DNA of 64,000 nucleotides from Leptotrichia trevisanii DSM 22070 (GTDB lineage: Bacteria; Fusobacteriota; Fusobacteriia; Fusobacteriales; Leptotrichiaceae). A program made the position numbers and the translations under genes. How positions within the stretch are numbered: the first letter of the stretch is position 1; every line of letters starts with the position of its first letter. Under the pieces are notes generated by a model. It was not told the origin of the DNA. It searched no databases and worked only from the letters and a program-made list of their open reading frames with translations. The DNA is taken from assembly GCF_000482505.1 (NCBI RefSeq), contig NZ_KI519444.1, positions 48,953 through 112,952 of the forward strand, read 5' to 3'. Positions 1 to 64,000 of this stretch are shown piece by piece.

Positions 1-191
1 AAGGGCTATTTAAGGGAAAAAATCAAAAAAAGAATTTTTGAAAGTTAATTTTACTGCTTTTTCTTAAACAAGTATTATATTTTACAAAAATATTACAGTG
101 CAAAAAAGAGAATTTTTAAAACAAAAAAATGCTCAAAAATTTAATCTAATTTTAGATAACCTATTTCTGAACACTTTCTCTATTTCAATTT

Positions 192-1295
192 TTATACATT
201 AAATCTAAAGAACATTACATCCCCATCCTGCACAATGTACTCTTTCCCTTCCAGTCTCATTGCACCTTTCTCTTTTGAACCATTCCATCCATTTAGTTCG
301 ATAAATTTGTCAAAAGATACAACTTCAGCTCTGATAAATCCTTTTTCAATGTCTGTGTGAATTTCACTGGCTGATTTTTGGGCGTTTGTTCCTTGTTTTA
401 TTGTCCAAGCTCTTACTTCTTTTACTCCAGCGGTAAAGTATGTGATTAGTCCTAATAATTTGAATCCTGCCCTAATTAGTCTGTTTAGGCTTGGTTCTTT
501 TATCCCTAATTCGTCAATGAACATTTGTCTTTCTTCTTCATCTTCGATTTCAATTAGTTCCGCTTCCACTTTTGCTGAAAAAGTTACTACTTCGCTATCG
601 TATTGTTTTGCAAATTCACGCACTTTTTTTACATAGTCATTTTCAATTCCAGCTGTCAAGTCCTCTTCTGAAATGTTTGCAGCAAACATCATCGGTTTTA
701 CTGTCAAGAATTGATAAACTTTTATTAATTCCTCTTCCCTTTGAGTAAATTCCAATGTTTTTAACAATTTAAATTCTTCCAGATGAACTTTACATCTTTC
801 AAGAACTGCCACTAATTCTTTCCCTTCTGCGTTTCCTCCACGAGCCAGCTTCTGATTCTTCTGAATTGCCCTTTCAACTGTGTCTAAGTCAGCAAAAATC
901 AATTCTGCATTAATCGTTTCAATATCTCTTATAGGATCAACGCTTCCTTCCACGTGAATAATATTGTCATCGTCAAAACATCTTACGACTTGACAAATTG
1001 CAGCTGTATTTCTGATATTGGATAAAAACTGGTTTCCTAGCCCTTCTCCTTTTGACGCACCTTTTACAAGCCCTGCGATGTCTACGAACTCAACTGTTGC
1101 TCCAACTGTTCTTTCTGGATTAACAACTTTCTCCAAGTCCTTTAGTCTTGGATCAGGAACACTTACAAGTCCTACATTTGGCTCAATTGTTGCAAATGGG
1201 TAATTTGCAGCCTCTGCATTTTGTGTTTTTGTTATTGCGTTAAACAATGTTGATTTTCCTACGTTTGGTAATCCTACAATTCCTATTCCTATCAT
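192..1295 (-). CDS. ychF: YchF/OLA1-family P-loop ATPase
   Basis: Cytosolic translation-factor-class P-loop nucleotidase of the Obg/YchF group, which binds ribosomes and prefers ATP. The P-loop GLPNVGKST starts at about residue 8, and the G3 motif reads [17 protein letters not shown]. The G4 position is NISE, the NxxE form that marks YchF and explains ATP preference, instead of NKxD. The C-terminal third is a TGS domain ending in a run that contains [18 protein letters not shown]. The 367-residue length is normal. The ATG is preceded by AAGGAAA. The UDG-like gene lies 24 bases upstream in the same direction, so they may share a transcript. Identification is firm. Confidence 0.97.
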
Positions 1296-1319
1296 TCTTT
1301 TTTTATTTCCTTTCTTCTT

Positions 1320-1853
1320 TTATAATTTTTCCAAAATTTTTATCAATTTCCATTTTTCCTTATCTGTCGCTTTAAACAAATAGGAAATATCGTAAATCGG
1401 TACAACCTTAATTTCTCCATAAAAATCGAACACTTTCCCAACCAAATCCTTTATATCCTCTTTTTCTACATCCTCCAAAAGTGATTTAGTTGCCCTTTCA
1501 CCTACTGTTACAATGTACTTTGGATTAATTAAGGCAATTTGTGCGACAAGAAACTCGTGGCATTTTGAAATACTATCCTTTTCAATTAAATTACTATGTG
1601 AGCTGCATTTTGTAAGAGTCGTAAAATAACACTTCTTCAAATCCAGTTTTGAATATTCCAAAAATTTTTTAAAATATTTTCCATTTCTGTTGATCAAAAG
1701 TTTCTGCTTTACATCCTCTTCCTCGCTTATGTTATCCAGCACAAACAAAATTTCCGCCTTTTTATTCCCTTCCCCGACAATTGGATTAATCCGAGTTTTT
1801 TCCAAAATACATCTAGCACAAATGTCGATTTCCAATTTCAAGTCATTCCACAT
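1320..1853 (-). CDS. Uracil-DNA glycosylase superfamily protein (family 4/5-like), degenerate motif
   Basis: A 177-residue protein that aligns with the Fe-S uracil-DNA glycosylase families. An N-terminal CARC pair, a Cys in a TKC segment and a Cys in KCHEFL are spaced like the four cluster ligands. INPKYIVTVGERA matches the conserved region following the last cysteine. The catalytic motif, GEAPG(x)xED in active family members, is replaced by LDNISEEED, so uracil excision activity is doubtful. The ATG has AAGGAAA upstream. The downstream neighbour is ychF and the upstream one a metallo-hydrolase. It could be a glycosylase with altered specificity or a structural relic. Confidence 0.7.
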   Translation of the reverse strand: MWNDLKLEIDICARCILEKTRINPIVGEGNKKAEILFVLDNISEEEDVKQKLLINRNGKYFKKFLEYSKLDLKKCYFTTLTKCSSHSNLIEKDSISKCHEFLVAQIALINPKYIVTVGERATKSLLEDVEKEDIKDLVGKVFDFYGEIKVVPIYDISYLFKATDKEKWKLIKILEKL

Positions 1854-1883
1854 AACTTTTTCCTTATTCTTTATTCTAATATT

Positions 1884-2657
1884 CTATATTTTATAAATTT
1901 CCGTTCCTTCTTCATTAATAATTTCGATTTCCAGATGGCTTTTATTTTCCCGCTCCAAAATTTGATACAGCGAATTATAAGCCAATTCTGGAGTATTGTT
2001 ATCCTTGCTTATGTGCATTAGATAAATTTTTTTCAATTTTTCATTAAGCACCTGCCCAATTAACTTTGATGCTTCTGAATTTGACAAATGTCCATTTCTT
2101 CCCTTTACACGATTTTTCAATTCCCAGTGATAAGGGCCTGTCATCAGCATATTATAGTCGTAATTGCTTTCCAATACAATTACATCGCTATTTTTCAAAT
2201 TTTCCTTAATAATATTGTTCACACAGCCAACATCACTAGCATATGACAATTTTTTCCCTTCATATTCAAATGTATAACCCAAACATTTTTCAGCATCGTG
2301 CATTACTTCAAAATTATTTATCACACAGTTATCAATTACAGTTTTTTCATCCCTTATAAAATTCAAATTCTTTTTCTCAATTTTTCCAATTTTGTCTTTA
2401 ATTACATTATAAGTTACTTCGTGAAGATAAATCGGAATATCGTATTTTCGCGAAACAACACCCAGCCCCTGAATATGATCAGAATGCTCATGTGTCACAA
2501 ATATTCCCATTATATCCTCAATTCTTTTTTCAATATTATTCAATTTTTCTACAATTTTTTTGCCACTAAATCCTGCATCTATAAGAAATTTCTTATTTCC
2601 CATCTCAATATAGCTTGAATTTCCGCTACTTCCACTTCCCAAACTTGAAAATTTCAT
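1884..2657 (-). CDS. MBL-fold metallo-hydrolase, WalJ/YycJ type
   Basis: Metallo-beta-lactamase-fold hydrolase of the YycJ/WalJ group, linked in other bacteria to DNA repair and cell-wall regulation. The metal motif is THEHSDHIQG, followed by later His/Asp ligands including the VMHDAEKCLGY region and YASDVG. The start was set at the internal ATG giving MKFSSLGSGSSGNS, which is the usual N-terminus of this family; an in-frame ATG 17 codons upstream (2708) would add a charged extension of no known function. About 257 residues is normal for the family. No WalK/WalR genes are nearby, so the symbol is left blank. Confidence 0.88.
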   Translation of the reverse strand: MKFSSLGSGSSGNSSYIEMGNKKFLIDAGFSGKKIVEKLNNIEKRIEDIMGIFVTHEHSDHIQGLGVVSRKYDIPIYLHEVTYNVIKDKIGKIEKKNLNFIRDEKTVIDNCVINNFEVMHDAEKCLGYTFEYEGKKLSYASDVGCVNNIIKENLKNSDVIVLESNYDYNMLMTGPYHWELKNRVKGRNGHLSNSEASKLIGQVLNEKLKKIYLMHISKDNNTPELAYNSLYQILERENKSHLEIEIINEEGTEIYKI

Positions 2658-2725
2658 TTTTTTTACTAATCTTCTTTCTAATCGAGTTTCTTTGTTTAAC
2701 TCCCCCATTTTTTTACTTCATAATT

Positions 2726-3163
2726 TTAAATATTTGGTGAAATTGTCCCCTTTAACTGATCGTAAACCCATCCACCCTTTTTATCCTTTTTCGTTACAAT
2801 TCTGTTGCTTCTCTCCCTCGAATCCTTTATACTTTCAGGAATTTCATAGATTTTATCACTTCCATAAAAAGTCCCAAAATTATATACTCCATCCGAACTT
2901 TTTACATTTTGCAAACTATCTTCAAATCCTGCCAAATTTGGATTAGTGCCTGTCTTTTCACTAAATCTTTTCACTGCGTTCTGCAATTTTACTGTTTCTA
3001 CCTGAATATCAGCAGTTATAAGTTTATCCACTTTTCTTGAAAATAAAATCATAACATTAAATATTGCAATAAATACAATCACAAGAAAAGTTATAACACG
3101 AAGAGCAATTTTTCTAGTCATTCTTGCCCCGTTATTTCCATAATAATCGTTATCAAAAGCCAT
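2726..3163 (-). CDS. Single-pass membrane protein, unknown function
   Basis: A 145-residue protein with a short charged N-terminus, one transmembrane helix at about residues 20-42 (ALRVITFLVIVFIAIFNVMI) and an extracytoplasmic domain of about 100 residues. The topology resembles a pseudopilin or a small anchored envelope protein, but no prepilin peptidase motif is seen. The domain carries charged stretches such as KDSRERSNRIVTKKDKKGG. It lies just upstream of the WalJ-like gene in the same direction. I do not recognise the family. Confidence 0.75.
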   Translation of the reverse strand: MAFDNDYYGNNGARMTRKIALRVITFLVIVFIAIFNVMILFSRKVDKLITADIQVETVKLQNAVKRFSEKTGTNPNLAGFEDSLQNVKSSDGVYNFGTFYGSDKIYEIPESIKDSRERSNRIVTKKDKKGGWVYDQLKGTISPNI

Positions 3164-3330
3164 TTCCTCGCATGAAATTTACAAAATTCTTAATTTTATA
3201 ATTATAATAATGTAAAAAATCACGCTCTCCTTCCTTCAGATTCTTTTTATTTCAAATTTTATATTTTTTCTATTTTACTTTTTCAAAATCAAACTTTCAA
3301 TAAATTCAAGTTTCCAATAACTTCTTAAAT

Positions 3331-4452
3331 CTATTTTTTATTTCTAAAAATTGACGGCCTAACAATTACTTTCACATTTTTAGGAACTTCCAACTGTACC
3401 TTTAACGGCCCTCTTTTAACATTTATCCATCCCAGCCCTGCAATTACAAGTTCCTCATTTTCTTCAATTTCCACTTCGTGAGTTACAAATTCATTTTGAA
3501 AATATTTTTCTTTTTCATCTTCTTGTAAAATTTCAAAGTAATCTCCACTTAACAGGGCTTCCACTCTTTCCTCACGAGCCACGTGAAACTTCACACTTTT
3601 TGAAGCATACGCAGAAAAAATAGGCTTGCTTCCACTTTCTAAAAGTTCATTTCCAAGTATTTTAAATCTGCAGAAAACATCAAACATAAATACCTGATTT
3701 TCTTCAAGTTTAAAAGTTTTTCGGGAAATTTCTCCAGCTGGCACTAGCTTTAATCCATTTTCTACACTAATTAAATCAGAAATTCTCCCATCTGGAATAA
3801 GTCCAGGTGTGTCAATTATCGTAATTTCACTATTTGGAATTTTATTGTTAATTGATTTTAAAGTAGTTCCAGAATATTTAGAAGTTGTTATTTTGTTGTT
3901 TCCAAGAAGTAAATTTATAACTGATGATTTTCCAACATTTGAAACTCCAAGCACAGTTGCCTTTACTTTTTTGTTATGAAAAATATTTTTAATTTTTCTG
4001 ATTATTCCATTTACTCCGTATTTATTTTTAGCACTAATAAAGGCAATATCATCAGGTACAATGTCCTCTTCTGCAAGCCTGTCCTTTACCCAGTTGGAAA
4101 TTTCAGTTGGATGTATGAAGTCAGGCAGCAAATCTATTTTGTTAATTAAAATTATAGATCTGTAATCTCTTAGATAATCCAAGATTTCCTCAGTAAATGA
4201 ACCTTCAAAGTCAATAATATCAAAAATTGGAAGTATTATATCAGATTTTTTTACACATTCATTTACTTCCTTCAAATAATCTTCCCTGCTAAAATTATTT
4301 ACAAGATTTTCCCCATAATTTTTAATTTTAAAACATCTCTGACAAAGTAAATTATCCTCTGTTATAAATTTCTCTTCAGGAACATATCCTTCCTTATTTT
4401 TATCTTCAAACTGCAGTTCAATTCCGCAACCGCTACATTTTTTTATAATCAA
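3331..4452 (-). CDS. yqeH: YqeH-type circularly permuted GTPase
   Basis: Ribosome-assembly GTPase that acts in small-subunit (30S) biogenesis. The N-terminal zinc finger is CSGCGIEL plus CQRCFK. The G motifs come in permuted order: G4-type INKIDLLPD at about residue 102, then the P-loop GVSNVGKSSVINLLLG at about 170, then DTPGLIPDG. A YqeH/BipA-like C-terminal RNA-binding domain follows. The start is a TTG: AGGAGG sits five bases upstream of it, and translation from there gives the expected KKCSGCG finger. The 373-residue length is typical. Confidence 0.95.
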   Translation of the reverse strand: MIIKKCSGCGIELQFEDKNKEGYVPEEKFITEDNLLCQRCFKIKNYGENLVNNFSREDYLKEVNECVKKSDIILPIFDIIDFEGSFTEEILDYLRDYRSIILINKIDLLPDFIHPTEISNWVKDRLAEEDIVPDDIAFISAKNKYGVNGIIRKIKNIFHNKKVKATVLGVSNVGKSSVINLLLGNNKITTSKYSGTTLKSINNKIPNSEITIIDTPGLIPDGRISDLISVENGLKLVPAGEISRKTFKLEENQVFMFDVFCRFKILGNELLESGSKPIFSAYASKSVKFHVAREERVEALLSGDYFEILQEDEKEKYFQNEFVTHEVEIEENEELVIAGLGWINVKRGPLKVQLEVPKNVKVIVRPSIFRNKK

Positions 4453-4508
4453 AATTTCCTCCTATTTTCTCATTCCTTTTACATTAAAATTCAATCCAAT
4501 CAAATCCA

Positions 4509-5621
4509 TTATTCCTTAGCCAACGGGTGAGTGTTCATATAAATATCCCGCAAGAACGCCTTGCTCACGTGTGTGTAAACCTGTGTTGTAGCAATACTGC
4601 TATGCCCAAGCAATTCCTGTAAATATCGGATATCCACGCCGTTATTCAAAAGTTCCGTTGCAAATGAATGCCTAAATACATGCGGTGTTATTTCCTTTTG
4701 TATCCCAGCTTCGTGTGCATGTGCCGAAATAAGCCTTCTTAGCGAACGTGTCGTCAATTTTTTCCCTTTACTGTTTACAATCAGCACTTCCCTGGTGTAA
4801 TTCTCATATTGCCTTTTCTTTTCCTCAATGTACTTTATCAGCCATTTCTTAGCATTTTCACTAAAAAAAGTTATCCGCTCCTTATCCCCTTTTCCAATAA
4901 CCCTAATTTCCCGCTCTTCAATATCAATCATAAATTCACTCAAATTAATGAGTTCCATTGAACGAAGTCCACTAGAATAAAGCAGTTCAATAATCAACCT
5001 ATCTCTAATCCCAGTAATTTTCTCCGTACTTATAACATGCCTCAAACTATTCAAATCATCCCTGTTCAATACATTCGGCAATTCCTTCTCAAATTTTGGA
5101 ACATTTATATAAGCCGCCTTGTTCGTTTCAATTACCTTTATTTCCTGAAGATATTTGAAAAATGTCCTAAGTGCTGAAATTTTCCTGTTTATAGTTCTTT
5201 TAGACACAGGCTTAACACTTATTTTTTTATTTATTTCTTCCATATCTTCAATGCTTTTTATATTGTCAATCTTTGATTCTGTATCATCAATTTCGGTATT
5301 TTCAAGGTTTTTCCGTGAATCCTTTTTTTTCTTATCTTCCTCTTTAGCTAGTCTTTGCGGAGAATTTAAATACGCAATAAAGGATCTGAATGTCATCATT
5401 TCAATTTCTTCAAAATTATGAATTTCTTCATATTCATCCAGATATTCCATAAACTGCAGTAAATCCCGCCGATAACTTCTAATCGTATTAAAGCTCTTCC
5501 CAAGAATAACCTCTTCGTAATACAAGAATTTATCCACATACATCACAAGATTTTCATTTCTTATATTGTCTTTATTTCCAATGTCCTTTTCTTTCTCAAC
5601 GTCTTTGTCACTATTATTCAT
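4509..5621 (-). CDS. xerC: Tyrosine recombinase XerC-like, with an extra charged insertion
   Basis: Site-specific tyrosine recombinase, presumably resolving chromosome dimers at dif. Catalytic residues are present: Arg in SSGLRSMEL, Lys in IGKGDKER, H314 and R317 in HVFRHSF, H340 in LLGH and Y349 in TQVYTHV. The start was moved 11 codons inside the longest frame to the ATG at 5621, which has GGAGAAG five bases upstream. At about 370 residues it is some 60 longer than usual, because a charged Lys/Asp/Glu/Ile-rich stretch is inserted in the N-terminal core-binding domain. The order dprA-topA-xerC matches the conserved smf-topA-codV neighbourhood, which supports XerC over XerD. Confidence 0.88.
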   Translation of the reverse strand: MNNSDKDVEKEKDIGNKDNIRNENLVMYVDKFLYYEEVILGKSFNTIRSYRRDLLQFMEYLDEYEEIHNFEEIEMMTFRSFIAYLNSPQRLAKEEDKKKKDSRKNLENTEIDDTESKIDNIKSIEDMEEINKKISVKPVSKRTINRKISALRTFFKYLQEIKVIETNKAAYINVPKFEKELPNVLNRDDLNSLRHVISTEKITGIRDRLIIELLYSSGLRSMELINLSEFMIDIEEREIRVIGKGDKERITFFSENAKKWLIKYIEEKKRQYENYTREVLIVNSKGKKLTTRSLRRLISAHAHEAGIQKEITPHVFRHSFATELLNNGVDIRYLQELLGHSSIATTQVYTHVSKAFLRDIYMNTHPLAKE

Positions 5622-5810
5622 TAAAACTTCTCCATTTATTATAACACATATCATTCACAGCAATACAAATTAATTCACTTTTTTATTTAAAAAAATATCT
5701 AAAATCATACTTAAAATCTATGACAATCTGTATTATTCAATTTATTAGTCCGATAATAAAAAATGAAATAACTTTAAACTTATATTTTAATAAATTAATT
5801 ATTTTTTCTG

Positions 5811-8204
5811 CTATTTAGATTTCTTCACTGTAGATTTTTTAGTTGTCGTTGTCTTTTTAGCCTTTCTAGATGTAGATTTTGCTTTAGTTGCTGTTTTTGC
5901 TGTTTTTTTAGTCGCTTTTTTTGTAGTTTTCTTAGTTTTTTCCTCTTTTTCAGTCACTCTTGTAACTTTCCCGGTTTTTATATTTTTTATCGTTTTACAC
6001 TCTGGATAGCCTGTACAAGCCAAAAATTTTCCAAATCTTCCAGTTTTTATTTCATACGGTTTTCCGCAAAATTCACATGTTCCTGCTTCTTCTATTATTT
6101 TTCTGTCAATTTCGTAAAGCCGCTTCATTTCATCGCTTATTTGCAATACTCCATCCAGCTCTATTACAGCACCTTTTTTATATTTTTGCTTCAATTCAAC
6201 TGGCAACGACATTCTTTTTTCATCTTTTTCGTAATTTTCACTTTCAAGATATTCTCCAAATCGCCCAACTTTCAGTACATATCTATTTCCAGCTTCATCA
6301 AAATAATCAGTCAAAATTCCTTTTTTATTATTTTGAAGTTTCTCAACTTCCTCTTTTACAAAAATTTCTCCCTTTTTAATAGCCTCAGGCGATACTGCGA
6401 TTCCCTTTAACGAAATTTTTTCCTTCTCATTTGATTCACTAATCAAGTATTTTCCATAAAGTCCAGTTTTTAAAACCATAGGATTGCCCTCAGAATCCAG
6501 TACATCCGACACAATTCTACGATTTTTTATTTTGTCAATTTCCTTCTCAAACTTGTCAATATCCTTTTCCAGCGAATCATAAAAAGTTCTCAAAAGCTGT
6601 ATCCACTCAACTGTCCCTTCCTCAACCTTATCCAGCTCCTTTTCCATATTCGCCGTAAATTTCACGTTCATAATGTCCTTAAAGTTCTTGACAAGCTCAT
6701 CCTTTACTTCATATCCCAAATAAGTTGGATAAAAACGTTTTTCAATAAGTTCCACATATTCCCTTGCTTTCAGCGTTTCAACAATTGAAGCATAAGTTGA
6801 TGGACGCCCAATCCCCTCTGATTCCAGTTTTTTTACAAGTGTTGCTTCTGAAAATCTTGTAGGTGCTTTTGTTATTCCTTCTTCTATATTCAATTTATCT
6901 ATCGGATGAACATTGCCTTCCTTTAATTCTGGAAAATCCCCAGTCTTAATTTCATCCTCATCTTTAAAAATCTTGTAATACCCATCAAAAATTACCTTGT
7001 TAATCGTCCCACGGAAACTGTAATCTCCATTCACGGCATTAATCTGCATCTGTTCATACTGCATTGCCGCAAACTGTGAAACCAGAAATCTGTCCCAAAT
7101 CAATTTATACAATCTGTACTGTTCATTTGTCAAATAAACCTTTATATCATCTGGAACTAAATTAATATCAGACGGACGGATTCCTTCGTGGGCATCCTGA
7201 ACATTTGATTTTGAATTTTTTACAATATATTTTCCTACATATTTTTCACCATAGTTCTTTGTAATATAATCTTTTGCCATATTTAAGGCGTCAACGGAAA
7301 TTCTTGTAGAATCTGTTCTCATATATGTTATAAGCCCTTTGTTTTCACCATTAATGGCAAGCCCTTCATACAGCTGTTGTGCTATTCTCATCGTTTTACT
7401 CGCACCATACCCAAGATATGATGAAGCAAGCTGCTGCAAGGTACTTGTCTTAAATACAAGCGGCGGCCTTTGAGATTTTTTCTTAATTTCTATTTTCTCA
7501 AGCGTCAACGATTCATTTTTTAAGTCTTTTTCCAATTTTTTTACAACTTTTTCATCAAATATTTTATCTACTTTGTCGTTTGCAATTTTTACTAAATTAA
7601 GATTAATATTTTTTTCAATTAATGCACTTACTTCCCAATATTTCTGTGGCACAAACGCATTTATCTCATCTTCCAAGTCACAAATCAATTTTAACGCAAC
7701 TGACTGAACACGTCCAGCACTGGCATTACGATTAATTATTTTCCACAAAAGCGGACTTATCTTATACCCCACAATTCTATCAAGCAATCTTCTAGCCTGC
7801 TGTGCATTCACAAGATTGTCATTAATATCCCTCGGATTCTTAATCGCATTATTTACAGCCGTCTTCGTTATTTCATTAAACTCAATCCTTTTTACTTTAT
7901 CAGGCTGCTTAATATAATTAGAAATGTGCCAAGCTATCGCTTCCCCTTCCCTATCCTGATCCGATGCCAGGTAAACAGCGTTTGCGCTTTTCGCTTTTTC
8001 CTTTAATTTCTTTAAAACCTCACCTTTCCCTTTTATAACCTTATATTGAGGCTCAAAATTATTTTCTACATCTATTCCAATTTTTGTTTTTGGTAAATCT
8101 ATCACATGTCCGTAAGATGCAACAACTTCATAATTTCTACCAAGTATCTTTTCAATGGTTTTTGCTTTTGACGGTGACTCAACAATAACTAACTTTTTAG
8201 CCAA
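5811..8204 (-). CDS. topA: DNA topoisomerase I (type IA)
   Basis: Relaxes negative supercoils through a 5'-phosphotyrosine intermediate. The TOPRIM domain begins with LVIVESPSKAKTIEKIL and has the acidic triad in SDQDREGEAIAWH. The catalytic tyrosine is in GLITYMRTDSTRIS. After the core come topoisomerase zinc-ribbon-like repeats, one with intact cysteines (CEFCGKPYE and CTGYPECK), then a tail of about 45 residues that is almost all Lys/Thr/Ser/Ala and probably binds DNA nonspecifically. The start codon is TTG, with AAGGAG upstream. At 797 residues it is full length. A mosaic repeat now separates it from dprA. Confidence 0.97.
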   Translation of the reverse strand: MAKKLVIVESPSKAKTIEKILGRNYEVVASYGHVIDLPKTKIGIDVENNFEPQYKVIKGKGEVLKKLKEKAKSANAVYLASDQDREGEAIAWHISNYIKQPDKVKRIEFNEITKTAVNNAIKNPRDINDNLVNAQQARRLLDRIVGYKISPLLWKIINRNASAGRVQSVALKLICDLEDEINAFVPQKYWEVSALIEKNINLNLVKIANDKVDKIFDEKVVKKLEKDLKNESLTLEKIEIKKKSQRPPLVFKTSTLQQLASSYLGYGASKTMRIAQQLYEGLAINGENKGLITYMRTDSTRISVDALNMAKDYITKNYGEKYVGKYIVKNSKSNVQDAHEGIRPSDINLVPDDIKVYLTNEQYRLYKLIWDRFLVSQFAAMQYEQMQINAVNGDYSFRGTINKVIFDGYYKIFKDEDEIKTGDFPELKEGNVHPIDKLNIEEGITKAPTRFSEATLVKKLESEGIGRPSTYASIVETLKAREYVELIEKRFYPTYLGYEVKDELVKNFKDIMNVKFTANMEKELDKVEEGTVEWIQLLRTFYDSLEKDIDKFEKEIDKIKNRRIVSDVLDSEGNPMVLKTGLYGKYLISESNEKEKISLKGIAVSPEAIKKGEIFVKEEVEKLQNNKKGILTDYFDEAGNRYVLKVGRFGEYLESENYEKDEKRMSLPVELKQKYKKGAVIELDGVLQISDEMKRLYEIDRKIIEEAGTCEFCGKPYEIKTGRFGKFLACTGYPECKTIKNIKTGKVTRVTEKEEKTKKTTKKATKKTAKTATKAKSTSRKAKKTTTTKKSTVKKSK

Positions 8205-8269
8205 CTCTATTTTCTCCTTATTTCTTTCTCTATTTATATATTGTATTTATTTATTTTTGAATTATTTTG

Positions 8270-8695
8270 ATTAATGATTATCATTTCTATAATTTCTATT
8301 TTTCTTCTTTTTACAAAGCAAGGGAAATCAATCGCCATTTCCCTTTATTTCGCAGTAACAGTTATTTTAACATATTTAACTGACTACTACTTAAAGATAA
8401 TAGCGAAAGTGCTACGCACTATCCCTGGCTTGTCTAAGCATTTTTATTTTTTAAACAGAATCTGACATGAATTAATATCCGTCGGAGCATTTTTCTGTGC
8501 TGGCAAAACTGTCTGAGCATAGCGAGTTTTTTGCCAGTGCAGGAAAATGTCGTAGACTAGCCATAGGTTGTAGGATTTGCGGCAATGAGCAATCCTACGA
8601 AAATAAAAAATAAAAAAATTGAATGATTATGAATTAACTATTGAAAACTCCATTATAAAAATTTATTCTCGTTTTTAAACGGGGTTTAGTATTGA
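8270..8695. repeat. Intergenic mosaic repeat, copy A
   Basis: The whole dprA-topA gap is filled by hairpin modules that recur at 31.2-31.9 and 37.1-37.7 kb. Seen directly: AAGGGAAAT/ATTTCCCTT at 8320-8345 with an 8-base loop; a segment at 8350-8406 starting TCGC and ending GCGA that is shared with copy B; a long imperfect hairpin at 8488-8549 with 23-25-base arms around the loop GTCTGAGCATAGCG; and GTAGGATT/AATCCTAC at 8570-8598. The segment at 8411-8448 is the inverse of a stretch of copy C. A 63-codon frame here is not credible as a gene. Confidence 0.85.
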
Positions 8696-8696
8696 A

Positions 8697-9788
8697 TTAC
8701 ACTATCCTTATATACTTTGCCCCATTTGTTTCTGTAATTAATCCTCTAATTTTTAAACTCATAATTATTGAAAATAATTTATTTTTCTCTATTTTTTCTT
8801 TTACATTTTGTAGTATTTGCTCAAAACTTACTTCTTCCATTATTGTTTCAAATACAATTTTTTCTTCTTCTGTCAGTTTTTGTAATTTACTTTTTTCTTT
8901 TTTTATATCCCACAAAAATTCTTCGGCAATGTCATTTCCACAGGTTGCCAATTTTGCTTTACTATTTTTTATTAAATTATTACAACCTTCAAAAGATGGA
9001 TAATTTATGAATCCTGGCACGGCAAAAACTTCACGGTTCATGCTAAAAGCCAATTCCGCTGTGATTAATGCACCGCCTTTTTTAAAACTTTCGGCTACTA
9101 GGACTCCATCTGACATTCCTGCTATAATTCGGTTTCTTCTGGGAAAAGTCCATCTTGTAGGCTGTGTTCCTAGCGGATACTCACTTATAAGCGTTCCAAT
9201 TTCACCTATTCTTTCCCATAAATCCCGATTTTCATATGGATAAACTACATCCAGCCCTGTTCCTACCACTGATACAACTTCTATTTCCTTGTCCAGTGCA
9301 GTTTTTAGTGCGATTGTATCTATTCCATCAGCAAGTCCACTAATTACTGTTACATCATAATTTGCAAGTTCGTTCACGATTTTTTCACAGGCTGTTTTTC
9401 CAAATTTTGTGGCTCGCCGTGTTCCTACAACTCCGATATTTCGTTTATTGTCTACTGAAATTTTACCTTTATCAATTTTTATTTTATCATAGTCCTGTAA
9501 CTTTTTTCCCTTTAAATACAAAAAGACTGGAAAATCCTTTATTTCCTTTAGTTTTTTTGGATATTCCTTATCATTTGCACTAATTATTCTTACTCTGTTT
9601 CGTTCATAAAGCTCTAATCTTGCTTTCAAATCAATTTTCATTGCTTCTTCCAGCTGGCTTTTTAACTCATCATTAAACAATTTAAAATTTTCTTCATAAA
9701 ATAATTCTTCAAAATCTTGAAAAATTAACATAAGTTTTTTTATATGGGCATTTTTCATCCCATATTCCTTTAATCTAAGCCATTCCAC
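8697..9788 (-). CDS. dprA: DNA-processing protein DprA (Smf)
   Basis: Loads RecA on single-stranded DNA during natural transformation. The Rossmann-like DprA domain is clear: VGTRRATKFGKTACEKI, SGLADGIDTIALKTAL, VVGTGLDVVYPYENR, and RNRIIAGMSDGVLVAESFKKGGALITAELA. The C-terminal 70 residues look like the winged-helix tail of longer DprA proteins (EILQNVKEKIEKN). Translation most likely starts at a GTG, since AGGGGGGA lies just upstream; the next ATG is ten codons in. Its position ahead of topA is conserved in many low-GC bacteria. 363 residues is normal. Confidence 0.95.
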   Translation of the reverse strand: MEWLRLKEYGMKNAHIKKLMLIFQDFEELFYEENFKLFNDELKSQLEEAMKIDLKARLELYERNRVRIISANDKEYPKKLKEIKDFPVFLYLKGKKLQDYDKIKIDKGKISVDNKRNIGVVGTRRATKFGKTACEKIVNELANYDVTVISGLADGIDTIALKTALDKEIEVVSVVGTGLDVVYPYENRDLWERIGEIGTLISEYPLGTQPTRWTFPRRNRIIAGMSDGVLVAESFKKGGALITAELAFSMNREVFAVPGFINYPSFEGCNNLIKNSKAKLATCGNDIAEEFLWDIKKEKSKLQKLTEEEKIVFETIMEEVSFEQILQNVKEKIEKNKLFSIIMSLKIRGLITETNGAKYIRIV

Positions 9789-9806
9789 AATAATCCCCCC
9801 TATTTT

Positions 9807-10496
9807 TTATCTTGAACCAGCTAATATTTCATTTAATACTGCGATTTCCTTTTTTACTTCGTCATTAGAATATTTTGAATTATAATCTCGTAAGTATCCT
9901 AATGCTTTTGAAAAATCCCCTTTTGATTTATAGGCAATGCCTATCCCAAGTTTTGCTTCCGCCTGATTTTCATCCTGTGATAAAATTCTAGTGTAATAGT
10001 CGATTGACTTCTCGTTATCCCCCATTAGTCGTGAACCAATCGCAATTACATACATTACAGGAATATCAGGTGCTTCATCTTTTAATGCCAGATTTACTGC
10101 TTTTTCGTAAAGTCCATCACGAAAGTAAAGCTGTGCCATTCTGAATGTAGCTGATGAGCTTTTTTTGGCAAGTGTGGCATTTTCGTAATTTGCATAGGAA
10201 TTGTATTTTGCCTCAGTTGATATGTCCTCAGTCTGTGTTGCGGGCATAGTTCCTGTGTCAACTGTCTTTTTTTCCTCTTTAGGCTTGCTTTTTTCGCTTC
10301 CCTGCTCAAGTGCCTTTCTTGTATTGTCATCAGCTTCGGTTGTTGGCGGTACTGCCGGTGTTCTTTCCTCTTCAACAGTTGTCGCATCTCCACCATTATT
10401 AGTCCCTATGTTTTCTGCAATATAGTAGTTTGCCTTTACTACAGTTGTAAAGGAAAGTAGTAACATCCCCATTATTATTCGTCTTAATTTCTCCAT
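9807..10496 (-). CDS. Secreted tetratricopeptide-repeat protein
   Basis: A 229-residue exported protein. The signal peptide at residues 1-22 ends VVKA before NYYI. A low-complexity Thr/Pro/Glu/Lys linker follows at about 30-90. The C-terminal 130 residues carry tetratricopeptide-like helix pairs (FRMAQLYFRDGLYEKAVNLA; AKLGIGIAYKSKGDFSKALG). AGGAGGG lies five bases before the ATG. The dprA GTG starts about 20 bases downstream, so the two may be cotranscribed. It may be a periplasmic scaffold of an envelope complex; no specific partner can be read from the sequence. Confidence 0.8.
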   Translation of the reverse strand: MEKLRRIIMGMLLLSFTTVVKANYYIAENIGTNNGGDATTVEEERTPAVPPTTEADDNTRKALEQGSEKSKPKEEKKTVDTGTMPATQTEDISTEAKYNSYANYENATLAKKSSSATFRMAQLYFRDGLYEKAVNLALKDEAPDIPVMYVIAIGSRLMGDNEKSIDYYTRILSQDENQAEAKLGIGIAYKSKGDFSKALGYLRDYNSKYSNDEVKKEIAVLNEILAGSR

Positions 10497-10694
10497 TTTT
10501 CCCTCCTGACTACATAATTTTAATATTATATAACATCTAAAATCAAATAAATTTATTTAATCAAAAATTTTAATTTCAGATTTCAAAGTGTTCTCCTTAA
10601 ATTATACACAAAAAACACACCTCTTATATTTGTCTTTTCTTTGAATATAATTTTAATATTTTGTCAAGCTGAATTTGAGGAATCAAAGATTAAA

Positions 10695-12083
10695 TTAGAA
10701 TTCCAAATTTTTAGTTGTTCTCGGGAACGGAATTACGTCTCTTATATTAGTCATTCCAGTAATATACATAAGCATTCTGTCAAACCCAAGTCCAAATCCT
10801 GAATGTGGCACACTTCCATATTTTCTCAAGTCCAAGTACCACCAGTAATCTTCTTCTTTTAATCCCATTTCGTGAATTTTTCCTAAAAGAACATCATAGT
10901 CATCTTCCCTTTGGCTTCCACCTACAATTTCTCCAATTCCTGGTGCTAGTAAGTCAACCGCTCTTACAGTTTTTCCATCTTCATTTAATTTCATATAAAA
11001 TGCTTTTATATCTTTTGGATAGTCTGTTACAAATACTGGCTTTTTAAAGTGTTTTTCTGCCAAGTATCTCTCATGTTCAGTCTGCAAGTCAATTCCCCAT
11101 TCAACTTCATACTCAAATTTCTGATCAGCCTTTTTCAAAATTTCGATAGCTTCTGTATAAGTGATTCTACCAAATTCATTATTTACCAAAGTGTCGAGTC
11201 TGTTAAACAAATCCTTGTCTACAAACTGGTTAAAAAATTCCATTTCTTCCTTAGCATTTTCCCTTACATAAGTTACAATGTATTTTATCATTTCCTCAAT
11301 AATATCCATATTTACATCCAAATCTGCAAATGCAATTTCAGGCTCCATCATCCAAAATTCTGCAGCGTGTTTTGGAGTATTAGATTTCTCAGCCCTGAAT
11401 GTAGGCCCAAAAGTATATGTATTTTTAAACGCTGTCGCAAATGTTTCAACATTTAACTGCCCACTTACCGTAAGATTTGCCTCTTTTCCAAAGAAATCCT
11501 GCTTAAAGTCAATGCTTCCATTTTCTGTTTTTGGAACATTATTTATATCAAGTGTCGTAAGCCTAAACATTTCTCCAGCACCTTCCGCATCACTTCCAGT
11601 AATTATTGGAGTTTGAACATACACAAAGTTCTTTTCCTGAAAAAATTTATGAATTGCATAAGACAAAATTGAACGCACTCTGAAAGTTGCAAAAAACGCA
11701 TTAGTTCTAGGACGTAAATGTGCAATTGTTCTCAAAAATTCAAAGCTGTGTCTTTTATTTTGCAACGGATAATCTGAATCAGCTTTTTGATATACAGAAA
11801 TTTTTGTTGCCTTAATTTCATAATCCTGCCCTTTCCCCAATGATTCCACTGCAATTCCTGTAACTTTAATAGAAGTCGAAATTGTAAGTTTAGAAATTTC
11901 CTCAAAATTTTCCAGCCCTTCTTCAAACACAACTTGTATCCCCGTAAAAAAAGTTCCGTCATTCAGCTCAATAAACCCAAAGTTCTTCTGACTTCTAATC
12001 TTTTTCACCCATCCATTAATTTCAATTTCTTTTCCTAAATACTCTTTTGTATTTTTTTGAAGTTCTCTTAATTCTAATAACAT
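10695..12083 (-). CDS. asnS: Asparaginyl-tRNA synthetase
   Basis: Class IIb aminoacyl-tRNA synthetase that charges tRNA-Asn. An N-terminal OB-fold anticodon-binding domain ([21 protein letters not shown]) is followed by the class II core: motif 1 region [19 protein letters not shown], motif 2 [20 protein letters not shown], and motif 3 [16 protein letters not shown]. The 462-residue length and the PFPR-containing C-terminus fit AsnRS rather than AspRS. The TATAAT-like sequence lies only about 25 bases upstream of the ATG, so the 5' untranslated region may be very short. Confidence 0.97.
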
Positions 12084-12508
12084 ATATTTCTGTATGAAAA
12101 ATTATAACAATTTTTACAAAATTCACACAGCTCCTTTCTTTAATTTTTATTCTATAAATTTTTATTTATTCTTCTATATTTTCATATTATAACACAAATT
12201 CCTATATATTTTAATATTAAATTTGAAAATTTGTTTCATAGTAAATTTTGGTATATTGTATAATTAAGTGCAACATCTAAAATATATTAAAAAAACATAG
12301 TAAAAATAATATACTAATATCTTCCACAAAATTTAGAAAGAATCATTCTTACTATGCTTAATAATAATAACACGACTTTAAAGAAATATCGCTATAAATA
12401 TTTAATTCCTTCTGATAAATGAAGAAGAAAAAATCAACTATAATTCAATTGCACAATTTTATTGAAATACTCTCCATTCTTTTTGTATTTTTTCCACTTT
12501 TTCAGTTA
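12084..12508. other. Intergenic region between cas4 and asnS
   Basis: About 425 bases of very AT-rich DNA downstream of the cas operon and upstream of asnS. Near 12130 on the minus strand an AGGAG followed by GTG precedes asnS but opens a frame that is not continuous with it. A small AAGAAT/ATTCTT palindrome lies near 12342. I see no gene, array, tRNA or convincing terminator. Confidence 0.5.
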
Positions 12509-13132
12509 TTATCTTCCACATATTTTTTTATAATAACAATCTCTGCATTTTGTCCCACCTTCTACTTCCAACGGATATCGTTCTGTTTTTATCAATTCCA
12601 ATATTTGAGCAATTTGTCGTTTTATTATTTCAAAATCTTTAGTTGCATATTCTATTTTTTTCAATGACAATCCATCCAAAAATAATATATAGCCTCTTTG
12701 AGATTCAATTTTATAATTCTCTTCAATCAACATAGAAAACATTGCCATTAGATATTTGTATTTTTTGTCTTCTCTTGCGGTATATTTTGAATTGTAATAA
12801 TAAAGCGGAACTATTGTTTCATCTTGTAAATAAAGTATTTCATCTATTTTTCCATAAAAATGATATTTTTCTGAATACAGTTCCTTGTAAAATTCTTTAT
12901 TTTCCCACTGTGACAAGTTATTTATGTCCTTTTTTCTTAACTTTAATCTTTCCCAAATCCACTTTCTATTTATACTTCCTTTTCCTTCCATCCGTTTTTC
13001 TTCTTTCCTTTTAAAATCATCCATTTTATTCCCAAACACCTTCAACACTTCTTCGTAATATATTATTCTAGGACAATAAACGTAATCTATAACTTGAAAA
13101 ATTGATATTCCTTGATTTTTACTGATATCCAT
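12509..13132 (-). CDS. cas4: CRISPR-associated Cas4, atypical active site
   Basis: Adaptation-associated Cas4 of the RecB/PD-(D/E)XK fold, which trims prespacers with Cas1-Cas2. The Fe-S ligands are present: Cys in YCPR near the N-terminus and CRDCYYKKIC at the C-terminus. GKIDEIL supplies the motif II Asp. Where active Cas4 proteins have a P-(x)-E-Y-K motif, this one reads PLYYYNSK, with the Glu replaced by Tyr, so nuclease activity may be lost. GAGGTGAAA lies just before the ATG. It is the last gene of the cas1-cas2-cas4 order, which is common beside type I-B loci, although no type I effector is in the window. Confidence 0.88.
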   Translation of the reverse strand: MDISKNQGISIFQVIDYVYCPRIIYYEEVLKVFGNKMDDFKRKEEKRMEGKGSINRKWIWERLKLRKKDINNLSQWENKEFYKELYSEKYHFYGKIDEILYLQDETIVPLYYYNSKYTAREDKKYKYLMAMFSMLIEENYKIESQRGYILFLDGLSLKKIEYATKDFEIIKRQIAQILELIKTERYPLEVEGGTKCRDCYYKKICGR

Positions 13133-13146
13133 TTACTTTCACCTCT

Positions 13147-13437
13147 TTAAAAAAATAGCACTGGTTTTTCATCTTGAACAATATCTTTCTCAAAGGCAAG
13201 TCCCAGTAATGTCGCTTTTTTATAATCTGCATCACACACTGGAAAAATATATACCGAATCTTCCCTCAAATCAATAACTTTTTTACTTTCTTTTATAATC
13301 TGATCTATTTCATCCTTTTCTATATTTCCCAGAAATACTGATTTCTGAACTCTGTATAATCCATGCTTTTGTGCTATCTTAATTAATCTGCTTCTATTTC
13401 TGTCATCTGTTATATCATATATGAACCACGTCATCAT
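13147..13437 (-). CDS. cas2: CRISPR-associated endoribonuclease-fold Cas2
   Basis: Structural partner of Cas1 in the spacer-integration complex. The ferredoxin-like fold starts MTWFIYDITDDRNRSRL with the conserved Asp after the first strand, and continues through GLYRVQKSVFLG to the fifth strand VYIFPVCDADYKKA. At 96 residues it is full length. AGGTGA precedes the ATG by six bases. It lies 57 bases after cas1 and 14 before cas4, so the three probably form one transcript. Confidence 0.95.
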   Translation of the reverse strand: MMTWFIYDITDDRNRSRLIKIAQKHGLYRVQKSVFLGNIEKDEIDQIIKESKKVIDLREDSVYIFPVCDADYKKATLLGLAFEKDIVQDEKPVLFF

Positions 13438-13494
13438 TTTTAATCACCTGCTTAACGTATTTTTAAATTTACGCAATTTAATTTATTAACAATT

Positions 13495-14466
13495 TTATTT
13501 TGATATTAAACGATTTGCCAATTCGTGACATTCAAACTGTAATTTATCCAAATTTGATATATTTCTATTGTTATACCGCACCTTTTTTTCCAATCTGTTA
13601 TAAAAACTTTCCACCAAAACTTTTTTCCCATCGCCTGCTAATGTAACACCGTCCCCTTCTCTTTTGAAAAAATATTTTTGGACTCTCTTTTGGGTAAAAA
13701 GCGAAAATACTGTTCTGCTAGCTAAATGTCTGTAACCTTCAATAATATCAAAAACAAGCGATTTTTTCCCGTAATTATCTGTATGGATTATTCCAATGTA
13801 AGGATCTAATCCTGCGATTATGCAGGCTTTTTCAACTTTACTATACAATATTCCAAAAGCGTAATTTAACATTGCATTAAATTCATCTTCGGCTGGATGC
13901 ATACTTCTTTTTTCAAATTTAAATTCTTTTGGCATCAATTCTGACAATGTTTGATAGTATATTTTCGCCGCATTTCCTTCATATCCCATCAAAGTCCCTC
14001 TTTTTGCACTCACATCGCCTTCCACCAATTTTATTTGATAAATATATTTTTTCATTTCCTTTATTTTTTCATCTAAAAATTGCTTTTTTGCTTCTCTTTT
14101 TATTTTCAAATCTTCCAAATGCTCTGCACAATTTTTAATATTTTGTATTAATATCTGTTTTGCTATCTCAATCCCTTTTTGAGTCCCAAATATTTCCAGC
14201 TGTTTTCTTCTTATGTTAGCAGTCGAACCAAATTTACTTTGCCAAAATCTCCCATAAGGATTTCCAAAATCATCAACAATCACTATATCTATATTATTTT
14301 CAACTGCCAATCTTATCACATCTGTCGTCAAAAAAATCCCTTTCGCCAGCACTAATGACTTTATTTTTTGCGGAGCCACCGCCACCTTTTTCTCACTCGT
14401 TGTTATCTCAAACAAATCATCCCTCTTTTTCACCATTGTCCCTAAATCTGTTATATATAGTTCCAT
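13495..14466 (-). CDS. cas1: CRISPR-associated integrase Cas1
   Basis: Metal-dependent integrase that inserts spacers at the leader end of the array. The metal-binding Glu is in GYEGNAAKIYYQ, the His in IIHTDNYGKKSLVFDIIE, and the last acidic residue lies in that same segment. The N-terminal beta-rich domain (MELYITDLGTMVKKRDDLF) is complete. At 323 residues it is full length, and it has AAGGATAAAAGG before the ATG. It reads in the same direction as the array, whose leader is about 10 kb upstream, separated from it by the CARF and GTPase genes. Confidence 0.96.
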   Translation of the reverse strand: MELYITDLGTMVKKRDDLFEITTSEKKVAVAPQKIKSLVLAKGIFLTTDVIRLAVENNIDIVIVDDFGNPYGRFWQSKFGSTANIRRKQLEIFGTQKGIEIAKQILIQNIKNCAEHLEDLKIKREAKKQFLDEKIKEMKKYIYQIKLVEGDVSAKRGTLMGYEGNAAKIYYQTLSELMPKEFKFEKRSMHPAEDEFNAMLNYAFGILYSKVEKACIIAGLDPYIGIIHTDNYGKKSLVFDIIEGYRHLASRTVFSLFTQKRVQKYFFKREGDGVTLAGDGKKVLVESFYNRLEKKVRYNNRNISNLDKLQFECHELANRLISK

Positions 14467-14537
14467 AGCCTTTTATCCTTTCTTAGATAAGTTTTCAATT
14501 TTAAATTTATTTCCAAATTTGATTCCTATCCCTTTAA

Positions 14538-14556
14538 AGACTCTTTTTAAGAGTCT
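14538..14556 (-). terminator. Short hairpin between the EcsC gene and cas1
   Basis: AGACTCTT and AAGAGTCT form a perfect 8-bp stem with a 3-base loop. On the minus strand it is followed by TTTAAAGG rather than a long T-run, so it is at best a weak terminator separating the EcsC-family gene from cas1-cas2-cas4; it could instead be a processing site. Confidence 0.4.
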
Positions 14557-14589
14557 GAGTTACATTTGTCATTAATTTTTGCGATTACT

Positions 14590-15198
14590 TTACTTTTCTG
14601 AAAATACTTTTTTTGCTATATTCCCTATCGTTAATGTCATCCCTGTGTCAAATGCTCCACCAATTAATCCTCCTACAAATGGCATCATTTTCCCAATATT
14701 CACTAAACCTTTTTGCCCAAATTTTGTAACTAATCTGAATCCCACTTGCTGATTTATTTTTACTAATACTGCTACCGGAATCTTTTTTACTACTGCATTA
14801 ACTGCCATTTTTTCGCCAATTTTTATTCCTACATTTTTTAATATATTTGTTGCGGAGCTTCCTGTTAAACATGTATAAGCTATTGTTCTTACTTGATCGC
14901 TGTAAATATCATACCCATTTATATATGCTATTGCGGCTATCATTCTCAATTGTACATAAATCACACTTGTTATATTTGCTGGTATTGCTACTGGTAACAC
15001 TAATAATCCACCTAAGCCTGCTATAAATCCGTTTGTTCCACACAATACTGTTTGATATCCTATTAAATTGTCTATTGCTTTTTCTCTACTGCAACTTTGT
15101 CCTAAATAATCTTCTGCTAACTCCATAACTGTTCTTTCTCCTGGTAATACACCTTCTAACGAGCTGTCTAATAAGTTCATCATTTCTCTTTCTAACAT
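14590..15198 (-). CDS. EcsC-family glycine-rich membrane protein
   Basis: A 202-residue protein that matches the EcsC family: an amphipathic N-terminus, then GFIAGLGGLLVLPVAIPANI, then a helix with YVQLRMIAAIAYINGYDI, and a C-terminal glycine-rich segment MPFVGGLIGGAFDTGMTLTIG. The start is at 15198, because AGGAGGA lies six bases before that ATG; a longer frame to 15288 runs into gene debris. Family function is unsettled; members are membrane-associated. Its position among GTPases and glycine-zipper proteins of similar character suggests a membrane-acting set. Role in CRISPR unknown. Confidence 0.75.
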   Translation of the reverse strand: MLEREMMNLLDSSLEGVLPGERTVMELAEDYLGQSCSREKAIDNLIGYQTVLCGTNGFIAGLGGLLVLPVAIPANITSVIYVQLRMIAAIAYINGYDIYSDQVRTIAYTCLTGSSATNILKNVGIKIGEKMAVNAVVKKIPVAVLVKINQQVGFRLVTKFGQKGLVNIGKMMPFVGGLIGGAFDTGMTLTIGNIAKKVFSEK

Positions 15199-15280
15199 AG
15201 GTAATCCTCCTGATATTTTATTTTTACAAGTTATATTACCATTTTCTTTTAACTCATTTTCTCGATTTAATAACTTATTT

Positions 15281-15440
15281 TTATTCACATTTAAAATGAG
15301 ATTTTCTAACTTTTTCTTCTGAAATTTCCTTCACAAACTCTGCCAAATCGCTATCAATATTAATAAATCCTATTCCACCTGACTGATCATTCGTTAAATT
15401 TACAATCTCTCCTTTTCTATTGAATAAAATTTTTGATTAT
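15281..15440 (-). pseudogene. 3' gene remnant, family unknown
   Basis: On the minus strand a continuous frame without a start reads GEIVNLTNDQSGGIGF and INIDSDLAEFVKEISEEKV before its stop at 15281. The DNA at 15401-15440 is about 85 percent identical to 21502-21542, where it is again a fragment (NQKFYSLKNGEIVNES). Both look like debris of one gene family whose intact form is not in the window. Reading the upstream part (NQKFYSIEK) continuously would need a one-base frame change. Confidence 0.5.
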
Positions 15441-15696
15441 TTAAATTATATTTTCTAAAATCTAATCCTTATTTTTTACATTAATATCTTACCACTTCCA
15501 TATAACCTATTTTTCTTTGTTTTTATCCCAAATTTTTCCTCTTTATTTTAATTTTACTTCTCAATTTAAAAAAATCTACTTTTTTGTTTAACTGTTTTTT
15601 ATAAATAACTTATTCTTGTTTCTTTCATCTCTTTTTTACATCATAATTATAATTTATTTTTATAACTTATTTTTTTACAATATTAACCTTTTTTTC

Positions 15697-15737
15697 AAAA
15701 AAAGAAATTGCTCCAAAAAATTTGAAACAATTCTTTC
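15697..15737 (-). terminator. Terminator after the Csx20-like gene
   Basis: On the minus strand AAGAATTG pairs with CAATTTCTT (one bulged T) across an AT-rich loop and is followed directly by a run of seven T. It lies about 20 bases after the stop of the Csx20-like gene, as expected for a factor-independent terminator of the CARF operon. Confidence 0.65.
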
Positions 15738-15754
15738 ACATTTCTTTAAATATT

Positions 15755-16138
15755 TTATTCATATTCAATAAATTTTACATGCTTAAAATAACTTATTTTC
15801 TTTACGTTTTCGCCATCTTTTATTTCTTCAACATTTCTTTCAGTATAACTATATACAGGAATTAATCCGTTTTCTATTGACCATTTTACAAGATTATAAG
15901 TATACCCCCAGTTGCCTTGTATCAAAATTATATCTTTCTTGCCGAAATTTTCTTTAACAAATTTTTTTATTTTTTCCAAATTTTCTTTGTAATCTTTTTT
16001 TATTGAAACATTTGACCACATATTTTGCAATTCTTCTGGCAAACTTTCGATTTGTTTTACTCCATATTCTTCAATTAATTCTTTTTCCTGATTTTCTGTT
16101 AATTGGTGTGAAAATACTAATAATACCTTTTTCTCCAT
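15755..16138 (-). CDS. csx20: Csx20-like CRISPR accessory protein (putative ring nuclease)
   Basis: A 127-residue protein beginning MEKKVLLVFSHQLTENQ, with LPEELQNMWSNV near residue 45 and ILIQGNWGYTYNLVKWSIE near 85. From memory these match the Csx20 family, a small CARF-like group found beside type III CRISPR effectors and proposed to degrade cyclic oligoadenylate. The start is the ATG at 16138, with AGGAGATGG upstream; the longer frame begins inside the preceding gene. It follows the 640-residue CARF gene by 20 bases, so the effector and its likely off-switch are probably cotranscribed. Family assignment rests on motif recall and needs a profile search. Confidence 0.65.
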   Translation of the reverse strand: MEKKVLLVFSHQLTENQEKELIEEYGVKQIESLPEELQNMWSNVSIKKDYKENLEKIKKFVKENFGKKDIILIQGNWGYTYNLVKWSIENGLIPVYSYTERNVEEIKDGENVKKISYFKHVKFIEYE

Positions 16139-16158
16139 AGTCCATCTCCTTTTGTTTT

Positions 16159-18060
16159 CTAAATTTTCCATTTATCTGAAATTCTTACTGAATAATCTTT
16201 TTTTGCATTATTCATTTCAATAAAATCTGGAATTTTAATTTCGATTTTTTTATTTTCATTTTTTGCTTCTTTTTTTAATTTTTCCTTTATCACTTCATTT
16301 ATATTTTTAATTACATCTTTAAATTTAGTAATACTTTGATTTGGATTTTCAACTTTTTTAAAAATTTTTTCTATTTTATCACTTGTTACTGTACTATCAT
16401 ATCCTTTTATTTCTATTTCTCTCAATAATTCGTGTACTGGTTCATATTTAATAGGAACTTCAAAATTTCTTAATTTTAATATATTTTTCAAGCCTTTTTC
16501 TTCATTAAAATTTATTTTTAGAGTAAATGCTTCCAAATTATATTCAGATTTTATCGGTATTATTAAAATTCCATTTTTATAACTTAGACTATTTTCTAAT
16601 ATTTCTAACAATGTACTTTCCATATCATATTTTTTAATTTCTTCATAAAAATTATATTTCTTTGAGAACATCAATTTATAAATTTTTTCTAAAGAAATTT
16701 TTTTACTTTCTTTTTCTGATTCTTCTATATATTTTCTAATTTTTTCTTGTATATTGTCATCTATCTGGCTTTTTTTCATATCATTTACAATTCTTTCAAA
16801 ATAAAAATACGGCTTATTCGTTAAAATTACATATTTAAATTTCAAATATATCATTATTTCTTCTAAAGAATCATCCCATTCTTCTCTGTCTTCTAAATCT
16901 ATTCCATTTTCTTCACCCCTTCTAAAATCAGAGAAATTATTTTCAACGAAATCACTTTCTGATAATTTAAATTTGCTATCCTTTCCTTTTTTTCGACTAG
17001 AAAAAATCCAAACTAAATTTGCTAAATAAGCAACTCCCTTTTTAACTTTTGATATTTCCATATTACTAAACTCTCTGCTTTTTGCTAAAATTATATCCAA
17101 AAGTTTTTCAACATCTTCATAAAAATATTCAAAATTATTATATTTAATAATTTTATCTGCATTAAAAATTGTGTCCAATTCTTTATAAAAAAATGCCATA
17201 TCATTATTTCCATTGATTTCATACAAATTTCCAACTGCTTCAAAATTTCCTCTTCGTATGCTATCATTAATTCTTGAATAAATTCTCGCCGATTCTTTTA
17301 TCGGTTCCTTCATCAAACTCAACTTTGCTGATAATGCTATTCTTGGAGTTCCTCCGTTCTTATTCTCAACAAATTCATTTTCATTTATCATTGTATAACT
17401 GCTTAAAAATTTTTCATTCCAGTTTACTGCCTTTAATTGTCTTTCCACAGCAATTCTATAAAATGCAATTGAAATGGTTTTCATTCCCAAAGTCATATCC
17501 AAAATTGTACTGTCTTTATTTATTTTATTTTTTAAAACTAATTCTCTTAACTTTTTATAAGTTTCATCAACTGTCCTTCCATCAATTTCTACACCTTCTA
17601 TTTTTTCATTAAATTTACAATTATTTTTGTAGCTTTCAAATTTATATTCAGTTTCTTTCGTATAAAATAAATAAATTTTTTCTATATTATCAAATATTCT
17701 CAAATCTTTTTCAAAAGGATATTCTTCCAACAAACTATTTTTTGGCGATAAACTAAATGCTGAAACTATAACCTTCACTTTATTTATATCTATTTCACCG
17801 CTTATTTTTTCTCTTTCTTTTTTTATTAAATCCTCGTAACCCCTCTCTAAAAATTTTTCTTCTTCAGGAATTACTTTTTGTTTTTTAGGTATCCATTTCT
17901 CTTCTCCGTTAATTATATTTTTTTCCTGTTTCGGAAAGTAATACTTTATCACTGTATCAAGCAAATTATCCGATACTTTTTCTTCTTCATTAAGTAATGT
18001 TCCTACCAATATTTTTCTCACTCTTTCTCTTAATTCATTTCTAGTAACTGTATTTCCCAT
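16159..18060 (-). CDS. Large CARF-domain protein with unassigned C-terminal region
   Basis: About 633 residues. An alpha-helical N-terminal region of some 85 residues precedes a Rossmann-like CARF domain: VKVIVSAFSLSPKNS (strand 1 with a Ser-rich loop), and ILDMTLGMKTISIAFYRIA, the TxGxK-type nucleotide-binding motif. Long helical segments rich in Lys/Glu fill about 240-520. The last 110 residues, from PVHELLREIEIKGYDS to YSVRISDKW, look like a winged helix. No HEPN RxxxxH and no PD-(D/E)XK motif was found. The start is placed at the second Met (18060); 18081 is the alternative. It is followed closely by the Csx20-like gene. Confidence 0.7.
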   Translation of the reverse strand: MGNTVTRNELRERVRKILVGTLLNEEEKVSDNLLDTVIKYYFPKQEKNIINGEEKWIPKKQKVIPEEEKFLERGYEDLIKKEREKISGEIDINKVKVIVSAFSLSPKNSLLEEYPFEKDLRIFDNIEKIYLFYTKETEYKFESYKNNCKFNEKIEGVEIDGRTVDETYKKLRELVLKNKINKDSTILDMTLGMKTISIAFYRIAVERQLKAVNWNEKFLSSYTMINENEFVENKNGGTPRIALSAKLSLMKEPIKESARIYSRINDSIRRGNFEAVGNLYEINGNNDMAFFYKELDTIFNADKIIKYNNFEYFYEDVEKLLDIILAKSREFSNMEISKVKKGVAYLANLVWIFSSRKKGKDSKFKLSESDFVENNFSDFRRGEENGIDLEDREEWDDSLEEIMIYLKFKYVILTNKPYFYFERIVNDMKKSQIDDNIQEKIRKYIEESEKESKKISLEKIYKLMFSKKYNFYEEIKKYDMESTLLEILENSLSYKNGILIIPIKSEYNLEAFTLKINFNEEKGLKNILKLRNFEVPIKYEPVHELLREIEIKGYDSTVTSDKIEKIFKKVENPNQSITKFKDVIKNINEVIKEKLKKEAKNENKKIEIKIPDFIEMNNAKKDYSVRISDKWKI

Positions 18061-18167
18061 TTTTCTTCTTGTCCTTTCCATTCTTTAATATTTTTCTTTT
18101 ATAACAACCATATTGTATTTAAGTAAAACTAAAAAAATATCTCTTTAAATTTCCTTCTTTATCTTCA

Positions 18168-18189
18168 ACAAGGGGCCAAGGCCCCTTGT
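18168..18189. other. GC-rich perfect palindrome between the CARF genes
   Basis: ACAAGGGGCC-AA-GGCCCCTTGT is a 22-base near-perfect palindrome in otherwise AT-rich DNA, between the stop of the CARF-HEPN gene and the start of the large CARF gene. On the minus strand the hairpin is followed by TGAAGATAAAG, not a T-run, so it is more likely an RNA processing or stability element or a protein-binding site than a simple terminator. Confidence 0.7.
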
Positions 18190-18252
18190 AACTAATATTT
18201 ATTTCATTATATTTTCAAACTTACATAATTATCCAGAAGATTTAATGTATCG

Positions 18253-19602
18253 TTAAACATTATACTTCAATTTTAAATACTTTATAAATCCTTTATCACT
18301 TATAATTGTATCAATATCTTTAACATAATTTTTTAAACTTTCAACATCGTTTATTGCGGTATCTTTTTCACCTTTTGAATGTGCTATCTCATTTCTTATT
18401 TTTCTTGTATGTTCAAATATTTTATATATTTTTTCTTCTTTTTTATCAAATGTTCCTTTTGTATTGTTAGGCTTATATTCAATTGATTGTCTTATTTTTT
18501 TAAAATATTTAAATATTCCGCTATTTTCATCATTAAAATCTGACACTCTATCTTTTATTTCTAAAATACCCGCTACAAACTCTCTTAATCCTTCATTTAT
18601 ATTTATTGCTACCATTGCATATCTTTTTTGATTAAAATTCCATTCTGCTATTTTAAATAAAAACTCATATTCCTTTTCTATATTTCCAAATATTTCAATA
18701 AAATCTTTTACTATGTTAGGAATTATCAATTTCCCAGGTCCTTCTATTGAGTCTATCTTATCCATAATTCTTTTTATTGATTCTAAATTTCTCTTTATAG
18801 TTCCTAAATAATTTAAGTTTAATGAATCTGAAAAAGTTCTTATTTTTTTATTTACATCTTTATCGTCAATCATCTCAAGAATTGTGTAGCTGTTTCCATA
18901 ATTTTTCAATTCATTTGCACCTTTTATCCATTTCATTAAATCAAAAAATGCCTTTAAATTAACTACTGGACTAATTTCTATTTCTTTTGTTTCTCCATTT
19001 TCAATAACTTCTTTTTTATATTTCGCTTCAAACATTCCATAGGAAATCATTTTTACTTCGACATTTTTATCTAATACATTTGTAATATAATTTATAACCA
19101 AAAACATCCACATCGCATTTGACCTGAAAGAATGAGTTATATCAAGATAAATCTCATCTCCATCATTAAGCATATTTCCTATTTCCATTATTAAATTAAA
19201 ATTTTCAAATATTTCATTTGTATTCATTCCAAATTTTGTGAGTATTATTCTAGCTTTTCCTTCAAAAATATCATTAAATTTTTTTATATTTATTTCAGAA
19301 AATTCAGAATCCTGTGTCGCATTACTTGAAGCCTCTAATAATTCAAAAGTATAATCTTCATCTTCCTTCAAATTATATTTATTACAATAATAACTGTACA
19401 AATTATCCCACATTGAACCAACCGTTCCTATATAAATTGTTTTATCTATTTCAAAATGTTTTTCTAATGCTGAAGTTATAAAACTTTCATTTTTATAAAT
19501 TATATTCTCTTTGTCTATTTTTTCTATACTATAATTTGTTTCTCTATACTTCCCATCTTTTTTTATTCCTTTTCCTAATCCTGCTATCAATATCTTAGCC
19601 AT
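18253..19602 (-). CDS. CARF-HEPN ribonuclease, Csx1/Csx2 (TM1812) type
   Basis: Predicted cyclic-oligoadenylate-activated RNase of type III CRISPR immunity. The N-terminal CARF domain has KILIAGLGKG in strand 1, TIYIGTVGSMWDNL, and IYLDITHSFRSNAMW at about residues 151-165, the DxTHxxR signature of the TIGR02221/Csx1 group. The C-terminal HEPN domain has RNEIAH at 403-408, the RX4H catalytic motif. The start is at the ATG 19602, with AGAGGAGAAG before it. No Cas10 to make the activator lies in the window. An inverted repeat and a TATAAT-like -10 lie upstream at about 19705-19762. Confidence 0.88.
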   Translation of the reverse strand: MAKILIAGLGKGIKKDGKYRETNYSIEKIDKENIIYKNESFITSALEKHFEIDKTIYIGTVGSMWDNLYSYYCNKYNLKEDEDYTFELLEASSNATQDSEFSEINIKKFNDIFEGKARIILTKFGMNTNEIFENFNLIMEIGNMLNDGDEIYLDITHSFRSNAMWMFLVINYITNVLDKNVEVKMISYGMFEAKYKKEVIENGETKEIEISPVVNLKAFFDLMKWIKGANELKNYGNSYTILEMIDDKDVNKKIRTFSDSLNLNYLGTIKRNLESIKRIMDKIDSIEGPGKLIIPNIVKDFIEIFGNIEKEYEFLFKIAEWNFNQKRYAMVAININEGLREFVAGILEIKDRVSDFNDENSGIFKYFKKIRQSIEYKPNNTKGTFDKKEEKIYKIFEHTRKIRNEIAHSKGEKDTAINDVESLKNYVKDIDTIISDKGFIKYLKLKYNV

Positions 19603-19704
19603 ATTTCTTCTCCTCTTCATTCTAAATTTTTATTTCCCTATCATTTTACCTCATTAATTTTAAAAATCAATTTTTTTCTTATCAAAATTACAGCTACTTT
19701 ACAG

Positions 19705-19762
19705 ATTATAGCAATCCCACTTTAAATTTAGAAAAATATTACACTTTCTTTAAAGCAGGATT
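19705..19762 (-). promoter_or_regulatory. Candidate promoter with inverted repeat upstream of the CARF-HEPN gene
   Basis: On the minus strand TATAAT (19705-19710) follows directly after an imperfect inverted repeat: AATCCCACTTTAAA (19713-19726) and TTTAAAGCAGGATT (19749-19762), pairing at 12 of 14 positions around a 22-base spacer. No good -35 hexamer is seen, and the repeat occupies that region, so it could be an operator for an activator or repressor. Confidence 0.45.
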
Positions 19763-19829
19763 ACTACATCTTCTAAAACCTACCAACTTAAACTGTCAAA
19801 AAAACTCGATACTTCATTACAAAAATCAT

Positions 19830-20003
19830 TTACGCTGTTACCAAAATCTTCTGCCTTCCCATTGTTGTAAACATATCATCTGCTGTATTAACTGTTTCGT
19901 TCATCAATTTTACTGTCTGATTTATACCTTCTGCTACTGCTACTACTCCTGCTGTCACCACTACCGCTGTTCCTACTACTTTTTCAATTCCTGTCATTGT
20001 CAT
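19830..20003 (-). CDS. Small glycine/alanine/valine-rich membrane peptide
   Basis: A 57-codon frame starting MTMTGIEKVVGTAVVVTAG with a single hydrophobic helix of about 20 residues and a hydrophilic C-terminus (NQTVKLMNETVNTADD). AAAGGATGTG precedes the ATG at 20003; the ATG two codons later is an alternative. It sits between the CARF-HEPN gene and the interrupted small gene. Family unknown; it resembles the other small hydrophobic proteins of this stretch only in composition. Confidence 0.5.
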   Translation of the reverse strand: MTMTGIEKVVGTAVVVTAGVVAVAEGINQTVKLMNETVNTADDMFTTMGRQKILVTA

Positions 20004-20050
20004 CACATCCTTTTATTTATTATAAATTTATTATACACTAATTTAGTAAT

Positions 20051-20579
20051 CTATTTTTTCAAAATCTTTATCACTTTTTCTTTACTTTTTGATAAAATAT
20101 CTTGAACCTCTGCTGTTATTGTTGAACTCTTATACCTTCTACTTTTATAATTACCTAATTTATTTATCAAAATATTCCGCCTAAAAAATCAACAACCCCA
20201 CTAACCAAACTTCCAGCTATTCCCAATCCTACTCCAACTACTGAACCTACTATTCTTCCAATTCCTCCTAATCCTGCAAAACTTCCTAATATCTCGCCTA
20301 TAGCTCCACCTAACATTGCTCCCTTTGCCACCGATTCCACAAATTTTTCCAAAATACCTTTTCTATAATCCTTCAAATCATCGTTATCTGTCCACATTAC
20401 TTCTTCCTTATTCATATTTTTCATTATTATAGCATTTCAAACATAATCCATTTTTCAAAAATTTAACTTATTTTCTATTTTCTACTTGAACACATTAATT
20501 TATTACCTAAAATTTGTTTACTTCTTTTTATTTTTACTTCATAATATTTCATTACGTTTTCTTTAATTAATCTTCCCAT
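20051..20579 (-). pseudogene. Small basic-protein gene split by a 343-bp insertion
   Basis: The first 26 codons (20579-20502) start MGRLIKENVMKYYEVKIKRS after a GGAGGGATG ribosome site and end LGN. The last 32 codons (20149-20051) read YKSRRYKSSTITAEVQ and DILSKSKEKVIKILKK and stop. Both ends carry the 9-base sequence ATTACCTAA (20150-20158 and 20502-20510). Removing one copy and the DNA between them joins the halves in frame to a 58-residue basic protein. The inserted segment holds the glycine-zipper frame at 20167-20424. Function of the basic protein unknown. Confidence 0.65.
20167..20424 (-). CDS. Glycine-zipper protein, detached C-terminal tail of a GTPase paralogue
   Basis: An 85-codon frame. 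Residues 4-26 (NKEEVMWTDNDDLKDYRKG and on) are nearly the same as the last 25 or so residues of the GTPase at 21818-22660. Beyond the point where that GTPase stops, this frame continues into a glycine-zipper membrane segment (GAMLGGAIGEILGSFAGLGG, then VGSVVGVGLGIAGSLVSGVV). No ribosome site precedes the ATG. The simplest reading is that this is the 3' end of a third GTPase gene, carried here by the insertion that split its neighbour. It might still be expressed, since a TATAAT lies just upstream. Confidence 0.6.
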   Translation of the reverse strand: MKNMNKEEVMWTDNDDLKDYRKGILEKFVESVAKGAMLGGAIGEILGSFAGLGGIGRIVGSVVGVGLGIAGSLVSGVVDFLGGIF

Positions 20580-20671
20580 TTTTCATCCCTCCATAAATTA
20601 ATTTTTTATCATAATCTATTATTGCATTTTTTCATAACTCATTTTTTTACTCTTATAACCTATTTTTCAAA

Positions 20672-21364
20672 TTATGCTTTTATTAACGGCCTTCTTTCCA
20701 GAATCATATTATCTATTATGAAATCTAGCAATTTTTCTATGTTGTACCCATATTCTGCTGAATAATACACTGGTTTTCTTATTGTTATCCCTGTTGCTTC
20801 TTTTACTCTATCTTGTATTGAACTCGCTTGCTTTTCCAAAAATTCTACTAATGTTTCATCTGGTTTATTTGTTTCTTTATTCCAATGTCTGCCTTTCATT
20901 GCCATATCCGCCTGATTAATTACTACCAATATTCTGTCTGCCTGTATATTTGGAACTATCACTTCATTTAACAATGTATATGTACTTCCCATATCTCTGT
21001 TCAATCCTTCCAGTACCACAATCGCCAAATCTACCCATCCATAAACATTTCCATCTAATGAATAAGTTTTATACAATAAATTTACCAATCTTCTTTTATG
21101 AATCTCATCATTTTTAATACCATCTCCCAATCCTGGAGTATCCCACAATCTAAATACATCATTTAACGAATAAAATTCTAAATCTATTGTTTCTGGATCC
21201 ACTCCATTACCCACTGTTGCTACATTTTTCTTAAAAATTGTATTCAATGTTGTTGATTTTCCTGCTCCTGTTACTCCTGTTATCATGACGTCCAAAGGCA
21301 TAAATCTTGCTTTTTCTAATTTTTTTTCTATATCTGTTTTTCTATAATGTTTAAAATTTTCCAC
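20672..21364 (-). CDS. Era-like/YeeP-type GTPase, short form
   Basis: A 230-residue TRAFAC GTPase: P-loop GVTGAGKST, G3 DTPGLGDG, G4 NQAD, G5 SAEYG. It resembles the COG3596 group (YfjP/YeeP-like) of accessory GTPases often found in genomic islands. It begins at a GTG with GGAG somewhat far upstream. It ends at ILERRPLIKA, the point where its paralogue continues into a linker towards the zipper tail, so it may be a head without its membrane tail. The G2-like region GNGVDPETIDLEFY is intact, so GTP binding is likely. Confidence 0.82.
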   Translation of the reverse strand: MENFKHYRKTDIEKKLEKARFMPLDVMITGVTGAGKSTTLNTIFKKNVATVGNGVDPETIDLEFYSLNDVFRLWDTPGLGDGIKNDEIHKRRLVNLLYKTYSLDGNVYGWVDLAIVVLEGLNRDMGSTYTLLNEVIVPNIQADRILVVINQADMAMKGRHWNKETNKPDETLVEFLEKQASSIQDRVKEATGITIRKPVYYSAEYGYNIEKLLDFIIDNMILERRPLIKA

Positions 21365-21519
21365 AACCCATCACACTCCATTTTTTATTCTCTTTATTTT
21401 CTTTCTCTCTCATTTACAAAAATATTATATCTTTTTTTCTAACTTATTTTTTTCTACAAATGACTCATTTTTTATTTTACATTTGCTTGACTAACTTTCA
21501 TTTACAATTTCTCCATTTT

Positions 21520-21816
21520 TCAATGAATAAAATTTTTGATTGCTTTATCCGAAAAATTTTCCTTTTCTTCCAAGGCTTCCTCTTGCATTAAAGGTTCTCC
21601 ACCTGAAACAGTAATTTTTTTTACTGGCAAATTATATGACAATATCTCTTCACATAATTCTTTTACTTCATATTCTTTACCATTTCGTATATCCTGTATC
21701 TCACTATTATGACAGCCTTTACATTTCACATTGCAACCTTGAAAAAATACTGTTAATCTAATTCCCGGCCCATCTTCATATCTGTTTCTTTGGATTGATG
21801 CAATTTTTACTTTCAT
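21520..21816 (-). pseudogene. Truncated radical SAM activating-enzyme-like gene
   Basis: The frame starts MKVKIASIQRNRYEDGPGIR after GGAGG and has the cluster motif CNVKCKGC plus VSGGEPLMQ, as in NrdG/PFL-activating-type radical SAM enzymes. It stops after 98 residues, well before the 150-170 of even the smallest members, running into the fragment shared with 15401-15440. The start abuts the GTPase stop (one base apart), and the GTPase loses its tail at that point, so a deletion probably fused the two. Activity is unlikely. NrdG itself would not be needed with the class Ib enzyme nearby, but its original substrate is unknown. Confidence 0.65.
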
Positions 21817-21817
21817 T

Positions 21818-22660
21818 TTATACCTCCAAAACACTTTCTAAAATGCCTTTTCTGTAATCCTTCAAATCATCACTATCTTTCCACATTACTTCTTCTTTGT
21901 TCAAATTTTGTGCATAAATTACTCTTTTTTCTTCTGGTGTATATTGCAATATGTAGTATAATAATTTTGATAAGTTATATGGTTTTTGTTGTAATTCTCC
22001 TTCTTCCTTGTATCCTGCACTGTAATAAATTGGTTTCACTTCTATTCCTGTTGCTTCTTTTATTCTTCTTTTTACCGATATCACCTTATTATTCAAAAAT
22101 TCTTTTAAAATACTTTCAGGACGATTCTCTTGTTCATTCCAATATTTTCCCTTCATTGCTACATCCGCCTGATTTATTGCCACTAATATCCTATTTTTTT
22201 TATTCTCACCTAAATTTGGTATTATTACATTATTTATCAATTCATACGCTGTTCCCAAATCTCTACTTCCACTATCCAGTATCACTAAAACCAAATCAAT
22301 TAACAAATTACCATTTTCATCTTTTTCATAAAGTTTATCAATCATTTTTTTACTATGTTTATTATCTATTTCTTTTCCGTCACCTAATCCTGGAGTGTCC
22401 CATATTACCAAATTATCTAGTTCATATTTTTCAATTTCCATTGTTTCTGTATCTGCACTTGTTCCTATTCTTGCTACTTCCATTCCAAACAATGCGTTTA
22501 TTGTGCTACTCTTTCCACATCCTGTTGCACCTGTAACCATCAAATTAATTTTTTGTTTCTTCAATTTCAATAAATTTCCCAATAATTTTTCTCTTACTTT
22601 TTCATCCATTTTTTGACCCATAATAATATTCTCAATATCTTTCAACAAATTTTGTTTCAT
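21818..22660 (-). CDS. Era-like/YeeP-type GTPase, tail truncated
   Basis: A 280-residue GTPase paralogous to 20672-21364. It has P-loop GATGCGKSS, DTPGLGDG, NQAD, and SAGYK. The start is the ATG at 22660, with AAGGGATTGATT upstream. The C-terminal segment LNKEEVMWKDSDDLKDYRKG matches the start of the glycine-zipper frame at 20167-20424 but then ends at ILESVLEV, exactly where the radical SAM 5' region begins. The family's presumed membrane-inserting tail is therefore missing. Catalytic motifs look intact. Confidence 0.82.
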   Translation of the reverse strand: MKQNLLKDIENIIMGQKMDEKVREKLLGNLLKLKKQKINLMVTGATGCGKSSTINALFGMEVARIGTSADTETMEIEKYELDNLVIWDTPGLGDGKEIDNKHSKKMIDKLYEKDENGNLLIDLVLVILDSGSRDLGTAYELINNVIIPNLGENKKNRILVAINQADVAMKGKYWNEQENRPESILKEFLNNKVISVKRRIKEATGIEVKPIYYSAGYKEEGELQQKPYNLSKLLYYILQYTPEEKRVIYAQNLNKEEVMWKDSDDLKDYRKGILESVLEV

Positions 22661-22863
22661 AATCAATCCCTTCTTTCTATTTTATATTCTAATAGTATCA
22701 CTTCTAAATAACCTATTTTTTATTAAAATAACTCAATTATTATCTTATTTTCCAGTAATCTGTTTCTTCACTTTAGTATTCTAATTTTTCAATCCTTTAA
22801 ATTAAAGAAAAGAGTTATATAATTTTTATCCTTGCTATTTTTAAACTTTAATATAAATGTTCC

Positions 22864-23046
22864 TTACCCTTCCCAATACAAATCACTTTCTAAATCAATC
22901 TCCTCAATATCTGTTTCCAAAACATTTCTAACATAATCAAACATTCTAAAAAAATCTTTTTCAAATTGTTCTCTTGTTATTTTCGCAAGATAAATTTCAG
23001 AATCTATTTTTTTATTTTTCTTCATACTCTCAGCAATAGGATACAA
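22864..23046 (-). CDS. Small hypothetical frame, possibly a remnant
   Basis: A 60-codon acidic frame from a TTG (YPIAESMKKNKKIDSEIYLA ... DLESDLYWEG). There is no ribosome site, and the open frame extends some 15 codons further upstream without an ATG, so this may be the 3' end of a lost gene. The C-terminus is rich in Asp/Glu. It lies upstream of the second GTPase in the same direction. Nothing else is recognisable. The flanking bases to 22661 and 23130 hold no other feature I can see. Confidence 0.3.
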   Translation of the reverse strand: MYPIAESMKKNKKIDSEIYLAKITREQFEKDFFRMFDYVRNVLETDIEEIDLESDLYWEG

Positions 23047-23130
23047 GTTTTCTTTGCTCTTCTCATTTACAAAACCATTATACTCTTTTCCTCAAACTTA
23101 ATTTTTTTCATTATTAACCTATTTTTTTCA

Positions 23131-23160
23131 AAAAAAAATCACAGCCAAATAACTGTGATT
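23131..23160 (-). terminator. Terminator after the HEPN fragment
   Basis: AATCACAG (23137-23144) and CTGTGATT (23153-23160) form a perfect 8-bp stem with an 8-base loop, followed on the minus strand by a T-run. It overlaps the 3' end of the HEPN-like fragment. Confidence 0.75.
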
Positions 23161-23513
23161 AAAATATTTTTATTTTCTCCTGATTTTTGTGCATTAAGTA
23201 CTTTAAATAAAAAATCATATATGCCATTGGATCCTATTCTTCCAATTTCCACAAATCGCTCTTCTTCAGTCAATTTTTCTAAATAAGTATATGTTGACTG
23301 TAATTGCAGGTTTTTAGATTTCAGAATTTTATTTGTATATTCCCTCTTAAATATTTCTCTCAATTTTTGTAAATTTTCTGGAATTTTTGAAATAATTTCC
23401 TGAATTTCCGCCTTATCTTCCAATGTATGTGATATGTTATTTCTAATATCTTTAAAACTTTTAAAAATTTTGCTTAATTCTATTCTATTTTCTACTATTT
23501 TTCTATCAACTTT
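23139..23513 (-). pseudogene. HEPN-domain 3' fragment beside the CRISPR array
   Basis: A frame of about 125 codons opens after a TAA at 23514-23516 with no ATG. It reads KIFKSFKDIRNNISHTLED, which contains RNNISH, the RX4H motif of HEPN ribonucleases, then a helical C-terminus rich in Lys/Glu/Leu. It is placed between the leader-distal end of the array and the GTPases. I interpret it as the C-terminal piece of a lost Csx1/Csm6-type effector or other HEPN nuclease. A shorter frame from TTG at 23423 would lack the motif. Confidence 0.5.
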
Positions 23514-23560
23514 TTATTTTTTATAAAAAAATAATCATTGCTTTTTACACAACGACTATT

Positions 23561-24194
23561 ATTGCTTGCCTTATTTTAATGGATATACTACTTTTACGTT
23601 ATTACTGGTATAGGTAATATGTTAGGATATGGGTTGTTTCAATCCTTGTTTTAATGGATATACTACTTTTACTACAAGAAAATGGCATAAAAAGATCAAT
23701 TTTCATACGTTTCAATCCTTGTTTTAATGGATATACTACTTTTACTTCGGTTGTGTTGGAAGCCATTATCTTTTTTAGGTTGTTTCAATCCTTGTTTTAA
23801 TGGATATACTACTTTTACTGTCGAAGAAAAAGTGTTAGAGATAAACCATACATTTGTTTCAATCCTTATTTTAATGGATATACTACTTTTACCTTTGTTG
23901 AATTCAAAGCATCCTTAAGGGTATATTACAAGTTTCAATCCTTATTTTAATGGATATACTACTTTTACTACAGAGTTACTAAGAATATCACAAGATTTGC
24001 GATGTCGTTTCAATCCTTATTTTAATGGATATACTACTTTTACCGGTTTCCCTTCGGCTTCATCTTATTAACCTTGCCACCGGTTTCAATCCTTATTTTA
24101 ATGGATATACTACTTTTACCTGTTAAAAAATACGCTAATGGTCTATTTAATTTAGCAGTTTCAATCCTTATTTTAATGGATATACTACTTTTAC
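23561..24194 (-). CRISPR. CRISPR array, 9 repeats and 8 spacers
   Basis: Repeats of 37 bases start at 23561, 23636, 23709, 23782, 23856, 23932, 24007, 24083 and 24158; spacers are 36-39 bases. On the plus strand the repeat starts GTTTCAATCCTT and ends ATACTACTTTTAC. Read on the minus strand it ends GGATTGAAAC, the typical 3' end of type I-B/III repeats, so crRNA is made from the minus strand. The 23561 repeat is degenerate in its last 12 bases (crRNA sense), marking the leader-distal end. Repeats 2-4 have CCTTGTTTT where the others have CCTTATTTT. The array is not followed by effector genes; cas1-cas2-cas4 lie about 9 kb downstream. Confidence 0.98.
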
Positions 24195-24450
24195 CCGTAC
24201 TTTTGCGAAAATCCTTTATTTATAAGTGTTACAGCAATTTTTTCAGACATTAAAATTGAAATTATTTGACTGATTTTTATCATTTTTTGACGTCTTTTTA
24301 GTATTTTCCGTAACTCCTAACGTGCATTTTTATTGGCTTTGAGTGGATTTTCTTTCCTTTTTTTCATTTCTTATAATGGCAGGAATTTTTTCTACAAACT
24401 TATTTTACCACATTTTTCTCTTTTTTCAAAATCTTTTTGGATATTTTTTC
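24195..24450 (-). promoter_or_regulatory. Probable CRISPR leader
   Basis: About 255 AT-rich bases between the last intact repeat and the nrdF terminator, on the side opposite the degenerate repeat, with no coding potential. The array promoter and integration signals should lie here. No exact -10/-35 pair stands out. Confidence 0.65.
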
Positions 24451-24486
24451 AAAAAAATGAGAACCAGTAATTAAAGCTCTCATTTT
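24451..24486 (-). terminator. Terminator of nrdF
   Basis: AAAATGAGA (24454-24462) pairs with TCTCATTTT (24478-24486) around a 15-base loop, and on the minus strand the stem is followed by TTT. It is 16 bases after the nrdF stop and separates it from the CRISPR leader. Confidence 0.75.
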
Positions 24487-24501
24487 CGTACGTTTCCAAA
24501 C

Positions 24502-25509
24502 TTAAATCAAATCATCTGCATTCACTTCTTCATCAAACTTAAAGTCATCATCATGCAAATGCACCACTTCCAACGCCTTTTCATAATTCGTAGATTTTTT
24601 CGAGAAGAAATCGTGCTGTGTTGTTTCCACATTTAAACCATTTAACACAATTGGATTTACATTCTTCACTTCAAATTCTTCTTCAAATCCTAGATTCATC
24701 AAGGCTTTGTTCGCATTGTAACGGATGTACTCCTTCACATCGCCCGTAAGCCCAATATCCCCATAAATTTCATCAGTATATCTTGCTTCATTTTCGTACA
24801 AGTCGTACATCAATTTTTTCAGTTCAGCCCTCATATCAGCTTTTTCCTCTTCGCTGAAAGAATTGTATAATTCTTGGAACAATAATCCGACAAAAACTCC
24901 GTGAATCGACTCATCAGCTATGATTTTCTTGATTATATCGCAACTTGCAACCATTTCTCCCTGTCCTGCAAGCCAAAGCGGTAAAAAGAAGCCGCTGTAA
25001 AACAAATATGTTTCCAAATAAACCGAAGCCGCCAGAGCCATCGCTATTTCCCTTTTTGAAGCCTCAGGATTATTCATTTTCTGATAATATCCATCAATTT
25101 TATTGGCTTTATACTGCAAATGCGGATTTTCCTGAACCCATCTGAATGTTTCGTTAATCTCCCTTGTAGACGCAACTGTTGTAAATATTGTCGAATAAGA
25201 CTTCGCATGAATCGTTTCCATCATACACATATATGAAAGTACCGAACGATTTTGCAATGACTCAATATGATCAATAATCTTCGGCATCCCCGTATGACTC
25301 TGCAACGTATCCAAAAGCGTTAATCCTCCCAACACGTGCAAATACGCCAATTTCATCGCAGGCTCAAGCGAATTCCAGCTATCAATATCCTTTGACGGAA
25401 TATACTCCGTATCAATCCAAAACTGCTTCAAATTCTGCTCCCAAAACATCTCCACATAATCATTTTCTGGTGTGTTCCAGTTTACTGCCTCATATATTTT
25501 TTTCTCCAT
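24502..25509 (-). CDS. nrdF: Class Ib ribonucleotide reductase beta subunit
   Basis: Carries the metal-tyrosyl radical for NrdE. Ligands: Asp in GLTLLDTLQSH, Glu and His in METIHAKSYSTIF with the radical Tyr seven residues after the Glu, Glu in YLETYLFYSGF, and Glu/His in ADESIHGVFVG. The spacing fits NrdF. The 335-residue length and acidic C-terminal tail (needed for NrdE binding) are normal. The nrdE gene lies 3.6 kb upstream beyond a block of defence genes, so nrdF may depend on read-through or its own promoter; AAAGGAAAA precedes the ATG. Confidence 0.94.
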   Translation of the reverse strand: MEKKIYEAVNWNTPENDYVEMFWEQNLKQFWIDTEYIPSKDIDSWNSLEPAMKLAYLHVLGGLTLLDTLQSHTGMPKIIDHIESLQNRSVLSYMCMMETIHAKSYSTIFTTVASTREINETFRWVQENPHLQYKANKIDGYYQKMNNPEASKREIAMALAASVYLETYLFYSGFFLPLWLAGQGEMVASCDIIKKIIADESIHGVFVGLLFQELYNSFSEEEKADMRAELKKLMYDLYENEARYTDEIYGDIGLTGDVKEYIRYNANKALMNLGFEEEFEVKNVNPIVLNGLNVETTQHDFFSKKSTNYEKALEVVHLHDDDFKFDEEVNADDLI

Positions 25510-25587
25510 TTTTTTGTTTTCCTTTCTTGATAAAATTGTTTTACCAATTTATATTATTTCAATCAACTCCCATATTTTATATAAAAT

Positions 25588-25884
25588 TTAGAATAGTTCA
25601 CTATGACTACCTGATGCTAATAAAATCAATATTAATTTATCTTCAACTATCTCGTAGATTAATAACCAATCTGGAGTTATATGACATTCTCTTGCCCCAT
25701 CATAATTATTGACTAATTTATGATCCTTGTTTTTAGGAGGAAGTTTTTCTCCTTTTGCTAATATTGAGATTATACTTTCTAATAATTTTAAATCTTTTTT
25801 CTGTTTTTTTAGATTTTTTAAATGTTTTTTAAATTTCCCAGTAAGAATAATAGAATATTTATACTCTTCTTTTTTACCCTTCAT
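25588..25884 (-). CDS. RelE/ParE-superfamily toxin, YafQ-like
   Basis: A 98-residue protein: YKYSIILTGKFKKHLKNLKK, then LESIISILAKGEKLPPKNKD, HKLVNNYDGARECHITPDWL, LIYEIVEDKLILILLASGSH. This is the YafQ-type mRNA interferase layout, with His and Asp/Trp in the usual HITPDWLLIYE segment. The start is the ATG at 25884, which overlaps the end of the antitoxin gene by 11 bases and has GGGAGAAG upstream; the longer open frame to 25977 lies inside the antitoxin gene. It belongs to a two-gene toxin-antitoxin module inserted between nrdF and the Abi gene. Confidence 0.9.
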   Translation of the reverse strand: MKGKKEEYKYSIILTGKFKKHLKNLKKQKKDLKLLESIISILAKGEKLPPKNKDHKLVNNYDGARECHITPDWLLIYEIVEDKLILILLASGSHSELF

Positions 25885-26164
25885 AATCTTCTCCCAAGAC
25901 ATCTTTAAACATTTCTTCTGGACTACTGTAGGATTTATAATTTGAAGGATTTTTCTTAATTTGTTTAACTTCTTCAAATGCTTGAGCCAATTCTGAATTT
26001 TCAGGTAAAGAATTTATATAAAATGGTATGCCTTTTTCTCTTATAGCCTGTTTTAAAAATATATTAATTGCTGTACTAAGGCTTAATCCTAAATCTTTAA
26101 ATAATTTCTGTGCTTCTTTTTTAGTTTCCTCATCTATCTTTATACTTGTATTAACTGTTGCCAT
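25874..26164 (-). CDS. RelB/DinJ-family antitoxin
   Basis: A 96-residue antitoxin with a ribbon-helix-helix N-terminus: TVNTSIKIDEETKKEAQKL followed by GLSLSTAINIFLKQAIREKG and IPFY, the DinJ/RelB signature. The acidic C-terminus (SSPEEMFKDVLGEDYEG) would wrap the toxin. AGGAAGTGATATTTT lies before the ATG. It probably represses its own promoter, as is usual for the family. Translation is coupled to the toxin by overlap. Confidence 0.9.
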   Translation of the reverse strand: MATVNTSIKIDEETKKEAQKLFKDLGLSLSTAINIFLKQAIREKGIPFYINSLPENSELAQAFEEVKQIKKNPSNYKSYSSPEEMFKDVLGEDYEG

Positions 26165-26238
26165 AAAATATCACTTCCTTTTATATATTATACATACAAA
26201 GTATATCTTTTGTCAATCAAATTAGTTTATCGTAATGT

Positions 26239-27180
26239 CTATTTATGCCAATCTTTTGGAAAATCCATTTTATATAAAATATCATTTATATCAATATCTT
26301 TTAGTTTAAGTTCAAGTAAACTTAATAATTCTCGTAACTTTTTTGTTAGACTTTCATATTCTTCTTTTGATAAAAATAATTTAAGTCCTTCGTATATCGT
26401 AAATAATTTTTGTTTCTTATTATTTGTTATACCTATAATATTATTTATATTTACAATATTTTTTGATGAAAAATCGTACATTCTTTCATTATGTGCTGCT
26501 ATGTTTCTAAATAATGAACTTGCCCGTAAAAAAGTTTTTATAAAATTATTATTTAATTTAGGTAAATTTGTGTACTCATTTTTATACAAATTTCTAAAAT
26601 GACTTATTATTTTATTTTGTACTCTATTTTCCAAAATCAAATAAAATCTGCTCATTTCTCCAAATGTAAAAAAATTAATTACTATCCAAAATGGTATATT
26701 GTCTTTTGTTGTACTATAATGCTTTATTATACTATTGCTTTTGTTATTTCTTAAAAAATTTAGTTTTTTTACTAAATGTGAAATAAGATGTATATTTTCA
26801 TTTCTAACTCCAACGTAATAATTATTAAGTTCCAAATAACTTTCTTTATTTGTATAACATTCTGAATAATAATATGCAATTGCCGTTTTAAAAGCTCTTT
26901 CCAATTGTGTCAAAACATCAAAAAACAACATTCTCAAACTTTTATCAAAATCATACAATGCTTTCAAATGATTAAAATGAACTCCCAATTTATAAATATC
27001 ATTTCCGTTTAAATCTTTCCCTTTTAAAAAAGGTTCTTTATAAAAATTTATAATGGAATAATAATTATACCTCATTAAACAATAAATTGTTTCATCATCA
27101 GTTTTTACCCGTAATTTACCTCCGTTTTCTCCATTTAAAATCTCAACTTGTTCCTTAAAAGTTTTAAATGGCTTATCCAT
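26239..27180 (-). CDS. Abi_2 (AbiD/AbiF) family abortive-infection protein
   Basis: A 313-residue Abi_2 protein. It begins MDKPFKTFKEQVEIL, contains RYNYYSIINFYKEPFL, LYDFDKSLRMLFFDVL and TQLERAFKTAIAYYYSE, and near the C-terminus has FRNIAAHNERMYDF. The RX4H (RNIAAH) is HEPN-like, in line with an RNA-targeting toxin. The start is the ATG at 27180, with AAAGGGGGAAAAGG upstream; a longer frame to 27225 would cover a terminator. A separate promoter, structured RNA and terminator lie directly upstream (27209-27331), an arrangement described for abiF-type genes. Confidence 0.88.
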   Translation of the reverse strand: MDKPFKTFKEQVEILNGENGGKLRVKTDDETIYCLMRYNYYSIINFYKEPFLKGKDLNGNDIYKLGVHFNHLKALYDFDKSLRMLFFDVLTQLERAFKTAIAYYYSECYTNKESYLELNNYYVGVRNENIHLISHLVKKLNFLRNNKSNSIIKHYSTTKDNIPFWIVINFFTFGEMSRFYLILENRVQNKIISHFRNLYKNEYTNLPKLNNNFIKTFLRASSLFRNIAAHNERMYDFSSKNIVNINNIIGITNNKKQKLFTIYEGLKLFLSKEEYESLTKKLRELLSLLELKLKDIDINDILYKMDFPKDWHK

Positions 27181-27208
27181 TCCTTTTCCCCCTTTTATCT
27201 CAAAAATG

Positions 27209-27243
27209 CAAAAAAGCCCTATCAAAATTGAAAGAGCTTTTTC
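27209..27243 (-). terminator. Terminator of the Abi-associated RNA
   Basis: On the minus strand AAAAAGCTCT pairs with AGGGCTTTTTT (one G-U pair), and the loop can pair further as TCAA/TTGA, giving about 14 bp followed by T. It lies only 28 bases before the Abi start codon, so transcripts from the upstream promoter mostly end before the gene, with some read-through. Confidence 0.8.
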
Positions 27244-27296
27244 TACAGTCTACAACAACGCACAGTTAAGTGGGTTATTCTTGTAGTACGATCACT
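27209..27296 (-). ncRNA. Candidate structured RNA upstream of the Abi_2 gene (abiF RNA-like)
   Basis: A unit of about 88 bases with its own consensus promoter and terminator. From its 5' end: CTACAA and TTGTAG form an outer stem; inside it AAC-C-CAC and GTG-C-GTT pair around TTAACT; the terminator hairpin follows. Structured RNAs of this kind, called abiF RNAs, have been reported upstream of abiF-type genes and proposed to act as antitoxins; that comparison is from memory, while the hairpins, promoter and terminator are seen directly. Confidence 0.7.
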
Positions 27297-27302
27297 AAAA
27301 TT

Positions 27303-27331
27303 ATTATACTCTATATTTTGATTTTTGTCAA
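27303..27331 (-). promoter_or_regulatory. Consensus sigma-70 promoter for the Abi-associated RNA
   Basis: TTGACA (27326-27331) and TATAAT (27303-27308) on the minus strand with exactly 17 bases between them, both hexamers perfect. Transcription should begin at about 27296, just ahead of the structured RNA. It is the strongest promoter match I saw in the window. Confidence 0.88.
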
Positions 27332-27373
27332 ATGTTGATATTTGTCATTGTATATAAATGATACCTGTCATTT

Positions 27374-29095
27374 TTAATAATAAGATTTTTCACATTTATC
27401 ACTGTCAATAAAAGTAACTATTCCACCTTTTGAATTAAATTCAACATTTAATTTACAATTTTTAGTTAAATTATATTTTCCTTCTTTAAAAGTTACTTTT
27501 CTTAAAGTATTTGGTTCTAATTTATAGAACTTCTCCTTATCCAAGTATAAATCTATACTTATTTCTCTGTCTGATAGATTAGTTAAAATATAATCATACT
27601 CTTTAGGAAAAGATTTAAATTGACTTTGCTGATTAACAACACCACAACTCTTTAAATCAATTATTCCAATTTCTGAATCAGGATTAATAGTAAATTGACA
27701 TTTAGTACCATCATTTTTTTCTATACTATGTTCACCTGCTTTTAATGTTATTTTTTTTGAAGAATATGATTCTAATATGTAATTGTAATCTGCTGTTGTA
27801 TCTAATTTTATTTTTATTTCTTTATCAGTTGAATTATTTAAAGTATATTTTTTTAAACCTTTGTCTAATACATCATTCTGTCTTATTCCATCTTTATTAA
27901 TCCATATTACAACTAATGATATTATTGAAGCAAACAACACAATTAAAAAAGAGGATACTTTAGGATTCTTCCTTTTATTTTCTACTAAATACTCTGATTT
28001 GTATTTTTGGATAAATTTCTTTTCGTTTATTAAATTCCAACCATTTTCATTTTTTAACACAAAGAAAAAATCAAACGAATACACATCACCAATTCTAATA
28101 TTAATATTATTTTCAAAATTTTCTTTTTTTAATTTTAGTTTTATAGGAAAAATTACAAAACTTTCTTCATTATTATTTTTATACTCATGTAAATTAAAAT
28201 AATCAAATTCTATATTAAAAGTTATGCCGTTAATTCTTTCATTTGATTCATTTTGATTTATTCTAAAAAAACTTAATATTTTTTCTTTATCTTCTTCTAA
28301 CAAATATTCTGAAATATTTTCATATCTATAGTCTGTTTTAAGTATCTCATTCAAGATATTATTTATTTTTAGTTCCAAAATATTTTTCTTAATTAATAAA
28401 AATTCTTTGATTTCAATTAATTCTACAATTCCTATATCTATAACTTCTTTTAAAAATTTTTTTCTTAAAAAATTACTACCTACTAATATACAGTATCCAA
28501 AAAAATAATAACCTGCTATAAAAATTATAAAATTAATCCATTCAAATTTTTCATTTATTTTAAAATATTGACTTGCTACAACAGATAATATTGGAGTAAC
28601 CAAAGAAAAGTTGATTGTAGTAATAGTAGTAATTTTTTTCCATTTATTAATTTCGTCATTTATTTCGTTTTCTAATTCCTTTAACAACTCATCTATATTT
28701 TCTAGTTTAATTATATAATTTGAATCAATATACTCTTTAAATAAATTGTTGATTCTATTATTAATTAGAACTCTATCATCATAAAAATCTACAATCTCAT
28801 TTTTCCCAAGTTTTAATTTTGACTTTAAACGTTTAGAATAACACCAATATACCCAAAATATTGATAAATTCATTACTAAAAATACAGTACTAATCCATGT
28901 TTTAAAAAAATCTACATTACTAAAAAAATACTTTATAATTCCCGTTGAAGTAATTGGAATTATTAAAATAATAATTATGAATGTTGTTGGAAATCTCTTT
29001 TTATAAAAATAATTGGAATTATACTTCTTTTTCTCTTCTATTATAGTTTTAATATGACTAATTTTAGGCTTATTTACACCGAACAACTTATACAC
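27374..29095 (-). CDS. Multi-pass membrane protein of unknown function
   Basis: A 573-residue protein with about four N-terminal hydrophobic helices (TTFIIIILIIPITSTGIIKY, STVFLVMNLSIFWVYWCY, then around residues 155-200) and another near 385 (SSFLIVLFASIISLVVIWI), followed by a repeated beta-rich domain: two related stretches around NSTDKEIKIKLDTTADYNYI and NLSDREISIDLYLDKEKFY. The listed start is a GTG inside the nrdE 3' end (22-base overlap); a TTG three codons later, eight bases after GAGGAG, is the alternative. Not recognised. It belongs to the block that separates nrdE from nrdF. Confidence 0.65.
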   Translation of the reverse strand: MYKLFGVNKPKISHIKTIIEEKKKYNSNYFYKKRFPTTFIIIILIIPITSTGIIKYFFSNVDFFKTWISTVFLVMNLSIFWVYWCYSKRLKSKLKLGKNEIVDFYDDRVLINNRINNLFKEYIDSNYIIKLENIDELLKELENEINDEINKWKKITTITTINFSLVTPILSVVASQYFKINEKFEWINFIIFIAGYYFFGYCILVGSNFLRKKFLKEVIDIGIVELIEIKEFLLIKKNILELKINNILNEILKTDYRYENISEYLLEEDKEKILSFFRINQNESNERINGITFNIEFDYFNLHEYKNNNEESFVIFPIKLKLKKENFENNINIRIGDVYSFDFFFVLKNENGWNLINEKKFIQKYKSEYLVENKRKNPKVSSFLIVLFASIISLVVIWINKDGIRQNDVLDKGLKKYTLNNSTDKEIKIKLDTTADYNYILESYSSKKITLKAGEHSIEKNDGTKCQFTINPDSEIGIIDLKSCGVVNQQSQFKSFPKEYDYILTNLSDREISIDLYLDKEKFYKLEPNTLRKVTFKEGKYNLTKNCKLNVEFNSKGGIVTFIDSDKCEKSYY

Positions 29096-31173
29096 TCCTC
29101 AATCGTAGCCTTTCTCGTTCTAGTATAATAAAGCGACTTCAACCCCAGCCTATGTGCATAAATATAAAGTCTAGCCAAATCTCTTGTGCTGTCCGTACTC
29201 TTTGTATACAAGATAGTCGAAATTCCTTGATCCACGTGTCTTTGAATTACAGAAATTAGTTTCAAGATATTTTTTTGATCCATATCGTATGCTGACTTAT
29301 AGAAGAAGTAGTTGTCGTTTGTCAGGTACGGCATTGGGTAGAATGTTGTACTGTCTCCGTATTCTCTTACTTCGATTGTGTCAACTACTGGCATTACTGA
29401 GGCTGTCGAGTTCATTATGTAGGATGTTGACTGGTTTGGGGCGATTGCCATTCGGTAGGCGTTGTAGACTCCGTGTTTCATTACTTGCTCTTTTAGGTTT
29501 GCCCAGTCTTCTTTTGTTGGGATGTAGATTCCTTCAAATAGCTGTTTTATTTTTTCTGTTTGTGGCATGTATTCTTTTGTGATATATTTGTCAAAGTAGT
29601 TTCCGTTGGCATATTCAGATTTTTCAAAGTCCTTGAAAGTTTCACCTTTTTCCTTTGCAATTTCCATCGAACGTTCCAATGAATAGAAGTTTACCATCAT
29701 GAAGAATACGTTACAGAAGTCAAGTGCTTCCTTGCTTTCATACATAATAAAGTTTTTAGCCAAGTATCCGTGCAGGTTCATTGCTCCCAACCCTACTGAG
29801 TGCAGCTCATCGTTTGCTTTTTTTATTGACGGAACAATATCAATGTTTGTTAAGTCTGATACCATTGTAAGTGAGTCAATCGCTGCTTTTGTAGCTTCTT
29901 TTATTCTCTTATTTTCCATTACAGTTGCAATATTTAATGAACCCAGATTACATGAAATTCCACGTCTTATTGTATCTTTCTCATAATATGCGTTAATGTC
30001 TGAAACTTCTGATAATTGGCATATTTCGGTGCAAAGATTTGAGAATTTAACCGTCCCAATTTCTTTCAATGCATGCTCCCTATTCGCATTATCTTTAAAG
30101 AATAAATATGGATATCCGCTTTCCTTTTGCGTTTGAGAAATTTTTACAAGAAGTTCCCTTGCGTTTATTTTTTTCTTTTTAACATTTGGATTATCAACCA
30201 GTTTTTCATACATTTCGTTCATATCCATTTCATCCAGATATTGCCCATATTCAAGGAATACTGTGTGTGGATTGAACGTGTAGCAAACTTCATCTTCCAT
30301 TGCCAACTGCATAAACTTGTCTGGAACAATAACTCCGATTGATAATGATTTTATTCTGATTTTTTCATCTACATTTATCTTTTTACTATCCAAAAATTCA
30401 TTAATGTCAGAATGAAAAACATTCAAATAAACCGCTCCAGCTCCAGCTCTTTGTCCTAACTGATTTGCATACGAAAAAATATCTTCTAGAATCTTCATAA
30501 TCGGTAAGACTCCAGAAGCTCTACCTTCCACACCTTTTATTGACTCTCCTCTTGCCCTGATTTTAGAGAGGTTAATCGCAACTCCTCCACCAATTGAAGA
30601 AAGTTTCATTGAAGAATCAAAAACATATCCAATTCCGCTCAAATTATCTCCCATTTCATCAAGGAAGCAAGAAACAAGCTCCCCAGAACGTTTTTTTCCA
30701 GAATTTAAGAAAGTAGGCGTAGCAGGCTGATATTCTTGATTTATCAACATCAAAGCGTACTCTTTTGCCTTTTCAACATTTCCCTGTGCCAAATAAAGCG
30801 AAACTGTCGCAACCCTGTCTTCATATCTTTCCAAAAACTTCTCCCCAGAATCATCCATCAAAGCATAACTTTGATAAAATTTCGATGCACTCATAAACGA
30901 AGCAAACCTGAACTTTTTATCATAAACCAGCTTAAATACTTCCTTTATTTCATCGTGGCTATACATCTCATAAAAATCAATATAATAATCATTCTTTATC
31001 AAATATCTCATCTTTTCCTCAAGATTGTGAAAAAACACCGTATTCTTATTCACATAATCCACAAAATACGAATAAACAGCCTCCTTATCTTTCTCAAGCT
31101 GAAAATCCTCCCCTTTTTTTACCATTATCTCGTTATTTAAGTATATCCATTTTTTTGCTCTTTTATCTACCAT
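29074..31173 (-). CDS. nrdE: Class Ib ribonucleotide reductase alpha subunit
   Basis: Catalytic subunit that reduces ribonucleoside diphosphates. Active-site motif NLCTEI holds the thiyl-radical Cys and Glu; the redox Cys pair includes LVSCFLDE and the partner in ISCNLGSLN. The C-terminal shuttle cysteines are in EECISCSV. Glycine-rich GQRAGAGAVYLNVFH is as in NrdE. At 699 residues, lacking an ATP cone, it fits class Ib rather than NrdA. nrdI and nrdH are upstream on the same strand beyond a mosaic repeat. Electrons should come from NrdH. Confidence 0.95.
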   Translation of the reverse strand: MVDKRAKKWIYLNNEIMVKKGEDFQLEKDKEAVYSYFVDYVNKNTVFFHNLEEKMRYLIKNDYYIDFYEMYSHDEIKEVFKLVYDKKFRFASFMSASKFYQSYALMDDSGEKFLERYEDRVATVSLYLAQGNVEKAKEYALMLINQEYQPATPTFLNSGKKRSGELVSCFLDEMGDNLSGIGYVFDSSMKLSSIGGGVAINLSKIRARGESIKGVEGRASGVLPIMKILEDIFSYANQLGQRAGAGAVYLNVFHSDINEFLDSKKINVDEKIRIKSLSIGVIVPDKFMQLAMEDEVCYTFNPHTVFLEYGQYLDEMDMNEMYEKLVDNPNVKKKKINARELLVKISQTQKESGYPYLFFKDNANREHALKEIGTVKFSNLCTEICQLSEVSDINAYYEKDTIRRGISCNLGSLNIATVMENKRIKEATKAAIDSLTMVSDLTNIDIVPSIKKANDELHSVGLGAMNLHGYLAKNFIMYESKEALDFCNVFFMMVNFYSLERSMEIAKEKGETFKDFEKSEYANGNYFDKYITKEYMPQTEKIKQLFEGIYIPTKEDWANLKEQVMKHGVYNAYRMAIAPNQSTSYIMNSTASVMPVVDTIEVREYGDSTTFYPMPYLTNDNYFFYKSAYDMDQKNILKLISVIQRHVDQGISTILYTKSTDSTRDLARLYIYAHRLGLKSLYYTRTRKATIEECISCSV

Positions 31174-31239
31174 AATCTTCTCCTATTTTTTTATTTTATA
31201 TTTTTTACATAACTTTTACTAATCCAATTAAATTATTTT

Positions 31240-31866
31240 GATTAATAATTATTATTTCTTTTTATATTATTTTTAGTTTTTTTAACGTAAGGGCATCAGA
31301 CACCATGCCCTTTTTCGCAATAACAGTTACTTTAACATATTTAACTGATTACTACTTAGAGATAATAGCGAAATGTTCTACGAACCACCCCGCTCAACAC
31401 AAAACTTTCTTATAAAGAAAAAAGAAAACTCGCTTTTAAAGATTATCTTAATTCCAATAAATTAATTAATTTTAAAACTTTTTCCAAAAGCTCAAACAGT
31501 TCTTTTTCCTTTAATGAAATTTTGCTTATTAATTTTTCATCAAAACAGTTTTTATACTAAAATCCCATTTAATTAACGAATTTATTACAAACTTTTTTAA
31601 TAAAGGATATAAACCTAATATTTTCAAGTAATTATAAGATATAATTTTTATTTTTCAAACATAGTCTACCATAAACTAATCCGTCGGAGCATTTTTTTGT
31701 GCTGGCAAAACTGTCTGAGCATAGCGAGTTTTTTGTCAGTGCAGAAAAATGTCGTAGACTAGCCATAGGTTATTGCGTAGCAATCTTGCCAAATATTTTG
31801 ATTATCAGGATAAACCTTTACTGCAAGATAAGGTTTTGCGGCAATGAGCAATCCTACGAAAATAAA
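31240..31866. repeat. Intergenic mosaic repeat, copy B
   Basis: Fills the nrdI-nrdE gap. Contains AAGGGCAT/ATGCCCTT near 31290-31312; a segment near 31313-31372 closely related to 8350-8410 of copy A; a segment near 31385-31545 related to 37310-37405 of copy C but with a longer inner insertion; ACTAAAATCCCATTTA near 31556; the large hairpin at 31690-31751 with the loop GTCTGAGCATAGCG identical to copy A; and the CGGCAATGAGCAATCCTACG end shared with copy A. A 134-codon frame here is repeat-derived and not a credible gene. Confidence 0.85.
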
Positions 31867-31867
31867 G

Positions 31868-32239
31868 TTAATTATTTTCCAAATAATCTATATAATTTTC
31901 CACTTCCGTACTTGTTCCCGACAGCTCAAATTTCATCAATACTGGAATTCCGTATTTTTGCTGAATTTTATCAGCTGCTAGTGCGAAAAATTGTCCCCAG
32001 TTTCTGTTTCCGCTGGAACTTACTGATTTTAATAGTTTACTGTTGTTTTCATTTTGTAGAAATTCATCTGTTGTTGCTGGAATTTCTCCGATTTTTGTTG
32101 TGAAAGTTAGGAAATGTCCTTCGTTTTCGATTGTCATTGTCGGTTCTATTTTGATAAAATGCCAGTCTGGGCGTTGTACTTGCATTTTTTTTATAAATCT
32201 TTCTACATTTCCTGTTTTTGAATCGTAATATATATACAT
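31868..32239 (-). CDS. nrdI: NrdI flavodoxin-like protein
   Basis: Flavoprotein that supplies the oxidant to assemble the dimanganese-tyrosyl cofactor of NrdF. The FMN phosphate loop is YYDSKTGNVERF at the N-terminus, with the usual TFTTKIGEIPATTDEFL and SSSGNRNWGQFFALAAD segments. 123 residues is normal. AAGGTGAAATAA precedes the ATG. It lies between nrdH and nrdE, now pushed apart from nrdE by copy B of the repeat. Confidence 0.95.
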   Translation of the reverse strand: MYIYYDSKTGNVERFIKKMQVQRPDWHFIKIEPTMTIENEGHFLTFTTKIGEIPATTDEFLQNENNSKLLKSVSSSGNRNWGQFFALAADKIQQKYGIPVLMKFELSGTSTEVENYIDYLENN

Positions 32240-32258
32240 TTATTTCACCTTGCTTTTT

Positions 32259-32291
32259 GTCATTTATTCTATTTTTTGCTGAATAAATGAC
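32259..32291. other. Inverted repeat between nrdH and nrdI
   Basis: GTCATTTATTC (32259-32269) and GAATAAATGAC (32281-32291) are perfect 11-base arms around an 11-base loop. On the minus strand the stem is followed by AAAAAG, so it is not a standard terminator of nrdH; it may mark an RNA processing or stability element ahead of the nrdI ribosome site. Confidence 0.6.
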
Positions 32292-32415
32292 TGAAATTTT
32301 GTTTTATTTTCCAAATTTTAGGCATAAAATATACCCAAAACTGAATATTTTAATAAAAAATAGTTTTGAGTAGTATTATTTATTATTTTGAAATTGTATT
32401 TTAAATTGTTCTTTA

Positions 32416-32655
32416 TTACATCATCGAGATGATTTCATTGATTTCTTCTGGCTTGAAACCGATTGTTCTTTTTATTTCTTCATTTTCTTCAAATAGAATT
32501 ACTGTTGGTACGCTTCTTACTTTATATTTTACAGCTATTTCTGGATTATCGAAAGGGTTTATTCTTTCGTATTCCACACCTTTTTTATCTAATAAGTCTG
32601 ACACCATTGCACATGGATTGCAGTCATTTTTTTCAAATTTTATTATTTTTTTCAT
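32416..32655 (-). CDS. nrdH: NrdH-like glutaredoxin/thioredoxin-fold protein
   Basis: A 79-residue redox protein: KIIKFEKNDCNPCAMVSDLL has the CxxC motif (CNPC), and VRSVPTVILFEENEE contains the cis-Pro segment. It should reduce the NrdE cysteines. The CNPC sequence and SVPTV are closer to small thioredoxins than to the classical NrdH CVQC, so thioredoxin-like is a fair alternative. AGGAGGAGAAAA precedes the ATG. It is the first gene after the NrdR-controlled promoter. Confidence 0.85.
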   Translation of the reverse strand: MKKIIKFEKNDCNPCAMVSDLLDKKGVEYERINPFDNPEIAVKYKVRSVPTVILFEENEEIKRTIGFKPEEINEIISMM

Positions 32656-32687
32656 TATTCTTTTCTCCTCCTGTTTTTACGCACAAA

Positions 32688-32759
32688 ACACAATATGTTG
32701 TGTTTCATCTGAATTTTTTATCGTATATGTAGTGTATCTTATTTTCAGAATTTTTTCAA
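32688..32759 (-). promoter_or_regulatory. nrdH promoter with tandem NrdR boxes
   Basis: Two 16-base sequences match the NrdR box: ACACAATATGTTGTGT at 32688-32703 (near-perfect palindrome) and ATCGTATATGTAGTGT at 32720-32735. They are 32 bases apart, on the same helical face, as in known NrdR sites. TTGAAA (32754-32759) and TACACT (32731-32736) make a -35/-10 pair with a 17-base spacer, and the -10 overlaps the second box, so NrdR binding should block RNA polymerase when dATP is plentiful. Confidence 0.9.
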
Positions 32760-33021
32760 TAAGATTATATTTAATTTTTCATTAAAGTATTTTCTAAGCG
32801 GATGGATAAAGGAATTTTATAAATTATATATTTTATATATCAAAATTGGGTTATTTATTATGATTCAAAAGAATTGTGTTTTTATTTTTTCTTTTTATTG
32901 AACTTGACGTGATAATACGCCTCTTTGTACATATTTTCCAAATAATCTATATTTCTATATACACATACACCTTTTTATGATAAAATAATAGGATAAAATT
33001 TACTAAATGGGAGTTGATGAA

Positions 33022-36000
33022 ATGCTGACAAATCAATACAAAAATTCTTACAATTTATTACAAAATGATTTGAAAAATAGAATATTACTGCTGGATGGAG
33101 CGATGGGGACGATGATTCAGCAGGAAAATCTAACTGCCGATGACTTTGGCGGGGAAAAATATGAGGGGTGCAACGACTATCTTGTGTTGCAGAAACCTGA
33201 GATTATTAAAAATATTCATAAAAGATATCTAGAGGCCGGGAGTGATATTATTGAAACTAACAGTTTCGGGGCTTTGGATATTGTGCTGAAAGATTATGAT
33301 TTGGAAGATAAGGTTTTTGAGATGAATAAGGCGGCGGCAGAACTTGCAAATGAAGCGATTGCAGAATACAAAAACGAACATCCAGAAGTTACTCGAAATC
33401 TTTATGTTGCAGGGGCTTTGGGGCCTTCCAACAAATCCATCAGCGTTACTGGGGGAGTGACTTTTGAAGAGCTTATTCACACCTATTATACAGCTGTTTC
33501 AGGGCTTCTGTCTGGTGGAGTTGACTTAATTCTGTTTGAAACAATTCAGGACACGAGAAACTTGAAGGCGGCTTATCTAGGGCTTAAAAAGGCTATGGAA
33601 GAAAATTATACTGTGCCGCTAATGCTGTCGTTTACAATTGAAAGTACAGGAACTACACTTGCAGGACAGACTGCGGATGCCTTTTATTACGCTGTAAACC
33701 ACATGAATCCATTTTCCGTGGGACTGAACTGTGCGACTGGGCCTGAATTTATGACACAGTTTTTAAAAACATTGAATAATATTTCAAATACGTATATTTC
33801 GGTTTACCCAAATGCGGGATTACCTAATGAAGATGGAGAATACGAGGAAACTCCAGACACATTGTCAGCAAAAATTGAGCCGTTTTTCCAAAATAATTAT
33901 TTAAATATTGTTGGAGGGTGCTGTGGAACTACGCCTGAACATATTCAGAAAATTAAGGAAAAAAGTGCAAACTATTCTCCAAGAGTTATTGATGAAAATA
34001 AAAATTTTAATGATGTATCAGGGCTAATTGCTCTAGAAATGCCAAAAGATCGTCCAATTTACGTGGGGGAACGTACAAACGTAATCGGTTCACGTATTTT
34101 TAAGAACTTAATTGCCAGCGAGAAATTTGACGAGGCGACAGAAGTTGCTAGACTTCAGATTAAGGGACGAGCGGATGTAATTGATATTTGTCTTGCTAAT
34201 CCTGATAGAAATGAAATTGCCGATATGAAGGCATTTTTAGATAAAGTGGCAAAATTTGCGAAAGTTCCGCTTATGATCGATTCGACTGATATAAATGTTG
34301 TTAAAGAAGGACTTACTTACTTGCAGGGGAAAGGAATTATAAATTCAATTAACCTTGAAGACGGGGAAAAGAAATTTGCTGATATGGCAAAAGTTATCAA
34401 GGACTTTGGGGCTTCTGTCGTTGTGGGGCTGATTGATGAGGAAGGAATGGCTGTTTCAGTTGAGAAAAAATTGAAAGTTGCCAGAAGAAGTTACGAACTT
34501 CTTACGAAAAAATACGGAATTGATGAAAGAGACATAATTTTTGACACATTAGTTTTTCCAGTTGCTACAGGAGATCAGAAGTACATCGGCTCTGCCACAG
34601 CAACAATTGAGGCAATTAGACAAATTAAAACTGAAATGCCAAATGTAAAGACAATTTTAGGAGTAAGTAACATTTCATTTGGACTGCCAATTGCTGGAAG
34701 GGAAGTTTTAAACACTTACTATATGCAAAAGGCTTATGAAGCTGGACTTGACTATGCGATTGTAAACACTGAAAAAGTTATTCCAATGAGTGAAATTTCA
34801 GACGAGGAAAAGGAATTATCAGAAAATATTTTATTTCACACAGATGATGAAAATGTATCAAAATTTGCAAACTTCTACCGTGAGAAAAAAGCCGTTCAAA
34901 AAGTTGTCGATACAAGCAATCTAACCACCGAAGAAAAAGTTTCCAATCTAGTTGTCGAAGGAAGTAAAAAAGATTTAACAACGCATCTTGATGAATTACT
35001 GCAAAAATATTCTCCAATCGACATCATAAATGGCCCTCTGATGACTGGAATGGACGAAGTCGGAAAATTGTTTAACAATAACGACTTAATCGTTGCCGAA
35101 GTTTTGCAAAGTGCGGAAGTTATGAAAGCATCAGTTTCCCATCTGGAACAGTTTATGGAAAAAGACGAATCTTCTATAAAAGGGAAAGTAATTATGGCAA
35201 CTGTAAAAGGGGATGTTCACGACATTGGAAAAAATCTGGTTGGGATAATCATTGGAAATAACGGTTACGAAGTAATTGACTTGGGAATAAATACGCCTGC
35301 TGAAAAAATCCGTGAAGCAATTATTGAGCATAAGGCTGATTTCCTGGGACTTTCTGGACTTCTTGTAAAATCTGCTACAGAAATGGTGAATACTATGGAA
35401 GTTCTACATGAAGCCGGTATTGATATTCCAATATTTGTGGGAGGTGCGGCACTTACAGAGAAATTCACTGTAAATAAAATTGAGCCTGCCTACAAAAATA
35501 ATATCGTAATTTACTCAAGAGATGCAATGACAGCTCTTGCTGACTTGAACAAAATGATTGATGAGAAAAAATTTGAAGAATTTAAGCAATATTTGCAAAA
35601 ACGTAGAGATCTTGTAACGATTAAAGATGCCAAAAAACTTGAACAGCTAAAAGTTAAGCCAACGGTAAGTGATATTAAGGATGCTGATGGAACATTTGAC
35701 TTTTCAAAAGTTGAGCTGCCAAAATATAATTTTGAAAAAATTTACAAGCCTGAAACATTAAATAAACAAATTATAACAAATATAAAAGCAAAGGATGTAT
35801 TTCCATTTGTAAACTTACAAATGCTAATTGGAAAACATCTGGGAATGAAATGGATTGTAAATAATCTAATTGAAAAGCAGGATCCTAGAACAATAAAATT
35901 GTACAATGAAATTTTGGATATTATTGAAAATGGTGATGAATACTTTGATATAAAGGCTATTTACAAATTTTTCCCTGTACGCCGAAAAGTTGGTGAAAGA

Positions 36001-36531
36001 AAAGATGACTTCAAAATTGAAGTTTTATCAGATGACTTGTCAACTGTTCTGGAAACATTTGATTTCCCAAGACAAAAATATGGACAGTATTTATCATTAA
36101 ATGATTACGTAAGTCCAGATGGAATCGACTACATCGGATTCTTTGTCGCAACCGCAGGAGAAAAATCAAGACTTGTTTCAAATGAATTAAAGGAAAAAGG
36201 TGAATTTTACAGAGGACATATTGTAAATTCCATAGGACTGGAACTTGCCGAAGCAACATCTGAATACATTCACAAAATGATGCGTCAGGATGTAGGAATT
36301 ATCGACAAGGACATTACCTTAAACGAAATTCTAAATGCCCAGTATCAAGGAAACCGTTACTCTTTTGGCTACCCAGCCTGCCCAGACTTGAGCGATCAAA
36401 GGAAACTATTCAATTTGTTAAAACCTGAAAGATATGGAATCTCATTAACGGAAGAATTTATGATGTACCCAGAAGCCACAGTAAGTGCAATTGTGTTTTC
36501 ACAGCCATTCTGTAAATATTTTAATATGTAG
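33022..36531 (+). CDS. metH: Cobalamin-dependent methionine synthase
   Basis: Transfers methyl from 5-methyltetrahydrofolate to homocysteine through cobalamin. Domains in order: homocysteine-binding (LLDGAMGTMIQ; zinc Cys in GLNCATGP and GGCCGTTPEHI), pterin-binding from about residue 345 (VGERTNVIGSRIF), helical cap from about 640, B12-binding with VHDIGKNLVG carrying the axial His, and a C-terminal activation domain (YSFGYPACPDL; YGISLTEEFMMYPEATVSA). The start is the ATG at 33022, eight bases after GGGAG; the upstream in-frame ATG at 33007 lacks a ribosome site. Full length at 1169 residues. No cobalamin riboswitch was recognised in front of it. Confidence 0.97.
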   Translation: MLTNQYKNSYNLLQNDLKNRILLLDGAMGTMIQQENLTADDFGGEKYEGCNDYLVLQKPEIIKNIHKRYLEAGSDIIETNSFGALDIVLKDYDLEDKVFEMNKAAAELANEAIAEYKNEHPEVTRNLYVAGALGPSNKSISVTGGVTFEELIHTYYTAVSGLLSGGVDLILFETIQDTRNLKAAYLGLKKAMEENYTVPLMLSFTIESTGTTLAGQTADAFYYAVNHMNPFSVGLNCATGPEFMTQFLKTLNNISNTYISVYPNAGLPNEDGEYEETPDTLSAKIEPFFQNNYLNIVGGCCGTTPEHIQKIKEKSANYSPRVIDENKNFNDVSGLIALEMPKDRPIYVGERTNVIGSRIFKNLIASEKFDEATEVARLQIKGRADVIDICLANPDRNEIADMKAFLDKVAKFAKVPLMIDSTDINVVKEGLTYLQGKGIINSINLEDGEKKFADMAKVIKDFGASVVVGLIDEEGMAVSVEKKLKVARRSYELLTKKYGIDERDIIFDTLVFPVATGDQKYIGSATATIEAIRQIKTEMPNVKTILGVSNISFGLPIAGREVLNTYYMQKAYEAGLDYAIVNTEKVIPMSEISDEEKELSENILFHTDDENVSKFANFYREKKAVQKVVDTSNLTTEEKVSNLVVEGSKKDLTTHLDELLQKYSPIDIINGPLMTGMDEVGKLFNNNDLIVAEVLQSAEVMKASVSHLEQFMEKDESSIKGKVIMATVKGDVHDIGKNLVGIIIGNNGYEVIDLGINTPAEKIREAIIEHKADFLGLSGLLVKSATEMVNTMEVLHEAGIDIPIFVGGAALTEKFTVNKIEPAYKNNIVIYSRDAMTALADLNKMIDEKKFEEFKQYLQKRRDLVTIKDAKKLEQLKVKPTVSDIKDADGTFDFSKVELPKYNFEKIYKPETLNKQIITNIKAKDVFPFVNLQMLIGKHLGMKWIVNNLIEKQDPRTIKLYNEILDIIENGDEYFDIKAIYKFFPVRRKVGERKDDFKIEVLSDDLSTVLETFDFPRQKYGQYLSLNDYVSPDGIDYIGFFVATAGEKSRLVSNELKEKGEFYRGHIVNSIGLELAEATSEYIHKMMRQDVGIIDKDITLNEILNAQYQGNRYSFGYPACPDLSDQRKLFNLLKPERYGISLTEEFMMYPEATVSAIVFSQPFCKYFNM

Positions 36532-36583
36532 TTTTTTGAAATTTTTGTAAAAATATACTTTGCTTATGAAAGGAGAAAATAAA

Positions 36584-37123
36584 ATGTATCAAATAATAAA
36601 AATGATTTTACTAAGTTCAGTTTTTATTGATTATATTGATATTCAAAAGTTGGATAAAAGCGGATTTACAACACATATTATCGAGATAATGCTTGTTTTA
36701 TCATTAATTAACAGCATTGTAAATTTGTATGATGAAAAAAAATTCCTTATAATTGAATTTCTTATAATTATTTTATTTCATCTGGCTGGAAACAAGATTA
36801 TTCTAGAAAATTTTTCATTTTTTTGGCAATCAATAAAATTAATCGGTGTTTATATCCTTCACCTTCTCATTACAACTGATGTCGGAATGGATGACAATAA
36901 TATCAATCCCTTTTCTAAAGTTGAATGGACAATAGTTTTAGTTACTGTTTTAATATTTTTACTGCTAATGTTAATTTTTAAGATTGAAATTAACAGTTTA
37001 AGCATTCTATCACTCTATTGCATTACATTATTTGAATTAAAAGGAATTTTTAGAAACCTTACAGAATATATTGAAACTCAGAAGAAAATCGAAAAGGAGA
37101 ATAAAGACAAATGGCAAAAATAA
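36584..37123 (+). CDS. Small integral membrane protein, unknown
   Basis: A 179-residue protein with about four hydrophobic segments: one near residues 20-45, one near 50-75 (FLIIEFLIIILFHLAG), one around 85-105 and one at 120-160. A charged C-terminus ends QKKIEKENKDKWQK. The overall layout slightly recalls phage holins, but no specific family is recognised. The start at 36584 has AAAGGAG eight bases upstream. It follows metH by 52 bases on the same strand. Confidence 0.65.
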   Translation: MYQIIKMILLSSVFIDYIDIQKLDKSGFTTHIIEIMLVLSLINSIVNLYDEKKFLIIEFLIIILFHLAGNKIILENFSFFWQSIKLIGVYILHLLITTDVGMDDNNINPFSKVEWTIVLVTVLIFLLLMLIFKIEINSLSILSLYCITLFELKGIFRNLTEYIETQKKIEKENKDKWQK

Positions 37124-37135
37124 TAATTCGTGATA

Positions 37136-37684
37136 AATTAACACTAAACCCCATTTAAAAAAGAGAAATAAAATCTAATTTTTAAGTATCCACCTTAAGG
37201 ACTTTTATAATTTTAGTTTATAAATATTATGATTAATAATAGTTTTTTCTATTTTTTATTGAATTTTTTTTAACGTAAGGGCATCATACGCCATGCCCTT
37301 ACAACCCCGCTTTACACAAAACTTTCTTATAAAGAAAAAATAAAACTCGCTTCGTAAAACTACGCTCAGACAGTTATTTTTCCTTTAACGAAATTTTGCT
37401 TATTTAGTATTTTTAAATGTTAAAGCCTAAAACTTAAATATGATAATCTTTATAATTTAATATAGAATGTCGTGATTTTTTTGGAATGAAAACGATTGTC
37501 TGAGCGTCAGCGAGTTTCGTTTTTATTTCAAAGAAATGCTTAGACGAGCCAGGGTTGCAAGGGAAATGGCGACTGATTTCCCTTGCTTATATAAAAGAAA
37601 AAACATAGAATTAAGAAAAATATTTATTAACAATAAGCAATTTTTCAAATTCTGAATAAAAATCCCTTATGTGGATACTTAATG
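37136..37684. repeat. Intergenic mosaic repeat, copy C, with inverted-repeat ends
   Basis: Fills the gap before the autotransporter terminator. Contains ACTAAACCCCATTTAAAA (also seen inverted near 8667-8690); AAGGGCAT/ATGCCCTT near 37277-37301; AAAACTCGC...GCTCAGACAGTT (37342-37376), an inverse form of the loop motif; the hairpin TTTGGAATGAAAACGA/TCGTTTTTATTTCAAA (37480-37532) around GTCTGAGCGTCAGCGAG; and AAGGGAAAT/ATTTCCCTT near 37559-37584. TTAAGTATCCAC at 37182 and its complement at 37672-37683 flank it as part of a 30-base imperfect inverted repeat. Confidence 0.85.
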
Positions 37685-37740
37685 ATAAAATTTAATTAAA
37701 GGATATTTTAATAGTTCCATAGTTTGTAAATAGTATAACA

Positions 37741-37787
37741 AAAAAATTGGAAGAAAATCTAAATTAATAGATAACTTCCAATTTTTT
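37741..37787. terminator. Bidirectional terminator after the autotransporter
   Basis: AAAAAATTGGAAG and CTTCCAATTTTTT are perfect 13-base arms around a 21-base loop with a further TCTA/TAGA pairing inside. A/T-runs on both sides make it work on either strand. It is 40 bases from the autotransporter stop. Confidence 0.9.
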
Positions 37788-37828
37788 ATAACTTTATTAA
37801 TTAAAACGATAACTCAAAATATTAAGAA

Positions 37829-40800
37829 TTAGTAAATAGCTCTAAATCCAATTCCACCTCTGAAGTTTTCTCCAGTTGTGTCATACCCAGCATTTACCGT
37901 TACTCCGAATCTTGTGTTGTCCCATCCGAAGTTTAAGTCAAACTTACCATTTCCTCTATGATTTTCCTTATCTCCACGAAGTTTATAATAAGATGATTTT
38001 GCTCCTTTCAGTTTGGCTCTATTTTGAACATCATATAATTCACCCAGTTCATTTTCATAAGCCGCTGTTAAACTAGCTGTCAAGCTGCTTCTTACTCCTA
38101 AATCCTGTTTATAGTTAAATGATATTCCTGCTTCAGGTTTTGCTGAGAAGTAGTCGTTTCCTTTTACTTTCAATGCCATAGGCCCTGTTTCCCTGAAATC
38201 TGAATATTTTCCATATTCCAAGTTCAAAGCTCCATATGGACGGATACTTGTGTTTTCACTTGTTCTGAATTCTTTTCCAATTTCATTTTTAAGTGCGACA
38301 CCGTAAGTAGTATATTTTCCTTTTGCCTCAAATACTTCATTCACTATCCAGTATCTACGTTTCATATCTCCACGTCCTGCAAAAGCCTCTCCAGCAATTT
38401 TCCAAGTTAATGAACCATTGTAATCTCTCTTAGGCGACATTGTCTTGAACACTCCAGCTTTAATCATTGTTTGCTCTTCTTGTGATTTTCCAATATCCTT
38501 GAACTTGAATTTGTTGTAAACAGATCCTGCATACCATCCAGATTTATTTCCAAGTTTTATTTTTTCATTTTCGTGAACATACGCTACACCATAGGCATTG
38601 CTTGTATAATCAACAACTCCTGCTGTATCAGTCTTAAATTCACCTCTTTGTCCAAATACTTTAATTTTGTTGCTGTTTTTAGACGGATTTCTCCATTCAT
38701 CTTGCAAATAGTCAAATTCCTTGCTTAATACGCTTCCTGTTTCAAACATTCTTTGTTGGATATTTGAATATTGATGTCCTTTCATTTCATCAATTGCTTG
38801 AGCCAGAATGTGTCCTTCTCCACCTGTCAGGCTATTCAGCTTATCAAATATTGATTTTTCTTTCGTTCCCAAGCCTTCTACCCCGTATCTTTCTTCAAGT
38901 CCTGCCAGGAAGTTATAAGTTTGGGCATCTCCAGCTTTGGCAAAAGTTGTATAAGGAATTTTTACCAGATATACTTTATCCAAAAGTCCAGTCGCAGCAT
39001 TTTTTGTAGGCTGTGCCATCCAAGTAAGGCTGGCTGCAGTTGAGTTTAATGTTGTTCCAGCTGTTACTACTGAAGCTAGTGCATCATTATATGGTTTTAA
39101 AATATTATCCCCTATCTGTATTGCTTTTGCGGTAGTGTATTTTGCCGCTTCACTTCCAAAATATAAATTAATGTCTGTCAATCCTGTCAAGTTATTAATT
39201 CCTTGAATAGGATTTGTATAATTCACTCCGGAAGTGTCTACATACATTCCAAGACTTGTTGCCTTTGATGCAGATGGTATACTTCCTAATCCTATTTTAG
39301 ACAAGTCCAATGTTGTTATTCCTGATGGTGATGTTACTGTTACCAATGTTGCTGTCGGTGATGGAACATTTGTATCTACATTTGCTATTGGGATTGCATT
39401 TCCATTTGCGTCTGTAACTGTTACTGTTGTTGATCTAGGTGGAACTTTTATTGTAACTCCTCCCATTTCCTTCATATCATCAGCTGTAACTACTTTCATT
39501 GGTAAATTTGAAGTTCCTGTCTGCTGTATTCCTGAAGAATTTGTACCAGTTGCATTTTCCACAGCTTTATCTACTGACTGTGTATCTGTCCATATTCCCG
39601 CACTTTTAGGATCTGAGGCATTTATAGTTATTGTTCCGTAGTTTTTAATATAACTTCCATTTGCCAGATAAATTCCTTTTACTGCTGTAAATCCTCCTGC
39701 CGTAGTCTTGATTGTACCCCAGTTTTCTCCAACTGCTCCTCTGTCAAGATACATTCCAATTGTATTACTTCCAGAAAGATTAATATCTCCGTAGTTTATC
39801 GCCTTGGAACCTGAACCAACTGCATACATTCCCATTGTATTCGGTTTGCTTACTTCAATAGTTCCTCTGTTTATGACAGTCCCTTGATTAGAGATTGCAT
39901 GTGTCGCCTCATCATAATACCCTGTTGCCATTCCTACTCCAAATTCTTTATTTGCAGTATTTGAAGCCCCTACTTTAATTAGGTTAAAGTTTGTAGCTGT
40001 TCCGCCAGTAGAATAAATTGCTACGTTTCCAGCTCCTATCGAAAAATCAATATCTGCACGATTTTCCATTGTCCCATTACCATAAAGTCCATAATTTTTA
40101 TTTCCTGTTGATGTTACAGAAGTATAGTTAAATACTTTTCCCGTATTATCATTTTGATATACATAAATTGAATCATTTCCTAATGATACATTTCCTATTT
40201 TAGAAGTTACAGTATTTCCTGTCCCTGCATCAACAAATCCAAATGAATTATCTCCAATATTCATTGTTGCACCAGAATTTGCATTAAGATTTTGGTTAGT
40301 TCCTACTGCATAAACCCCGACAGCCTGATTTCCACCCAATGTGATTGTAGAGCCTGAATTTAAGTTTACATTAGTTCCTGTATCATGAGTGTAAATTGCA
40401 ACACCGTTATCTCCAGCTTTTATCAAGGCACCATTTTCATTGTCAACATCATATCCATAAATTCCTATTGCGTTATCTCCAACAGTAATAGCACCTTTAT
40501 TGACTGTTTTATTTTTAGCTTTTGAATAAATTCCGACATTGGCATTTGCCTGTGCTGTTGCATTTCCAAGTTTTATTTTATGCCCGGCATCATTAATTAC
40601 ATCCGCTCCATTTGAAACGATCCCAAACTCAAGTGCTGATGACGTTCCAGTTATATCCCCCTGATTAATAAATGTATTACCAGTTCCTGCTGTCGTATAT
40701 AACCCAATCATTCCACCAGTAGTATTAGTGGCATTATTAAGTTTTACATTCGCTTTATTTGTCTTAGTTGGCTGTCCATCCTGATTATAAACAATCCCCA

Positions 40801-43800
40801 TTCCAGTTCCTGTCGTACTTCCATTGTATTTATATTCAAGGGTTCCATTTACATTCGTATCTCCAGAAGCAAATATTCCTATACCTTTTTCCTTAGTTTC
40901 AATTACATAATCTCCACCAGTCAAATTAATATCAGAATCTTCCGCATAGATACCTTTACCATTTACACCAGTTATAATATCAGAACCAGCTCCAGATGCA
41001 GTTACCGTAATTGTTCCACCTTGATCTGAACCTGCACCATGATTTACTCCTGCTACTGATACAAGAGGTGTTCCTTGTTTTTGTCCTGTTTCTATTGGAC
41101 TTGAAAGTACAGCAATTCCTACACCGTTATTTCCAACAGTTAATTGACTGTCATTTTTTACAATTACCTTATCTCTTGCTGCCCGTGTATTATTTTCAGC
41201 ATAAATTCCAACTGGATTATTTCCTGCAACATTAATCGCACCATGATTTTCTATATTTATTGTATATTGAGTATGTGTAAAGTTAGCATCATCTGTACCA
41301 TAATATTGTTTTGTATTCTTATCAGTTCCTCTCGCCGCTATCCCAGCTCCAGAACCTGTTACATTAATCGTTCCAAAATTTTCCAGTTTACTTCCATTAG
41401 TTCCATAAATTCCTGCACCATTATCAATTGTTACTGTTGCAGTTGAACCTTTAGATGTTCCATTTTTAATTGTTCCATAACTTACATTCATTCCTGCAAT
41501 ACCATTTGCAGTTGTTCCTCCTGTAACATTTACAGTCCCTTCATTTTTAAATCCAGAAGTTGCATTAGATGGTGTTATACCAGCAGCAGTTTGAGTGGCT
41601 GTAGAAAGATTTCCCATTGAAAGTCCTTGTGCCTTTCCTTGAGAAACTAAACTTCCAGCACCTATATTTCCAGTTACTGATGTCGCATTACTTATTGTTA
41701 TCAGCTCGTTAGCCATTGATATACCATTATATCTATCATTTGAACTATTTAAATCAACAGAAGAAGCTGTTACGCTTAAATCTCCATTTGTAAGTGTTGT
41801 TTTATATGCTCCTAAAATATTAACTTTTCCAAATTTAGCTATTCCAGGCAACGCATTTAAAAAAGTTCCACTTTTATCTAAAGAATCATCCCAAACTAAT
41901 CCTGTCAACTTATCAAACGATCCAATTGTAACACCATCATGCACATTTACTGTAACATTACCTACACCACGATATTTTCCTGTCGTAGCAGTATCTGAAT
42001 TTTCATAGTCACTATCTTTTCCTGTAATAAATACTCCATCATACATATCTATTGTTGTTTGTGATTTACCATTACTTCCTGATTTAAATACAATTTTACT
42101 TGTTGCATCAGCATAAAAAGGTGTTACATTTTCATGATCATTATCTGAAAGTCCTCTTGCCACATGATTGTCTTTATTTTTTATCGTTCCACCAGAATAA
42201 TTTACTGTTCCACCTGCTAATGCTGCTAATCCTCCACTTGTACCAGTTTCTATATTAGTTGTTCCCTCAAGGTTTACTGTCCCTCCATTTGCAATTGCAC
42301 CTATTCCACGTATCGTTGAAGTTGTTGCACCAACAGTTATTGTTGCAGTTTTTACCTTCGAAGCTTGTGAACCATCAGGACTAGTTAAATTAAATGTTTC
42401 TCCTTTACTTCCAATAGTAACTTCACCACCCGCTTTAGCATATCCACCTATATTTTCATATAACATTTTTTTTGTATCGGCATCGTTTGTATCTGCCCAC
42501 TCATCTTTTTCTTCTACACCACCATAAGCATAAATTTGACTCCCAGCCCCAGTTGCATATCCAATTATTGATTTATAACCTTTAGCTGTTGTTTTTCCAT
42601 ACGATTTTACAATTCCACCATCTTCAGCTACATAAGCTATAGGATGCGAACCTTGTTTTTTGGGTAATCCTGTAGAAGGATCTATAACCAATGCTCCTGT
42701 AGAAGGATTTATAAGAGGTAATTCTTTATATCTTGCAGACATTACAACATTAGGGGCTATATTAATCTGACTTCCCAAATCTTTTAATGTATTAATTGTA
42801 TTTTCTGAAAATGCACCCGCTCTATTATTTTCTGCTGAATCTTTCCATTTCCCTTTAGCATATGCCAAAATTGTTCCAGTTGCAACTTGATTATCAGTAT
42901 CATTATTTGAGGCCTTTAATGTTGTAGCATTACCATAATCTGTTATATCATTTGTTCTTATCTTCGTATTTACCAATGAAGGATCTGTCGCATCATTTCC
43001 ATGGCTATTTGTTGGCATAGCTATATCTACTACTGTTCCATTTTTTGAAACTACCATTACATTATCTTTTGAATATTTTCCAAAAGTCACTTCTATATTA
43101 TTTATCTGTAATGAATGTATAGGATCTTTACTAAAATCACTACCCACTGTTGTTCCATTAAGAGCTGTAGATGTAGCTGTCGGTTTGTATACTGCTCCCA
43201 AATCATCTGTTTTAATACCATCTCTTTGTCCAGACTGTGCCAGTATTACTACATTTCTTTCAACATATTTATTATCTCCATTGATGTATTTAGCGTGTCC
43301 ACCACTATCTTTTGTATAAACAGTATTCCCGCTAGCTCCTTGAACAGCGTTGGCATCTGCTCCATTTGCATTATTATTTTTCTTATTTCCAATAATTGCT
43401 TTAGCTAATATTTCACCTTGATAAATACCTATTACTGACTTATTCCAATTATTCCTATTAAGAGTTGGTGTTAAATCTGAATTTGGTTCAGGCCAGACTG
43501 TTGTACTTTGGGCTTGAGATAAGGGCAATAAATCATTGAAAAATAACACAACATTATTATCACCATATGATTCTGGTGGTGTTGTCATTTTTATTGATGG
43601 TGTCATCCCTTTAACTGAACTGATTCTATACATTGTATCTGTATCAGATACACGTGAAGTGCTATGAGCAGATATATTATCAAAATTCGCACTATATCCT
43701 AGTCCTGAGTAAACGACATTACTTCCACCTTCCAAAATATATTTCCCCGTACTGTCCATGTTAAAACTTCCTTGTACCCCCATCGCTGAATATATCGTAT

Positions 43801-45133
43801 TTCTTTGAGAAGTAATAGTTGCTTGTACATCTCCAGTAAATCCACCTCTTTTTCTATCGGAACCTAATCCACGAAATTGGATTGAATTATAATGTGTATT
43901 TTTTACTGGTAATCCTGTTAATGCTTCATAATATGCAGGATAGATATAAAATAAAGTGTTTTCATCTTCTTTTACATTGACTTTAGTATTTTCAAATTTT
44001 ACATTTCCAGCTTGCCATGTTTCTATAGAAACAAAATTAGCACGTCCCATAAGATGGCCAGTTACATTTTTTATAGTTCCATCGTTCACTGTATGAATTG
44101 CAATTTGTCCGTTCTTTTTTATTTCTCCAGGGCCAGGTGCCGGATAATTATTTCTTCCAACTAAACCAGAACTTTGTGAATTTACAGTCATATTCCCAGC
44201 AGCATAAACTGTTATACCATCAAGAGTGAAAGGTTGATCTCCTGAAAAGTCATGGCCATCTCCACTAAAATAAAATAATGAGCCATCTCTATCAGTATTT
44301 CTAACAATTGTACTATTTTTTCCAAACCCTTGTTGATACCCTCCACCTGGATTTGGGTTATATCCTGTCCAATAAACATCATTTGAAACTAAAGTTCTTG
44401 TTGTCCCTCCATGATAACCATATGTATTGTCTTCAAATCTAAAATCATTAAAAGGATTTGTACTTGGAGTTGGTAAAGAAACATTAACACTTGGAGTAGT
44501 TATGTTAATACTTCCTATTTCTTTAGGTGCCCTAACACTAATATTCAAATTAGGCGTACTAGGTGCCCCGATTGTTGGCAAATTAATATTTAAAGCTGTT
44601 TTTTGAATATTTTTAGGCTTAACCGCCGCATCCACCGGAATCGCCGAAATAGGCTCTATTACTCTTTTTAAAAAAGTTCGCCCATAGTCTGCACCTGCAT
44701 AATTGCCAAATTTATTATTTGGATCTCTTTGGTAAATTACATTTTTTTCTTTATCTCCACGTCCTTTATAAGTTCCTCCCCAGTTGCTATGAAAATAATT
44801 AATTCCAAATTGCCAACTTGAAAACGGTTCTTTTACAACTTGATCTCCTTGTTCCATTAATTGGATTAATTCAAGGTTTGTACCTTTTATCAATTTGTTG
44901 TTCTCAATTTTTGCACGCTTGAAATCTGTCCGTATCTGACTTATTGAAGTGTTAATCTGATGAACTTGATTTTGAATACTCGAATCAGTTGTAGCAGCTG
45001 AAAATAAATTAACAGATAATAACATTCCGCATAATAAAAATGTAAACAATGCAGAATCAGTGTATTTAAAGTCTTTACATCTTTTGGCAAAGGCTTTTAA
45101 ATCTTTTTTTACTTGTAACAAACTTTTTGTCAT
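37829..45133 (-). CDS. Giant autotransporter adhesin (type Va)
   Basis: A 2434-residue surface protein. The N-terminus (SLLQVKKDLKAFAKRCKDFK then a hydrophobic segment to about residue 47) is the autotransporter-associated N-terminal domain typical of Leptotrichia and Fusobacterium adhesins. The passenger, about 50-2130, is Gly/Asn/Thr-rich with many short beta-helix repeats such as GNNAVGIYA-like and NKGTINVG-like turns. The C-terminal 280 residues form the beta-barrel (GQRGEFKTD, YGVAYVHENEKIKLG), ending in GIGFRAIY with a terminal aromatic residue. GAGGAG lies before the ATG. A 17-base A/T run lies about 290 bases upstream. Ligand unknown. Confidence 0.93.
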   Translation of the reverse strand: MTKSLLQVKKDLKAFAKRCKDFKYTDSALFTFLLCGMLLSVNLFSAATTDSSIQNQVHQINTSISQIRTDFKRAKIENNKLIKGTNLELIQLMEQGDQVVKEPFSSWQFGINYFHSNWGGTYKGRGDKEKNVIYQRDPNNKFGNYAGADYGRTFLKRVIEPISAIPVDAAVKPKNIQKTALNINLPTIGAPSTPNLNISVRAPKEIGSINITTPSVNVSLPTPSTNPFNDFRFEDNTYGYHGGTTRTLVSNDVYWTGYNPNPGGGYQQGFGKNSTIVRNTDRDGSLFYFSGDGHDFSGDQPFTLDGITVYAAGNMTVNSQSSGLVGRNNYPAPGPGEIKKNGQIAIHTVNDGTIKNVTGHLMGRANFVSIETWQAGNVKFENTKVNVKEDENTLFYIYPAYYEALTGLPVKNTHYNSIQFRGLGSDRKRGGFTGDVQATITSQRNTIYSAMGVQGSFNMDSTGKYILEGGSNVVYSGLGYSANFDNISAHSTSRVSDTDTMYRISSVKGMTPSIKMTTPPESYGDNNVVLFFNDLLPLSQAQSTTVWPEPNSDLTPTLNRNNWNKSVIGIYQGEILAKAIIGNKKNNNANGADANAVQGASGNTVYTKDSGGHAKYINGDNKYVERNVVILAQSGQRDGIKTDDLGAVYKPTATSTALNGTTVGSDFSKDPIHSLQINNIEVTFGKYSKDNVMVVSKNGTVVDIAMPTNSHGNDATDPSLVNTKIRTNDITDYGNATTLKASNNDTDNQVATGTILAYAKGKWKDSAENNRAGAFSENTINTLKDLGSQINIAPNVVMSARYKELPLINPSTGALVIDPSTGLPKKQGSHPIAYVAEDGGIVKSYGKTTAKGYKSIIGYATGAGSQIYAYGGVEEKDEWADTNDADTKKMLYENIGGYAKAGGEVTIGSKGETFNLTSPDGSQASKVKTATITVGATTSTIRGIGAIANGGTVNLEGTTNIETGTSGGLAALAGGTVNYSGGTIKNKDNHVARGLSDNDHENVTPFYADATSKIVFKSGSNGKSQTTIDMYDGVFITGKDSDYENSDTATTGKYRGVGNVTVNVHDGVTIGSFDKLTGLVWDDSLDKSGTFLNALPGIAKFGKVNILGAYKTTLTNGDLSVTASSVDLNSSNDRYNGISMANELITISNATSVTGNIGAGSLVSQGKAQGLSMGNLSTATQTAAGITPSNATSGFKNEGTVNVTGGTTANGIAGMNVSYGTIKNGTSKGSTATVTIDNGAGIYGTNGSKLENFGTINVTGSGAGIAARGTDKNTKQYYGTDDANFTHTQYTINIENHGAINVAGNNPVGIYAENNTRAARDKVIVKNDSQLTVGNNGVGIAVLSSPIETGQKQGTPLVSVAGVNHGAGSDQGGTITVTASGAGSDIITGVNGKGIYAEDSDINLTGGDYVIETKEKGIGIFASGDTNVNGTLEYKYNGSTTGTGMGIVYNQDGQPTKTNKANVKLNNATNTTGGMIGLYTTAGTGNTFINQGDITGTSSALEFGIVSNGADVINDAGHKIKLGNATAQANANVGIYSKAKNKTVNKGAITVGDNAIGIYGYDVDNENGALIKAGDNGVAIYTHDTGTNVNLNSGSTITLGGNQAVGVYAVGTNQNLNANSGATMNIGDNSFGFVDAGTGNTVTSKIGNVSLGNDSIYVYQNDNTGKVFNYTSVTSTGNKNYGLYGNGTMENRADIDFSIGAGNVAIYSTGGTATNFNLIKVGASNTANKEFGVGMATGYYDEATHAISNQGTVINRGTIEVSKPNTMGMYAVGSGSKAINYGDINLSGSNTIGMYLDRGAVGENWGTIKTTAGGFTAVKGIYLANGSYIKNYGTITINASDPKSAGIWTDTQSVDKAVENATGTNSSGIQQTGTSNLPMKVVTADDMKEMGGVTIKVPPRSTTVTVTDANGNAIPIANVDTNVPSPTATLVTVTSPSGITTLDLSKIGLGSIPSASKATSLGMYVDTSGVNYTNPIQGINNLTGLTDINLYFGSEAAKYTTAKAIQIGDNILKPYNDALASVVTAGTTLNSTAASLTWMAQPTKNAATGLLDKVYLVKIPYTTFAKAGDAQTYNFLAGLEERYGVEGLGTKEKSIFDKLNSLTGGEGHILAQAIDEMKGHQYSNIQQRMFETGSVLSKEFDYLQDEWRNPSKNSNKIKVFGQRGEFKTDTAGVVDYTSNAYGVAYVHENEKIKLGNKSGWYAGSVYNKFKFKDIGKSQEEQTMIKAGVFKTMSPKRDYNGSLTWKIAGEAFAGRGDMKRRYWIVNEVFEAKGKYTTYGVALKNEIGKEFRTSENTSIRPYGALNLEYGKYSDFRETGPMALKVKGNDYFSAKPEAGISFNYKQDLGVRSSLTASLTAAYENELGELYDVQNRAKLKGAKSSYYKLRGDKENHRGNGKFDLNFGWDNTRFGVTVNAGYDTTGENFRGGIGFRAIY

Positions 45134-45311
45134 AAATTTCTCCTCTTTCCTTATTTTTTAGAATTTTTAAGTTTCATTTGAATCCCTTTGAATTTAATAA
45201 AAAATTAAATCAACTTGGAATTCTAACAACACAGCTTTAATTTTAAATAAATATTGCCATATTATAAAAAAACTTAAAATTTTTACAAAAATAATGAAAT
45301 AACCTAAAATT

Positions 45312-45389
45312 AAGTGATATTTAGTTTTAGTGATTTTATAGTGATTTTAACAAAATAAGTGATTTTTCATATTCAGATTATCATTATCT
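45312..45389 (-). promoter_or_regulatory. Direct repeats and Fur-like sequence in the autotransporter leader
   Basis: Four copies of a sequence close to AGTGATTTT occur on the plus strand at about 45313, 45329, 45340 and 45358. Next to them on the minus strand AGATAATGATAATCTGAAT (about 45371-45389) contains two of the three GATAAT hexamers of a Fur box. Together they suggest a regulated 5' leader, but each element alone could arise by chance in such AT-rich DNA. Confidence 0.35.
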
Positions 45390-45413
45390 TTGTAAAAAAT
45401 TATTCTTGAACTA

Positions 45414-45442
45414 AGTCTACCAAAAAAAAAAAAAAAAAGCAA
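45414..45442 (-). promoter_or_regulatory. Promoter-like sequence with a 17-base homopolymer in its spacer
   Basis: On the minus strand TTGCTT (45437-45442) and TAGACT (45414-45419) are separated by 17 bases made of 15 T plus GG; the full run is 17 T (A at 45422-45438 on the plus strand). Slippage in the run would change the spacer and hence promoter strength, as in known phase-variable surface genes. The start codon is about 280 bases downstream. Confidence 0.5.
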
Positions 45443-45828
45443 GGGTTTTTTCAAAAAAATTAAAAATTTTTCATTTTCCCAAAATTATTACAAATCCCTT
45501 TTAAAATAGTACAAAATCAAAAAAATAACTATTTTTTTATATCAAACTTTTAACAAAATTCAATTTTATTTTAATTTTATCTAAGATTAATAAAATTTAT
45601 TTGACATAAAAATCAAAAAATATATGTTTAAACTTTCTATTCCCCAGTTTTTAATATCTATCATTTTTTTTATTTTCTAAATTTTTAGCATACTTTCCAT
45701 AAAAATTAACTCCTATATAATAATTGAGAATTAAAAAAATATTAAATCGTTTGATGGTATTTTTTACCAAAATTGACGAAAATATGATATAATATATTAT
45801 AATTATATTGTCAAAGGAGTTAAAATTT

Positions 45829-46977
45829 ATGATTATAATGAGATTGAAAATAGATAATTTTTATTCATTTAAAGATTTTGAGATAAATTTTTCATATCCT
45901 AGGAAAGTAAAAAATTCTCTTATTGAACATGAGTTCATTGAAAAAATCCCTAATTTCAGATTTAAAAAACTAAATATAATAATGGGAGCAAATTCAGCAG
46001 GAAAAACCACATTTGGAAAAATGTTGAGAAATATTTTTAATTTTATAGCAAAACAAAGAGTAGATTTATTACTTGAAGCAGTTAATAAAGAAGGCACAGA
46101 AGCAATGTTTGAATTGGATATTGTACTCAAGGAAGAAAATAAATATAATTTGTATAGATTAAATGTTGTGGTTGAGAAAATAATGTTAAATGAAGATGAT
46201 GAACATCTGAATATAAAGAAAATGAAGTTAAGTAAAGCAACTTTAAACAAAAATGACTCTTACGAAAGGGCAATCGAAAGATTAGATGTTGTTAAAAAGT
46301 ATTCACAAGAGGAAAATGAAAAAAATGAAACTGAAAAAATATTAGATGAAATAAATGGTTTTGGATGGTTTTTTAACTTTCCACAATCAAATAACTTAAC
46401 TAAAAAAATTAAAAACTTAAATGTAGCTAGCAATATCTTAAAAACGTTTGATAATACTATACAAAATATAAAAGAAATTGAAAACACAGAAAATGGCTAT
46501 CAAATAATTTTTAAGAATAGGGATAGTGTACTGTTGCAAAACGGAAAAATTGTAGATAGAGATATTTTATCAAGCGGAACAGAGGAAGCTCTGGGGATTA
46601 TATTTGCAATAGATCAGATGATTCAAGAACCTGACAGGCCTTTTTACATTGATGAAAAATTTTCACATGCTCATTCAGAACTTGAAAAATCTATTCTTTC
46701 AATAATGATAGATATAATGGGAAATGAATCTCAATTATTTTTTACGACACATAATAGCGACATATTGACTATGAATTTCCCAACACATTCATTTACATTT
46801 CTATCTAAACGTGAAGATGGGAAAATAAAAGTTACATATCCTGAAGATATGATAAAAAGAAATGACAGAAACTTAATAAATTATGTAAAAAACAATGTAT
46901 TTGATACAATTCCTGATGATGAATTAATATACGACATTATTGATATTATAAACAACAAAAGGAAAGGGGTAATATGA
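45829..46977 (+). CDS. AAA/ABC-type ATPase of a probable two-gene defence unit
   Basis: A 382-residue SMC/OLD-like ATPase (AAA_15/AAA_21 type): Walker A GANSAGKTT at about residue 60, signature-like SSGTEEALGIIFAIDQMI, Walker B FYIDEKFSHAHSELE, and H-loop FFTTHNSDIL. The start is the ATG at 45829, nine bases after AAAGGAG; the longer frame starts at a TTG. It overlaps the next gene by four bases (ATGA), so the two are translationally coupled. Similar ATPase-plus-small-partner pairs (RloA/RloB, PARIS AriA/AriB) are antiphage systems, but the exact type is not settled here. Confidence 0.82.
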   Translation: MIIMRLKIDNFYSFKDFEINFSYPRKVKNSLIEHEFIEKIPNFRFKKLNIIMGANSAGKTTFGKMLRNIFNFIAKQRVDLLLEAVNKEGTEAMFELDIVLKEENKYNLYRLNVVVEKIMLNEDDEHLNIKKMKLSKATLNKNDSYERAIERLDVVKKYSQEENEKNETEKILDEINGFGWFFNFPQSNNLTKKIKNLNVASNILKTFDNTIQNIKEIENTENGYQIIFKNRDSVLLQNGKIVDRDILSSGTEEALGIIFAIDQMIQEPDRPFYIDEKFSHAHSELEKSILSIMIDIMGNESQLFFTTHNSDILTMNFPTHSFTFLSKREDGKIKVTYPEDMIKRNDRNLINYVKNNVFDTIPDDELIYDIIDIINNKRKGVI

Positions 46978-47468
46978 GGAATATAATACATTACTTTGTT
47001 GAAGGGGAATGTGAAAAAAAGTTAATAAATGCTATAAAAAATAAATATATCCAGTCAGGTAAGATAAGAATAAAAAATATATCACAAGAGGTTATTCATA
47101 AAGCAGTTTTAAGAACATTGGAAAAGAATGCAGTTTGTGTTATGGTAGTTGATACAGATGTTCTATACAGTAACGAAAAATGTTTCCAAAAAATTCTAGA
47201 AAACAAAAGAAATTTAGAAAAAAATAATGTAAATTATATATTCATTTATCAAAATAAAAATTTAGAGGATGAAATTGTAAAATCTACTAATCTGAAAAAA
47301 ATATCAGAAATGTTTGGAGTAAACTCTGTAGGAGAACATAAAACGATTTTTATAGAACATAAAAATTTGATTCAGAAATTAGAAAGTATTGGATTTGATG
47401 TGAATAAAATTTGGCTTTATAACGATAACAAATTACCTGAAAATAAATCTAAAAAAATAAAATTATAA
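46974..47468 (+). CDS. Small TOPRIM/RloB-like partner of the ATPase
   Basis: A 164-residue protein: IIHYFVEGECEKKLINAI near the N-terminus resembles the EGxxE start of TOPRIM or RloB-like nucleases, and VCVMVVDTDVLYSN supplies a DxD after a hydrophobic strand. LEDEIVKSTNLKKISEMFG and a C-terminal Lys-rich tail follow. It could be the nuclease or toxin arm of the pair with the ATPase held as sensor. The start overlaps the ATPase stop. A strong terminator follows 12 bases after its stop. Confidence 0.72.
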   Translation: MRNIIHYFVEGECEKKLINAIKNKYIQSGKIRIKNISQEVIHKAVLRTLEKNAVCVMVVDTDVLYSNEKCFQKILENKRNLEKNNVNYIFIYQNKNLEDEIVKSTNLKKISEMFGVNSVGEHKTIFIEHKNLIQKLESIGFDVNKIWLYNDNKLPENKSKKIKL

Positions 47469-47479
47469 ATAAAGAAAAA

Positions 47480-47524
47480 ACATATACTTCAGACTTTTCA
47501 TCAACCGTCTTAGTATATGTTTTT
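47480..47524. terminator. Bidirectional terminator between convergent genes
   Basis: ACATATACT and AGTATATGT are 9-base arms, with AGAC/GTCT pairing inside, flanked by A-run and T-run. It can stop both the plus-strand ATPase pair and the minus-strand gene ending at 47546. Confidence 0.85.
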
Positions 47525-47545
47525 ATTTTCTAAATTTCAAAATTC

Positions 47546-48367
47546 CTATTTCTTTTGAGTCTCATCCACTTTCTTCATAAGACTATCCCACAATTTACCG
47601 CCTTCTTCCATAGCCTGTTGCCCTATTTCGCTATTTTTAACGTTATTTATGCCTTTTTCAATTTCTTTTAACATACCTAGCATTTTTTCAACGTCAATTT
47701 GTTTTGATGAATAGAGTTCTTTTCCTTTTTCAAGCAGTTTTGGACATTCCTTGTCAAAAGTGGCATCTCCAGTTGGATTACATTTTGCCTTTTTAAATAA
47801 ATCGTTGGATTTTTTTACATTTTCCAATGCTTTTTCACCATTTTTGATTCCAGAGCCAGTATCCTTCTTATCTAAACTTTTTTTCAGTGATTCAAATAAA
47901 CTTTCTGTATTTTTTTGGCTATCAGCAAACATTTTATCAATTCTGGCCTGTTCTTTTTTAACCTTTTCCTGAATCTGTGCGTCGTTGGAATCAGTAATTA
48001 TGTTATTTTGAATAGTTGGTGTGCCTTGATTTTGCTGGTTTTGGGCATTTTGATTCTGATCCGTTGTAATTTCTGCCATTGTTTTTTCTGACTGCTGCTG
48101 AGCACCCATATTGTCAGAATTTTCATTTTCATATAAATATAAATTATAAAATCCACCACCAAGCAAAGCTACAAAGGACAGATAAAACAACCCTTCAATA
48201 ACTTTATCATTTGCAGTCTTGGCATCTTTTATTTTCCCAATTGCCTCGTGCTTTCCAAGCCCCTGTTCGACATATTCCTTCATTAAATTTTTATTTTCAA
48301 TCCCCTTTTTCACAAATGGTATCCCTGTTGCAATAACTACAACCAATGCAAATATTACAAATAACAT
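47546..48367 (-). CDS. Membrane-anchored Gln/Asn-rich helical protein, unknown
   Basis: A 273-residue protein. Hydrophobic helices lie at about residues 1-20 and 63-80. A low-complexity Gln/Asn linker follows (around 90-125), then a charged alpha-helical domain with KKEQARIDKMFADSQKN and a CNPTGDATFDKECPKLLEKG segment with two Cys that could form a disulfide. The start is the ATG at 48367, with GAGG eight bases upstream; a GTG three codons earlier is too close to the ribosome site. No family recognised. Confidence 0.7.
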   Translation of the reverse strand: MLFVIFALVVVIATGIPFVKKGIENKNLMKEYVEQGLGKHEAIGKIKDAKTANDKVIEGLFYLSFVALLGGGFYNLYLYENENSDNMGAQQQSEKTMAEITTDQNQNAQNQQNQGTPTIQNNIITDSNDAQIQEKVKKEQARIDKMFADSQKNTESLFESLKKSLDKKDTGSGIKNGEKALENVKKSNDLFKKAKCNPTGDATFDKECPKLLEKGKELYSSKQIDVEKMLGMLKEIEKGINNVKNSEIGQQAMEEGGKLWDSLMKKVDETQKK

Positions 48368-48493
48368 TATATTCACCTCTTCTTTTATTTTTTTAATTTA
48401 TTAAATATGTCCGATAATTTAATGCTTTTTTGACAAAAATTTTGATAATATTACATTAACATAATTCCCAATCCATATAGTTATCGAACAAGT

Positions 48494-48850
48494 TTATTCA
48501 AAAAAGATACAAATCCATATACAGCAAGGATTTTTACTCGTGTAACTAACTCTATGCCTTTCCCCCTTGTTGATTAACACTGTATCCCCTTTTGCCAATT
48601 GTAGTTTCTTATTATTAGTATTCCTTTGGTTTTCTATTATATTTTCATTTTTTTCGAGATTTTTATTTCCAAAATATTCAATTTCAGCCTCACCTTGAAT
48701 CAGAATAACAAATTCATTTTGTTCCGATTCCTGCCAATCCGTCGTTTGTCCAGTCGAAATAATCTTCTCAATCTTGACATTCTCATTCCCCGTCAAAATC
48801 TCAACAATTTCCTCTTTTTCAGACAAATCCTTCAAATCAAAAATATTCAT
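48494..48850 (-). CDS. Cupin-domain protein
   Basis: A 118-residue single-domain cupin. TDWQESEQNEFVILIQGEAE with IEYFG forms cupin motif 1, and LAKGDTVLINKGERHRVSYT motif 2. The usual first-motif histidines (HxH) are replaced by Gln/Ser/Glu, with one retained His in GERHRV, so metal binding may be altered. An inserted Asn/Glu-rich loop lies between the motifs. Function and substrate cannot be read from the sequence. No operon partner is evident. Confidence 0.78.
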   Translation of the reverse strand: MNIFDLKDLSEKEEIVEILTGNENVKIEKIISTGQTTDWQESEQNEFVILIQGEAEIEYFGNKNLEKNENIIENQRNTNNKKLQLAKGDTVLINKGERHRVSYTSKNPCCIWICIFFE

Positions 48851-48983
48851 TTTTCCCTTTTCTTTCCCAATTAATTAGCTATTTATAAAATCATGTTGGC
48901 ATAAAATTTTCAATCTTAATTTTTTCACTTTTGCAACTCTTTATTTTAAAAAAAAATTATTTCTAAAAAATTAAAAATATTTT

Positions 48984-49628
48984 TTATTTTCTTTTTGTAT
49001 CGTGTTCTGAAATATCAATAAACTTATATGCCCGCTTTTCTTTAACTGGTGGCACTTTTTTCTTAGTTTCCAGCTCTGATACCCGTTTTGCAATTTCATT
49101 TTGTTTTTCAATTAAATCGTCCAGTTTGTAATGTAAATCTTCAATTATAATTTCATTTTTTAAATTCACCTTGTAATCATTTTCAGATTTTTTTTCATCA
49201 ATTTTTTTCTTTTTATTCTGGTTAAAAACTATAAGCGAACAAAAAATAAGCATAAAACAGGATAAAACAACATTTAATATTACAAATGAGTACGGATTAA
49301 ACTGTTTAATCACAAGAAATAGAATATTTATCCCAATCCACAATGCCACAAACATTATCGTTAAAACGACAAATTCTCTGCTTCCAACAAAATTTGAAAA
49401 TTTATACGATAACTTTTTTTTATCAATTTCCTCCTCCTTTATAACCTTTGAAACCTTCTGTTCCAGTAACATATGGATAATTTCTTCCCTTTTTGCCTCA
49501 TCATCCACATCTTTTAACATTTTCTTCAATATTTCCTCTTTTTGCCCATTCATATTTTCTGTTTTCACATTTTTTTTATCTAATTCAATATTCTCTCTTT
49601 TTAAATTACCCGAGTTTATGTTTTCCAT
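48984..49628 (-). CDS. DUF1003 family membrane protein
   Basis: A 214-residue protein. A charged N-terminal coiled segment (KEEILKKMLKDVDDEAKR) precedes two transmembrane helices with the DUF1003 signature: NFVGSREFVVLTIMFVALW, then FNPYSFVILNVVLSCFMLIF and VFNQNKKKK. The C-terminal 60 residues form a coiled coil (EDLHYKLDDLIEKQNEIA). The start at 49628 follows GGCGGATTAAGG; an open frame extends to 49784 through less protein-like sequence, so the N-terminus is uncertain. The role of DUF1003 proteins is unknown. Confidence 0.75.
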   Translation of the reverse strand: MENINSGNLKRENIELDKKNVKTENMNGQKEEILKKMLKDVDDEAKREEIIHMLLEQKVSKVIKEEEIDKKKLSYKFSNFVGSREFVVLTIMFVALWIGINILFLVIKQFNPYSFVILNVVLSCFMLIFCSLIVFNQNKKKKIDEKKSENDYKVNLKNEIIIEDLHYKLDDLIEKQNEIAKRVSELETKKKVPPVKEKRAYKFIDISEHDTKRK

Positions 49629-49842
49629 CCTTAATCCGCCATTTTTTTCTTCAACCCTGCTTTTCAATTTCGTATTTCCCTCCTCGCATATTTTCCACCA
49701 GTATGATACCATTTTCAGAAAAAAAATACAAGTAAATAAATTCTTTTTATTATTGTAATTACTTAAAAAAATAGCTACTTCCAATCGGAAATAGCCAATT
49801 CAATAAATATATTTTTCCAAAAACTCCTTTTTATTTTTCAGA

Positions 49843-50310
49843 TTATTTTCTCAAATAACTTTCTGCTTCATTTAAAAGTACATTTGCTTCATTTGCTATC
49901 TGTTTTTCATTAAGATTTAAATCTGTAAGATAAACAAGTGAAATGTAGCAATCTTTTACCTTAGTTTTTTTCCCTGTTATCTGGTAAATATATTTTTTTT
50001 CAGTTGAATCATAATATTTGCTAACAGAATATCTGCTATTTTCAAAGTTATCTTGATATTCAACTCCCATTTTATCTATAACTTCTTTACCAAACAAATT
50101 GGAAATAACTTTTGCACTAACACCGTCATAAAAATACATTACTATTACTACTCTATTATTGTCAAGTGCCCCATAATAAGTAAGTGCTACATCTTCATCA
50201 AGAATAATATTATAATTTTTTCTTTTTATTTTCTTTACATCCACAAAGCCAGGTGCTGAAAACGCTACCATTCCAAATACCAAACACAAACCTAATATTA
50301 ACTTTTTCAT
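49843..50310 (-). CDS. Small secreted protein, paralogue of the next gene
   Basis: A 155-residue exported protein. Signal peptide: MKKLILGLCLVFGMVAFSAP, cut after FSA. The mature part has FVDVKKIKRKNYNIILDEDV, VVIVMYFYDGVSAKVISNLFG, and a C-terminal helix LNEAESYLRK. It matches 50332-50793 in length, signal and order of these blocks (FVDV/YVDV; YFYDGVSAKVI/YFSDKGSAKAV). AGGAGG precedes the ATG. Function unknown; probably periplasmic. Confidence 0.75.
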   Translation of the reverse strand: MKKLILGLCLVFGMVAFSAPGFVDVKKIKRKNYNIILDEDVALTYYGALDNNRVVIVMYFYDGVSAKVISNLFGKEVIDKMGVEYQDNFENSRYSVSKYYDSTEKKYIYQITGKKTKVKDCYISLVYLTDLNLNEKQIANEANVLLNEAESYLRK

Positions 50311-50331
50311 AACAACTCCTCCTAATTTTTA

Positions 50332-50793
50332 TTATTTTTCCAAATAACGTTCAACATCTGTTATTACGGTATCAGTAATTCTACCCAACTTTTTTTCTGA
50401 AATTTCTCCATTAACTGTCAACATTGCTGTGACAAAACAACCTTTTACTTTTTCCCTTTTAGCTATGATATTATACATATATTTCTTTGACGAACTTTCA
50501 TAAAATTTTTGAATGTAGGCTCTGCTATTTTCCATTTCATCTAGTAATCTCAAATTGCTTGGTGCCACTCTTTTAAATATATTCTTTACAGCCTTGGCAC
50601 TTCCTTTATCTGAAAAGTAAAGTGTTATCGCCACTTTCAGTTCATCTGTTTCCTTTGTAAAAGCAAATGTGGTATTTATATCCTGATATATTGTATAACC
50701 ATCTTTACGTATCCTGTTCACATCCACATACTTTGGTGCTGAAAATGCAGCTATTGCCGTCATCATAAATAATCCTAATGCTATTTTTTTCAT
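50332..50793 (-). CDS. Small secreted protein, tandem paralogue
   Basis: A 153-residue exported protein starting MKKIALGLFMMTAIAAFSAP, cut after FSA. YVDVNRIRKDGYTIYQDINT and LYFSDKGSAKAVKNIFKRVA align with the gene at 49843-50310; the C-terminus VITDVERYLEK also matches. The 21-base gap between the two suggests an operon of duplicated genes. AGGAGG precedes the ATG. Function unknown. Confidence 0.75.
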   Translation of the reverse strand: MKKIALGLFMMTAIAAFSAPKYVDVNRIRKDGYTIYQDINTTFAFTKETDELKVAITLYFSDKGSAKAVKNIFKRVAPSNLRLLDEMENSRAYIQKFYESSSKKYMYNIIAKREKVKGCFVTAMLTVNGEISEKKLGRITDTVITDVERYLEK

Positions 50794-50954
50794 AACAGTT
50801 CCTCCTAAAATTTATTTTATTTTTATATTTTAATTAACCTAATCTTTTTACAGTAAATATTATACCATATTTTTATAAGAAGTCAATATATAATTTAAAA
50901 ATATTTTTAAATAAATTTGTTTACCGTCATATTTTAATTTTTATAAATAAAAAA

Positions 50955-52499
50955 TTATAATCTCGATATTTTATATACAATATCATCAATTTCTGAACTA
51001 ATCTTGGAAATAAAAGAATTGTAAGCCTTATTATACATTTTTTTCTCTCCCAGTATCTCTTCTTTTTGAGCCTTATATTTACTCGGAACATTTCCAGTAT
51101 ACTGTAAAGTTTTAACTTTATTTTCCAACTCTATTTTATTATTATTACTGTAATTTATTAATCCATTCACAGTAATTTTGTATCTTATTTTTATTTTTTC
51201 GATTGAAATATTTTTTACTTCTTCAAAAATATATTCCCTTGTAATAGTATTCCCGTCAGCATCCTTAGTTTCTATATTTTCACGCTTGTTAGTTATATCT
51301 GGAGGAAAAGTTGAAATGTTATAATCATAATCAGTTTGATAAGAAATTACAACATCAGCTTTCCCTGAAACTCTTTTACCAATGCCTTGCATTCTATTGT
51401 CTATCTTCTGATTAATACTTGATATATTTCCATTGATGGAATATCGAATATATCCCATTTCATAATATTTGTCAGCCAATTTTCTGCTATCCTTAAAGCC
51501 CGAAATATATTTATCTGCATTTCTAAATTCGCTGGCCGCATTTCTGTAATTTAATTTTGATGTCCCATTTTTTAAATACGCCATTCCTCTGTCGTAACTT
51601 TTATTCGCTGCTATTAAATCTGCCTTATGTGTTGCTTCCTTTTCCAATTCAACACTGTCTTTATAGCCAGAAACATATTTTCTGCTATTTGCAAAATAAG
51701 AAGCTGCATTCCTGTAATCCGTTTCATCAGCTGCATTTTTTAATTTTTCAACACCCCTTTTATAATTTTCCTCAGCCTCAATTTTGTTGGCAGTATCTTG
51801 ACTTTGTTTAAATTTGTTTCGTGAATTTTTATAATTATCCTCATATCTCGAAAATGAACTATCCGCTGCATGATAAGCCTTTTCAGCATTTCTAAACCAT
51901 TTCAGCTCTTCAAATTTTTTTCCGAGAATTATGAATTTATCGGCAACCAGTTGTGATAATTTTTTATGCAATTCTAAATATTCATATTTATTTTTTCCCG
52001 AAGAATTAATTTCCTTCACCAATGTATCCAAAGGTTCATCCTGACAGTATGTAAGAATATCATACGCAGCAGTAAAGTTTTTCCGTCCAAAATCACTTTC
52101 AAATTGCCTAGACACCAACTCTTCATACTTCTTATAAATTACCTCCGTATTATAAGCCTTTCTGAAATCTGTAAATTGCTCAGAAAATTCATATCTACCT
52201 AGTAATATATTAATTTTCAGTAAATTATGTGCCGCTTCAAGTTTTTCTTCGATAGAATTTCCATTCAAATAAATATCATCATAATAATTAACAATATTAG
52301 AAAATTTCTCTGAAATTTCATTTCTAACTTTTGGACGTATTTTTCCTAATTTTTCAGGATTTTTCTCAAAATATCCCAGCACAATTTCCATACTCTCAAT
52401 ATATTTCTTATCATTATAAGCCTGTTCAGCCCTTTTTAACTCATAATCACAAGAAACCACACAAAATACCAATAGCAACATCAAAAATATTTTTTTCAT
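50955..52499 (-). CDS. Lipoprotein with helical repeats, paralogue of the next
   Basis: A 514-residue predicted lipoprotein: MKKIFLMLLLVFCVVSC has the lipobox Cys at 17. A helical repeat region follows with TPR-like blocks (ELKRAEQAYNDKKYIESMEI; repeated YRNAASYFANSRKYVSGYKD / YRNAASEFRNADKYISGFKD, about 260-345). A beta-rich C-terminal domain has VVISYQTDYDYN and IFEEVKNISIEKIKIRYKI. The start is the ATG at 52499, with GGAG six bases upstream. It is tandem with a paralogue at 52676-54052. A surface or periplasmic role is likely. Confidence 0.8.
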   Translation of the reverse strand: MKKIFLMLLLVFCVVSCDYELKRAEQAYNDKKYIESMEIVLGYFEKNPEKLGKIRPKVRNEISEKFSNIVNYYDDIYLNGNSIEEKLEAAHNLLKINILLGRYEFSEQFTDFRKAYNTEVIYKKYEELVSRQFESDFGRKNFTAAYDILTYCQDEPLDTLVKEINSSGKNKYEYLELHKKLSQLVADKFIILGKKFEELKWFRNAEKAYHAADSSFSRYEDNYKNSRNKFKQSQDTANKIEAEENYKRGVEKLKNAADETDYRNAASYFANSRKYVSGYKDSVELEKEATHKADLIAANKSYDRGMAYLKNGTSKLNYRNAASEFRNADKYISGFKDSRKLADKYYEMGYIRYSINGNISSINQKIDNRMQGIGKRVSGKADVVISYQTDYDYNISTFPPDITNKRENIETKDADGNTITREYIFEEVKNISIEKIKIRYKITVNGLINYSNNNKIELENKVKTLQYTGNVPSKYKAQKEEILGEKKMYNKAYNSFISKISSEIDDIVYKISRL

Positions 52500-52675
52500 A
52501 ACTTTCTCCAACCTTTCTGTATTTATATATATTTCTTAAATTTCAAACAAAAATATCCTATTCTACTTAACATTATATATAATATTTATTAAAGAAAAAT
52601 GAGAAATCTTACTAATTTTAAAATTTTTTAAAAATAAAAAACAAGGAGAATACAAAACCTCCCTGCTAATTTTAT

Positions 52676-54052
52676 TTATAAATTTTTTATAACTCTTACA
52701 AGTTCTTCTAACTCCATATGTGTTTTTTGCTCCATTGTATTGTAAGCCTTGTTCTTCATTTCGTTTCTTCCTAATGGGACTTCTCTTACTGATTTATAGT
52801 TTTCAGGAACATCTCCTGTATAGATTGTTTCGCTGTATTCATTTTTTAATGAGAAATTTCCACTAAAATTTCTATTTGTCATTCCACTTAAATTTATTCT
52901 ATATCTCACATCCATCGTTTCAGTTGAAATTTTCTTAATTTCTTCAAATATATACTGTTTTGAAACATATGTGCCACTTGCATCTCGTGCTTGTCTTGTT
53001 TCAGTATGCCTCTGTGTTCTTGGAGATTCAGTGTAAACTCTATAATTAGTATCAATATTGCAGGAAATAACCACATCAGCAGAACTGCTTGACATTTTTC
53101 TTCTTCCTATTTTTGATAAGCTGCTGCTTATTGAATTTTCAACTGAATTGGGGCAATCTGAAATATAATAATCTATATTCCCCATTTCTTCATATTTTCT
53201 TGCCAATTCTTTACTATTTTTATAATTAGGAATAAATCGTTCTGCTTTTTCAAAATACTCTGTAGCCTTTCTATAACTTGCTTTAGTACCTTCCCTTGCC
53301 TTTGAAAGCCCTAAATTATAGTTTTTTTCCGCATCAATCAAATCAGCTTTTCGTTTAATTTCAAAATGTTTGTCCTTTGCCTGTCTATAATTTTCATCAT
53401 AACGTGAATAAGTTTTGCTCGCTTCTAAATACAATTTTTCTGCTTCCCTGTATTTATCTGAATATTCATATTTTTGTGCAAGTTCTATTAATTTATCAGC
53501 TTTTGATTTTGTCATTTTTTTATTTACTTCCCTATAAATTGCCATTTTCCCGCTCGAAATATTACTGGCCATTAATTCTTCTGTAAATTCTATATGTTTA
53601 TTATAATCTTTCTTTATCATTTTATAAATATTTTCATAGCTCATTCTGTCTACATTGCTTCTTATTCTTTGTGAAATCATATTTTCATAATTTTCATAAA
53701 TTGAACTTAAATTATGTTTTTGAGTAAAATCCGTAAATTGTTGCGAAATTGAGTATTTGTCCATTAACATATAAATTTGTCCCAAACTGGAATACCCCTC
53801 TATTTTTTCATCGAAATTTCCGTTATAAGCCTTTCCTTCATAAATATTTACAATATTGGAAAATTTCCCCATAAGATCATTTTTTACTTCCGGCTTTATT
53901 TTTTCCAATTTATTAGGATATTTTTCAAAATATTTTAAAACGATTCTCATACTTTCCAAATATTCCTTTTTATCATACGCCTCCTGAGCCTTTTTTAACT
54001 CACAGGAAACAACACAAAATACCAATAGCAACATTAAAAATATTTTTTTCAT
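52676..54052 (-). CDS. Lipoprotein with helical repeats, tandem paralogue
   Basis: A 458-residue predicted lipoprotein with the same signal peptide, MKKIFLMLLLVFCVVSC, as its neighbour. Blocks match: LKKAQEAYDKKEYLESMRIV, YRKATEYFEKAERFIPNYKN, VVISCNIDTNYRVYTESP, and IFEEIKKISTETMDVRYRI. It has one fewer central repeat, which accounts for the shorter length. The identical signal sequence and divergent body indicate an old tandem duplication. The ATG is at 54052. Confidence 0.8.
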   Translation of the reverse strand: MKKIFLMLLLVFCVVSCELKKAQEAYDKKEYLESMRIVLKYFEKYPNKLEKIKPEVKNDLMGKFSNIVNIYEGKAYNGNFDEKIEGYSSLGQIYMLMDKYSISQQFTDFTQKHNLSSIYENYENMISQRIRSNVDRMSYENIYKMIKKDYNKHIEFTEELMASNISSGKMAIYREVNKKMTKSKADKLIELAQKYEYSDKYREAEKLYLEASKTYSRYDENYRQAKDKHFEIKRKADLIDAEKNYNLGLSKAREGTKASYRKATEYFEKAERFIPNYKNSKELARKYEEMGNIDYYISDCPNSVENSISSSLSKIGRRKMSSSSADVVISCNIDTNYRVYTESPRTQRHTETRQARDASGTYVSKQYIFEEIKKISTETMDVRYRINLSGMTNRNFSGNFSLKNEYSETIYTGDVPENYKSVREVPLGRNEMKNKAYNTMEQKTHMELEELVRVIKNL

Positions 54053-54230
54053 AGTTTTTACCAACCTTTCTATAAATAATTATTTTTAACAAAGCCTACT
54101 TTTCTCTCGACTATATTATACAAAATAATTGTTAAAGAAAAATGAGAAAAATGCTCTATTCCAATTGATTGGGCTATTTTTTTATGTTATAATATTTTAT
54201 AAATAAAATAATCAAAGAAGAGGTGTAGTT

Positions 54231-55724
54231 ATGAATTATAAAAGTACAAGAGGCGGCGAGTTACAAAGCTCGACTTTTGCCACATTACATGGACTTGCAA
54301 ATGGTGGGGGGCTTTATATTCCTGAAAAATTGCCAGAAGTGAAATTGACTTACGATAAACTGAAAAACTTGTCTTATCAGGAGCTTTCAGAAAAAATTAT
54401 AAAATTGTTCTTTACAGAATTTTCAGATGAGGAAATAAAAAAAGCTGTGAATAATGCCTATAACAGTTCCACTTTCAATGACGAAAATATTGTTCCTGTG
54501 TATAAATTAAATGAAAAAGTAAGTTTTGGAGAGCTGTTCCATGGAAGAACATTGGCATTTAAAGATTTAGCTCTTTCATTATTTCCATATTTACTGCTTT
54601 TGAGTAAGGAAAAACAAAAAGAAAACAAAAAAATATTGATTCTGGCTGCAACTTCTGGAGATACTGGAAAGGCTGCTCTTGAAGGGTTTAAAGATGTTGA
54701 CGGAATTAACATTGTCGTATTTTATCCTAAAAACGGAGTTAGCCCAATGCAAGAGGAACAAATGCGAAAACAACTTGGAAACAATGTAGAAATAGTCGCA
54801 ATAAATGGAAACTTTGACGACGCTCAAAGTGCCATAAAAGTAATTTTCTCAAGCGAAGAATTTAAAAAATACACAAATGACTACAATGTAATGTTTTCAA
54901 GTGCAAACTCAATTAACATTGGAAGATTATTTCCACAAATTATTTATTATGTATCAACTTACATAAATTTGGTAAAAGCTGGAACAATCAAGCCTGATGA
55001 AGAATTTAATGTGGTAGTTCCTACTGGAAACTTTGGAAATATTCTAGCTGGATTTATTGCTAAAAAACTTGGAATACCAATCAGAAAATTTATCTCAGCT
55101 TCAAATAAAAATAAAGTTCTGGCTGATTTCTTCCAAACTGGAACATACAACAAAAATAGAGACTTTTACGCAACAAACTCACCATCAATGGATATTTTAC
55201 TTTCATCAAACTTTGAGAGATACCTATATTACGCACTAAATGAAAACTCTGAAAGAGTAAACGAGTTAATCACAAACTTGCTTTCAGGCGGAGAATTATC
55301 AGTAAATGAGGAAGAATTGAAAAATATTCAAAATGAATTTTATGGAGAATTTGCAAATGACGATGAAACTGTAAACGCAATTAAGAATGTGTATGAAAAT
55401 TATCATTATTTAATGGATCCACACACAGCAGTCGCCTATTCAGTTTATGAAAAATTAGATAACAATAATCTAGATAAAAATATTCACACCGTAATAATGT
55501 CAACAGCACACCCATTCAAGTTCCCAACTCCAATTGCAAAAGCATTGGGAATTGATGAAACAAAAGAGCCTTACGCAATTTTGGATGAAGTATCAGAAAT
55601 CACTGGTGTAAAATTCCCGGGAAAATTGACAGAAGTGAGAAATTCAGAAATAAGATTTTCAAATGTGATTGATAAAACTGATATTCAGGACTTTGTGAAA
55701 AAATATATAAAAAATTTGAAGTAG
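54231..55724 (+). CDS. thrC: Threonine synthase
   Basis: PLP enzyme converting O-phosphohomoserine to threonine. The PLP lysine is in GRTLAFKDLALSLFPYL at about residue 111. The phosphate loop is VVPTGNFGNILAG, and LAATSGDTGKAALEG carries the substrate-binding Ser/Thr. The 497-residue length and N-terminal MNYKSTRGGE fit the class I enzyme. GAAGAGGTG lies before the ATG. It stands alone on the plus strand between minus-strand genes and is followed by a terminator. Confidence 0.96.
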   Translation: MNYKSTRGGELQSSTFATLHGLANGGGLYIPEKLPEVKLTYDKLKNLSYQELSEKIIKLFFTEFSDEEIKKAVNNAYNSSTFNDENIVPVYKLNEKVSFGELFHGRTLAFKDLALSLFPYLLLLSKEKQKENKKILILAATSGDTGKAALEGFKDVDGINIVVFYPKNGVSPMQEEQMRKQLGNNVEIVAINGNFDDAQSAIKVIFSSEEFKKYTNDYNVMFSSANSINIGRLFPQIIYYVSTYINLVKAGTIKPDEEFNVVVPTGNFGNILAGFIAKKLGIPIRKFISASNKNKVLADFFQTGTYNKNRDFYATNSPSMDILLSSNFERYLYYALNENSERVNELITNLLSGGELSVNEEELKNIQNEFYGEFANDDETVNAIKNVYENYHYLMDPHTAVAYSVYEKLDNNNLDKNIHTVIMSTAHPFKFPTPIAKALGIDETKEPYAILDEVSEITGVKFPGKLTEVRNSEIRFSNVIDKTDIQDFVKKYIKNLK

Positions 55725-55761
55725 AAATTATTGAAATTTTAGGAATTAAACTAACTGTAAT

Positions 55762-55815
55762 AAAAAATACTCAGGCAATGGTTATTTTATCCGACTGCTT
55801 GAGTATTTATTTTTT
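55762..55815. terminator. Terminator between thrC and the AAA/PD-(D/E)XK gene
   Basis: AAATACTCA-G-GCA pairs with TGC-T-TGAGTATTT around an 18-base loop, with A-run and T-run flanks, so it should serve both convergent genes. Confidence 0.85.
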
Positions 55816-55832
55816 ATATTTTATATTTTTCT

Positions 55833-57521
55833 TTATCTTTCAAATTTAACTTCCATTTCTTTTCCTAAAAATGCTACTCCAATTTTTAAAATATTTTCAA
55901 CTCCTGCATTTTTAAGTGCTGAAATATATTCTTTCTCAGTAATTTGCTTCAACGCAATTGCACATTCCTCTTGCAATTTTTCCTGAACTTCATTTTGATT
56001 TATACCATCTTTTGCATTTATAACTTTAAATTCAAGTATAATTCCCTCTTTCCTCTTCTCAAGATTCTTAGGCTTTAACATTAAATCATAACGTCCTTTT
56101 CCTGAAAAATTATTAGACGTTATCTCATATTCATTTTTAAGACTCAAAACCATTCCAAGCATAAGCCCATGATAAAACTGCTCTTTATAATTTCCACTTA
56201 CATCAAATACTCCAACATTTTCCAATAGTATTTTTCTCAATTCCTTTTTAAATATTTCAATTTCTCCATTTTTTAAAGCGTATGTCATATTAAAAAATGT
56301 ATTATGATTTTCAAAATACACATCAATGAACATTGTTGAAAACATTTTTAATATTTCTTCATTGGGAATTTTCAAATATACTTCCTCATTCTTTACTTCC
56401 TCAGCCAATGTTAAATAACCGCTATGAAAAAATAGATTCCATATATTCTCCTCATAATTTAATTCTAAATTTGAAAAAGTCATATTGTCATTTATCCTTT
56501 TGGAAATAGCCCCCTTATTCAGAAGTTTAGAAAAATCATCAAAAATTTCATTTCTTAATCTTATTAAATAGACTTTTATTAAATCATTTCCGCTTGTGTT
56601 TACCCAGTATGGTTTTAATTTTTTGTGATCCAGAAAACTATTAATTGACCAAGGATTGTAAACTTTTAAATTTCCAAACAAATATCCATTATACCATTTT
56701 TGGACATCTTTTAATTCATATTCTAAATTAAAATCTTTTACAGCATTATCAACTTCATCTTCCATAATCCCAAAATATTCTGTAAACCTGTTATCAAGTA
56801 TTGTATAAACTTGTAAATTATTTAATCCAGAAAATATATTTTCCTTCGCAATACGCAAAATCCCTGTCATAATTCCCATTTCCAAATAGTTGTTATCCTT
56901 TAGAACGGAACCATAAAAAGACTTGAAAAATTCAATTGCTTCCTCATAATAACCATGTACATAGGAATTAATTATTGGTTGATCATATTCATCAATTAAT
57001 AAAACCACTTTCTTTCCATATTCCTGATAAAGAAACTTCGTTAATTCCAGCAATGAATTTTCAATATTTGTATTCGTTGTATCAGGCTCTTCCATCCATA
57101 TTTTTTCAAAAAAACGCTTATTTTTTGGATTCAGCTTTTCACATAATTCATAAAACTCATCATATAAACTGGCAATCAAACTTCGGATGTACTCCATCCC
57201 ACCTTCCCAGTTACTTTTATTATAATTCTTAAAACTGATAAAAATTACAGGACTTTCCCCCTGTAAATCAAAATATTTACTTTTGGAAATCTTTAAATTT
57301 TTAAATAATTTCCTATTTTCATCTTTATTTTTAACATCAAAAAAATATTTTATCATTGACATATTCAATGTTTTCCCAAATCGCCGAGGCCTTGTAAAAA
57401 GTTTTACCTCCCCAGCCTCTTCCATAATCTTGCTAATTAATTCCGTCTTATCAAAATAATAGTAATCCCCTTCAATCACTTTTTTAAAATCAGATATTCC
57501 GATTGGCAGCTTCTTTCTCAT
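55833..57521 (-). CDS. AAA-ATPase-like / PD-(D/E)XK nuclease-superfamily protein
   Basis: A 562-residue member of the AAA-ATPase_like plus DUF1703 family common in host-associated bacteria. The N-terminus MRKKLPIGISDFKKVIEGD and LFTRPRRFGKTLNMSMI contain the family's P-loop-like motif; LLIDEYDQPIIN is Walker B. The C-terminal nuclease-fold domain has the Asp in GRYDLMLKPKN and ExK in GIILEFKVINAKDG. Role unknown; defence or mobile-element links have been suggested for the family. GGAGG lies before the ATG. Confidence 0.9.
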   Translation of the reverse strand: MRKKLPIGISDFKKVIEGDYYYFDKTELISKIMEEAGEVKLFTRPRRFGKTLNMSMIKYFFDVKNKDENRKLFKNLKISKSKYFDLQGESPVIFISFKNYNKSNWEGGMEYIRSLIASLYDEFYELCEKLNPKNKRFFEKIWMEEPDTTNTNIENSLLELTKFLYQEYGKKVVLLIDEYDQPIINSYVHGYYEEAIEFFKSFYGSVLKDNNYLEMGIMTGILRIAKENIFSGLNNLQVYTILDNRFTEYFGIMEDEVDNAVKDFNLEYELKDVQKWYNGYLFGNLKVYNPWSINSFLDHKKLKPYWVNTSGNDLIKVYLIRLRNEIFDDFSKLLNKGAISKRINDNMTFSNLELNYEENIWNLFFHSGYLTLAEEVKNEEVYLKIPNEEILKMFSTMFIDVYFENHNTFFNMTYALKNGEIEIFKKELRKILLENVGVFDVSGNYKEQFYHGLMLGMVLSLKNEYEITSNNFSGKGRYDLMLKPKNLEKRKEGIILEFKVINAKDGINQNEVQEKLQEECAIALKQITEKEYISALKNAGVENILKIGVAFLGKEMEVKFER

Positions 57522-57684
57522 TCCAATTTCCTCCCTTTTTATTTTTTAACCCCTATATTTAAATTATACTGAAATGATAGATAAAATGCAAGTAATTTAA
57601 ATTTTTATTCTCTAAAATATTTTAAATGCCTATTTTTTTTAATTTTTAAACTATATTTTCAATTTATCCCTATTTGAGCCCAAC

Positions 57685-58281
57685 TTAATCTACATCATCC
57701 ACATTAACTCTACCCTCAAGCGATCTCCCCAGCGTCGCCATATCCGTATATTCGATATTTCCACCCATTGGAATACCACTTGCAATTTTAGAAATTTTGA
57801 TATTTTTTTCCTTCAGGAATTTTGTCAGATATAGGCTTGTGGTTTCCCCTTCCAAATCAGGATTTAAAGCTAATATAACTTCCTTAATATCTCCATTTAA
57901 CCGATTCATTAGTTTTCTTAAATTCAAATCTTCAATTGTAACTCCATTTAACGGATCAATCTTGCCACCTAAAACGTGATAAAGCCCATTATATGTTTCA
58001 GATTTTTCAAAGGCAATCACATCTCTTACACCTTCAACAACACAGATTACCTCCTTATCCCTTTTCTCATTGGCACAAATCTCACAAATGTCATTTTCAG
58101 ATAAATTTCCACAAATCTCACAATGTTTAATATTTGTATGTGAATCTTTTATTATTTCCAACATTCTATCAATTTCTGCCTCACTTTTGTCTAAAACATC
58201 AAATGCAATTCTTGCTGCACTTTTTCTCCCAATTCCCGGCAATTTTGCGAACACATCTATCAAATCATCAAGTTTTTTCAT
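57685..58281 (-). CDS. recR: Recombination mediator RecR
   Basis: Acts with RecO/RecF to load RecA at gaps. HhH motif KLPGIGRKSAARIAFDVL, zinc finger CEICGNLSENDICEIC, TOPRIM region VICVVEGVRDVIAFEKS and GLYHVLGGKIDPLNG. The start was set at the ATG 58281 (MKKLDDLIDVFAKLPG), 12 codons inside the longest frame, with AAGGGGTG upstream. 198 residues is standard. There is no dnaX or ybaB alongside, unlike in many bacteria. Confidence 0.95.
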   Translation of the reverse strand: MKKLDDLIDVFAKLPGIGRKSAARIAFDVLDKSEAEIDRMLEIIKDSHTNIKHCEICGNLSENDICEICANEKRDKEVICVVEGVRDVIAFEKSETYNGLYHVLGGKIDPLNGVTIEDLNLRKLMNRLNGDIKEVILALNPDLEGETTSLYLTKFLKEKNIKISKIASGIPMGGNIEYTDMATLGRSLEGRVNVDDVD

Positions 58282-58393
58282 ATCTTTTATTTCACCCCTT
58301 TCTTTAAATATACTCAAATCTCTTTAAATTTAAACTGACAATTCAGATATTAACTTTCAAATTTAATTTTAAAATATTACTCTGCACTATTTT

Positions 58394-58423
58394 AAAAAGG
58401 GAAAGGTATAAAACCATTTCCCT
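58394..58423 (-). terminator. Terminator of pyk
   Basis: GGGAAA-GGT and ACC-A-TTTCCC form a stem around ATAAA, with TTTTT following on the minus strand. It lies about 60 bases beyond the pyk stop. Confidence 0.75.
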
Positions 58424-58482
58424 CATAAAAATATTTATAATTGCTTGTTGTGTGTGCAAGTGTCAAATAATTAATTTTGTAA

Positions 58483-59910
58483 TTATTCTCCAACTCTTTC
58501 TACTCTAAATGTATTAGTTGTTCCTTCTTTAGAGATTCCAGTTACCATTACTACTAAGTCACCTTTATTAGCTTCTTCGTGGTTAGCTGCAATTTCTCTT
58601 GCTCTTGCGAAGAAATCATCTGTTTTATCCAGTCCTTTTTCTACGTAAGCTCTAACTCCTCTTACTAACGCCAATTGTCTAGCAGTTTGTTCATTGTCTG
58701 TCAAAGCGATAATTGGTACAACTGGCCCATATTTTCTAATCATTCTTGGTGATCTACCAGTTTTTGTCCAACATACGATTAATTTAGCATCCAATGCTTT
58801 AGTTGTGCTTACTGCACCACTTGAAATTGCTTCTGTAACAGAAATTTCTGATCCGTCTGGAGTTTCAACTGTTTTGAATTTTTTAAATTCATCTGTTCTT
58901 TTTGAAATAGTAGCCATCATTTTAACGGCTTCTACTGGATATTTACCTTTTGCAGATTCTCCTGATAACATAACTGCATCTGTACCATCCAAGATAGCAT
59001 TAGCAACGTCTCCAGCTTCTGCTCTTGTAGGACGAGGGTTTCTAATCATTGAATCTAACATTTGAGTTGCTGTAATAACTGGTTTTCCAGCTTTATTACA
59101 TTTTCTAATCATCATTTTTTGCATGAATGGAACTTCTTCTGCAGGTACTTCTACCCCTAAATCTCCTCTGGCAACCATGATTGCATCACTTAATTCCAAG
59201 ATTTCGTCAAAGTTGTCAACACCTTCTTGGCTTTCAATTTTTGAAATGATTTGGATGTTTTTTCCACCATTATCATCTAATACTTTTCTTACTTCAGCAA
59301 CGTCAGATGCTTTTCTTATGAATGAAGCTGCTACAAAGTCAACACCTTGTTCACAACCAAATTTCAAGTCAGCAATATCTTTTTCAGCTAATGCCGGCAA
59401 TCCAACTGAAACATCTGGCAAGTTTACACCTTTAGTTTCTCCTAATTCTCCAGTATTTGTAACAACACAGTGAACTTCTCCAGCTGCTTTATCAACACTT
59501 TCAACTTTTAATCCAACTAAACCATCATCTAATAAAACTGTAGTTCCTTCATATAAGTCATCAACAATTCCTGGATAAGAAACTGAAAATTTTTCAGCAT
59601 TTCCAACGAAAGAATAATCAGTAGTAATAGTTACTTTTTTACCAGTTTCCAATACTACATCTTTTCCACCTTCTAATTTTCCAGTTCTGATTTCAGGCCC
59701 TTTAGTATCCAATAAGATTCCTATTTCCTTACCTGTATTTTTCATTACTTCCCTAATATTTTTAATTCTTGCTCCATGTTCTGCAAAATCACCATGAGAA
59801 AAGTTCAATCTCATTACGTTCATTCCGCTTTCCACTAATTTTGTCAACATTTCAATACTTTCAGTTTTTGGACCAATGGTACAAACAACTTTAGTCATTT
59901 TAATTTTCAT
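58483..59910 (-). CDS. pyk: Pyruvate kinase
   Basis: Final glycolytic ATP-forming step. KVVCTIGPKTESIEML, VMRLNFSHGDFAEH, the signature IISKIESQEGVDNFDEI with catalytic Lys, MVARGDLGVEVPAEEVPF, and KPVITATQMLDSMI are intact. The C-terminal regulatory domain is present (KLIVCWTKTGRSPRMI). Full length at 475 residues, with AGGAGG before the ATG. It lies directly downstream of pfkA on the same strand, the common glycolytic pairing, though 130 bases separate them. Confidence 0.97.
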   Translation of the reverse strand: MKIKMTKVVCTIGPKTESIEMLTKLVESGMNVMRLNFSHGDFAEHGARIKNIREVMKNTGKEIGILLDTKGPEIRTGKLEGGKDVVLETGKKVTITTDYSFVGNAEKFSVSYPGIVDDLYEGTTVLLDDGLVGLKVESVDKAAGEVHCVVTNTGELGETKGVNLPDVSVGLPALAEKDIADLKFGCEQGVDFVAASFIRKASDVAEVRKVLDDNGGKNIQIISKIESQEGVDNFDEILELSDAIMVARGDLGVEVPAEEVPFMQKMMIRKCNKAGKPVITATQMLDSMIRNPRPTRAEAGDVANAILDGTDAVMLSGESAKGKYPVEAVKMMATISKRTDEFKKFKTVETPDGSEISVTEAISSGAVSTTKALDAKLIVCWTKTGRSPRMIRKYGPVVPIIALTDNEQTARQLALVRGVRAYVEKGLDKTDDFFARAREIAANHEEANKGDLVVMVTGISKEGTTNTFRVERVGE

Positions 59911-60042
59911 TTTTCCTCCTAAAATTTAATTTAAAATTTTCATTGTCTTAAATTATCAATGAATTCTTACTTTAATGTAAGAGAGTTCATTTATTTTTTA
60001 AAAATTGTCAAACTTATAAAATTTATTATTTAACAATTATAA

Positions 60043-61005
60043 TTATAATGATAACATATTTGCTATTGCATAATCAGATGCAGATGCTTTTGAATAATTT
60101 TCCCAAGCGTAAGATAATTTATGAGTTGTTACTTCTTCACTTTGAATTCCAACCATCAATCCACCTTTTCCTTCTTCAATTAATTCAACTGCTTTTACAC
60201 CAAGTCTTGTTGCCAAGATTCTATCAAATGCTGTAGGTGCTCCACCTCTTTGAATATGCCCTAAGATAGTAACTCTTATACTTGTATCAACTTTTTTTGA
60301 CAACTCATCTTTAATTTGTACAACATTTCCTACACCTTCAGCAACAACAATTATATCGTATAATTTACCTTCGGCACGTCTTTTTCTAATTACTTCGGCT
60401 ATATCATCAATTGAGCTTTCAGTTTCAGGAATCATAACTCCACTTGCACCTCCAGCTATCGCAGAATAAAGAGCCAAATCTCCACAGTTTCTTCCCATTA
60501 CTTCTACTAAGTATGTTCTTTCATGAGAAGTAGCAGTATCTTTTAATTTTGAAATGGCATCCAGTATAATATTTAATGCAGTATCATAACCAACTGTGTA
60601 ATCAGTTCCAGCTACATCGTTATCAATAGTTCCTGGTATTCCAATTGTCTTAATTCCGTGTTCTTCATACAAATAATGTGCCCCATGGAATGAACCATCA
60701 CCACCGATTACAACTAATCCGTCAATTCCATACTTTTTCAAATTAGCCGCTGCTTTTGCCCTAACTTCAGGATCTTTAAATTCCGGCAATCTTGCTGATA
60801 ATAAAATTGTCCCTCCCTTATCAGCAATTCCACTTACATCCAGCAATGTCAATGGAAAGATTTGATCTTCAAGCATACCTTTGTATCCTCTTTTTATACC
60901 ATAAACTTCCATTCCTTTGTTTATAGCAGCTTTAGTGACAGCTCTTATCGCTGTATTCATACCTTGTGAATCTCCTCCACTTGTTAAAATTGCGATTTTT
61001 TTCAT
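60043..61005 (-). CDS. pfkA: ATP-dependent 6-phosphofructokinase
   Basis: Phosphorylates fructose 6-phosphate. KIAILTSGGDSQGMNTAIRA is the ATP-binding start (GGDSQGMN in place of the common GGDAPGMN), then GYKGM, GGDGSFHGAHYL, the catalytic GIPGTIDNDVAGTDYTVG, VEVMGRNCGDLAL and LGHIQRGGAPTAFDR. The start is the ATG at 61005, after AAGGAG; the longer frame adds an unlikely MYRRRKNT. 320 residues is standard for bacterial PfkA. The Gly after GGDG fits ATP rather than pyrophosphate use. Confidence 0.96.
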   Translation of the reverse strand: MKKIAILTSGGDSQGMNTAIRAVTKAAINKGMEVYGIKRGYKGMLEDQIFPLTLLDVSGIADKGGTILLSARLPEFKDPEVRAKAAANLKKYGIDGLVVIGGDGSFHGAHYLYEEHGIKTIGIPGTIDNDVAGTDYTVGYDTALNIILDAISKLKDTATSHERTYLVEVMGRNCGDLALYSAIAGGASGVMIPETESSIDDIAEVIRKRRAEGKLYDIIVVAEGVGNVVQIKDELSKKVDTSIRVTILGHIQRGGAPTAFDRILATRLGVKAVELIEEGKGGLMVGIQSEEVTTHKLSYAWENYSKASASDYAIANMLSL

Positions 61006-61229
61006 CGTGTTTTTTCTCCTTCTATACATTATAATTACAAATTTATTAACTATAAAAATTCTTTATAAATCTTACATTTTTATATTAGCATTTTTAATTT
61101 CCATTGTCAAATAATTTTTAAAATTAATTTTATCTAAGCCTATTTTTAAATATCCTTATAATTTTTCAACTCATCAAAATATTATTATTTGCATATTATT
61201 AAAAATTAAACAAATATGACAGTCATTTC

Positions 61230-62459
61230 CTATGTATGGAGCACAATATCATCCATACTCATTCCATCTTGAACCACCCATTCCAGTGCCAGTCTACTAA
61301 AATATAAAATGCTCTCATTTACAATTCTTTCATATCCATCCAGTTTTATTTCAACATTTGCCCAATTTAACCTGTATGTATAGTCAAGCATATCCATAAT
61401 TTTATTTTTGGAACGGATTTCACATTTTCTCGCAAATGATTTTAAATTTTCATTTTTTATTCCACTTATCAAAGCTGAAATGTCGCAAAATGTGTTAAAA
61501 TCCTGAAATTCAATATCTATAACTGACAAAACCCAAAGTAACATTTTTGCTGCTTCAAGTCTAAAATAAAACTCTGCATTCATCTCCTTATCATCACTCG
61601 GATTTTCAATAAAGTCTTTTTCCCGCTCTGATAAAACTTGCTTAAACTGGTACCTCTTTTCAAAAATATCTACTATTGTAGCCAGTTCTTTTTGTCCATT
61701 TTCTTTTTTTTCAAGGTGTGTTTCTGCAGCAAGCCGTGTTATTACTACTGCTACAATTCTTCTTATAATATCCCATTTCTTGTGTATTTTCACATCTTTT
61801 TCGGATATATTCACTTCCATTTTTTCATCATACGGAAGTCCATTTCCCTTCAATATTTCAATATTTCTTTTTATTCTCCCAGTATCATCATCTGTCATTT
61901 CAATCTCATATTCAGAAAACATTTTTTGGGAAAGGGGCGGAATAAAATCTGAAATTTGCCATTTTTTCTCGTCCTGAACCATCCTTCTCCCATTATAATG
62001 ATAATGATTCAAATTTTTTTGTATAATGAATCTATGGAATTCTCCTAAAAAATCTGCAAGCTGCTCCACCAACTTTGCTTCATCCTTCTCTTCTTCCTTA
62101 TTTACTGCCTCCAAAATTATAAATAGATTGTTATATTCCAGGAACTCCTTTTCATCTATATTCTTAAAAGTTTCCGAATTTAATTTTTCCAGAAATATTT
62201 CCAGTGCTATTTGCTGCTTAAGAAGAAAATCCCGATTTGAATTTATCAATACAGTTATTTTTCTCCCATCCTTTAATTCAAGAAAAAATTTTTTCGTATT
62301 TTCAGTTAATTTTTCTCCATTTTCTGTCGTAACCGTTTCAATTTTATCAGCATTAGTTTCCAAAAAGTTTTTTAAAAGTTCCTCTATCGACTTCTCCTTT
62401 GAAAAGCATATTCCTGATTTTGTTTTTTTCTTTCGTTTAAAAAAATTCCACAGATTCAT
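61230..62459 (-). CDS. DUF4272-like cytosolic protein
   Basis: A 409-residue protein. The N-terminal 200 residues, starting MNLWNFFKRKKKTKSG, are not recognised. The C-terminal half resembles DUF4272: RIVAVVITRLAAETHLEKK, VLSEREKDFIENPSDDKEMN, FRLEAAKMLLWVLSVIDIEF, and a final NESILYFSRLALEWVVQD. No signal peptide or membrane helix. GAAAGGG lies before the ATG. The 28-base gap to the upstream membrane protein gene suggests cotranscription. Confidence 0.65.
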   Translation of the reverse strand: MNLWNFFKRKKKTKSGICFSKEKSIEELLKNFLETNADKIETVTTENGEKLTENTKKFFLELKDGRKITVLINSNRDFLLKQQIALEIFLEKLNSETFKNIDEKEFLEYNNLFIILEAVNKEEEKDEAKLVEQLADFLGEFHRFIIQKNLNHYHYNGRRMVQDEKKWQISDFIPPLSQKMFSEYEIEMTDDDTGRIKRNIEILKGNGLPYDEKMEVNISEKDVKIHKKWDIIRRIVAVVITRLAAETHLEKKENGQKELATIVDIFEKRYQFKQVLSEREKDFIENPSDDKEMNAEFYFRLEAAKMLLWVLSVIDIEFQDFNTFCDISALISGIKNENLKSFARKCEIRSKNKIMDMLDYTYRLNWANVEIKLDGYERIVNESILYFSRLALEWVVQDGMSMDDIVLHT

Positions 62460-62486
62460 TTTTTTCCCTTTCTTTAAGTTTATTTT

Positions 62487-62915
62487 TTATCGCTTGAAAT
62501 TATCCAGTTCCCTTTCAATAATCGAGACAACTGTCGTTTCCGCAGGTATCATACTCAAAATTTTCTGATACAGCTCTTTTCTTTTTTCCCTGCAAACTTG
62601 TAAAAACAATAGACATTCCCTTTTTTTCCTTAATTTTAAACTATATCCATCATTTAAATAGATATTGAAATTTATTATCCTAAAAGTTCCTTCACGAATA
62701 AGTATTCTCGTTAAAAGACACATTTTTACCTCGTCAATATTAAAATAAACTTCCTCCTTCCTTATTCTTTTTATAAAAGTAAATATAAATTCCCCATCCA
62801 GTTCTTCCAAATTTTCCACATTAAATCTAATTTTTCTCATAATTATCGCAAAAGTTATGTAAACTATATAAAAAATTAATATTATAACAGGTAATGGCAA
62901 ATAAAATTTATTCAT
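62487..62915 (-). CDS. N-terminally anchored membrane protein, unknown
   Basis: A 142-residue protein with one N-terminal helix (PLPVIILIFYIVYITFAIIM), then a basic and beta-rich cytoplasmic or periplasmic domain (FNVENLEELDGEFIFTFIKR; ILIREGTFRIINFNIYLNDG) and a C-terminal helix VVSIIERELDNFKR. GGGAGGAG precedes the ATG. It is the first gene of a pair with the DUF4272-like gene. Not recognised. Confidence 0.7.
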   Translation of the reverse strand: MNKFYLPLPVIILIFYIVYITFAIIMRKIRFNVENLEELDGEFIFTFIKRIRKEEVYFNIDEVKMCLLTRILIREGTFRIINFNIYLNDGYSLKLRKKRECLLFLQVCREKRKELYQKILSMIPAETTVVSIIERELDNFKR

Positions 62916-63020
62916 ATTCTCCTCCCTTCATAAATTTTTGTTTACCTAAAATTATCTTTATTAAAGTGTTCTTCGTAACATCAAGTGTGTTTTTTCTTGT
63001 AATTAAATCTCAGCTATCTT

Positions 63021-63479
63021 TTATTTCGAAAAATATGTTACTGCCAATATTGTTTTCATATCACTTGACACTTTTGTAATATCCTTCACATCAACCCATA
63101 CCACTTCCACTTCTTCCCCGTGATCAAGCGACTGTTCTATTGGTTCAATGCCATCAGATTTTAGTCTTGCACTAAAAAAGTATAATTTCTCAGTAGTATA
63201 ACCTGGCGATACATATAACCCTTGCGGCAACTCCTCAATATCTGTAACGTCCTTTTCCAGATACCCAGTTTCTTCCCTTAATTCCCTGAAGGCAGCTACC
63301 CTAGGCTCCTCATTCCCATCAATCAGCCCAGCACAAGCCTCAATTTCATAATCCTTCGGCCCTGGCCTAAACTGCTTCACCAAAATAACCTTTTCCTTAG
63401 TTTCATTAAACAGTACAAAACAAACCGCATGAGATTTGTCCAAATACTCCAAGGTTATTCCTGTCGTAGGATGTATCAT
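63021..63479 (-). CDS. NUDIX hydrolase, ADP-ribose pyrophosphatase-like
   Basis: Hydrolyses nucleoside-diphosphate sugars. The NUDIX box reads G-LIDGN-E, seven residues, then RELREETGY, all key residues present. VKQFRPGPKDYEIEACAG upstream and YVSPGYTTEKLYFFSA downstream fit the ADP-ribose group. The start was set at the ATG 63479, since AAAGGAG precedes it; the in-frame ATG at 63515 sits only about nine bases after a TATACAAT -10-like sequence and would be nearly leaderless. About 152 residues. Confidence 0.88.
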   Translation of the reverse strand: MIHPTTGITLEYLDKSHAVCFVLFNETKEKVILVKQFRPGPKDYEIEACAGLIDGNEEPRVAAFRELREETGYLEKDVTDIEELPQGLYVSPGYTTEKLYFFSARLKSDGIEPIEQSLDHGEEVEVVWVDVKDITKVSSDMKTILAVTYFSK

Positions 63480-63571
63480 TTTTGCTCCTTTTAAAAATTT
63501 AAAACTATTGTCCATTTATTTATTGTATAGTAATAAAAAATACTTACCATACACTCCTTTCTTTAAAATTT

Positions 63572-64000
63572 TTAACATTCAGTAAAATTATTTTCTCTAG
63601 CTATTTTTTTAGCCAATTTTAAATTACTATTTGTATGAAAAATTAAATTTTGATATGTATGAAACTCCAAAACATAGTAACTATTATTATATTTCTTATA
63701 CCATTCTTTCTTATAAGACACTTCGGCACTACAAATATTTTCTTTTCTAGTGACAGCATGAAATTTTATTTCTAATTCTTGATTACCATAAACGAGCCTC
63801 CCTTTATCATCTATTGTTGTATTTTCTGGAATTATCAATTCTATTTCATTCCACACTATTTTTTGTGTATTTTTTTCTAAAAGTTCTCTTCCTATTTTAT
63901 CTTGTTTTCTTTCAGATTTAGTTACTTCTCCATATCCTTTAGCATTACGATGTGCCTCACGAATTGATTCGGCAATCATGTCACAAGAGTTTAATCCTAA
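63572..64000 (-). CDS. Hypothetical protein, probably running past the window edge
   Basis: The frame contains an ATG at 63979 but stays open upstream to the window end (LGLNSCDM), so the N-terminus may be missing. The visible 142 residues have REAHRNAKGYGEVTKSERKQ, then a beta-rich region (KIVWNEIELIIPENTTID; VLEFHTYQNLIFHTNS) and a basic C-terminus. No signal or membrane segment in the visible part. Not recognised. Confidence 0.55.
   Translation of the reverse strand, partial: LGLNSCDMIAESIREAHRNAKGYGEVTKSERKQDKIGRELLEKNTQKIVWNEIELIIPENTTIDDKGRLVYGNQELEIKFHAVTRKENICSAEVSYKKEWYKKYNNSYYVLEFHTYQNLIFHTNSNLKLAKKIARENNFTEC

Follow-up and report, generated by a model that had tools for sequence, protein, structure and literature searches.

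Introduction

AbiF has been described as a type III toxin kept in check by a noncoding RNA (ncRNA), with RNA-guided targeting evolving later (PMC12737573), and has been proposed as an ancestor of Cas13 (PMC12165695, PMC12737573). The type III-like unit RCd22-AbiF of C. difficile consists of a SigA promoter, a structured ncRNA, a terminator, and the toxin, and the RCd22 RNA acts both in cis, through repression by termination, and in trans, through neutralization by binding (PMC12373285). In PbAbiF, one AbiFr RNA is bound per monomer and the RNase activity is blocked (PMC12737573). For a different type III toxin, phages carry toxin-less antitoxin copies known as pseudo-ToxI, a precedent for RNA mimicry (PMC3475682).

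Here, we analyze an RNA-abi unit of Leptotrichia trevisanii DSM 22070 that lies in the window, the whole 64,000-nt stretch of DNA under study. Leptotrichia is a genus known for Cas13a, and the unit would add it to the bacteria with toxin-antitoxin units of the AbiF-AbiFr kind, from which Cas13 is proposed to descend. We put the probability at roughly 85% that it is a two-part, type III-like toxin-antitoxin unit of the AbiF-AbiFr type with a divergent antitoxin RNA. The mechanism class is already known from C. difficile RCd22-AbiF and from PbAbiF; new are the RNA variant, its persistence next to decayed toxin genes, and the presence on two prophages of copies that lack a toxin.

Results

Layout of the unit and the Abi protein

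Read along the minus strand, the unit consists of a promoter, a hairpin RNA of ~54 nt, a 14-bp terminator hairpin, and an Abi_2/HEPN gene (Table 1), so that an RNA gene with its own promoter and terminator sits directly upstream of a presumed toxin on the same strand, an order also seen in relatives. The promoter matches the consensus at all 12 letters, as the first-pass annotation had read it (TTGACA-17-TATAAT), and is not random noise, since the genome (2.85 Mb) contains 50 instances of the perfect pattern with a spacer of 16 to 18 nt but only 4 of a reversed control pattern. Transcription is predicted to begin near 27296, giving an RNA with AGUGAUCGUACUACAA at its 5' end that continues through the bulged hairpin and ends in the terminator hairpin (27243-27210). 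RNA plus terminator, 89 nt in all, fold at -25.7 kcal/mol (z = -3.7), a stability reached by 0 of 200 shuffles. A strict terminator scanner reported no terminator at the locus, where the hairpin stem is interrupted. The terminator described in the first-pass annotation is present as a 14-bp hairpin with one mismatch, but its distance to the abi start codon (ATG at 27180) is 29 nt, not 28.

Table 1. Features of the RNA-abi unit in the window, and R1 matches elsewhere without an Abi_2 gene directly behind them
Feature	Position	Strand	Basis or remark
-35 element TTGACA	27326..27331	-	12/12 consensus match with 17-nt spacer
-10 element TATAAT	27303..27308	-	Promoter scan; transcription start predicted at ~27296 from spacing
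Putative AbiF-type antitoxin RNA, hairpin domain with 5' GAUCGU tail	27243..27296	-	R1 match plus compensatory changes
Outer stem, 5' arm CUACAA	27281..27286	-	Partner UUGUAG 27250-27255
Inner stem, 5' arm AACCCAC	27270..27276	-	Partner GUGCGUU 27257-27263, one C.C mismatch
Rho-independent-type terminator hairpin	27210..27243	-	Fold: 11 + 3 = 14 bp, one mismatch; U run follows
Ribosome-binding site region AGGGGGAAAAGG	27182..27193	-	Read from sequence
AbiF/AbiD-family (Abi_2) HEPN protein, presumed toxin	26239..27180	-	313 aa; PF07751, PADLOC AbiD, 8vz6 fold
R1 orphan	G079:837512		Chromosomal locus of G072 AbiF, toxin gone
R1 orphan	G077:114240		Followed by DUF3644-REase gene with apparent own promoter
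R1 orphan	G073:35398		Fic gene next
R1 orphan	G071:1754060		Prophage

Judged by its structural model, the 313-aa product is an AbiF-fold HEPN protein. The sole significant PDB match of the AlphaFold model (pLDDT 86; input alignment of 12 sequences) is 8vz6, the PbAbiF dimer with bound ncRNA (E = 3.9e-8; TM 0.77/0.81). Matches to Abi_2 (PF07751; 126.5 bits, 2e-36, against a Pfam cut-off of 25.6 bits) and to PADLOC AbiD (1.7e-47) agree with the fold, and together with the HEPN motif they bear out the Abi_2/HEPN identity initially assigned from sequence. One RNxxxH motif is seen, RNIAAH at residues R225-H230, and its R, N, and H columns are invariant in an alignment of 12 relatives.

Structure and covariation of the RNA

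We built a covariance model, R1, from alignable Leptotrichiaceae RNAs upstream of Abi_2 homologues found across the phylum Fusobacteriota. With the whole genome searched, R1 scores the RNA at 27243-27296 with 79.0 bits (E = 1.5e-14), the window sequence itself belonging to the R1 seed. The RNA has the 5' tail GAUCGU. Its outer stem of 6 to 7 bp, with two more pairs below, is followed by a 5'-side bulge of 3 to 4 nt and by an inner stem of ~7 bp that is capped by a short loop. Both nested stems of the first-pass annotation (CTACAA/TTGTAG and AACCCAC/GTGCGTT) are present, the inner one with a mismatched pair. There is a single R1 match at the locus and no tandem repetition of the ToxI kind.

The starting alignment of eight sequences contains both-sided changes in 7 of 15 pairs, with 95.7% of cells paired. 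Three of the eight pairs of the outer stem (helix 1) change on both sides, with 100% of cells paired, as do four of the seven pairs of the inner stem (six of seven when all hits are used). When partners were slid by 1 to 3 columns in this alignment, 32 to 47% of cells paired and 0 to 2 pairs changed on both sides. The 12 distinct hits, in an alignment that is fitted to the R1 model, have both-sided changes in 9 of 15 pairs, against 0 to 3 in slid controls over both alignments. Compensatory changes in homologous loci, whose absence together with a missing covariance match the first-pass annotation had named as a reason to abandon its reading, are thus present in 7 to 9 of the 15 pairs. They fall mostly between a few clades (the window type, the G072/G000:C69/G084 type, and the G077 type), so the independent events are few. 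By itself, the 54-nt hairpin is not unusually stable (z = -1.6), and its support is covariation, not stability. The structure of the RNA is conserved and covaries, and the RNA is linked to Abi_2 genes.

Relation to Rfam and to other Abi_2 leaders

The covariance search that had been proposed, with the Rfam abiF RNA model (RF03085), gave no match in the window, the whole genome, or 18 related loci, nor any in the locus at E <= 10; given a membership threshold of 37 bits or above, the window RNA is outside RF03085 by score. Rfam as a whole returned chance matches only, both at gathering thresholds and at E <= 10 (e.g., CyaR at 17.2 bits against a cut-off of 47). RF03085 does match phiC2 (37.6 and 19.5 bits), and it scores an Abi_2 leader of G064, which belongs to the same order, at 29.9 bits, below cut-off. 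None of 50 viral Abi_2 records contained a match over the cut-off, and the single Rfam abiF model misses most Abi_2-linked RNAs in this sample.

We surveyed 74 distinct regions upstream of Abi_2 genes, drawn from Fusobacteriota, virus contigs, and one other genome contig. Of these regions, 68 contain promoter-like sites, compared to 25 in shuffles (maximum, 32), and 43 contain terminator-like hairpins, compared to 1.1 (maximum, 3). A promoter-RNA-terminator leader therefore seems to be general for Abi_2 genes, and the sequences of the leader RNAs seem far more diverse than a single Rfam family. The most enriched 4-mer after the -10 element is GATC, which occurs ~6 to 14 nt downstream of it in 13 of the 74 regions compared to 1.7 in shuffles (maximum, 4); the motif was picked after the sequences had been viewed, and it is significant only in this positional test, the looser count of GATC anywhere in the upstream region being not significant. 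Virus contigs L067-L141 contain several unrelated-looking classes of hairpin RNA before Abi_2 genes, none over the RF03085 cut-off, among them GAUC-tailed single hairpins and AAUGG...CURGCGA types.

Distribution and genomic context

Searching 98 Fusobacteriota genomes with R1 yielded 16 places, 12 of which lie directly upstream of an Abi_2 gene or remnant: seven before intact genes, one before a gene interrupted by a single stop codon (G000:C69), and four in which an intact RNA precedes a decayed abi gene (G079, G080, G073, and G076). Retention of the RNA where the toxin is lost is as a toxin-antitoxin pair predicts. The remaining 4 of the 16 have no Abi_2 gene directly behind them (Table 1). 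Applied to 50 virus Abi_2 loci, R1 gave no significant match, and R1 is therefore a Leptotrichiaceae RNA clade.

One chromosomal locus has the same RNA with a varying gene behind it, namely AbiF in G072 and G000:C69, a DUF3644-REase HEPN gene in G077 (L151/L231), and a remnant in G079 (L155/L230). G077 raised the idea of a further role for the RNA with DUF3644-REase HEPN proteins, which was rejected because the DUF3644 gene has an apparent promoter of its own; other DUF3644 genes without such an RNA also contradict it. The second AbiF of the genome (L003; G000:C69:98189-99124) has its own R1-type RNA and an in-frame stop near residue 262, and a third Abi_2 gene (G000:C18) follows an RNA that is different and unmatched.

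In the window, nrdE (29074-31173) and nrdF (24502-25509) enclose the unit, which adjoins a RelB-YafQ-type toxin-antitoxin pair (25588-26164). Relatives are homologous to the RNA-abi unit from 27335 onward, a point just ahead of the -35 element (from 27343 in one relative), and the remainder of the nrdE-nrdF interval differs between Leptotrichiaceae genomes, with a Fic gene in others. On sequence comparison, the interval is a defense hotspot rather than a single insertion. The first-pass annotation was right in placing a fusobacterial unit in the nrd locus, here that of Leptotrichia. On contig G073:C79 (L157), two RNA copies, at 35398 and 36482, flank a Fic-family gene within the nrdE-nrdF interval, in the order RNA, Fic, RNA, truncated abi. 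The window interval also contains a 573-aa open reading frame without a Pfam match (27374-29095). Between nrdF and a GTPase gene are eight CRISPR-DR7-type repeats (23636-24194); this array lies ~2 kb past the stop codon of abi, and its repeats look unrelated in sequence to the window RNA.

Toxin-less copies on phages

The G071 orphan (G071:C1:1754060-1754112; L154/L229) lies in a prophage with an integrase, RecE/RecT, an anti-repressor, and Xre-ImmA. Its hairpin is identical to the G072/G000:C69 AbiF RNA at 41 of 41 positions, compared to 80% for the promoter and 63% for the terminator region. Virus contig L142 carries an RNA (4283-4332, minus strand) in the same position, behind Xre-ImmA. The hairpin of this copy shares 95% identity with the G084 AbiF RNA, and the sequences flanking it are 88 to 93% identical to the G071 prophage. 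There is no Abi_2 gene near the G071 copy and none in the L142 record, which is possibly a fragment. Exact-pattern scans with short hairpin pieces matched other viral contigs, where those tested were chance and only L142 was real by R1; a hairpin search of the BLAST phage and plasmid collections returned nothing meaningful.

Discussion

The AbiF/AbiFr mechanism is the best explanation of the locus because the unit has the same anatomy as RCd22-AbiF and PbAbiF. We propose that the strong promoter would supply an abundant short RNA that stops at the terminator, ahead of the toxin gene, with occasional read-through providing toxin mRNA. The bulged hairpin would bind the dimeric HEPN ribonuclease AbiF and block its active site, leaving the cell unharmed; should the RNA pool drop or be displaced, as in phage infection, free AbiF would cut RNA and growth would stop. 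From characterized relatives, we infer RNA-protein binding, toxicity, neutralization, read-through expression, and phage triggering. The RNA-protein toxin-antitoxin or defense unit envisaged at the outset is supported by the AbiF fold, the covarying RNA, and the linkage to Abi_2 genes, and its antitoxin role is one we infer from RCd22-AbiF (PMC12373285) and PbAbiF-AbiFr (8vz6; PMC12737573). Points against the toxin-antitoxin reading are the RF03085 non-match, the few independent changes, the modest stability of the hairpin, and the RNA copies without AbiF.

An alternative hypothesis is that the RNA is a cis-acting leader or attenuator only, with hairpin and terminator holding abi transcription low and no action in trans on the protein. 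The terminator does lie between promoter and gene, and part of the repression in C. difficile is termination in cis (PMC12373285). However, such an attenuator would have no need of an upstream covarying hairpin separate from the terminator, orphan copies retain the hairpin with unrelated genes or none downstream, the G071 prophage copy matches the G072/G000:C69 AbiF RNA in every position of the hairpin but less well in promoter and terminator, and the RCd22 and PbAbiF RNAs act in trans by binding, all of which makes this hypothesis improbable. It is very unlikely that an ordinary promoter and terminator merely enclose chance inverted repeats: the genome is AT rich, with many promoter-like matches at 9/12 letters (24 found, 22.3 expected), and the z-score of the lone hairpin is unremarkable, but the compensatory changes, the little support for slid pairings, the repeated pairing of the RNA and Abi_2 genes, and the rarity of a 12/12 promoter by chance all argue otherwise.

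A Cas13-like, RNA-guided system, with the 5' tail or the loop as guide, is scarcely credible. The proposed ancestry of Cas13 (PMC12165695, PMC12737573) and the recurrence of the GAUC tail among the surveyed leaders would fit such a role. Against it, the RNA is near-invariant within clades and has neither a variable, spacer-like segment nor a repeat-spacer array of its own, and AbiF is described as an ncRNA-restrained type III toxin for which targeting came later (PMC12737573).

Returning to the toxin-antitoxin reading, temperate Leptotrichia phages might carry solitary AbiF antitoxin RNAs as decoys that disarm host AbiF, the hairpins of different phages fitting different AbiF clades of the hosts. 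Two examples and the resemblance to pseudo-ToxI mimicry (PMC3475682) suggest this role, which we regard as possible but doubtful; the plain alternative is that they are antitoxins left behind. With R1 and the copies that lack a toxin, two questions become testable, the cognacy of AbiF-RNA pairs and phage escape from AbiF by means of antitoxin RNAs.

Compared to known families, the window RNA resembles RF03085 in forming a hairpin with a bulge and in its place immediately before Abi_2 genes, but lacks its conserved AAGC...GCUCAAAU core, and its asymmetric bulge is 3 to 4 nt on the 5' side, whereas RF03085 has a large 6-nt bulge on the 3' side. CRISPR-Cas13 has a repeat-spacer array and a large effector with two HEPN domains, whereas the protein here has 313 aa and one RNxxxH motif. 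ToxN is not known to be a HEPN protein. The type III system ToxIN, with its phage pseudo-ToxI, likewise pairs an RNase toxin with an RNA antitoxin, but ToxI is a tandem-repeat pseudoknot RNA and the window RNA is one hairpin (PMC3475682). PbAbiF-AbiFr (8vz6) differs in protein sequence (~20% identity) and is alike in fold over nearly the whole chain, with one ncRNA per monomer to be expected here as well. AbiF-RCd22 of C. difficile phi027/phiC2 (PMC12373285) carries two RF03085-detected abiF motifs where the window RNA has one hairpin, and shares with the Leptotrichia unit an Abi_2 HEPN toxin, the RNxxxH motif, an upstream ncRNA with its own promoter, and a terminator between the two.

Follow-up and report, generated by a model that had tools for sequence, protein, structure and literature searches.

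A poly-T promoter spacer as a candidate phase-variable element of a giant Leptotrichia autotransporter, with counterparts at other adhesin genes of Fusobacteriales

Does an uninterrupted run of T's upstream of a giant autotransporter gene serve as a promoter spacer whose length can change, and would the expression of the adhesin change with it? The question is raised by a stretch of 64,000 nucleotides from Leptotrichia trevisanii DSM 22070, referred to here as the window. Its longest homopolymer, as a first-pass annotation of the same DNA had remarked, is a run of 17 bases, compared with 9 for the next longest A or T run.

The T run and its promoter setting

Read directly, positions 45414-45442 of the plus strand are AGTCTACC-A17-GCAA, which on the minus strand gives TTGC-T17-GGTAGACT. 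Re-reading the letters bore out the annotated arrangement, in which TTGCTT and TAGACT are exactly 17 bases apart and 15 of these bases are T. The description of the 17-base homopolymer as lying inside the spacer holds for 15 of its bases but not for the remaining two T's, which belong to TTGCTT. The elements of the site and its downstream gene are:

45437..45442, minus strand: -35 element TTGCTT, its final two T's shared with the T run
45422..45438, minus strand: T17 homopolymer, with 15 of its 17 T's within the spacer
45420..45436, minus strand: 17-bp spacer, T15 followed by GG, its terminal three bases TGG forming an extended -10
45414..45419, minus strand: -10 element TAGACT
45134..45407, minus strand: putative 5' leader, about 270 nt long for a transcript beginning about 7 nt downstream of the -10
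37829..45133, minus strand: gene of a giant type V autotransporter of 2434 aa, assigned from the open reading frame, its translation and NCBIfam profiles

The TTGCTT/T15GG/TAGACT site lies 281 bp upstream of the autotransporter gene on the same strand, and the list of open reading frames holds none of at least 100 aa between the run and the start codon. The protein matches the fusobacterial autotransporter N-terminal domain (NF033175) with 156.9 bits against a cut-off of 55. Its residues 2033-2418 align with the RadD equivalog NF049908 at 201.5 bits, below the full-length cut-off of 3500; judged by its profile matches, the protein is RadD-like at its C-terminus but is not classed as RadD. Its gene has its best named relative in Leptotrichia sp. 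oral taxon 879. Both profile matches point to a surface-exposed product, the kind of target that porA/opc-type promoters serve.

On the other side of the run, the nearest gene starts at 45808 and is divergent. It belongs to a pair (45808-47468) that overlaps by four bases and encodes an AAA-type ATPase (PF13304) and a 164-aa protein, the latter with no Pfam or NCBIfam match; the pair could be defence-like. The window also contains a CRISPR array at 23636-24194, with eight repeats matching Rfam RF01320 (CRISPR-DR7).

Taken alone, the two hexamers are no better than chance, with TTGCTT matching the consensus at 3/6 positions and TAGACT at 4/6, the latter being the weakest -10 among the promoters with such runs. 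Rfam and tRNA scans gave no match at the run. The first-pass annotation had overlooked that TAGACT is directly preceded by TGG, made up of the closing T of the run and the GG after it, and TGN in this position is an established extended -10 motif. It is this extended -10, along with the recurrence of the arrangement at other autotransporter promoters, that raises the site above chance on sequence grounds; without the two, it would be a weak candidate. The source genome (2.85 Mb, 78 contigs) contains six separate T or A runs of at least 13, four of which reach at least 16. In Markov simulations of 2000 sequences each, 17, 59 and 123 sequences at orders 1, 2 and 3 contained a run of 17 or more, a lenient estimate of chance, since the models were trained on the same intergenic DNA including the run.

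The T17 tract probably forms part of a phase-variable promoter of the porA/opc kind, here with poly-T and an extended -10, which would be the main promoter of the 2434-aa autotransporter. The uninterrupted homopolymer fills the interval between -35 and -10 at a spacing of 17, near the optimum. RNA polymerase would touch TTGCTT and the extended -10 TGG-TAGACT, and slipped-strand mispairing in the run would shift the spacer in 1-bp steps around the optimum. The TGN motif takes its T from the end of the run, so that a longer or shorter run would spare the extended -10 and alter only the distance and helical phase to the -35. Such shifts are expected to alter adhesin expression stepwise and reversibly, as in porA, opc and fetA of Neisseria. 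Because an extended -10 lessens the reliance on the -35, control may be graded rather than strictly on or off. That the site is an active promoter, that its run slips within a strain and that expression responds are what we infer from the architecture and its distribution. A family of Leptotrichia autotransporter promoters would share the device, which autotransporters of other Fusobacteriales would use sporadically.

Recurrence before autotransporter genes

Autotransporters matching NF033175 were catalogued in 13 genomes of the genus. Upstream regions were read for 124 of the 129 matches, leaving aside three partial ones in the source genome (G000), the second half of a split gene (G012) and one weak match (G009 C4); within the 124, one region (L042) starts at a contig edge and two (L031 and L041) contain N's. 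A T run of at least 13 occurs within 500 bp upstream in 12 of the 124 regions. These runs (T13-T19) are distributed over three genomes, with one in G000, which is that of the window, two in G006 and nine in G008, and all 12 fill the spacer of a TTG...TGN-TANNNT promoter at 15-18 bp. Nine of the runs are in one genome and paralogous, so that the number of independent origins is about four or five. Among autotransporters above the cut-off, 9 of 11 in G008 have a T-run promoter; in G000, a run of at least nine T's within 600 bp upstream is found at 1 of 15, the window gene. This rarity in its own genome, which still counts against the proposal, was first taken against a shared mechanism; the other species put it in a different light.

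The placement of the longest runs can be compared with expectation. Across the genus there are 53 runs of T15 or more (54 rows in the tally, one run being counted twice around N's), and 10 of them lie no more than 400 bp upstream of an autotransporter on the coding strand: seven of eight in G008, both in G006 and one of four in G000. Length alone predicts 0.04 such runs and an eightfold intergenic enrichment raises this to 0.35, both figures assuming independent runs, which paralogs are not. At all 16 loci scored, the window included, the run promoter had the best or joint best score within 400 bp, under a score that rewards TGN and whose weights were set after the sites had been seen.

A wider comparison was made across 96 genomes of the order with the strict pattern CTTGN-T11-N(0-9)-TGNTANNNT, the reversed pattern serving as control. 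All 11 matches of the strict pattern stand before autotransporters, and the reversed pattern had no match in the 96 genomes. Ten of the 11 are Leptotrichia promoters before NF033175 autotransporters. The other, CTTGC-T15-GGTACAAT, belongs to another family (G041), where it precedes a gene whose 1286-aa product combines an autotransporter beta-domain (PF03797) with an OmpA domain (PF00691). The strict pattern was built after the Leptotrichia sites had been seen, and its independent content is thus the G041 match, the lack of non-adhesin matches and the zero in the control. A search for orthologs of the G041 autotransporter in the 96 genomes returned that protein alone.

The relaxed pattern CTTGN0-4-T12-N0-10-TANNAT, whose design excludes the TAGACT of the window, gave 17 rows in the same 96 genomes, representing 16 distinct sites, 14 of them before autotransporters; its reversed form had no match. 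It adds a third genus (G049), in which the gene encodes a trimeric autotransporter with YadA head repeats (PF05658). Of the two remaining sites, one (G056) precedes an ORF that was judged ATPase-like by reading and the other (G071) has no ORF noticed beside it. A pattern scan of viral contigs matched five contigs, with no autotransporter seen among them. In the 96 genomes, these modules are placed near-exclusively before autotransporters.

Many T15+ runs in the genus that lie away from autotransporters have a different layout, a second pattern in which a TATAAT-like element with TTCTAATC is closely followed by an A run. At conserved non-adhesin places (L067-L069, L078, L082, L084, L088, L092, L208, L209 and L214), A15-A23 follows TATAAT by a few bases, with TTCTAAT before it; these runs, read on the strand opposite to the T run, vary in length between species. 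In several species, two conserved genes are preceded by a TATAAT-like element that itself has A16-A23 immediately upstream (L070, L207, L216, L218 and L219, and also L023 and L077); these runs are possible A-type spacers. In a second autotransporter-like family (open frames of about 820-835 aa in G011, G012 and G002), a -10-like element and the ribosome site have a run of 9 to 22 A's between them, some 20-40 bp ahead of the start codon; its length goes with the species: A22 at L200 (G012), A14 at L199 (G011) and A9 at L202 and L203.

Run length, spacing and other explanations

Near-identical promoters differ in the length of their runs. A trio of G008 paralogs has T14, T16 and T13, with the 143 bp from run to start codon identical and the 150 bp upstream showing 1-3 substitutions and no more than two single-base gaps. 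In a second G008 pair (T16 and T18), the 143 bp are again identical and six substitutions lie upstream, and a G006 pair (T19 and T18) shows three substitutions in 142 bp. These differences were found in the G008 and G006 relatives and not at the window locus itself, and the lengths are those of assemblies, in which sequencing error is possible, above all in long-read ones. With flanks nearly identical while the runs differ, the run is among the fastest-changing places of these promoters. Together with the architecture common to all 12 runs and the outcome of the pattern search and its control, this comparison supports the original proposal that the tract is a candidate phase-variable spacer of the giant autotransporter promoter.

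A difference in length does not by itself indicate a switch, since some runs at orthologous non-adhesin places vary as well (T15-T23); at one conserved intergenic place away from autotransporters, the T or A runs measure 15, 16, 16, 17 and 23. The run might be a promoter spacer that switches nothing, any T-rich spacer being adequate and the length drifting around a workable 15-18 bp. Relatives with an interrupted or absent run fit such drift, as they retain both hexamers at 16-17 bp. Three promoters with T9CT7 have a spacer of 16, two with mixed bases in place of the run (L127 and L146) have 17, and L147 (T10) and L036 (T8), which include other bases, have 16 and 17; L106 and L107, from two species, have T9 and T10 with spacers of 16 and 17. 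That the hexamers remain in register without an intact run argues, at the same time, for real promoter elements, and the constancy of 16-17 bp is as expected if spacing matters.

Two further observations favor a spacer without a switch: every run length observed gives a spacer of 15-18, none of them strongly off the optimum, and mutS, which may restrain slippage, is present in 13/13 genomes. Against it stand the strong concentration of uninterrupted T runs in the TTG/TGN setting at autotransporter promoters and the variation in run length that already exists among paralogs with identical downstream flanks. Moreover, at porA, opc and fetA, sigma-factor binding is held to change with the length of the homopolymer that separates -10 from -35 (excerpt of PMC2791445). 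We therefore regard a spacer that merely drifts as unlikely and retain the phase-variable promoter as the preferred reading.

A different possibility is that the autotransporter transcript begins elsewhere and that the run is an incidental AT-rich tract. A consensus scan offers one such start:

45261..45288, minus strand: promoter-like site TTGTAA-16-TATAAT, downstream of the run

This site matches 10 of 12 consensus bases, compared with 7 of 12 for the run site, and 43 of the 53 T15+ runs in the genus are not followed within 400 bp by an autotransporter gene on their strand. However, the plain sigma-70 scan (threshold 9/12), which does not list the run site, returned 13 sites against 9.2 +/- 3.1 in shuffled sequence, an agreement that leaves the TTGTAA/TATAAT site not above chance. 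The run architecture, by contrast, recurs at adhesin promoters and has no reversed-pattern counterpart, and a start elsewhere is in our judgment quite improbable. Homopolymers are a common source of assembly error, but a tract that is truly shorter or heterogeneous is a very remote explanation, as long runs occupy this promoter position in the assemblies of several different genomes, an error of one or two bases would leave the architecture unchanged, and a heterogeneous tract would itself favor the switch.

Shared repeats, known systems and implications

The leader downstream of the run contains a second element of interest:

45313..45365, minus strand: four copies of ATCACT as direct repeats (AATCACT type), a candidate operator common to adhesin genes

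Within the genus, AATCACT-N0-12-AATCACT has 33 matches, compared with 13 for the reversed pattern, and 26 of the 33 lie no more than 700 bp upstream of an autotransporter match on the same strand. Two TCACT within 30 bp occur in 41 of the 124 autotransporter upstream regions, and AATCACT repeats are also found at L030, L034-L036, L253-L257 and others. Five of the other seven matches represent one orthologous inverted site just upstream of a FadA-family gene (in G000, PF09403 with 62.3 bits). The opposite orientation before this FadA-like gene in five species weakened the notion of an sRNA target, which was set aside, and fits a DNA operator better. The repeats thus look like a candidate operator of an adhesin regulon; their direct-repeat form presumably resembles that of OmpR/PhoB-type regulators.

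The porA tract of Neisseria is poly-G. A reference title in PMC2791445 gives the opc tract as poly-cytidine, and excerpts of the same paper place a homopolymer between the -35 and -10 of the surface-protein genes porA, opc and fetA of Neisseria meningitidis, in agreement with the annotation's statement that known phase-variable surface genes have homopolymeric promoter spacers. The window locus shares this placement. Unlike the poly-G or poly-C tracts of Neisseria, its run is poly-T, is joined to an extended -10 that takes its last T, and belongs to a paralogous autotransporter family.

Homopolymeric promoter-region tracts across a surface-protein family are also described for vlp of Mycoplasma hyorhinis, where every member has a poly-A tract and on/off switching is frequent (excerpt of PMC10502178). 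In contrast to the present case, those tracts are poly-A, their genes are unrelated and encode lipoproteins, and M. hyorhinis has no outer membrane. Closer in base and length is the adhesin gene sabA of H. pylori, whose promoter-region poly-T varies over T13-T16 and T16-T19 in single strains, the excerpt of PMC2715451 not placing the tract in a -35/-10 spacer; a rheostat-like mechanism has been described for it (excerpt of PMC4081817). The variation of sabA tracts (T13-T19) in single strains indicates that such tracts can be unstable.

One-base changes in the T tract (9-11 T) between Spy1336/R28 and Spy1337 of S. pyogenes alter the transcript level of a surface protein (excerpt of PMC7098570). 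This likewise is a T tract before a surface-protein gene, but it is shorter and set between divergent promoters, and a legend in that paper draws attention to the distance separating two direct repeats beside inferred promoters. For hifA/hifB of Haemophilus influenzae, a repeat has been proposed to alter the -10/-35 spacing of an adhesin promoter (excerpt of PMC2651432), as we propose here, although there the repeat is the dinucleotide TA and the genes are divergent. Phase variation has been suggested for fusobacterial autotransporters, with none demonstrated for the trimeric ones according to PMC6346709. A literature search, with most subscription papers outside it, found nothing in the partial texts covered on poly-T promoter spacers in Leptotrichia, Fusobacterium or the phylum. 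The device is of a known kind; its use in adhesins of Fusobacteriales appears to be undescribed, a new place for it and with many copies within one genome.

More tentatively, and with somewhat less than even confidence, we hypothesize that Fusobacteriales possess a recurrent hypermutable module, TTG-(N)-T(n)-G-(N)-TANNNT, found almost solely ahead of autotransporter adhesins and with more than one origin, in Leptotrichia and in two genera of another family. With nine copies in one genome, independent slippage could make the surface repertoire combinatorial, on top of a shared AATCACT operator that would mark adhesin genes, both autotransporters and the FadA-like gene. Testing can now start from specific promoters, a sequence rule that defines them and naturally occurring lengths from T13 to T19. 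Should the proposal hold, these oral bacteria would by design express their adhesins heterogeneously, a point that bears on studies of coaggregation and host binding.
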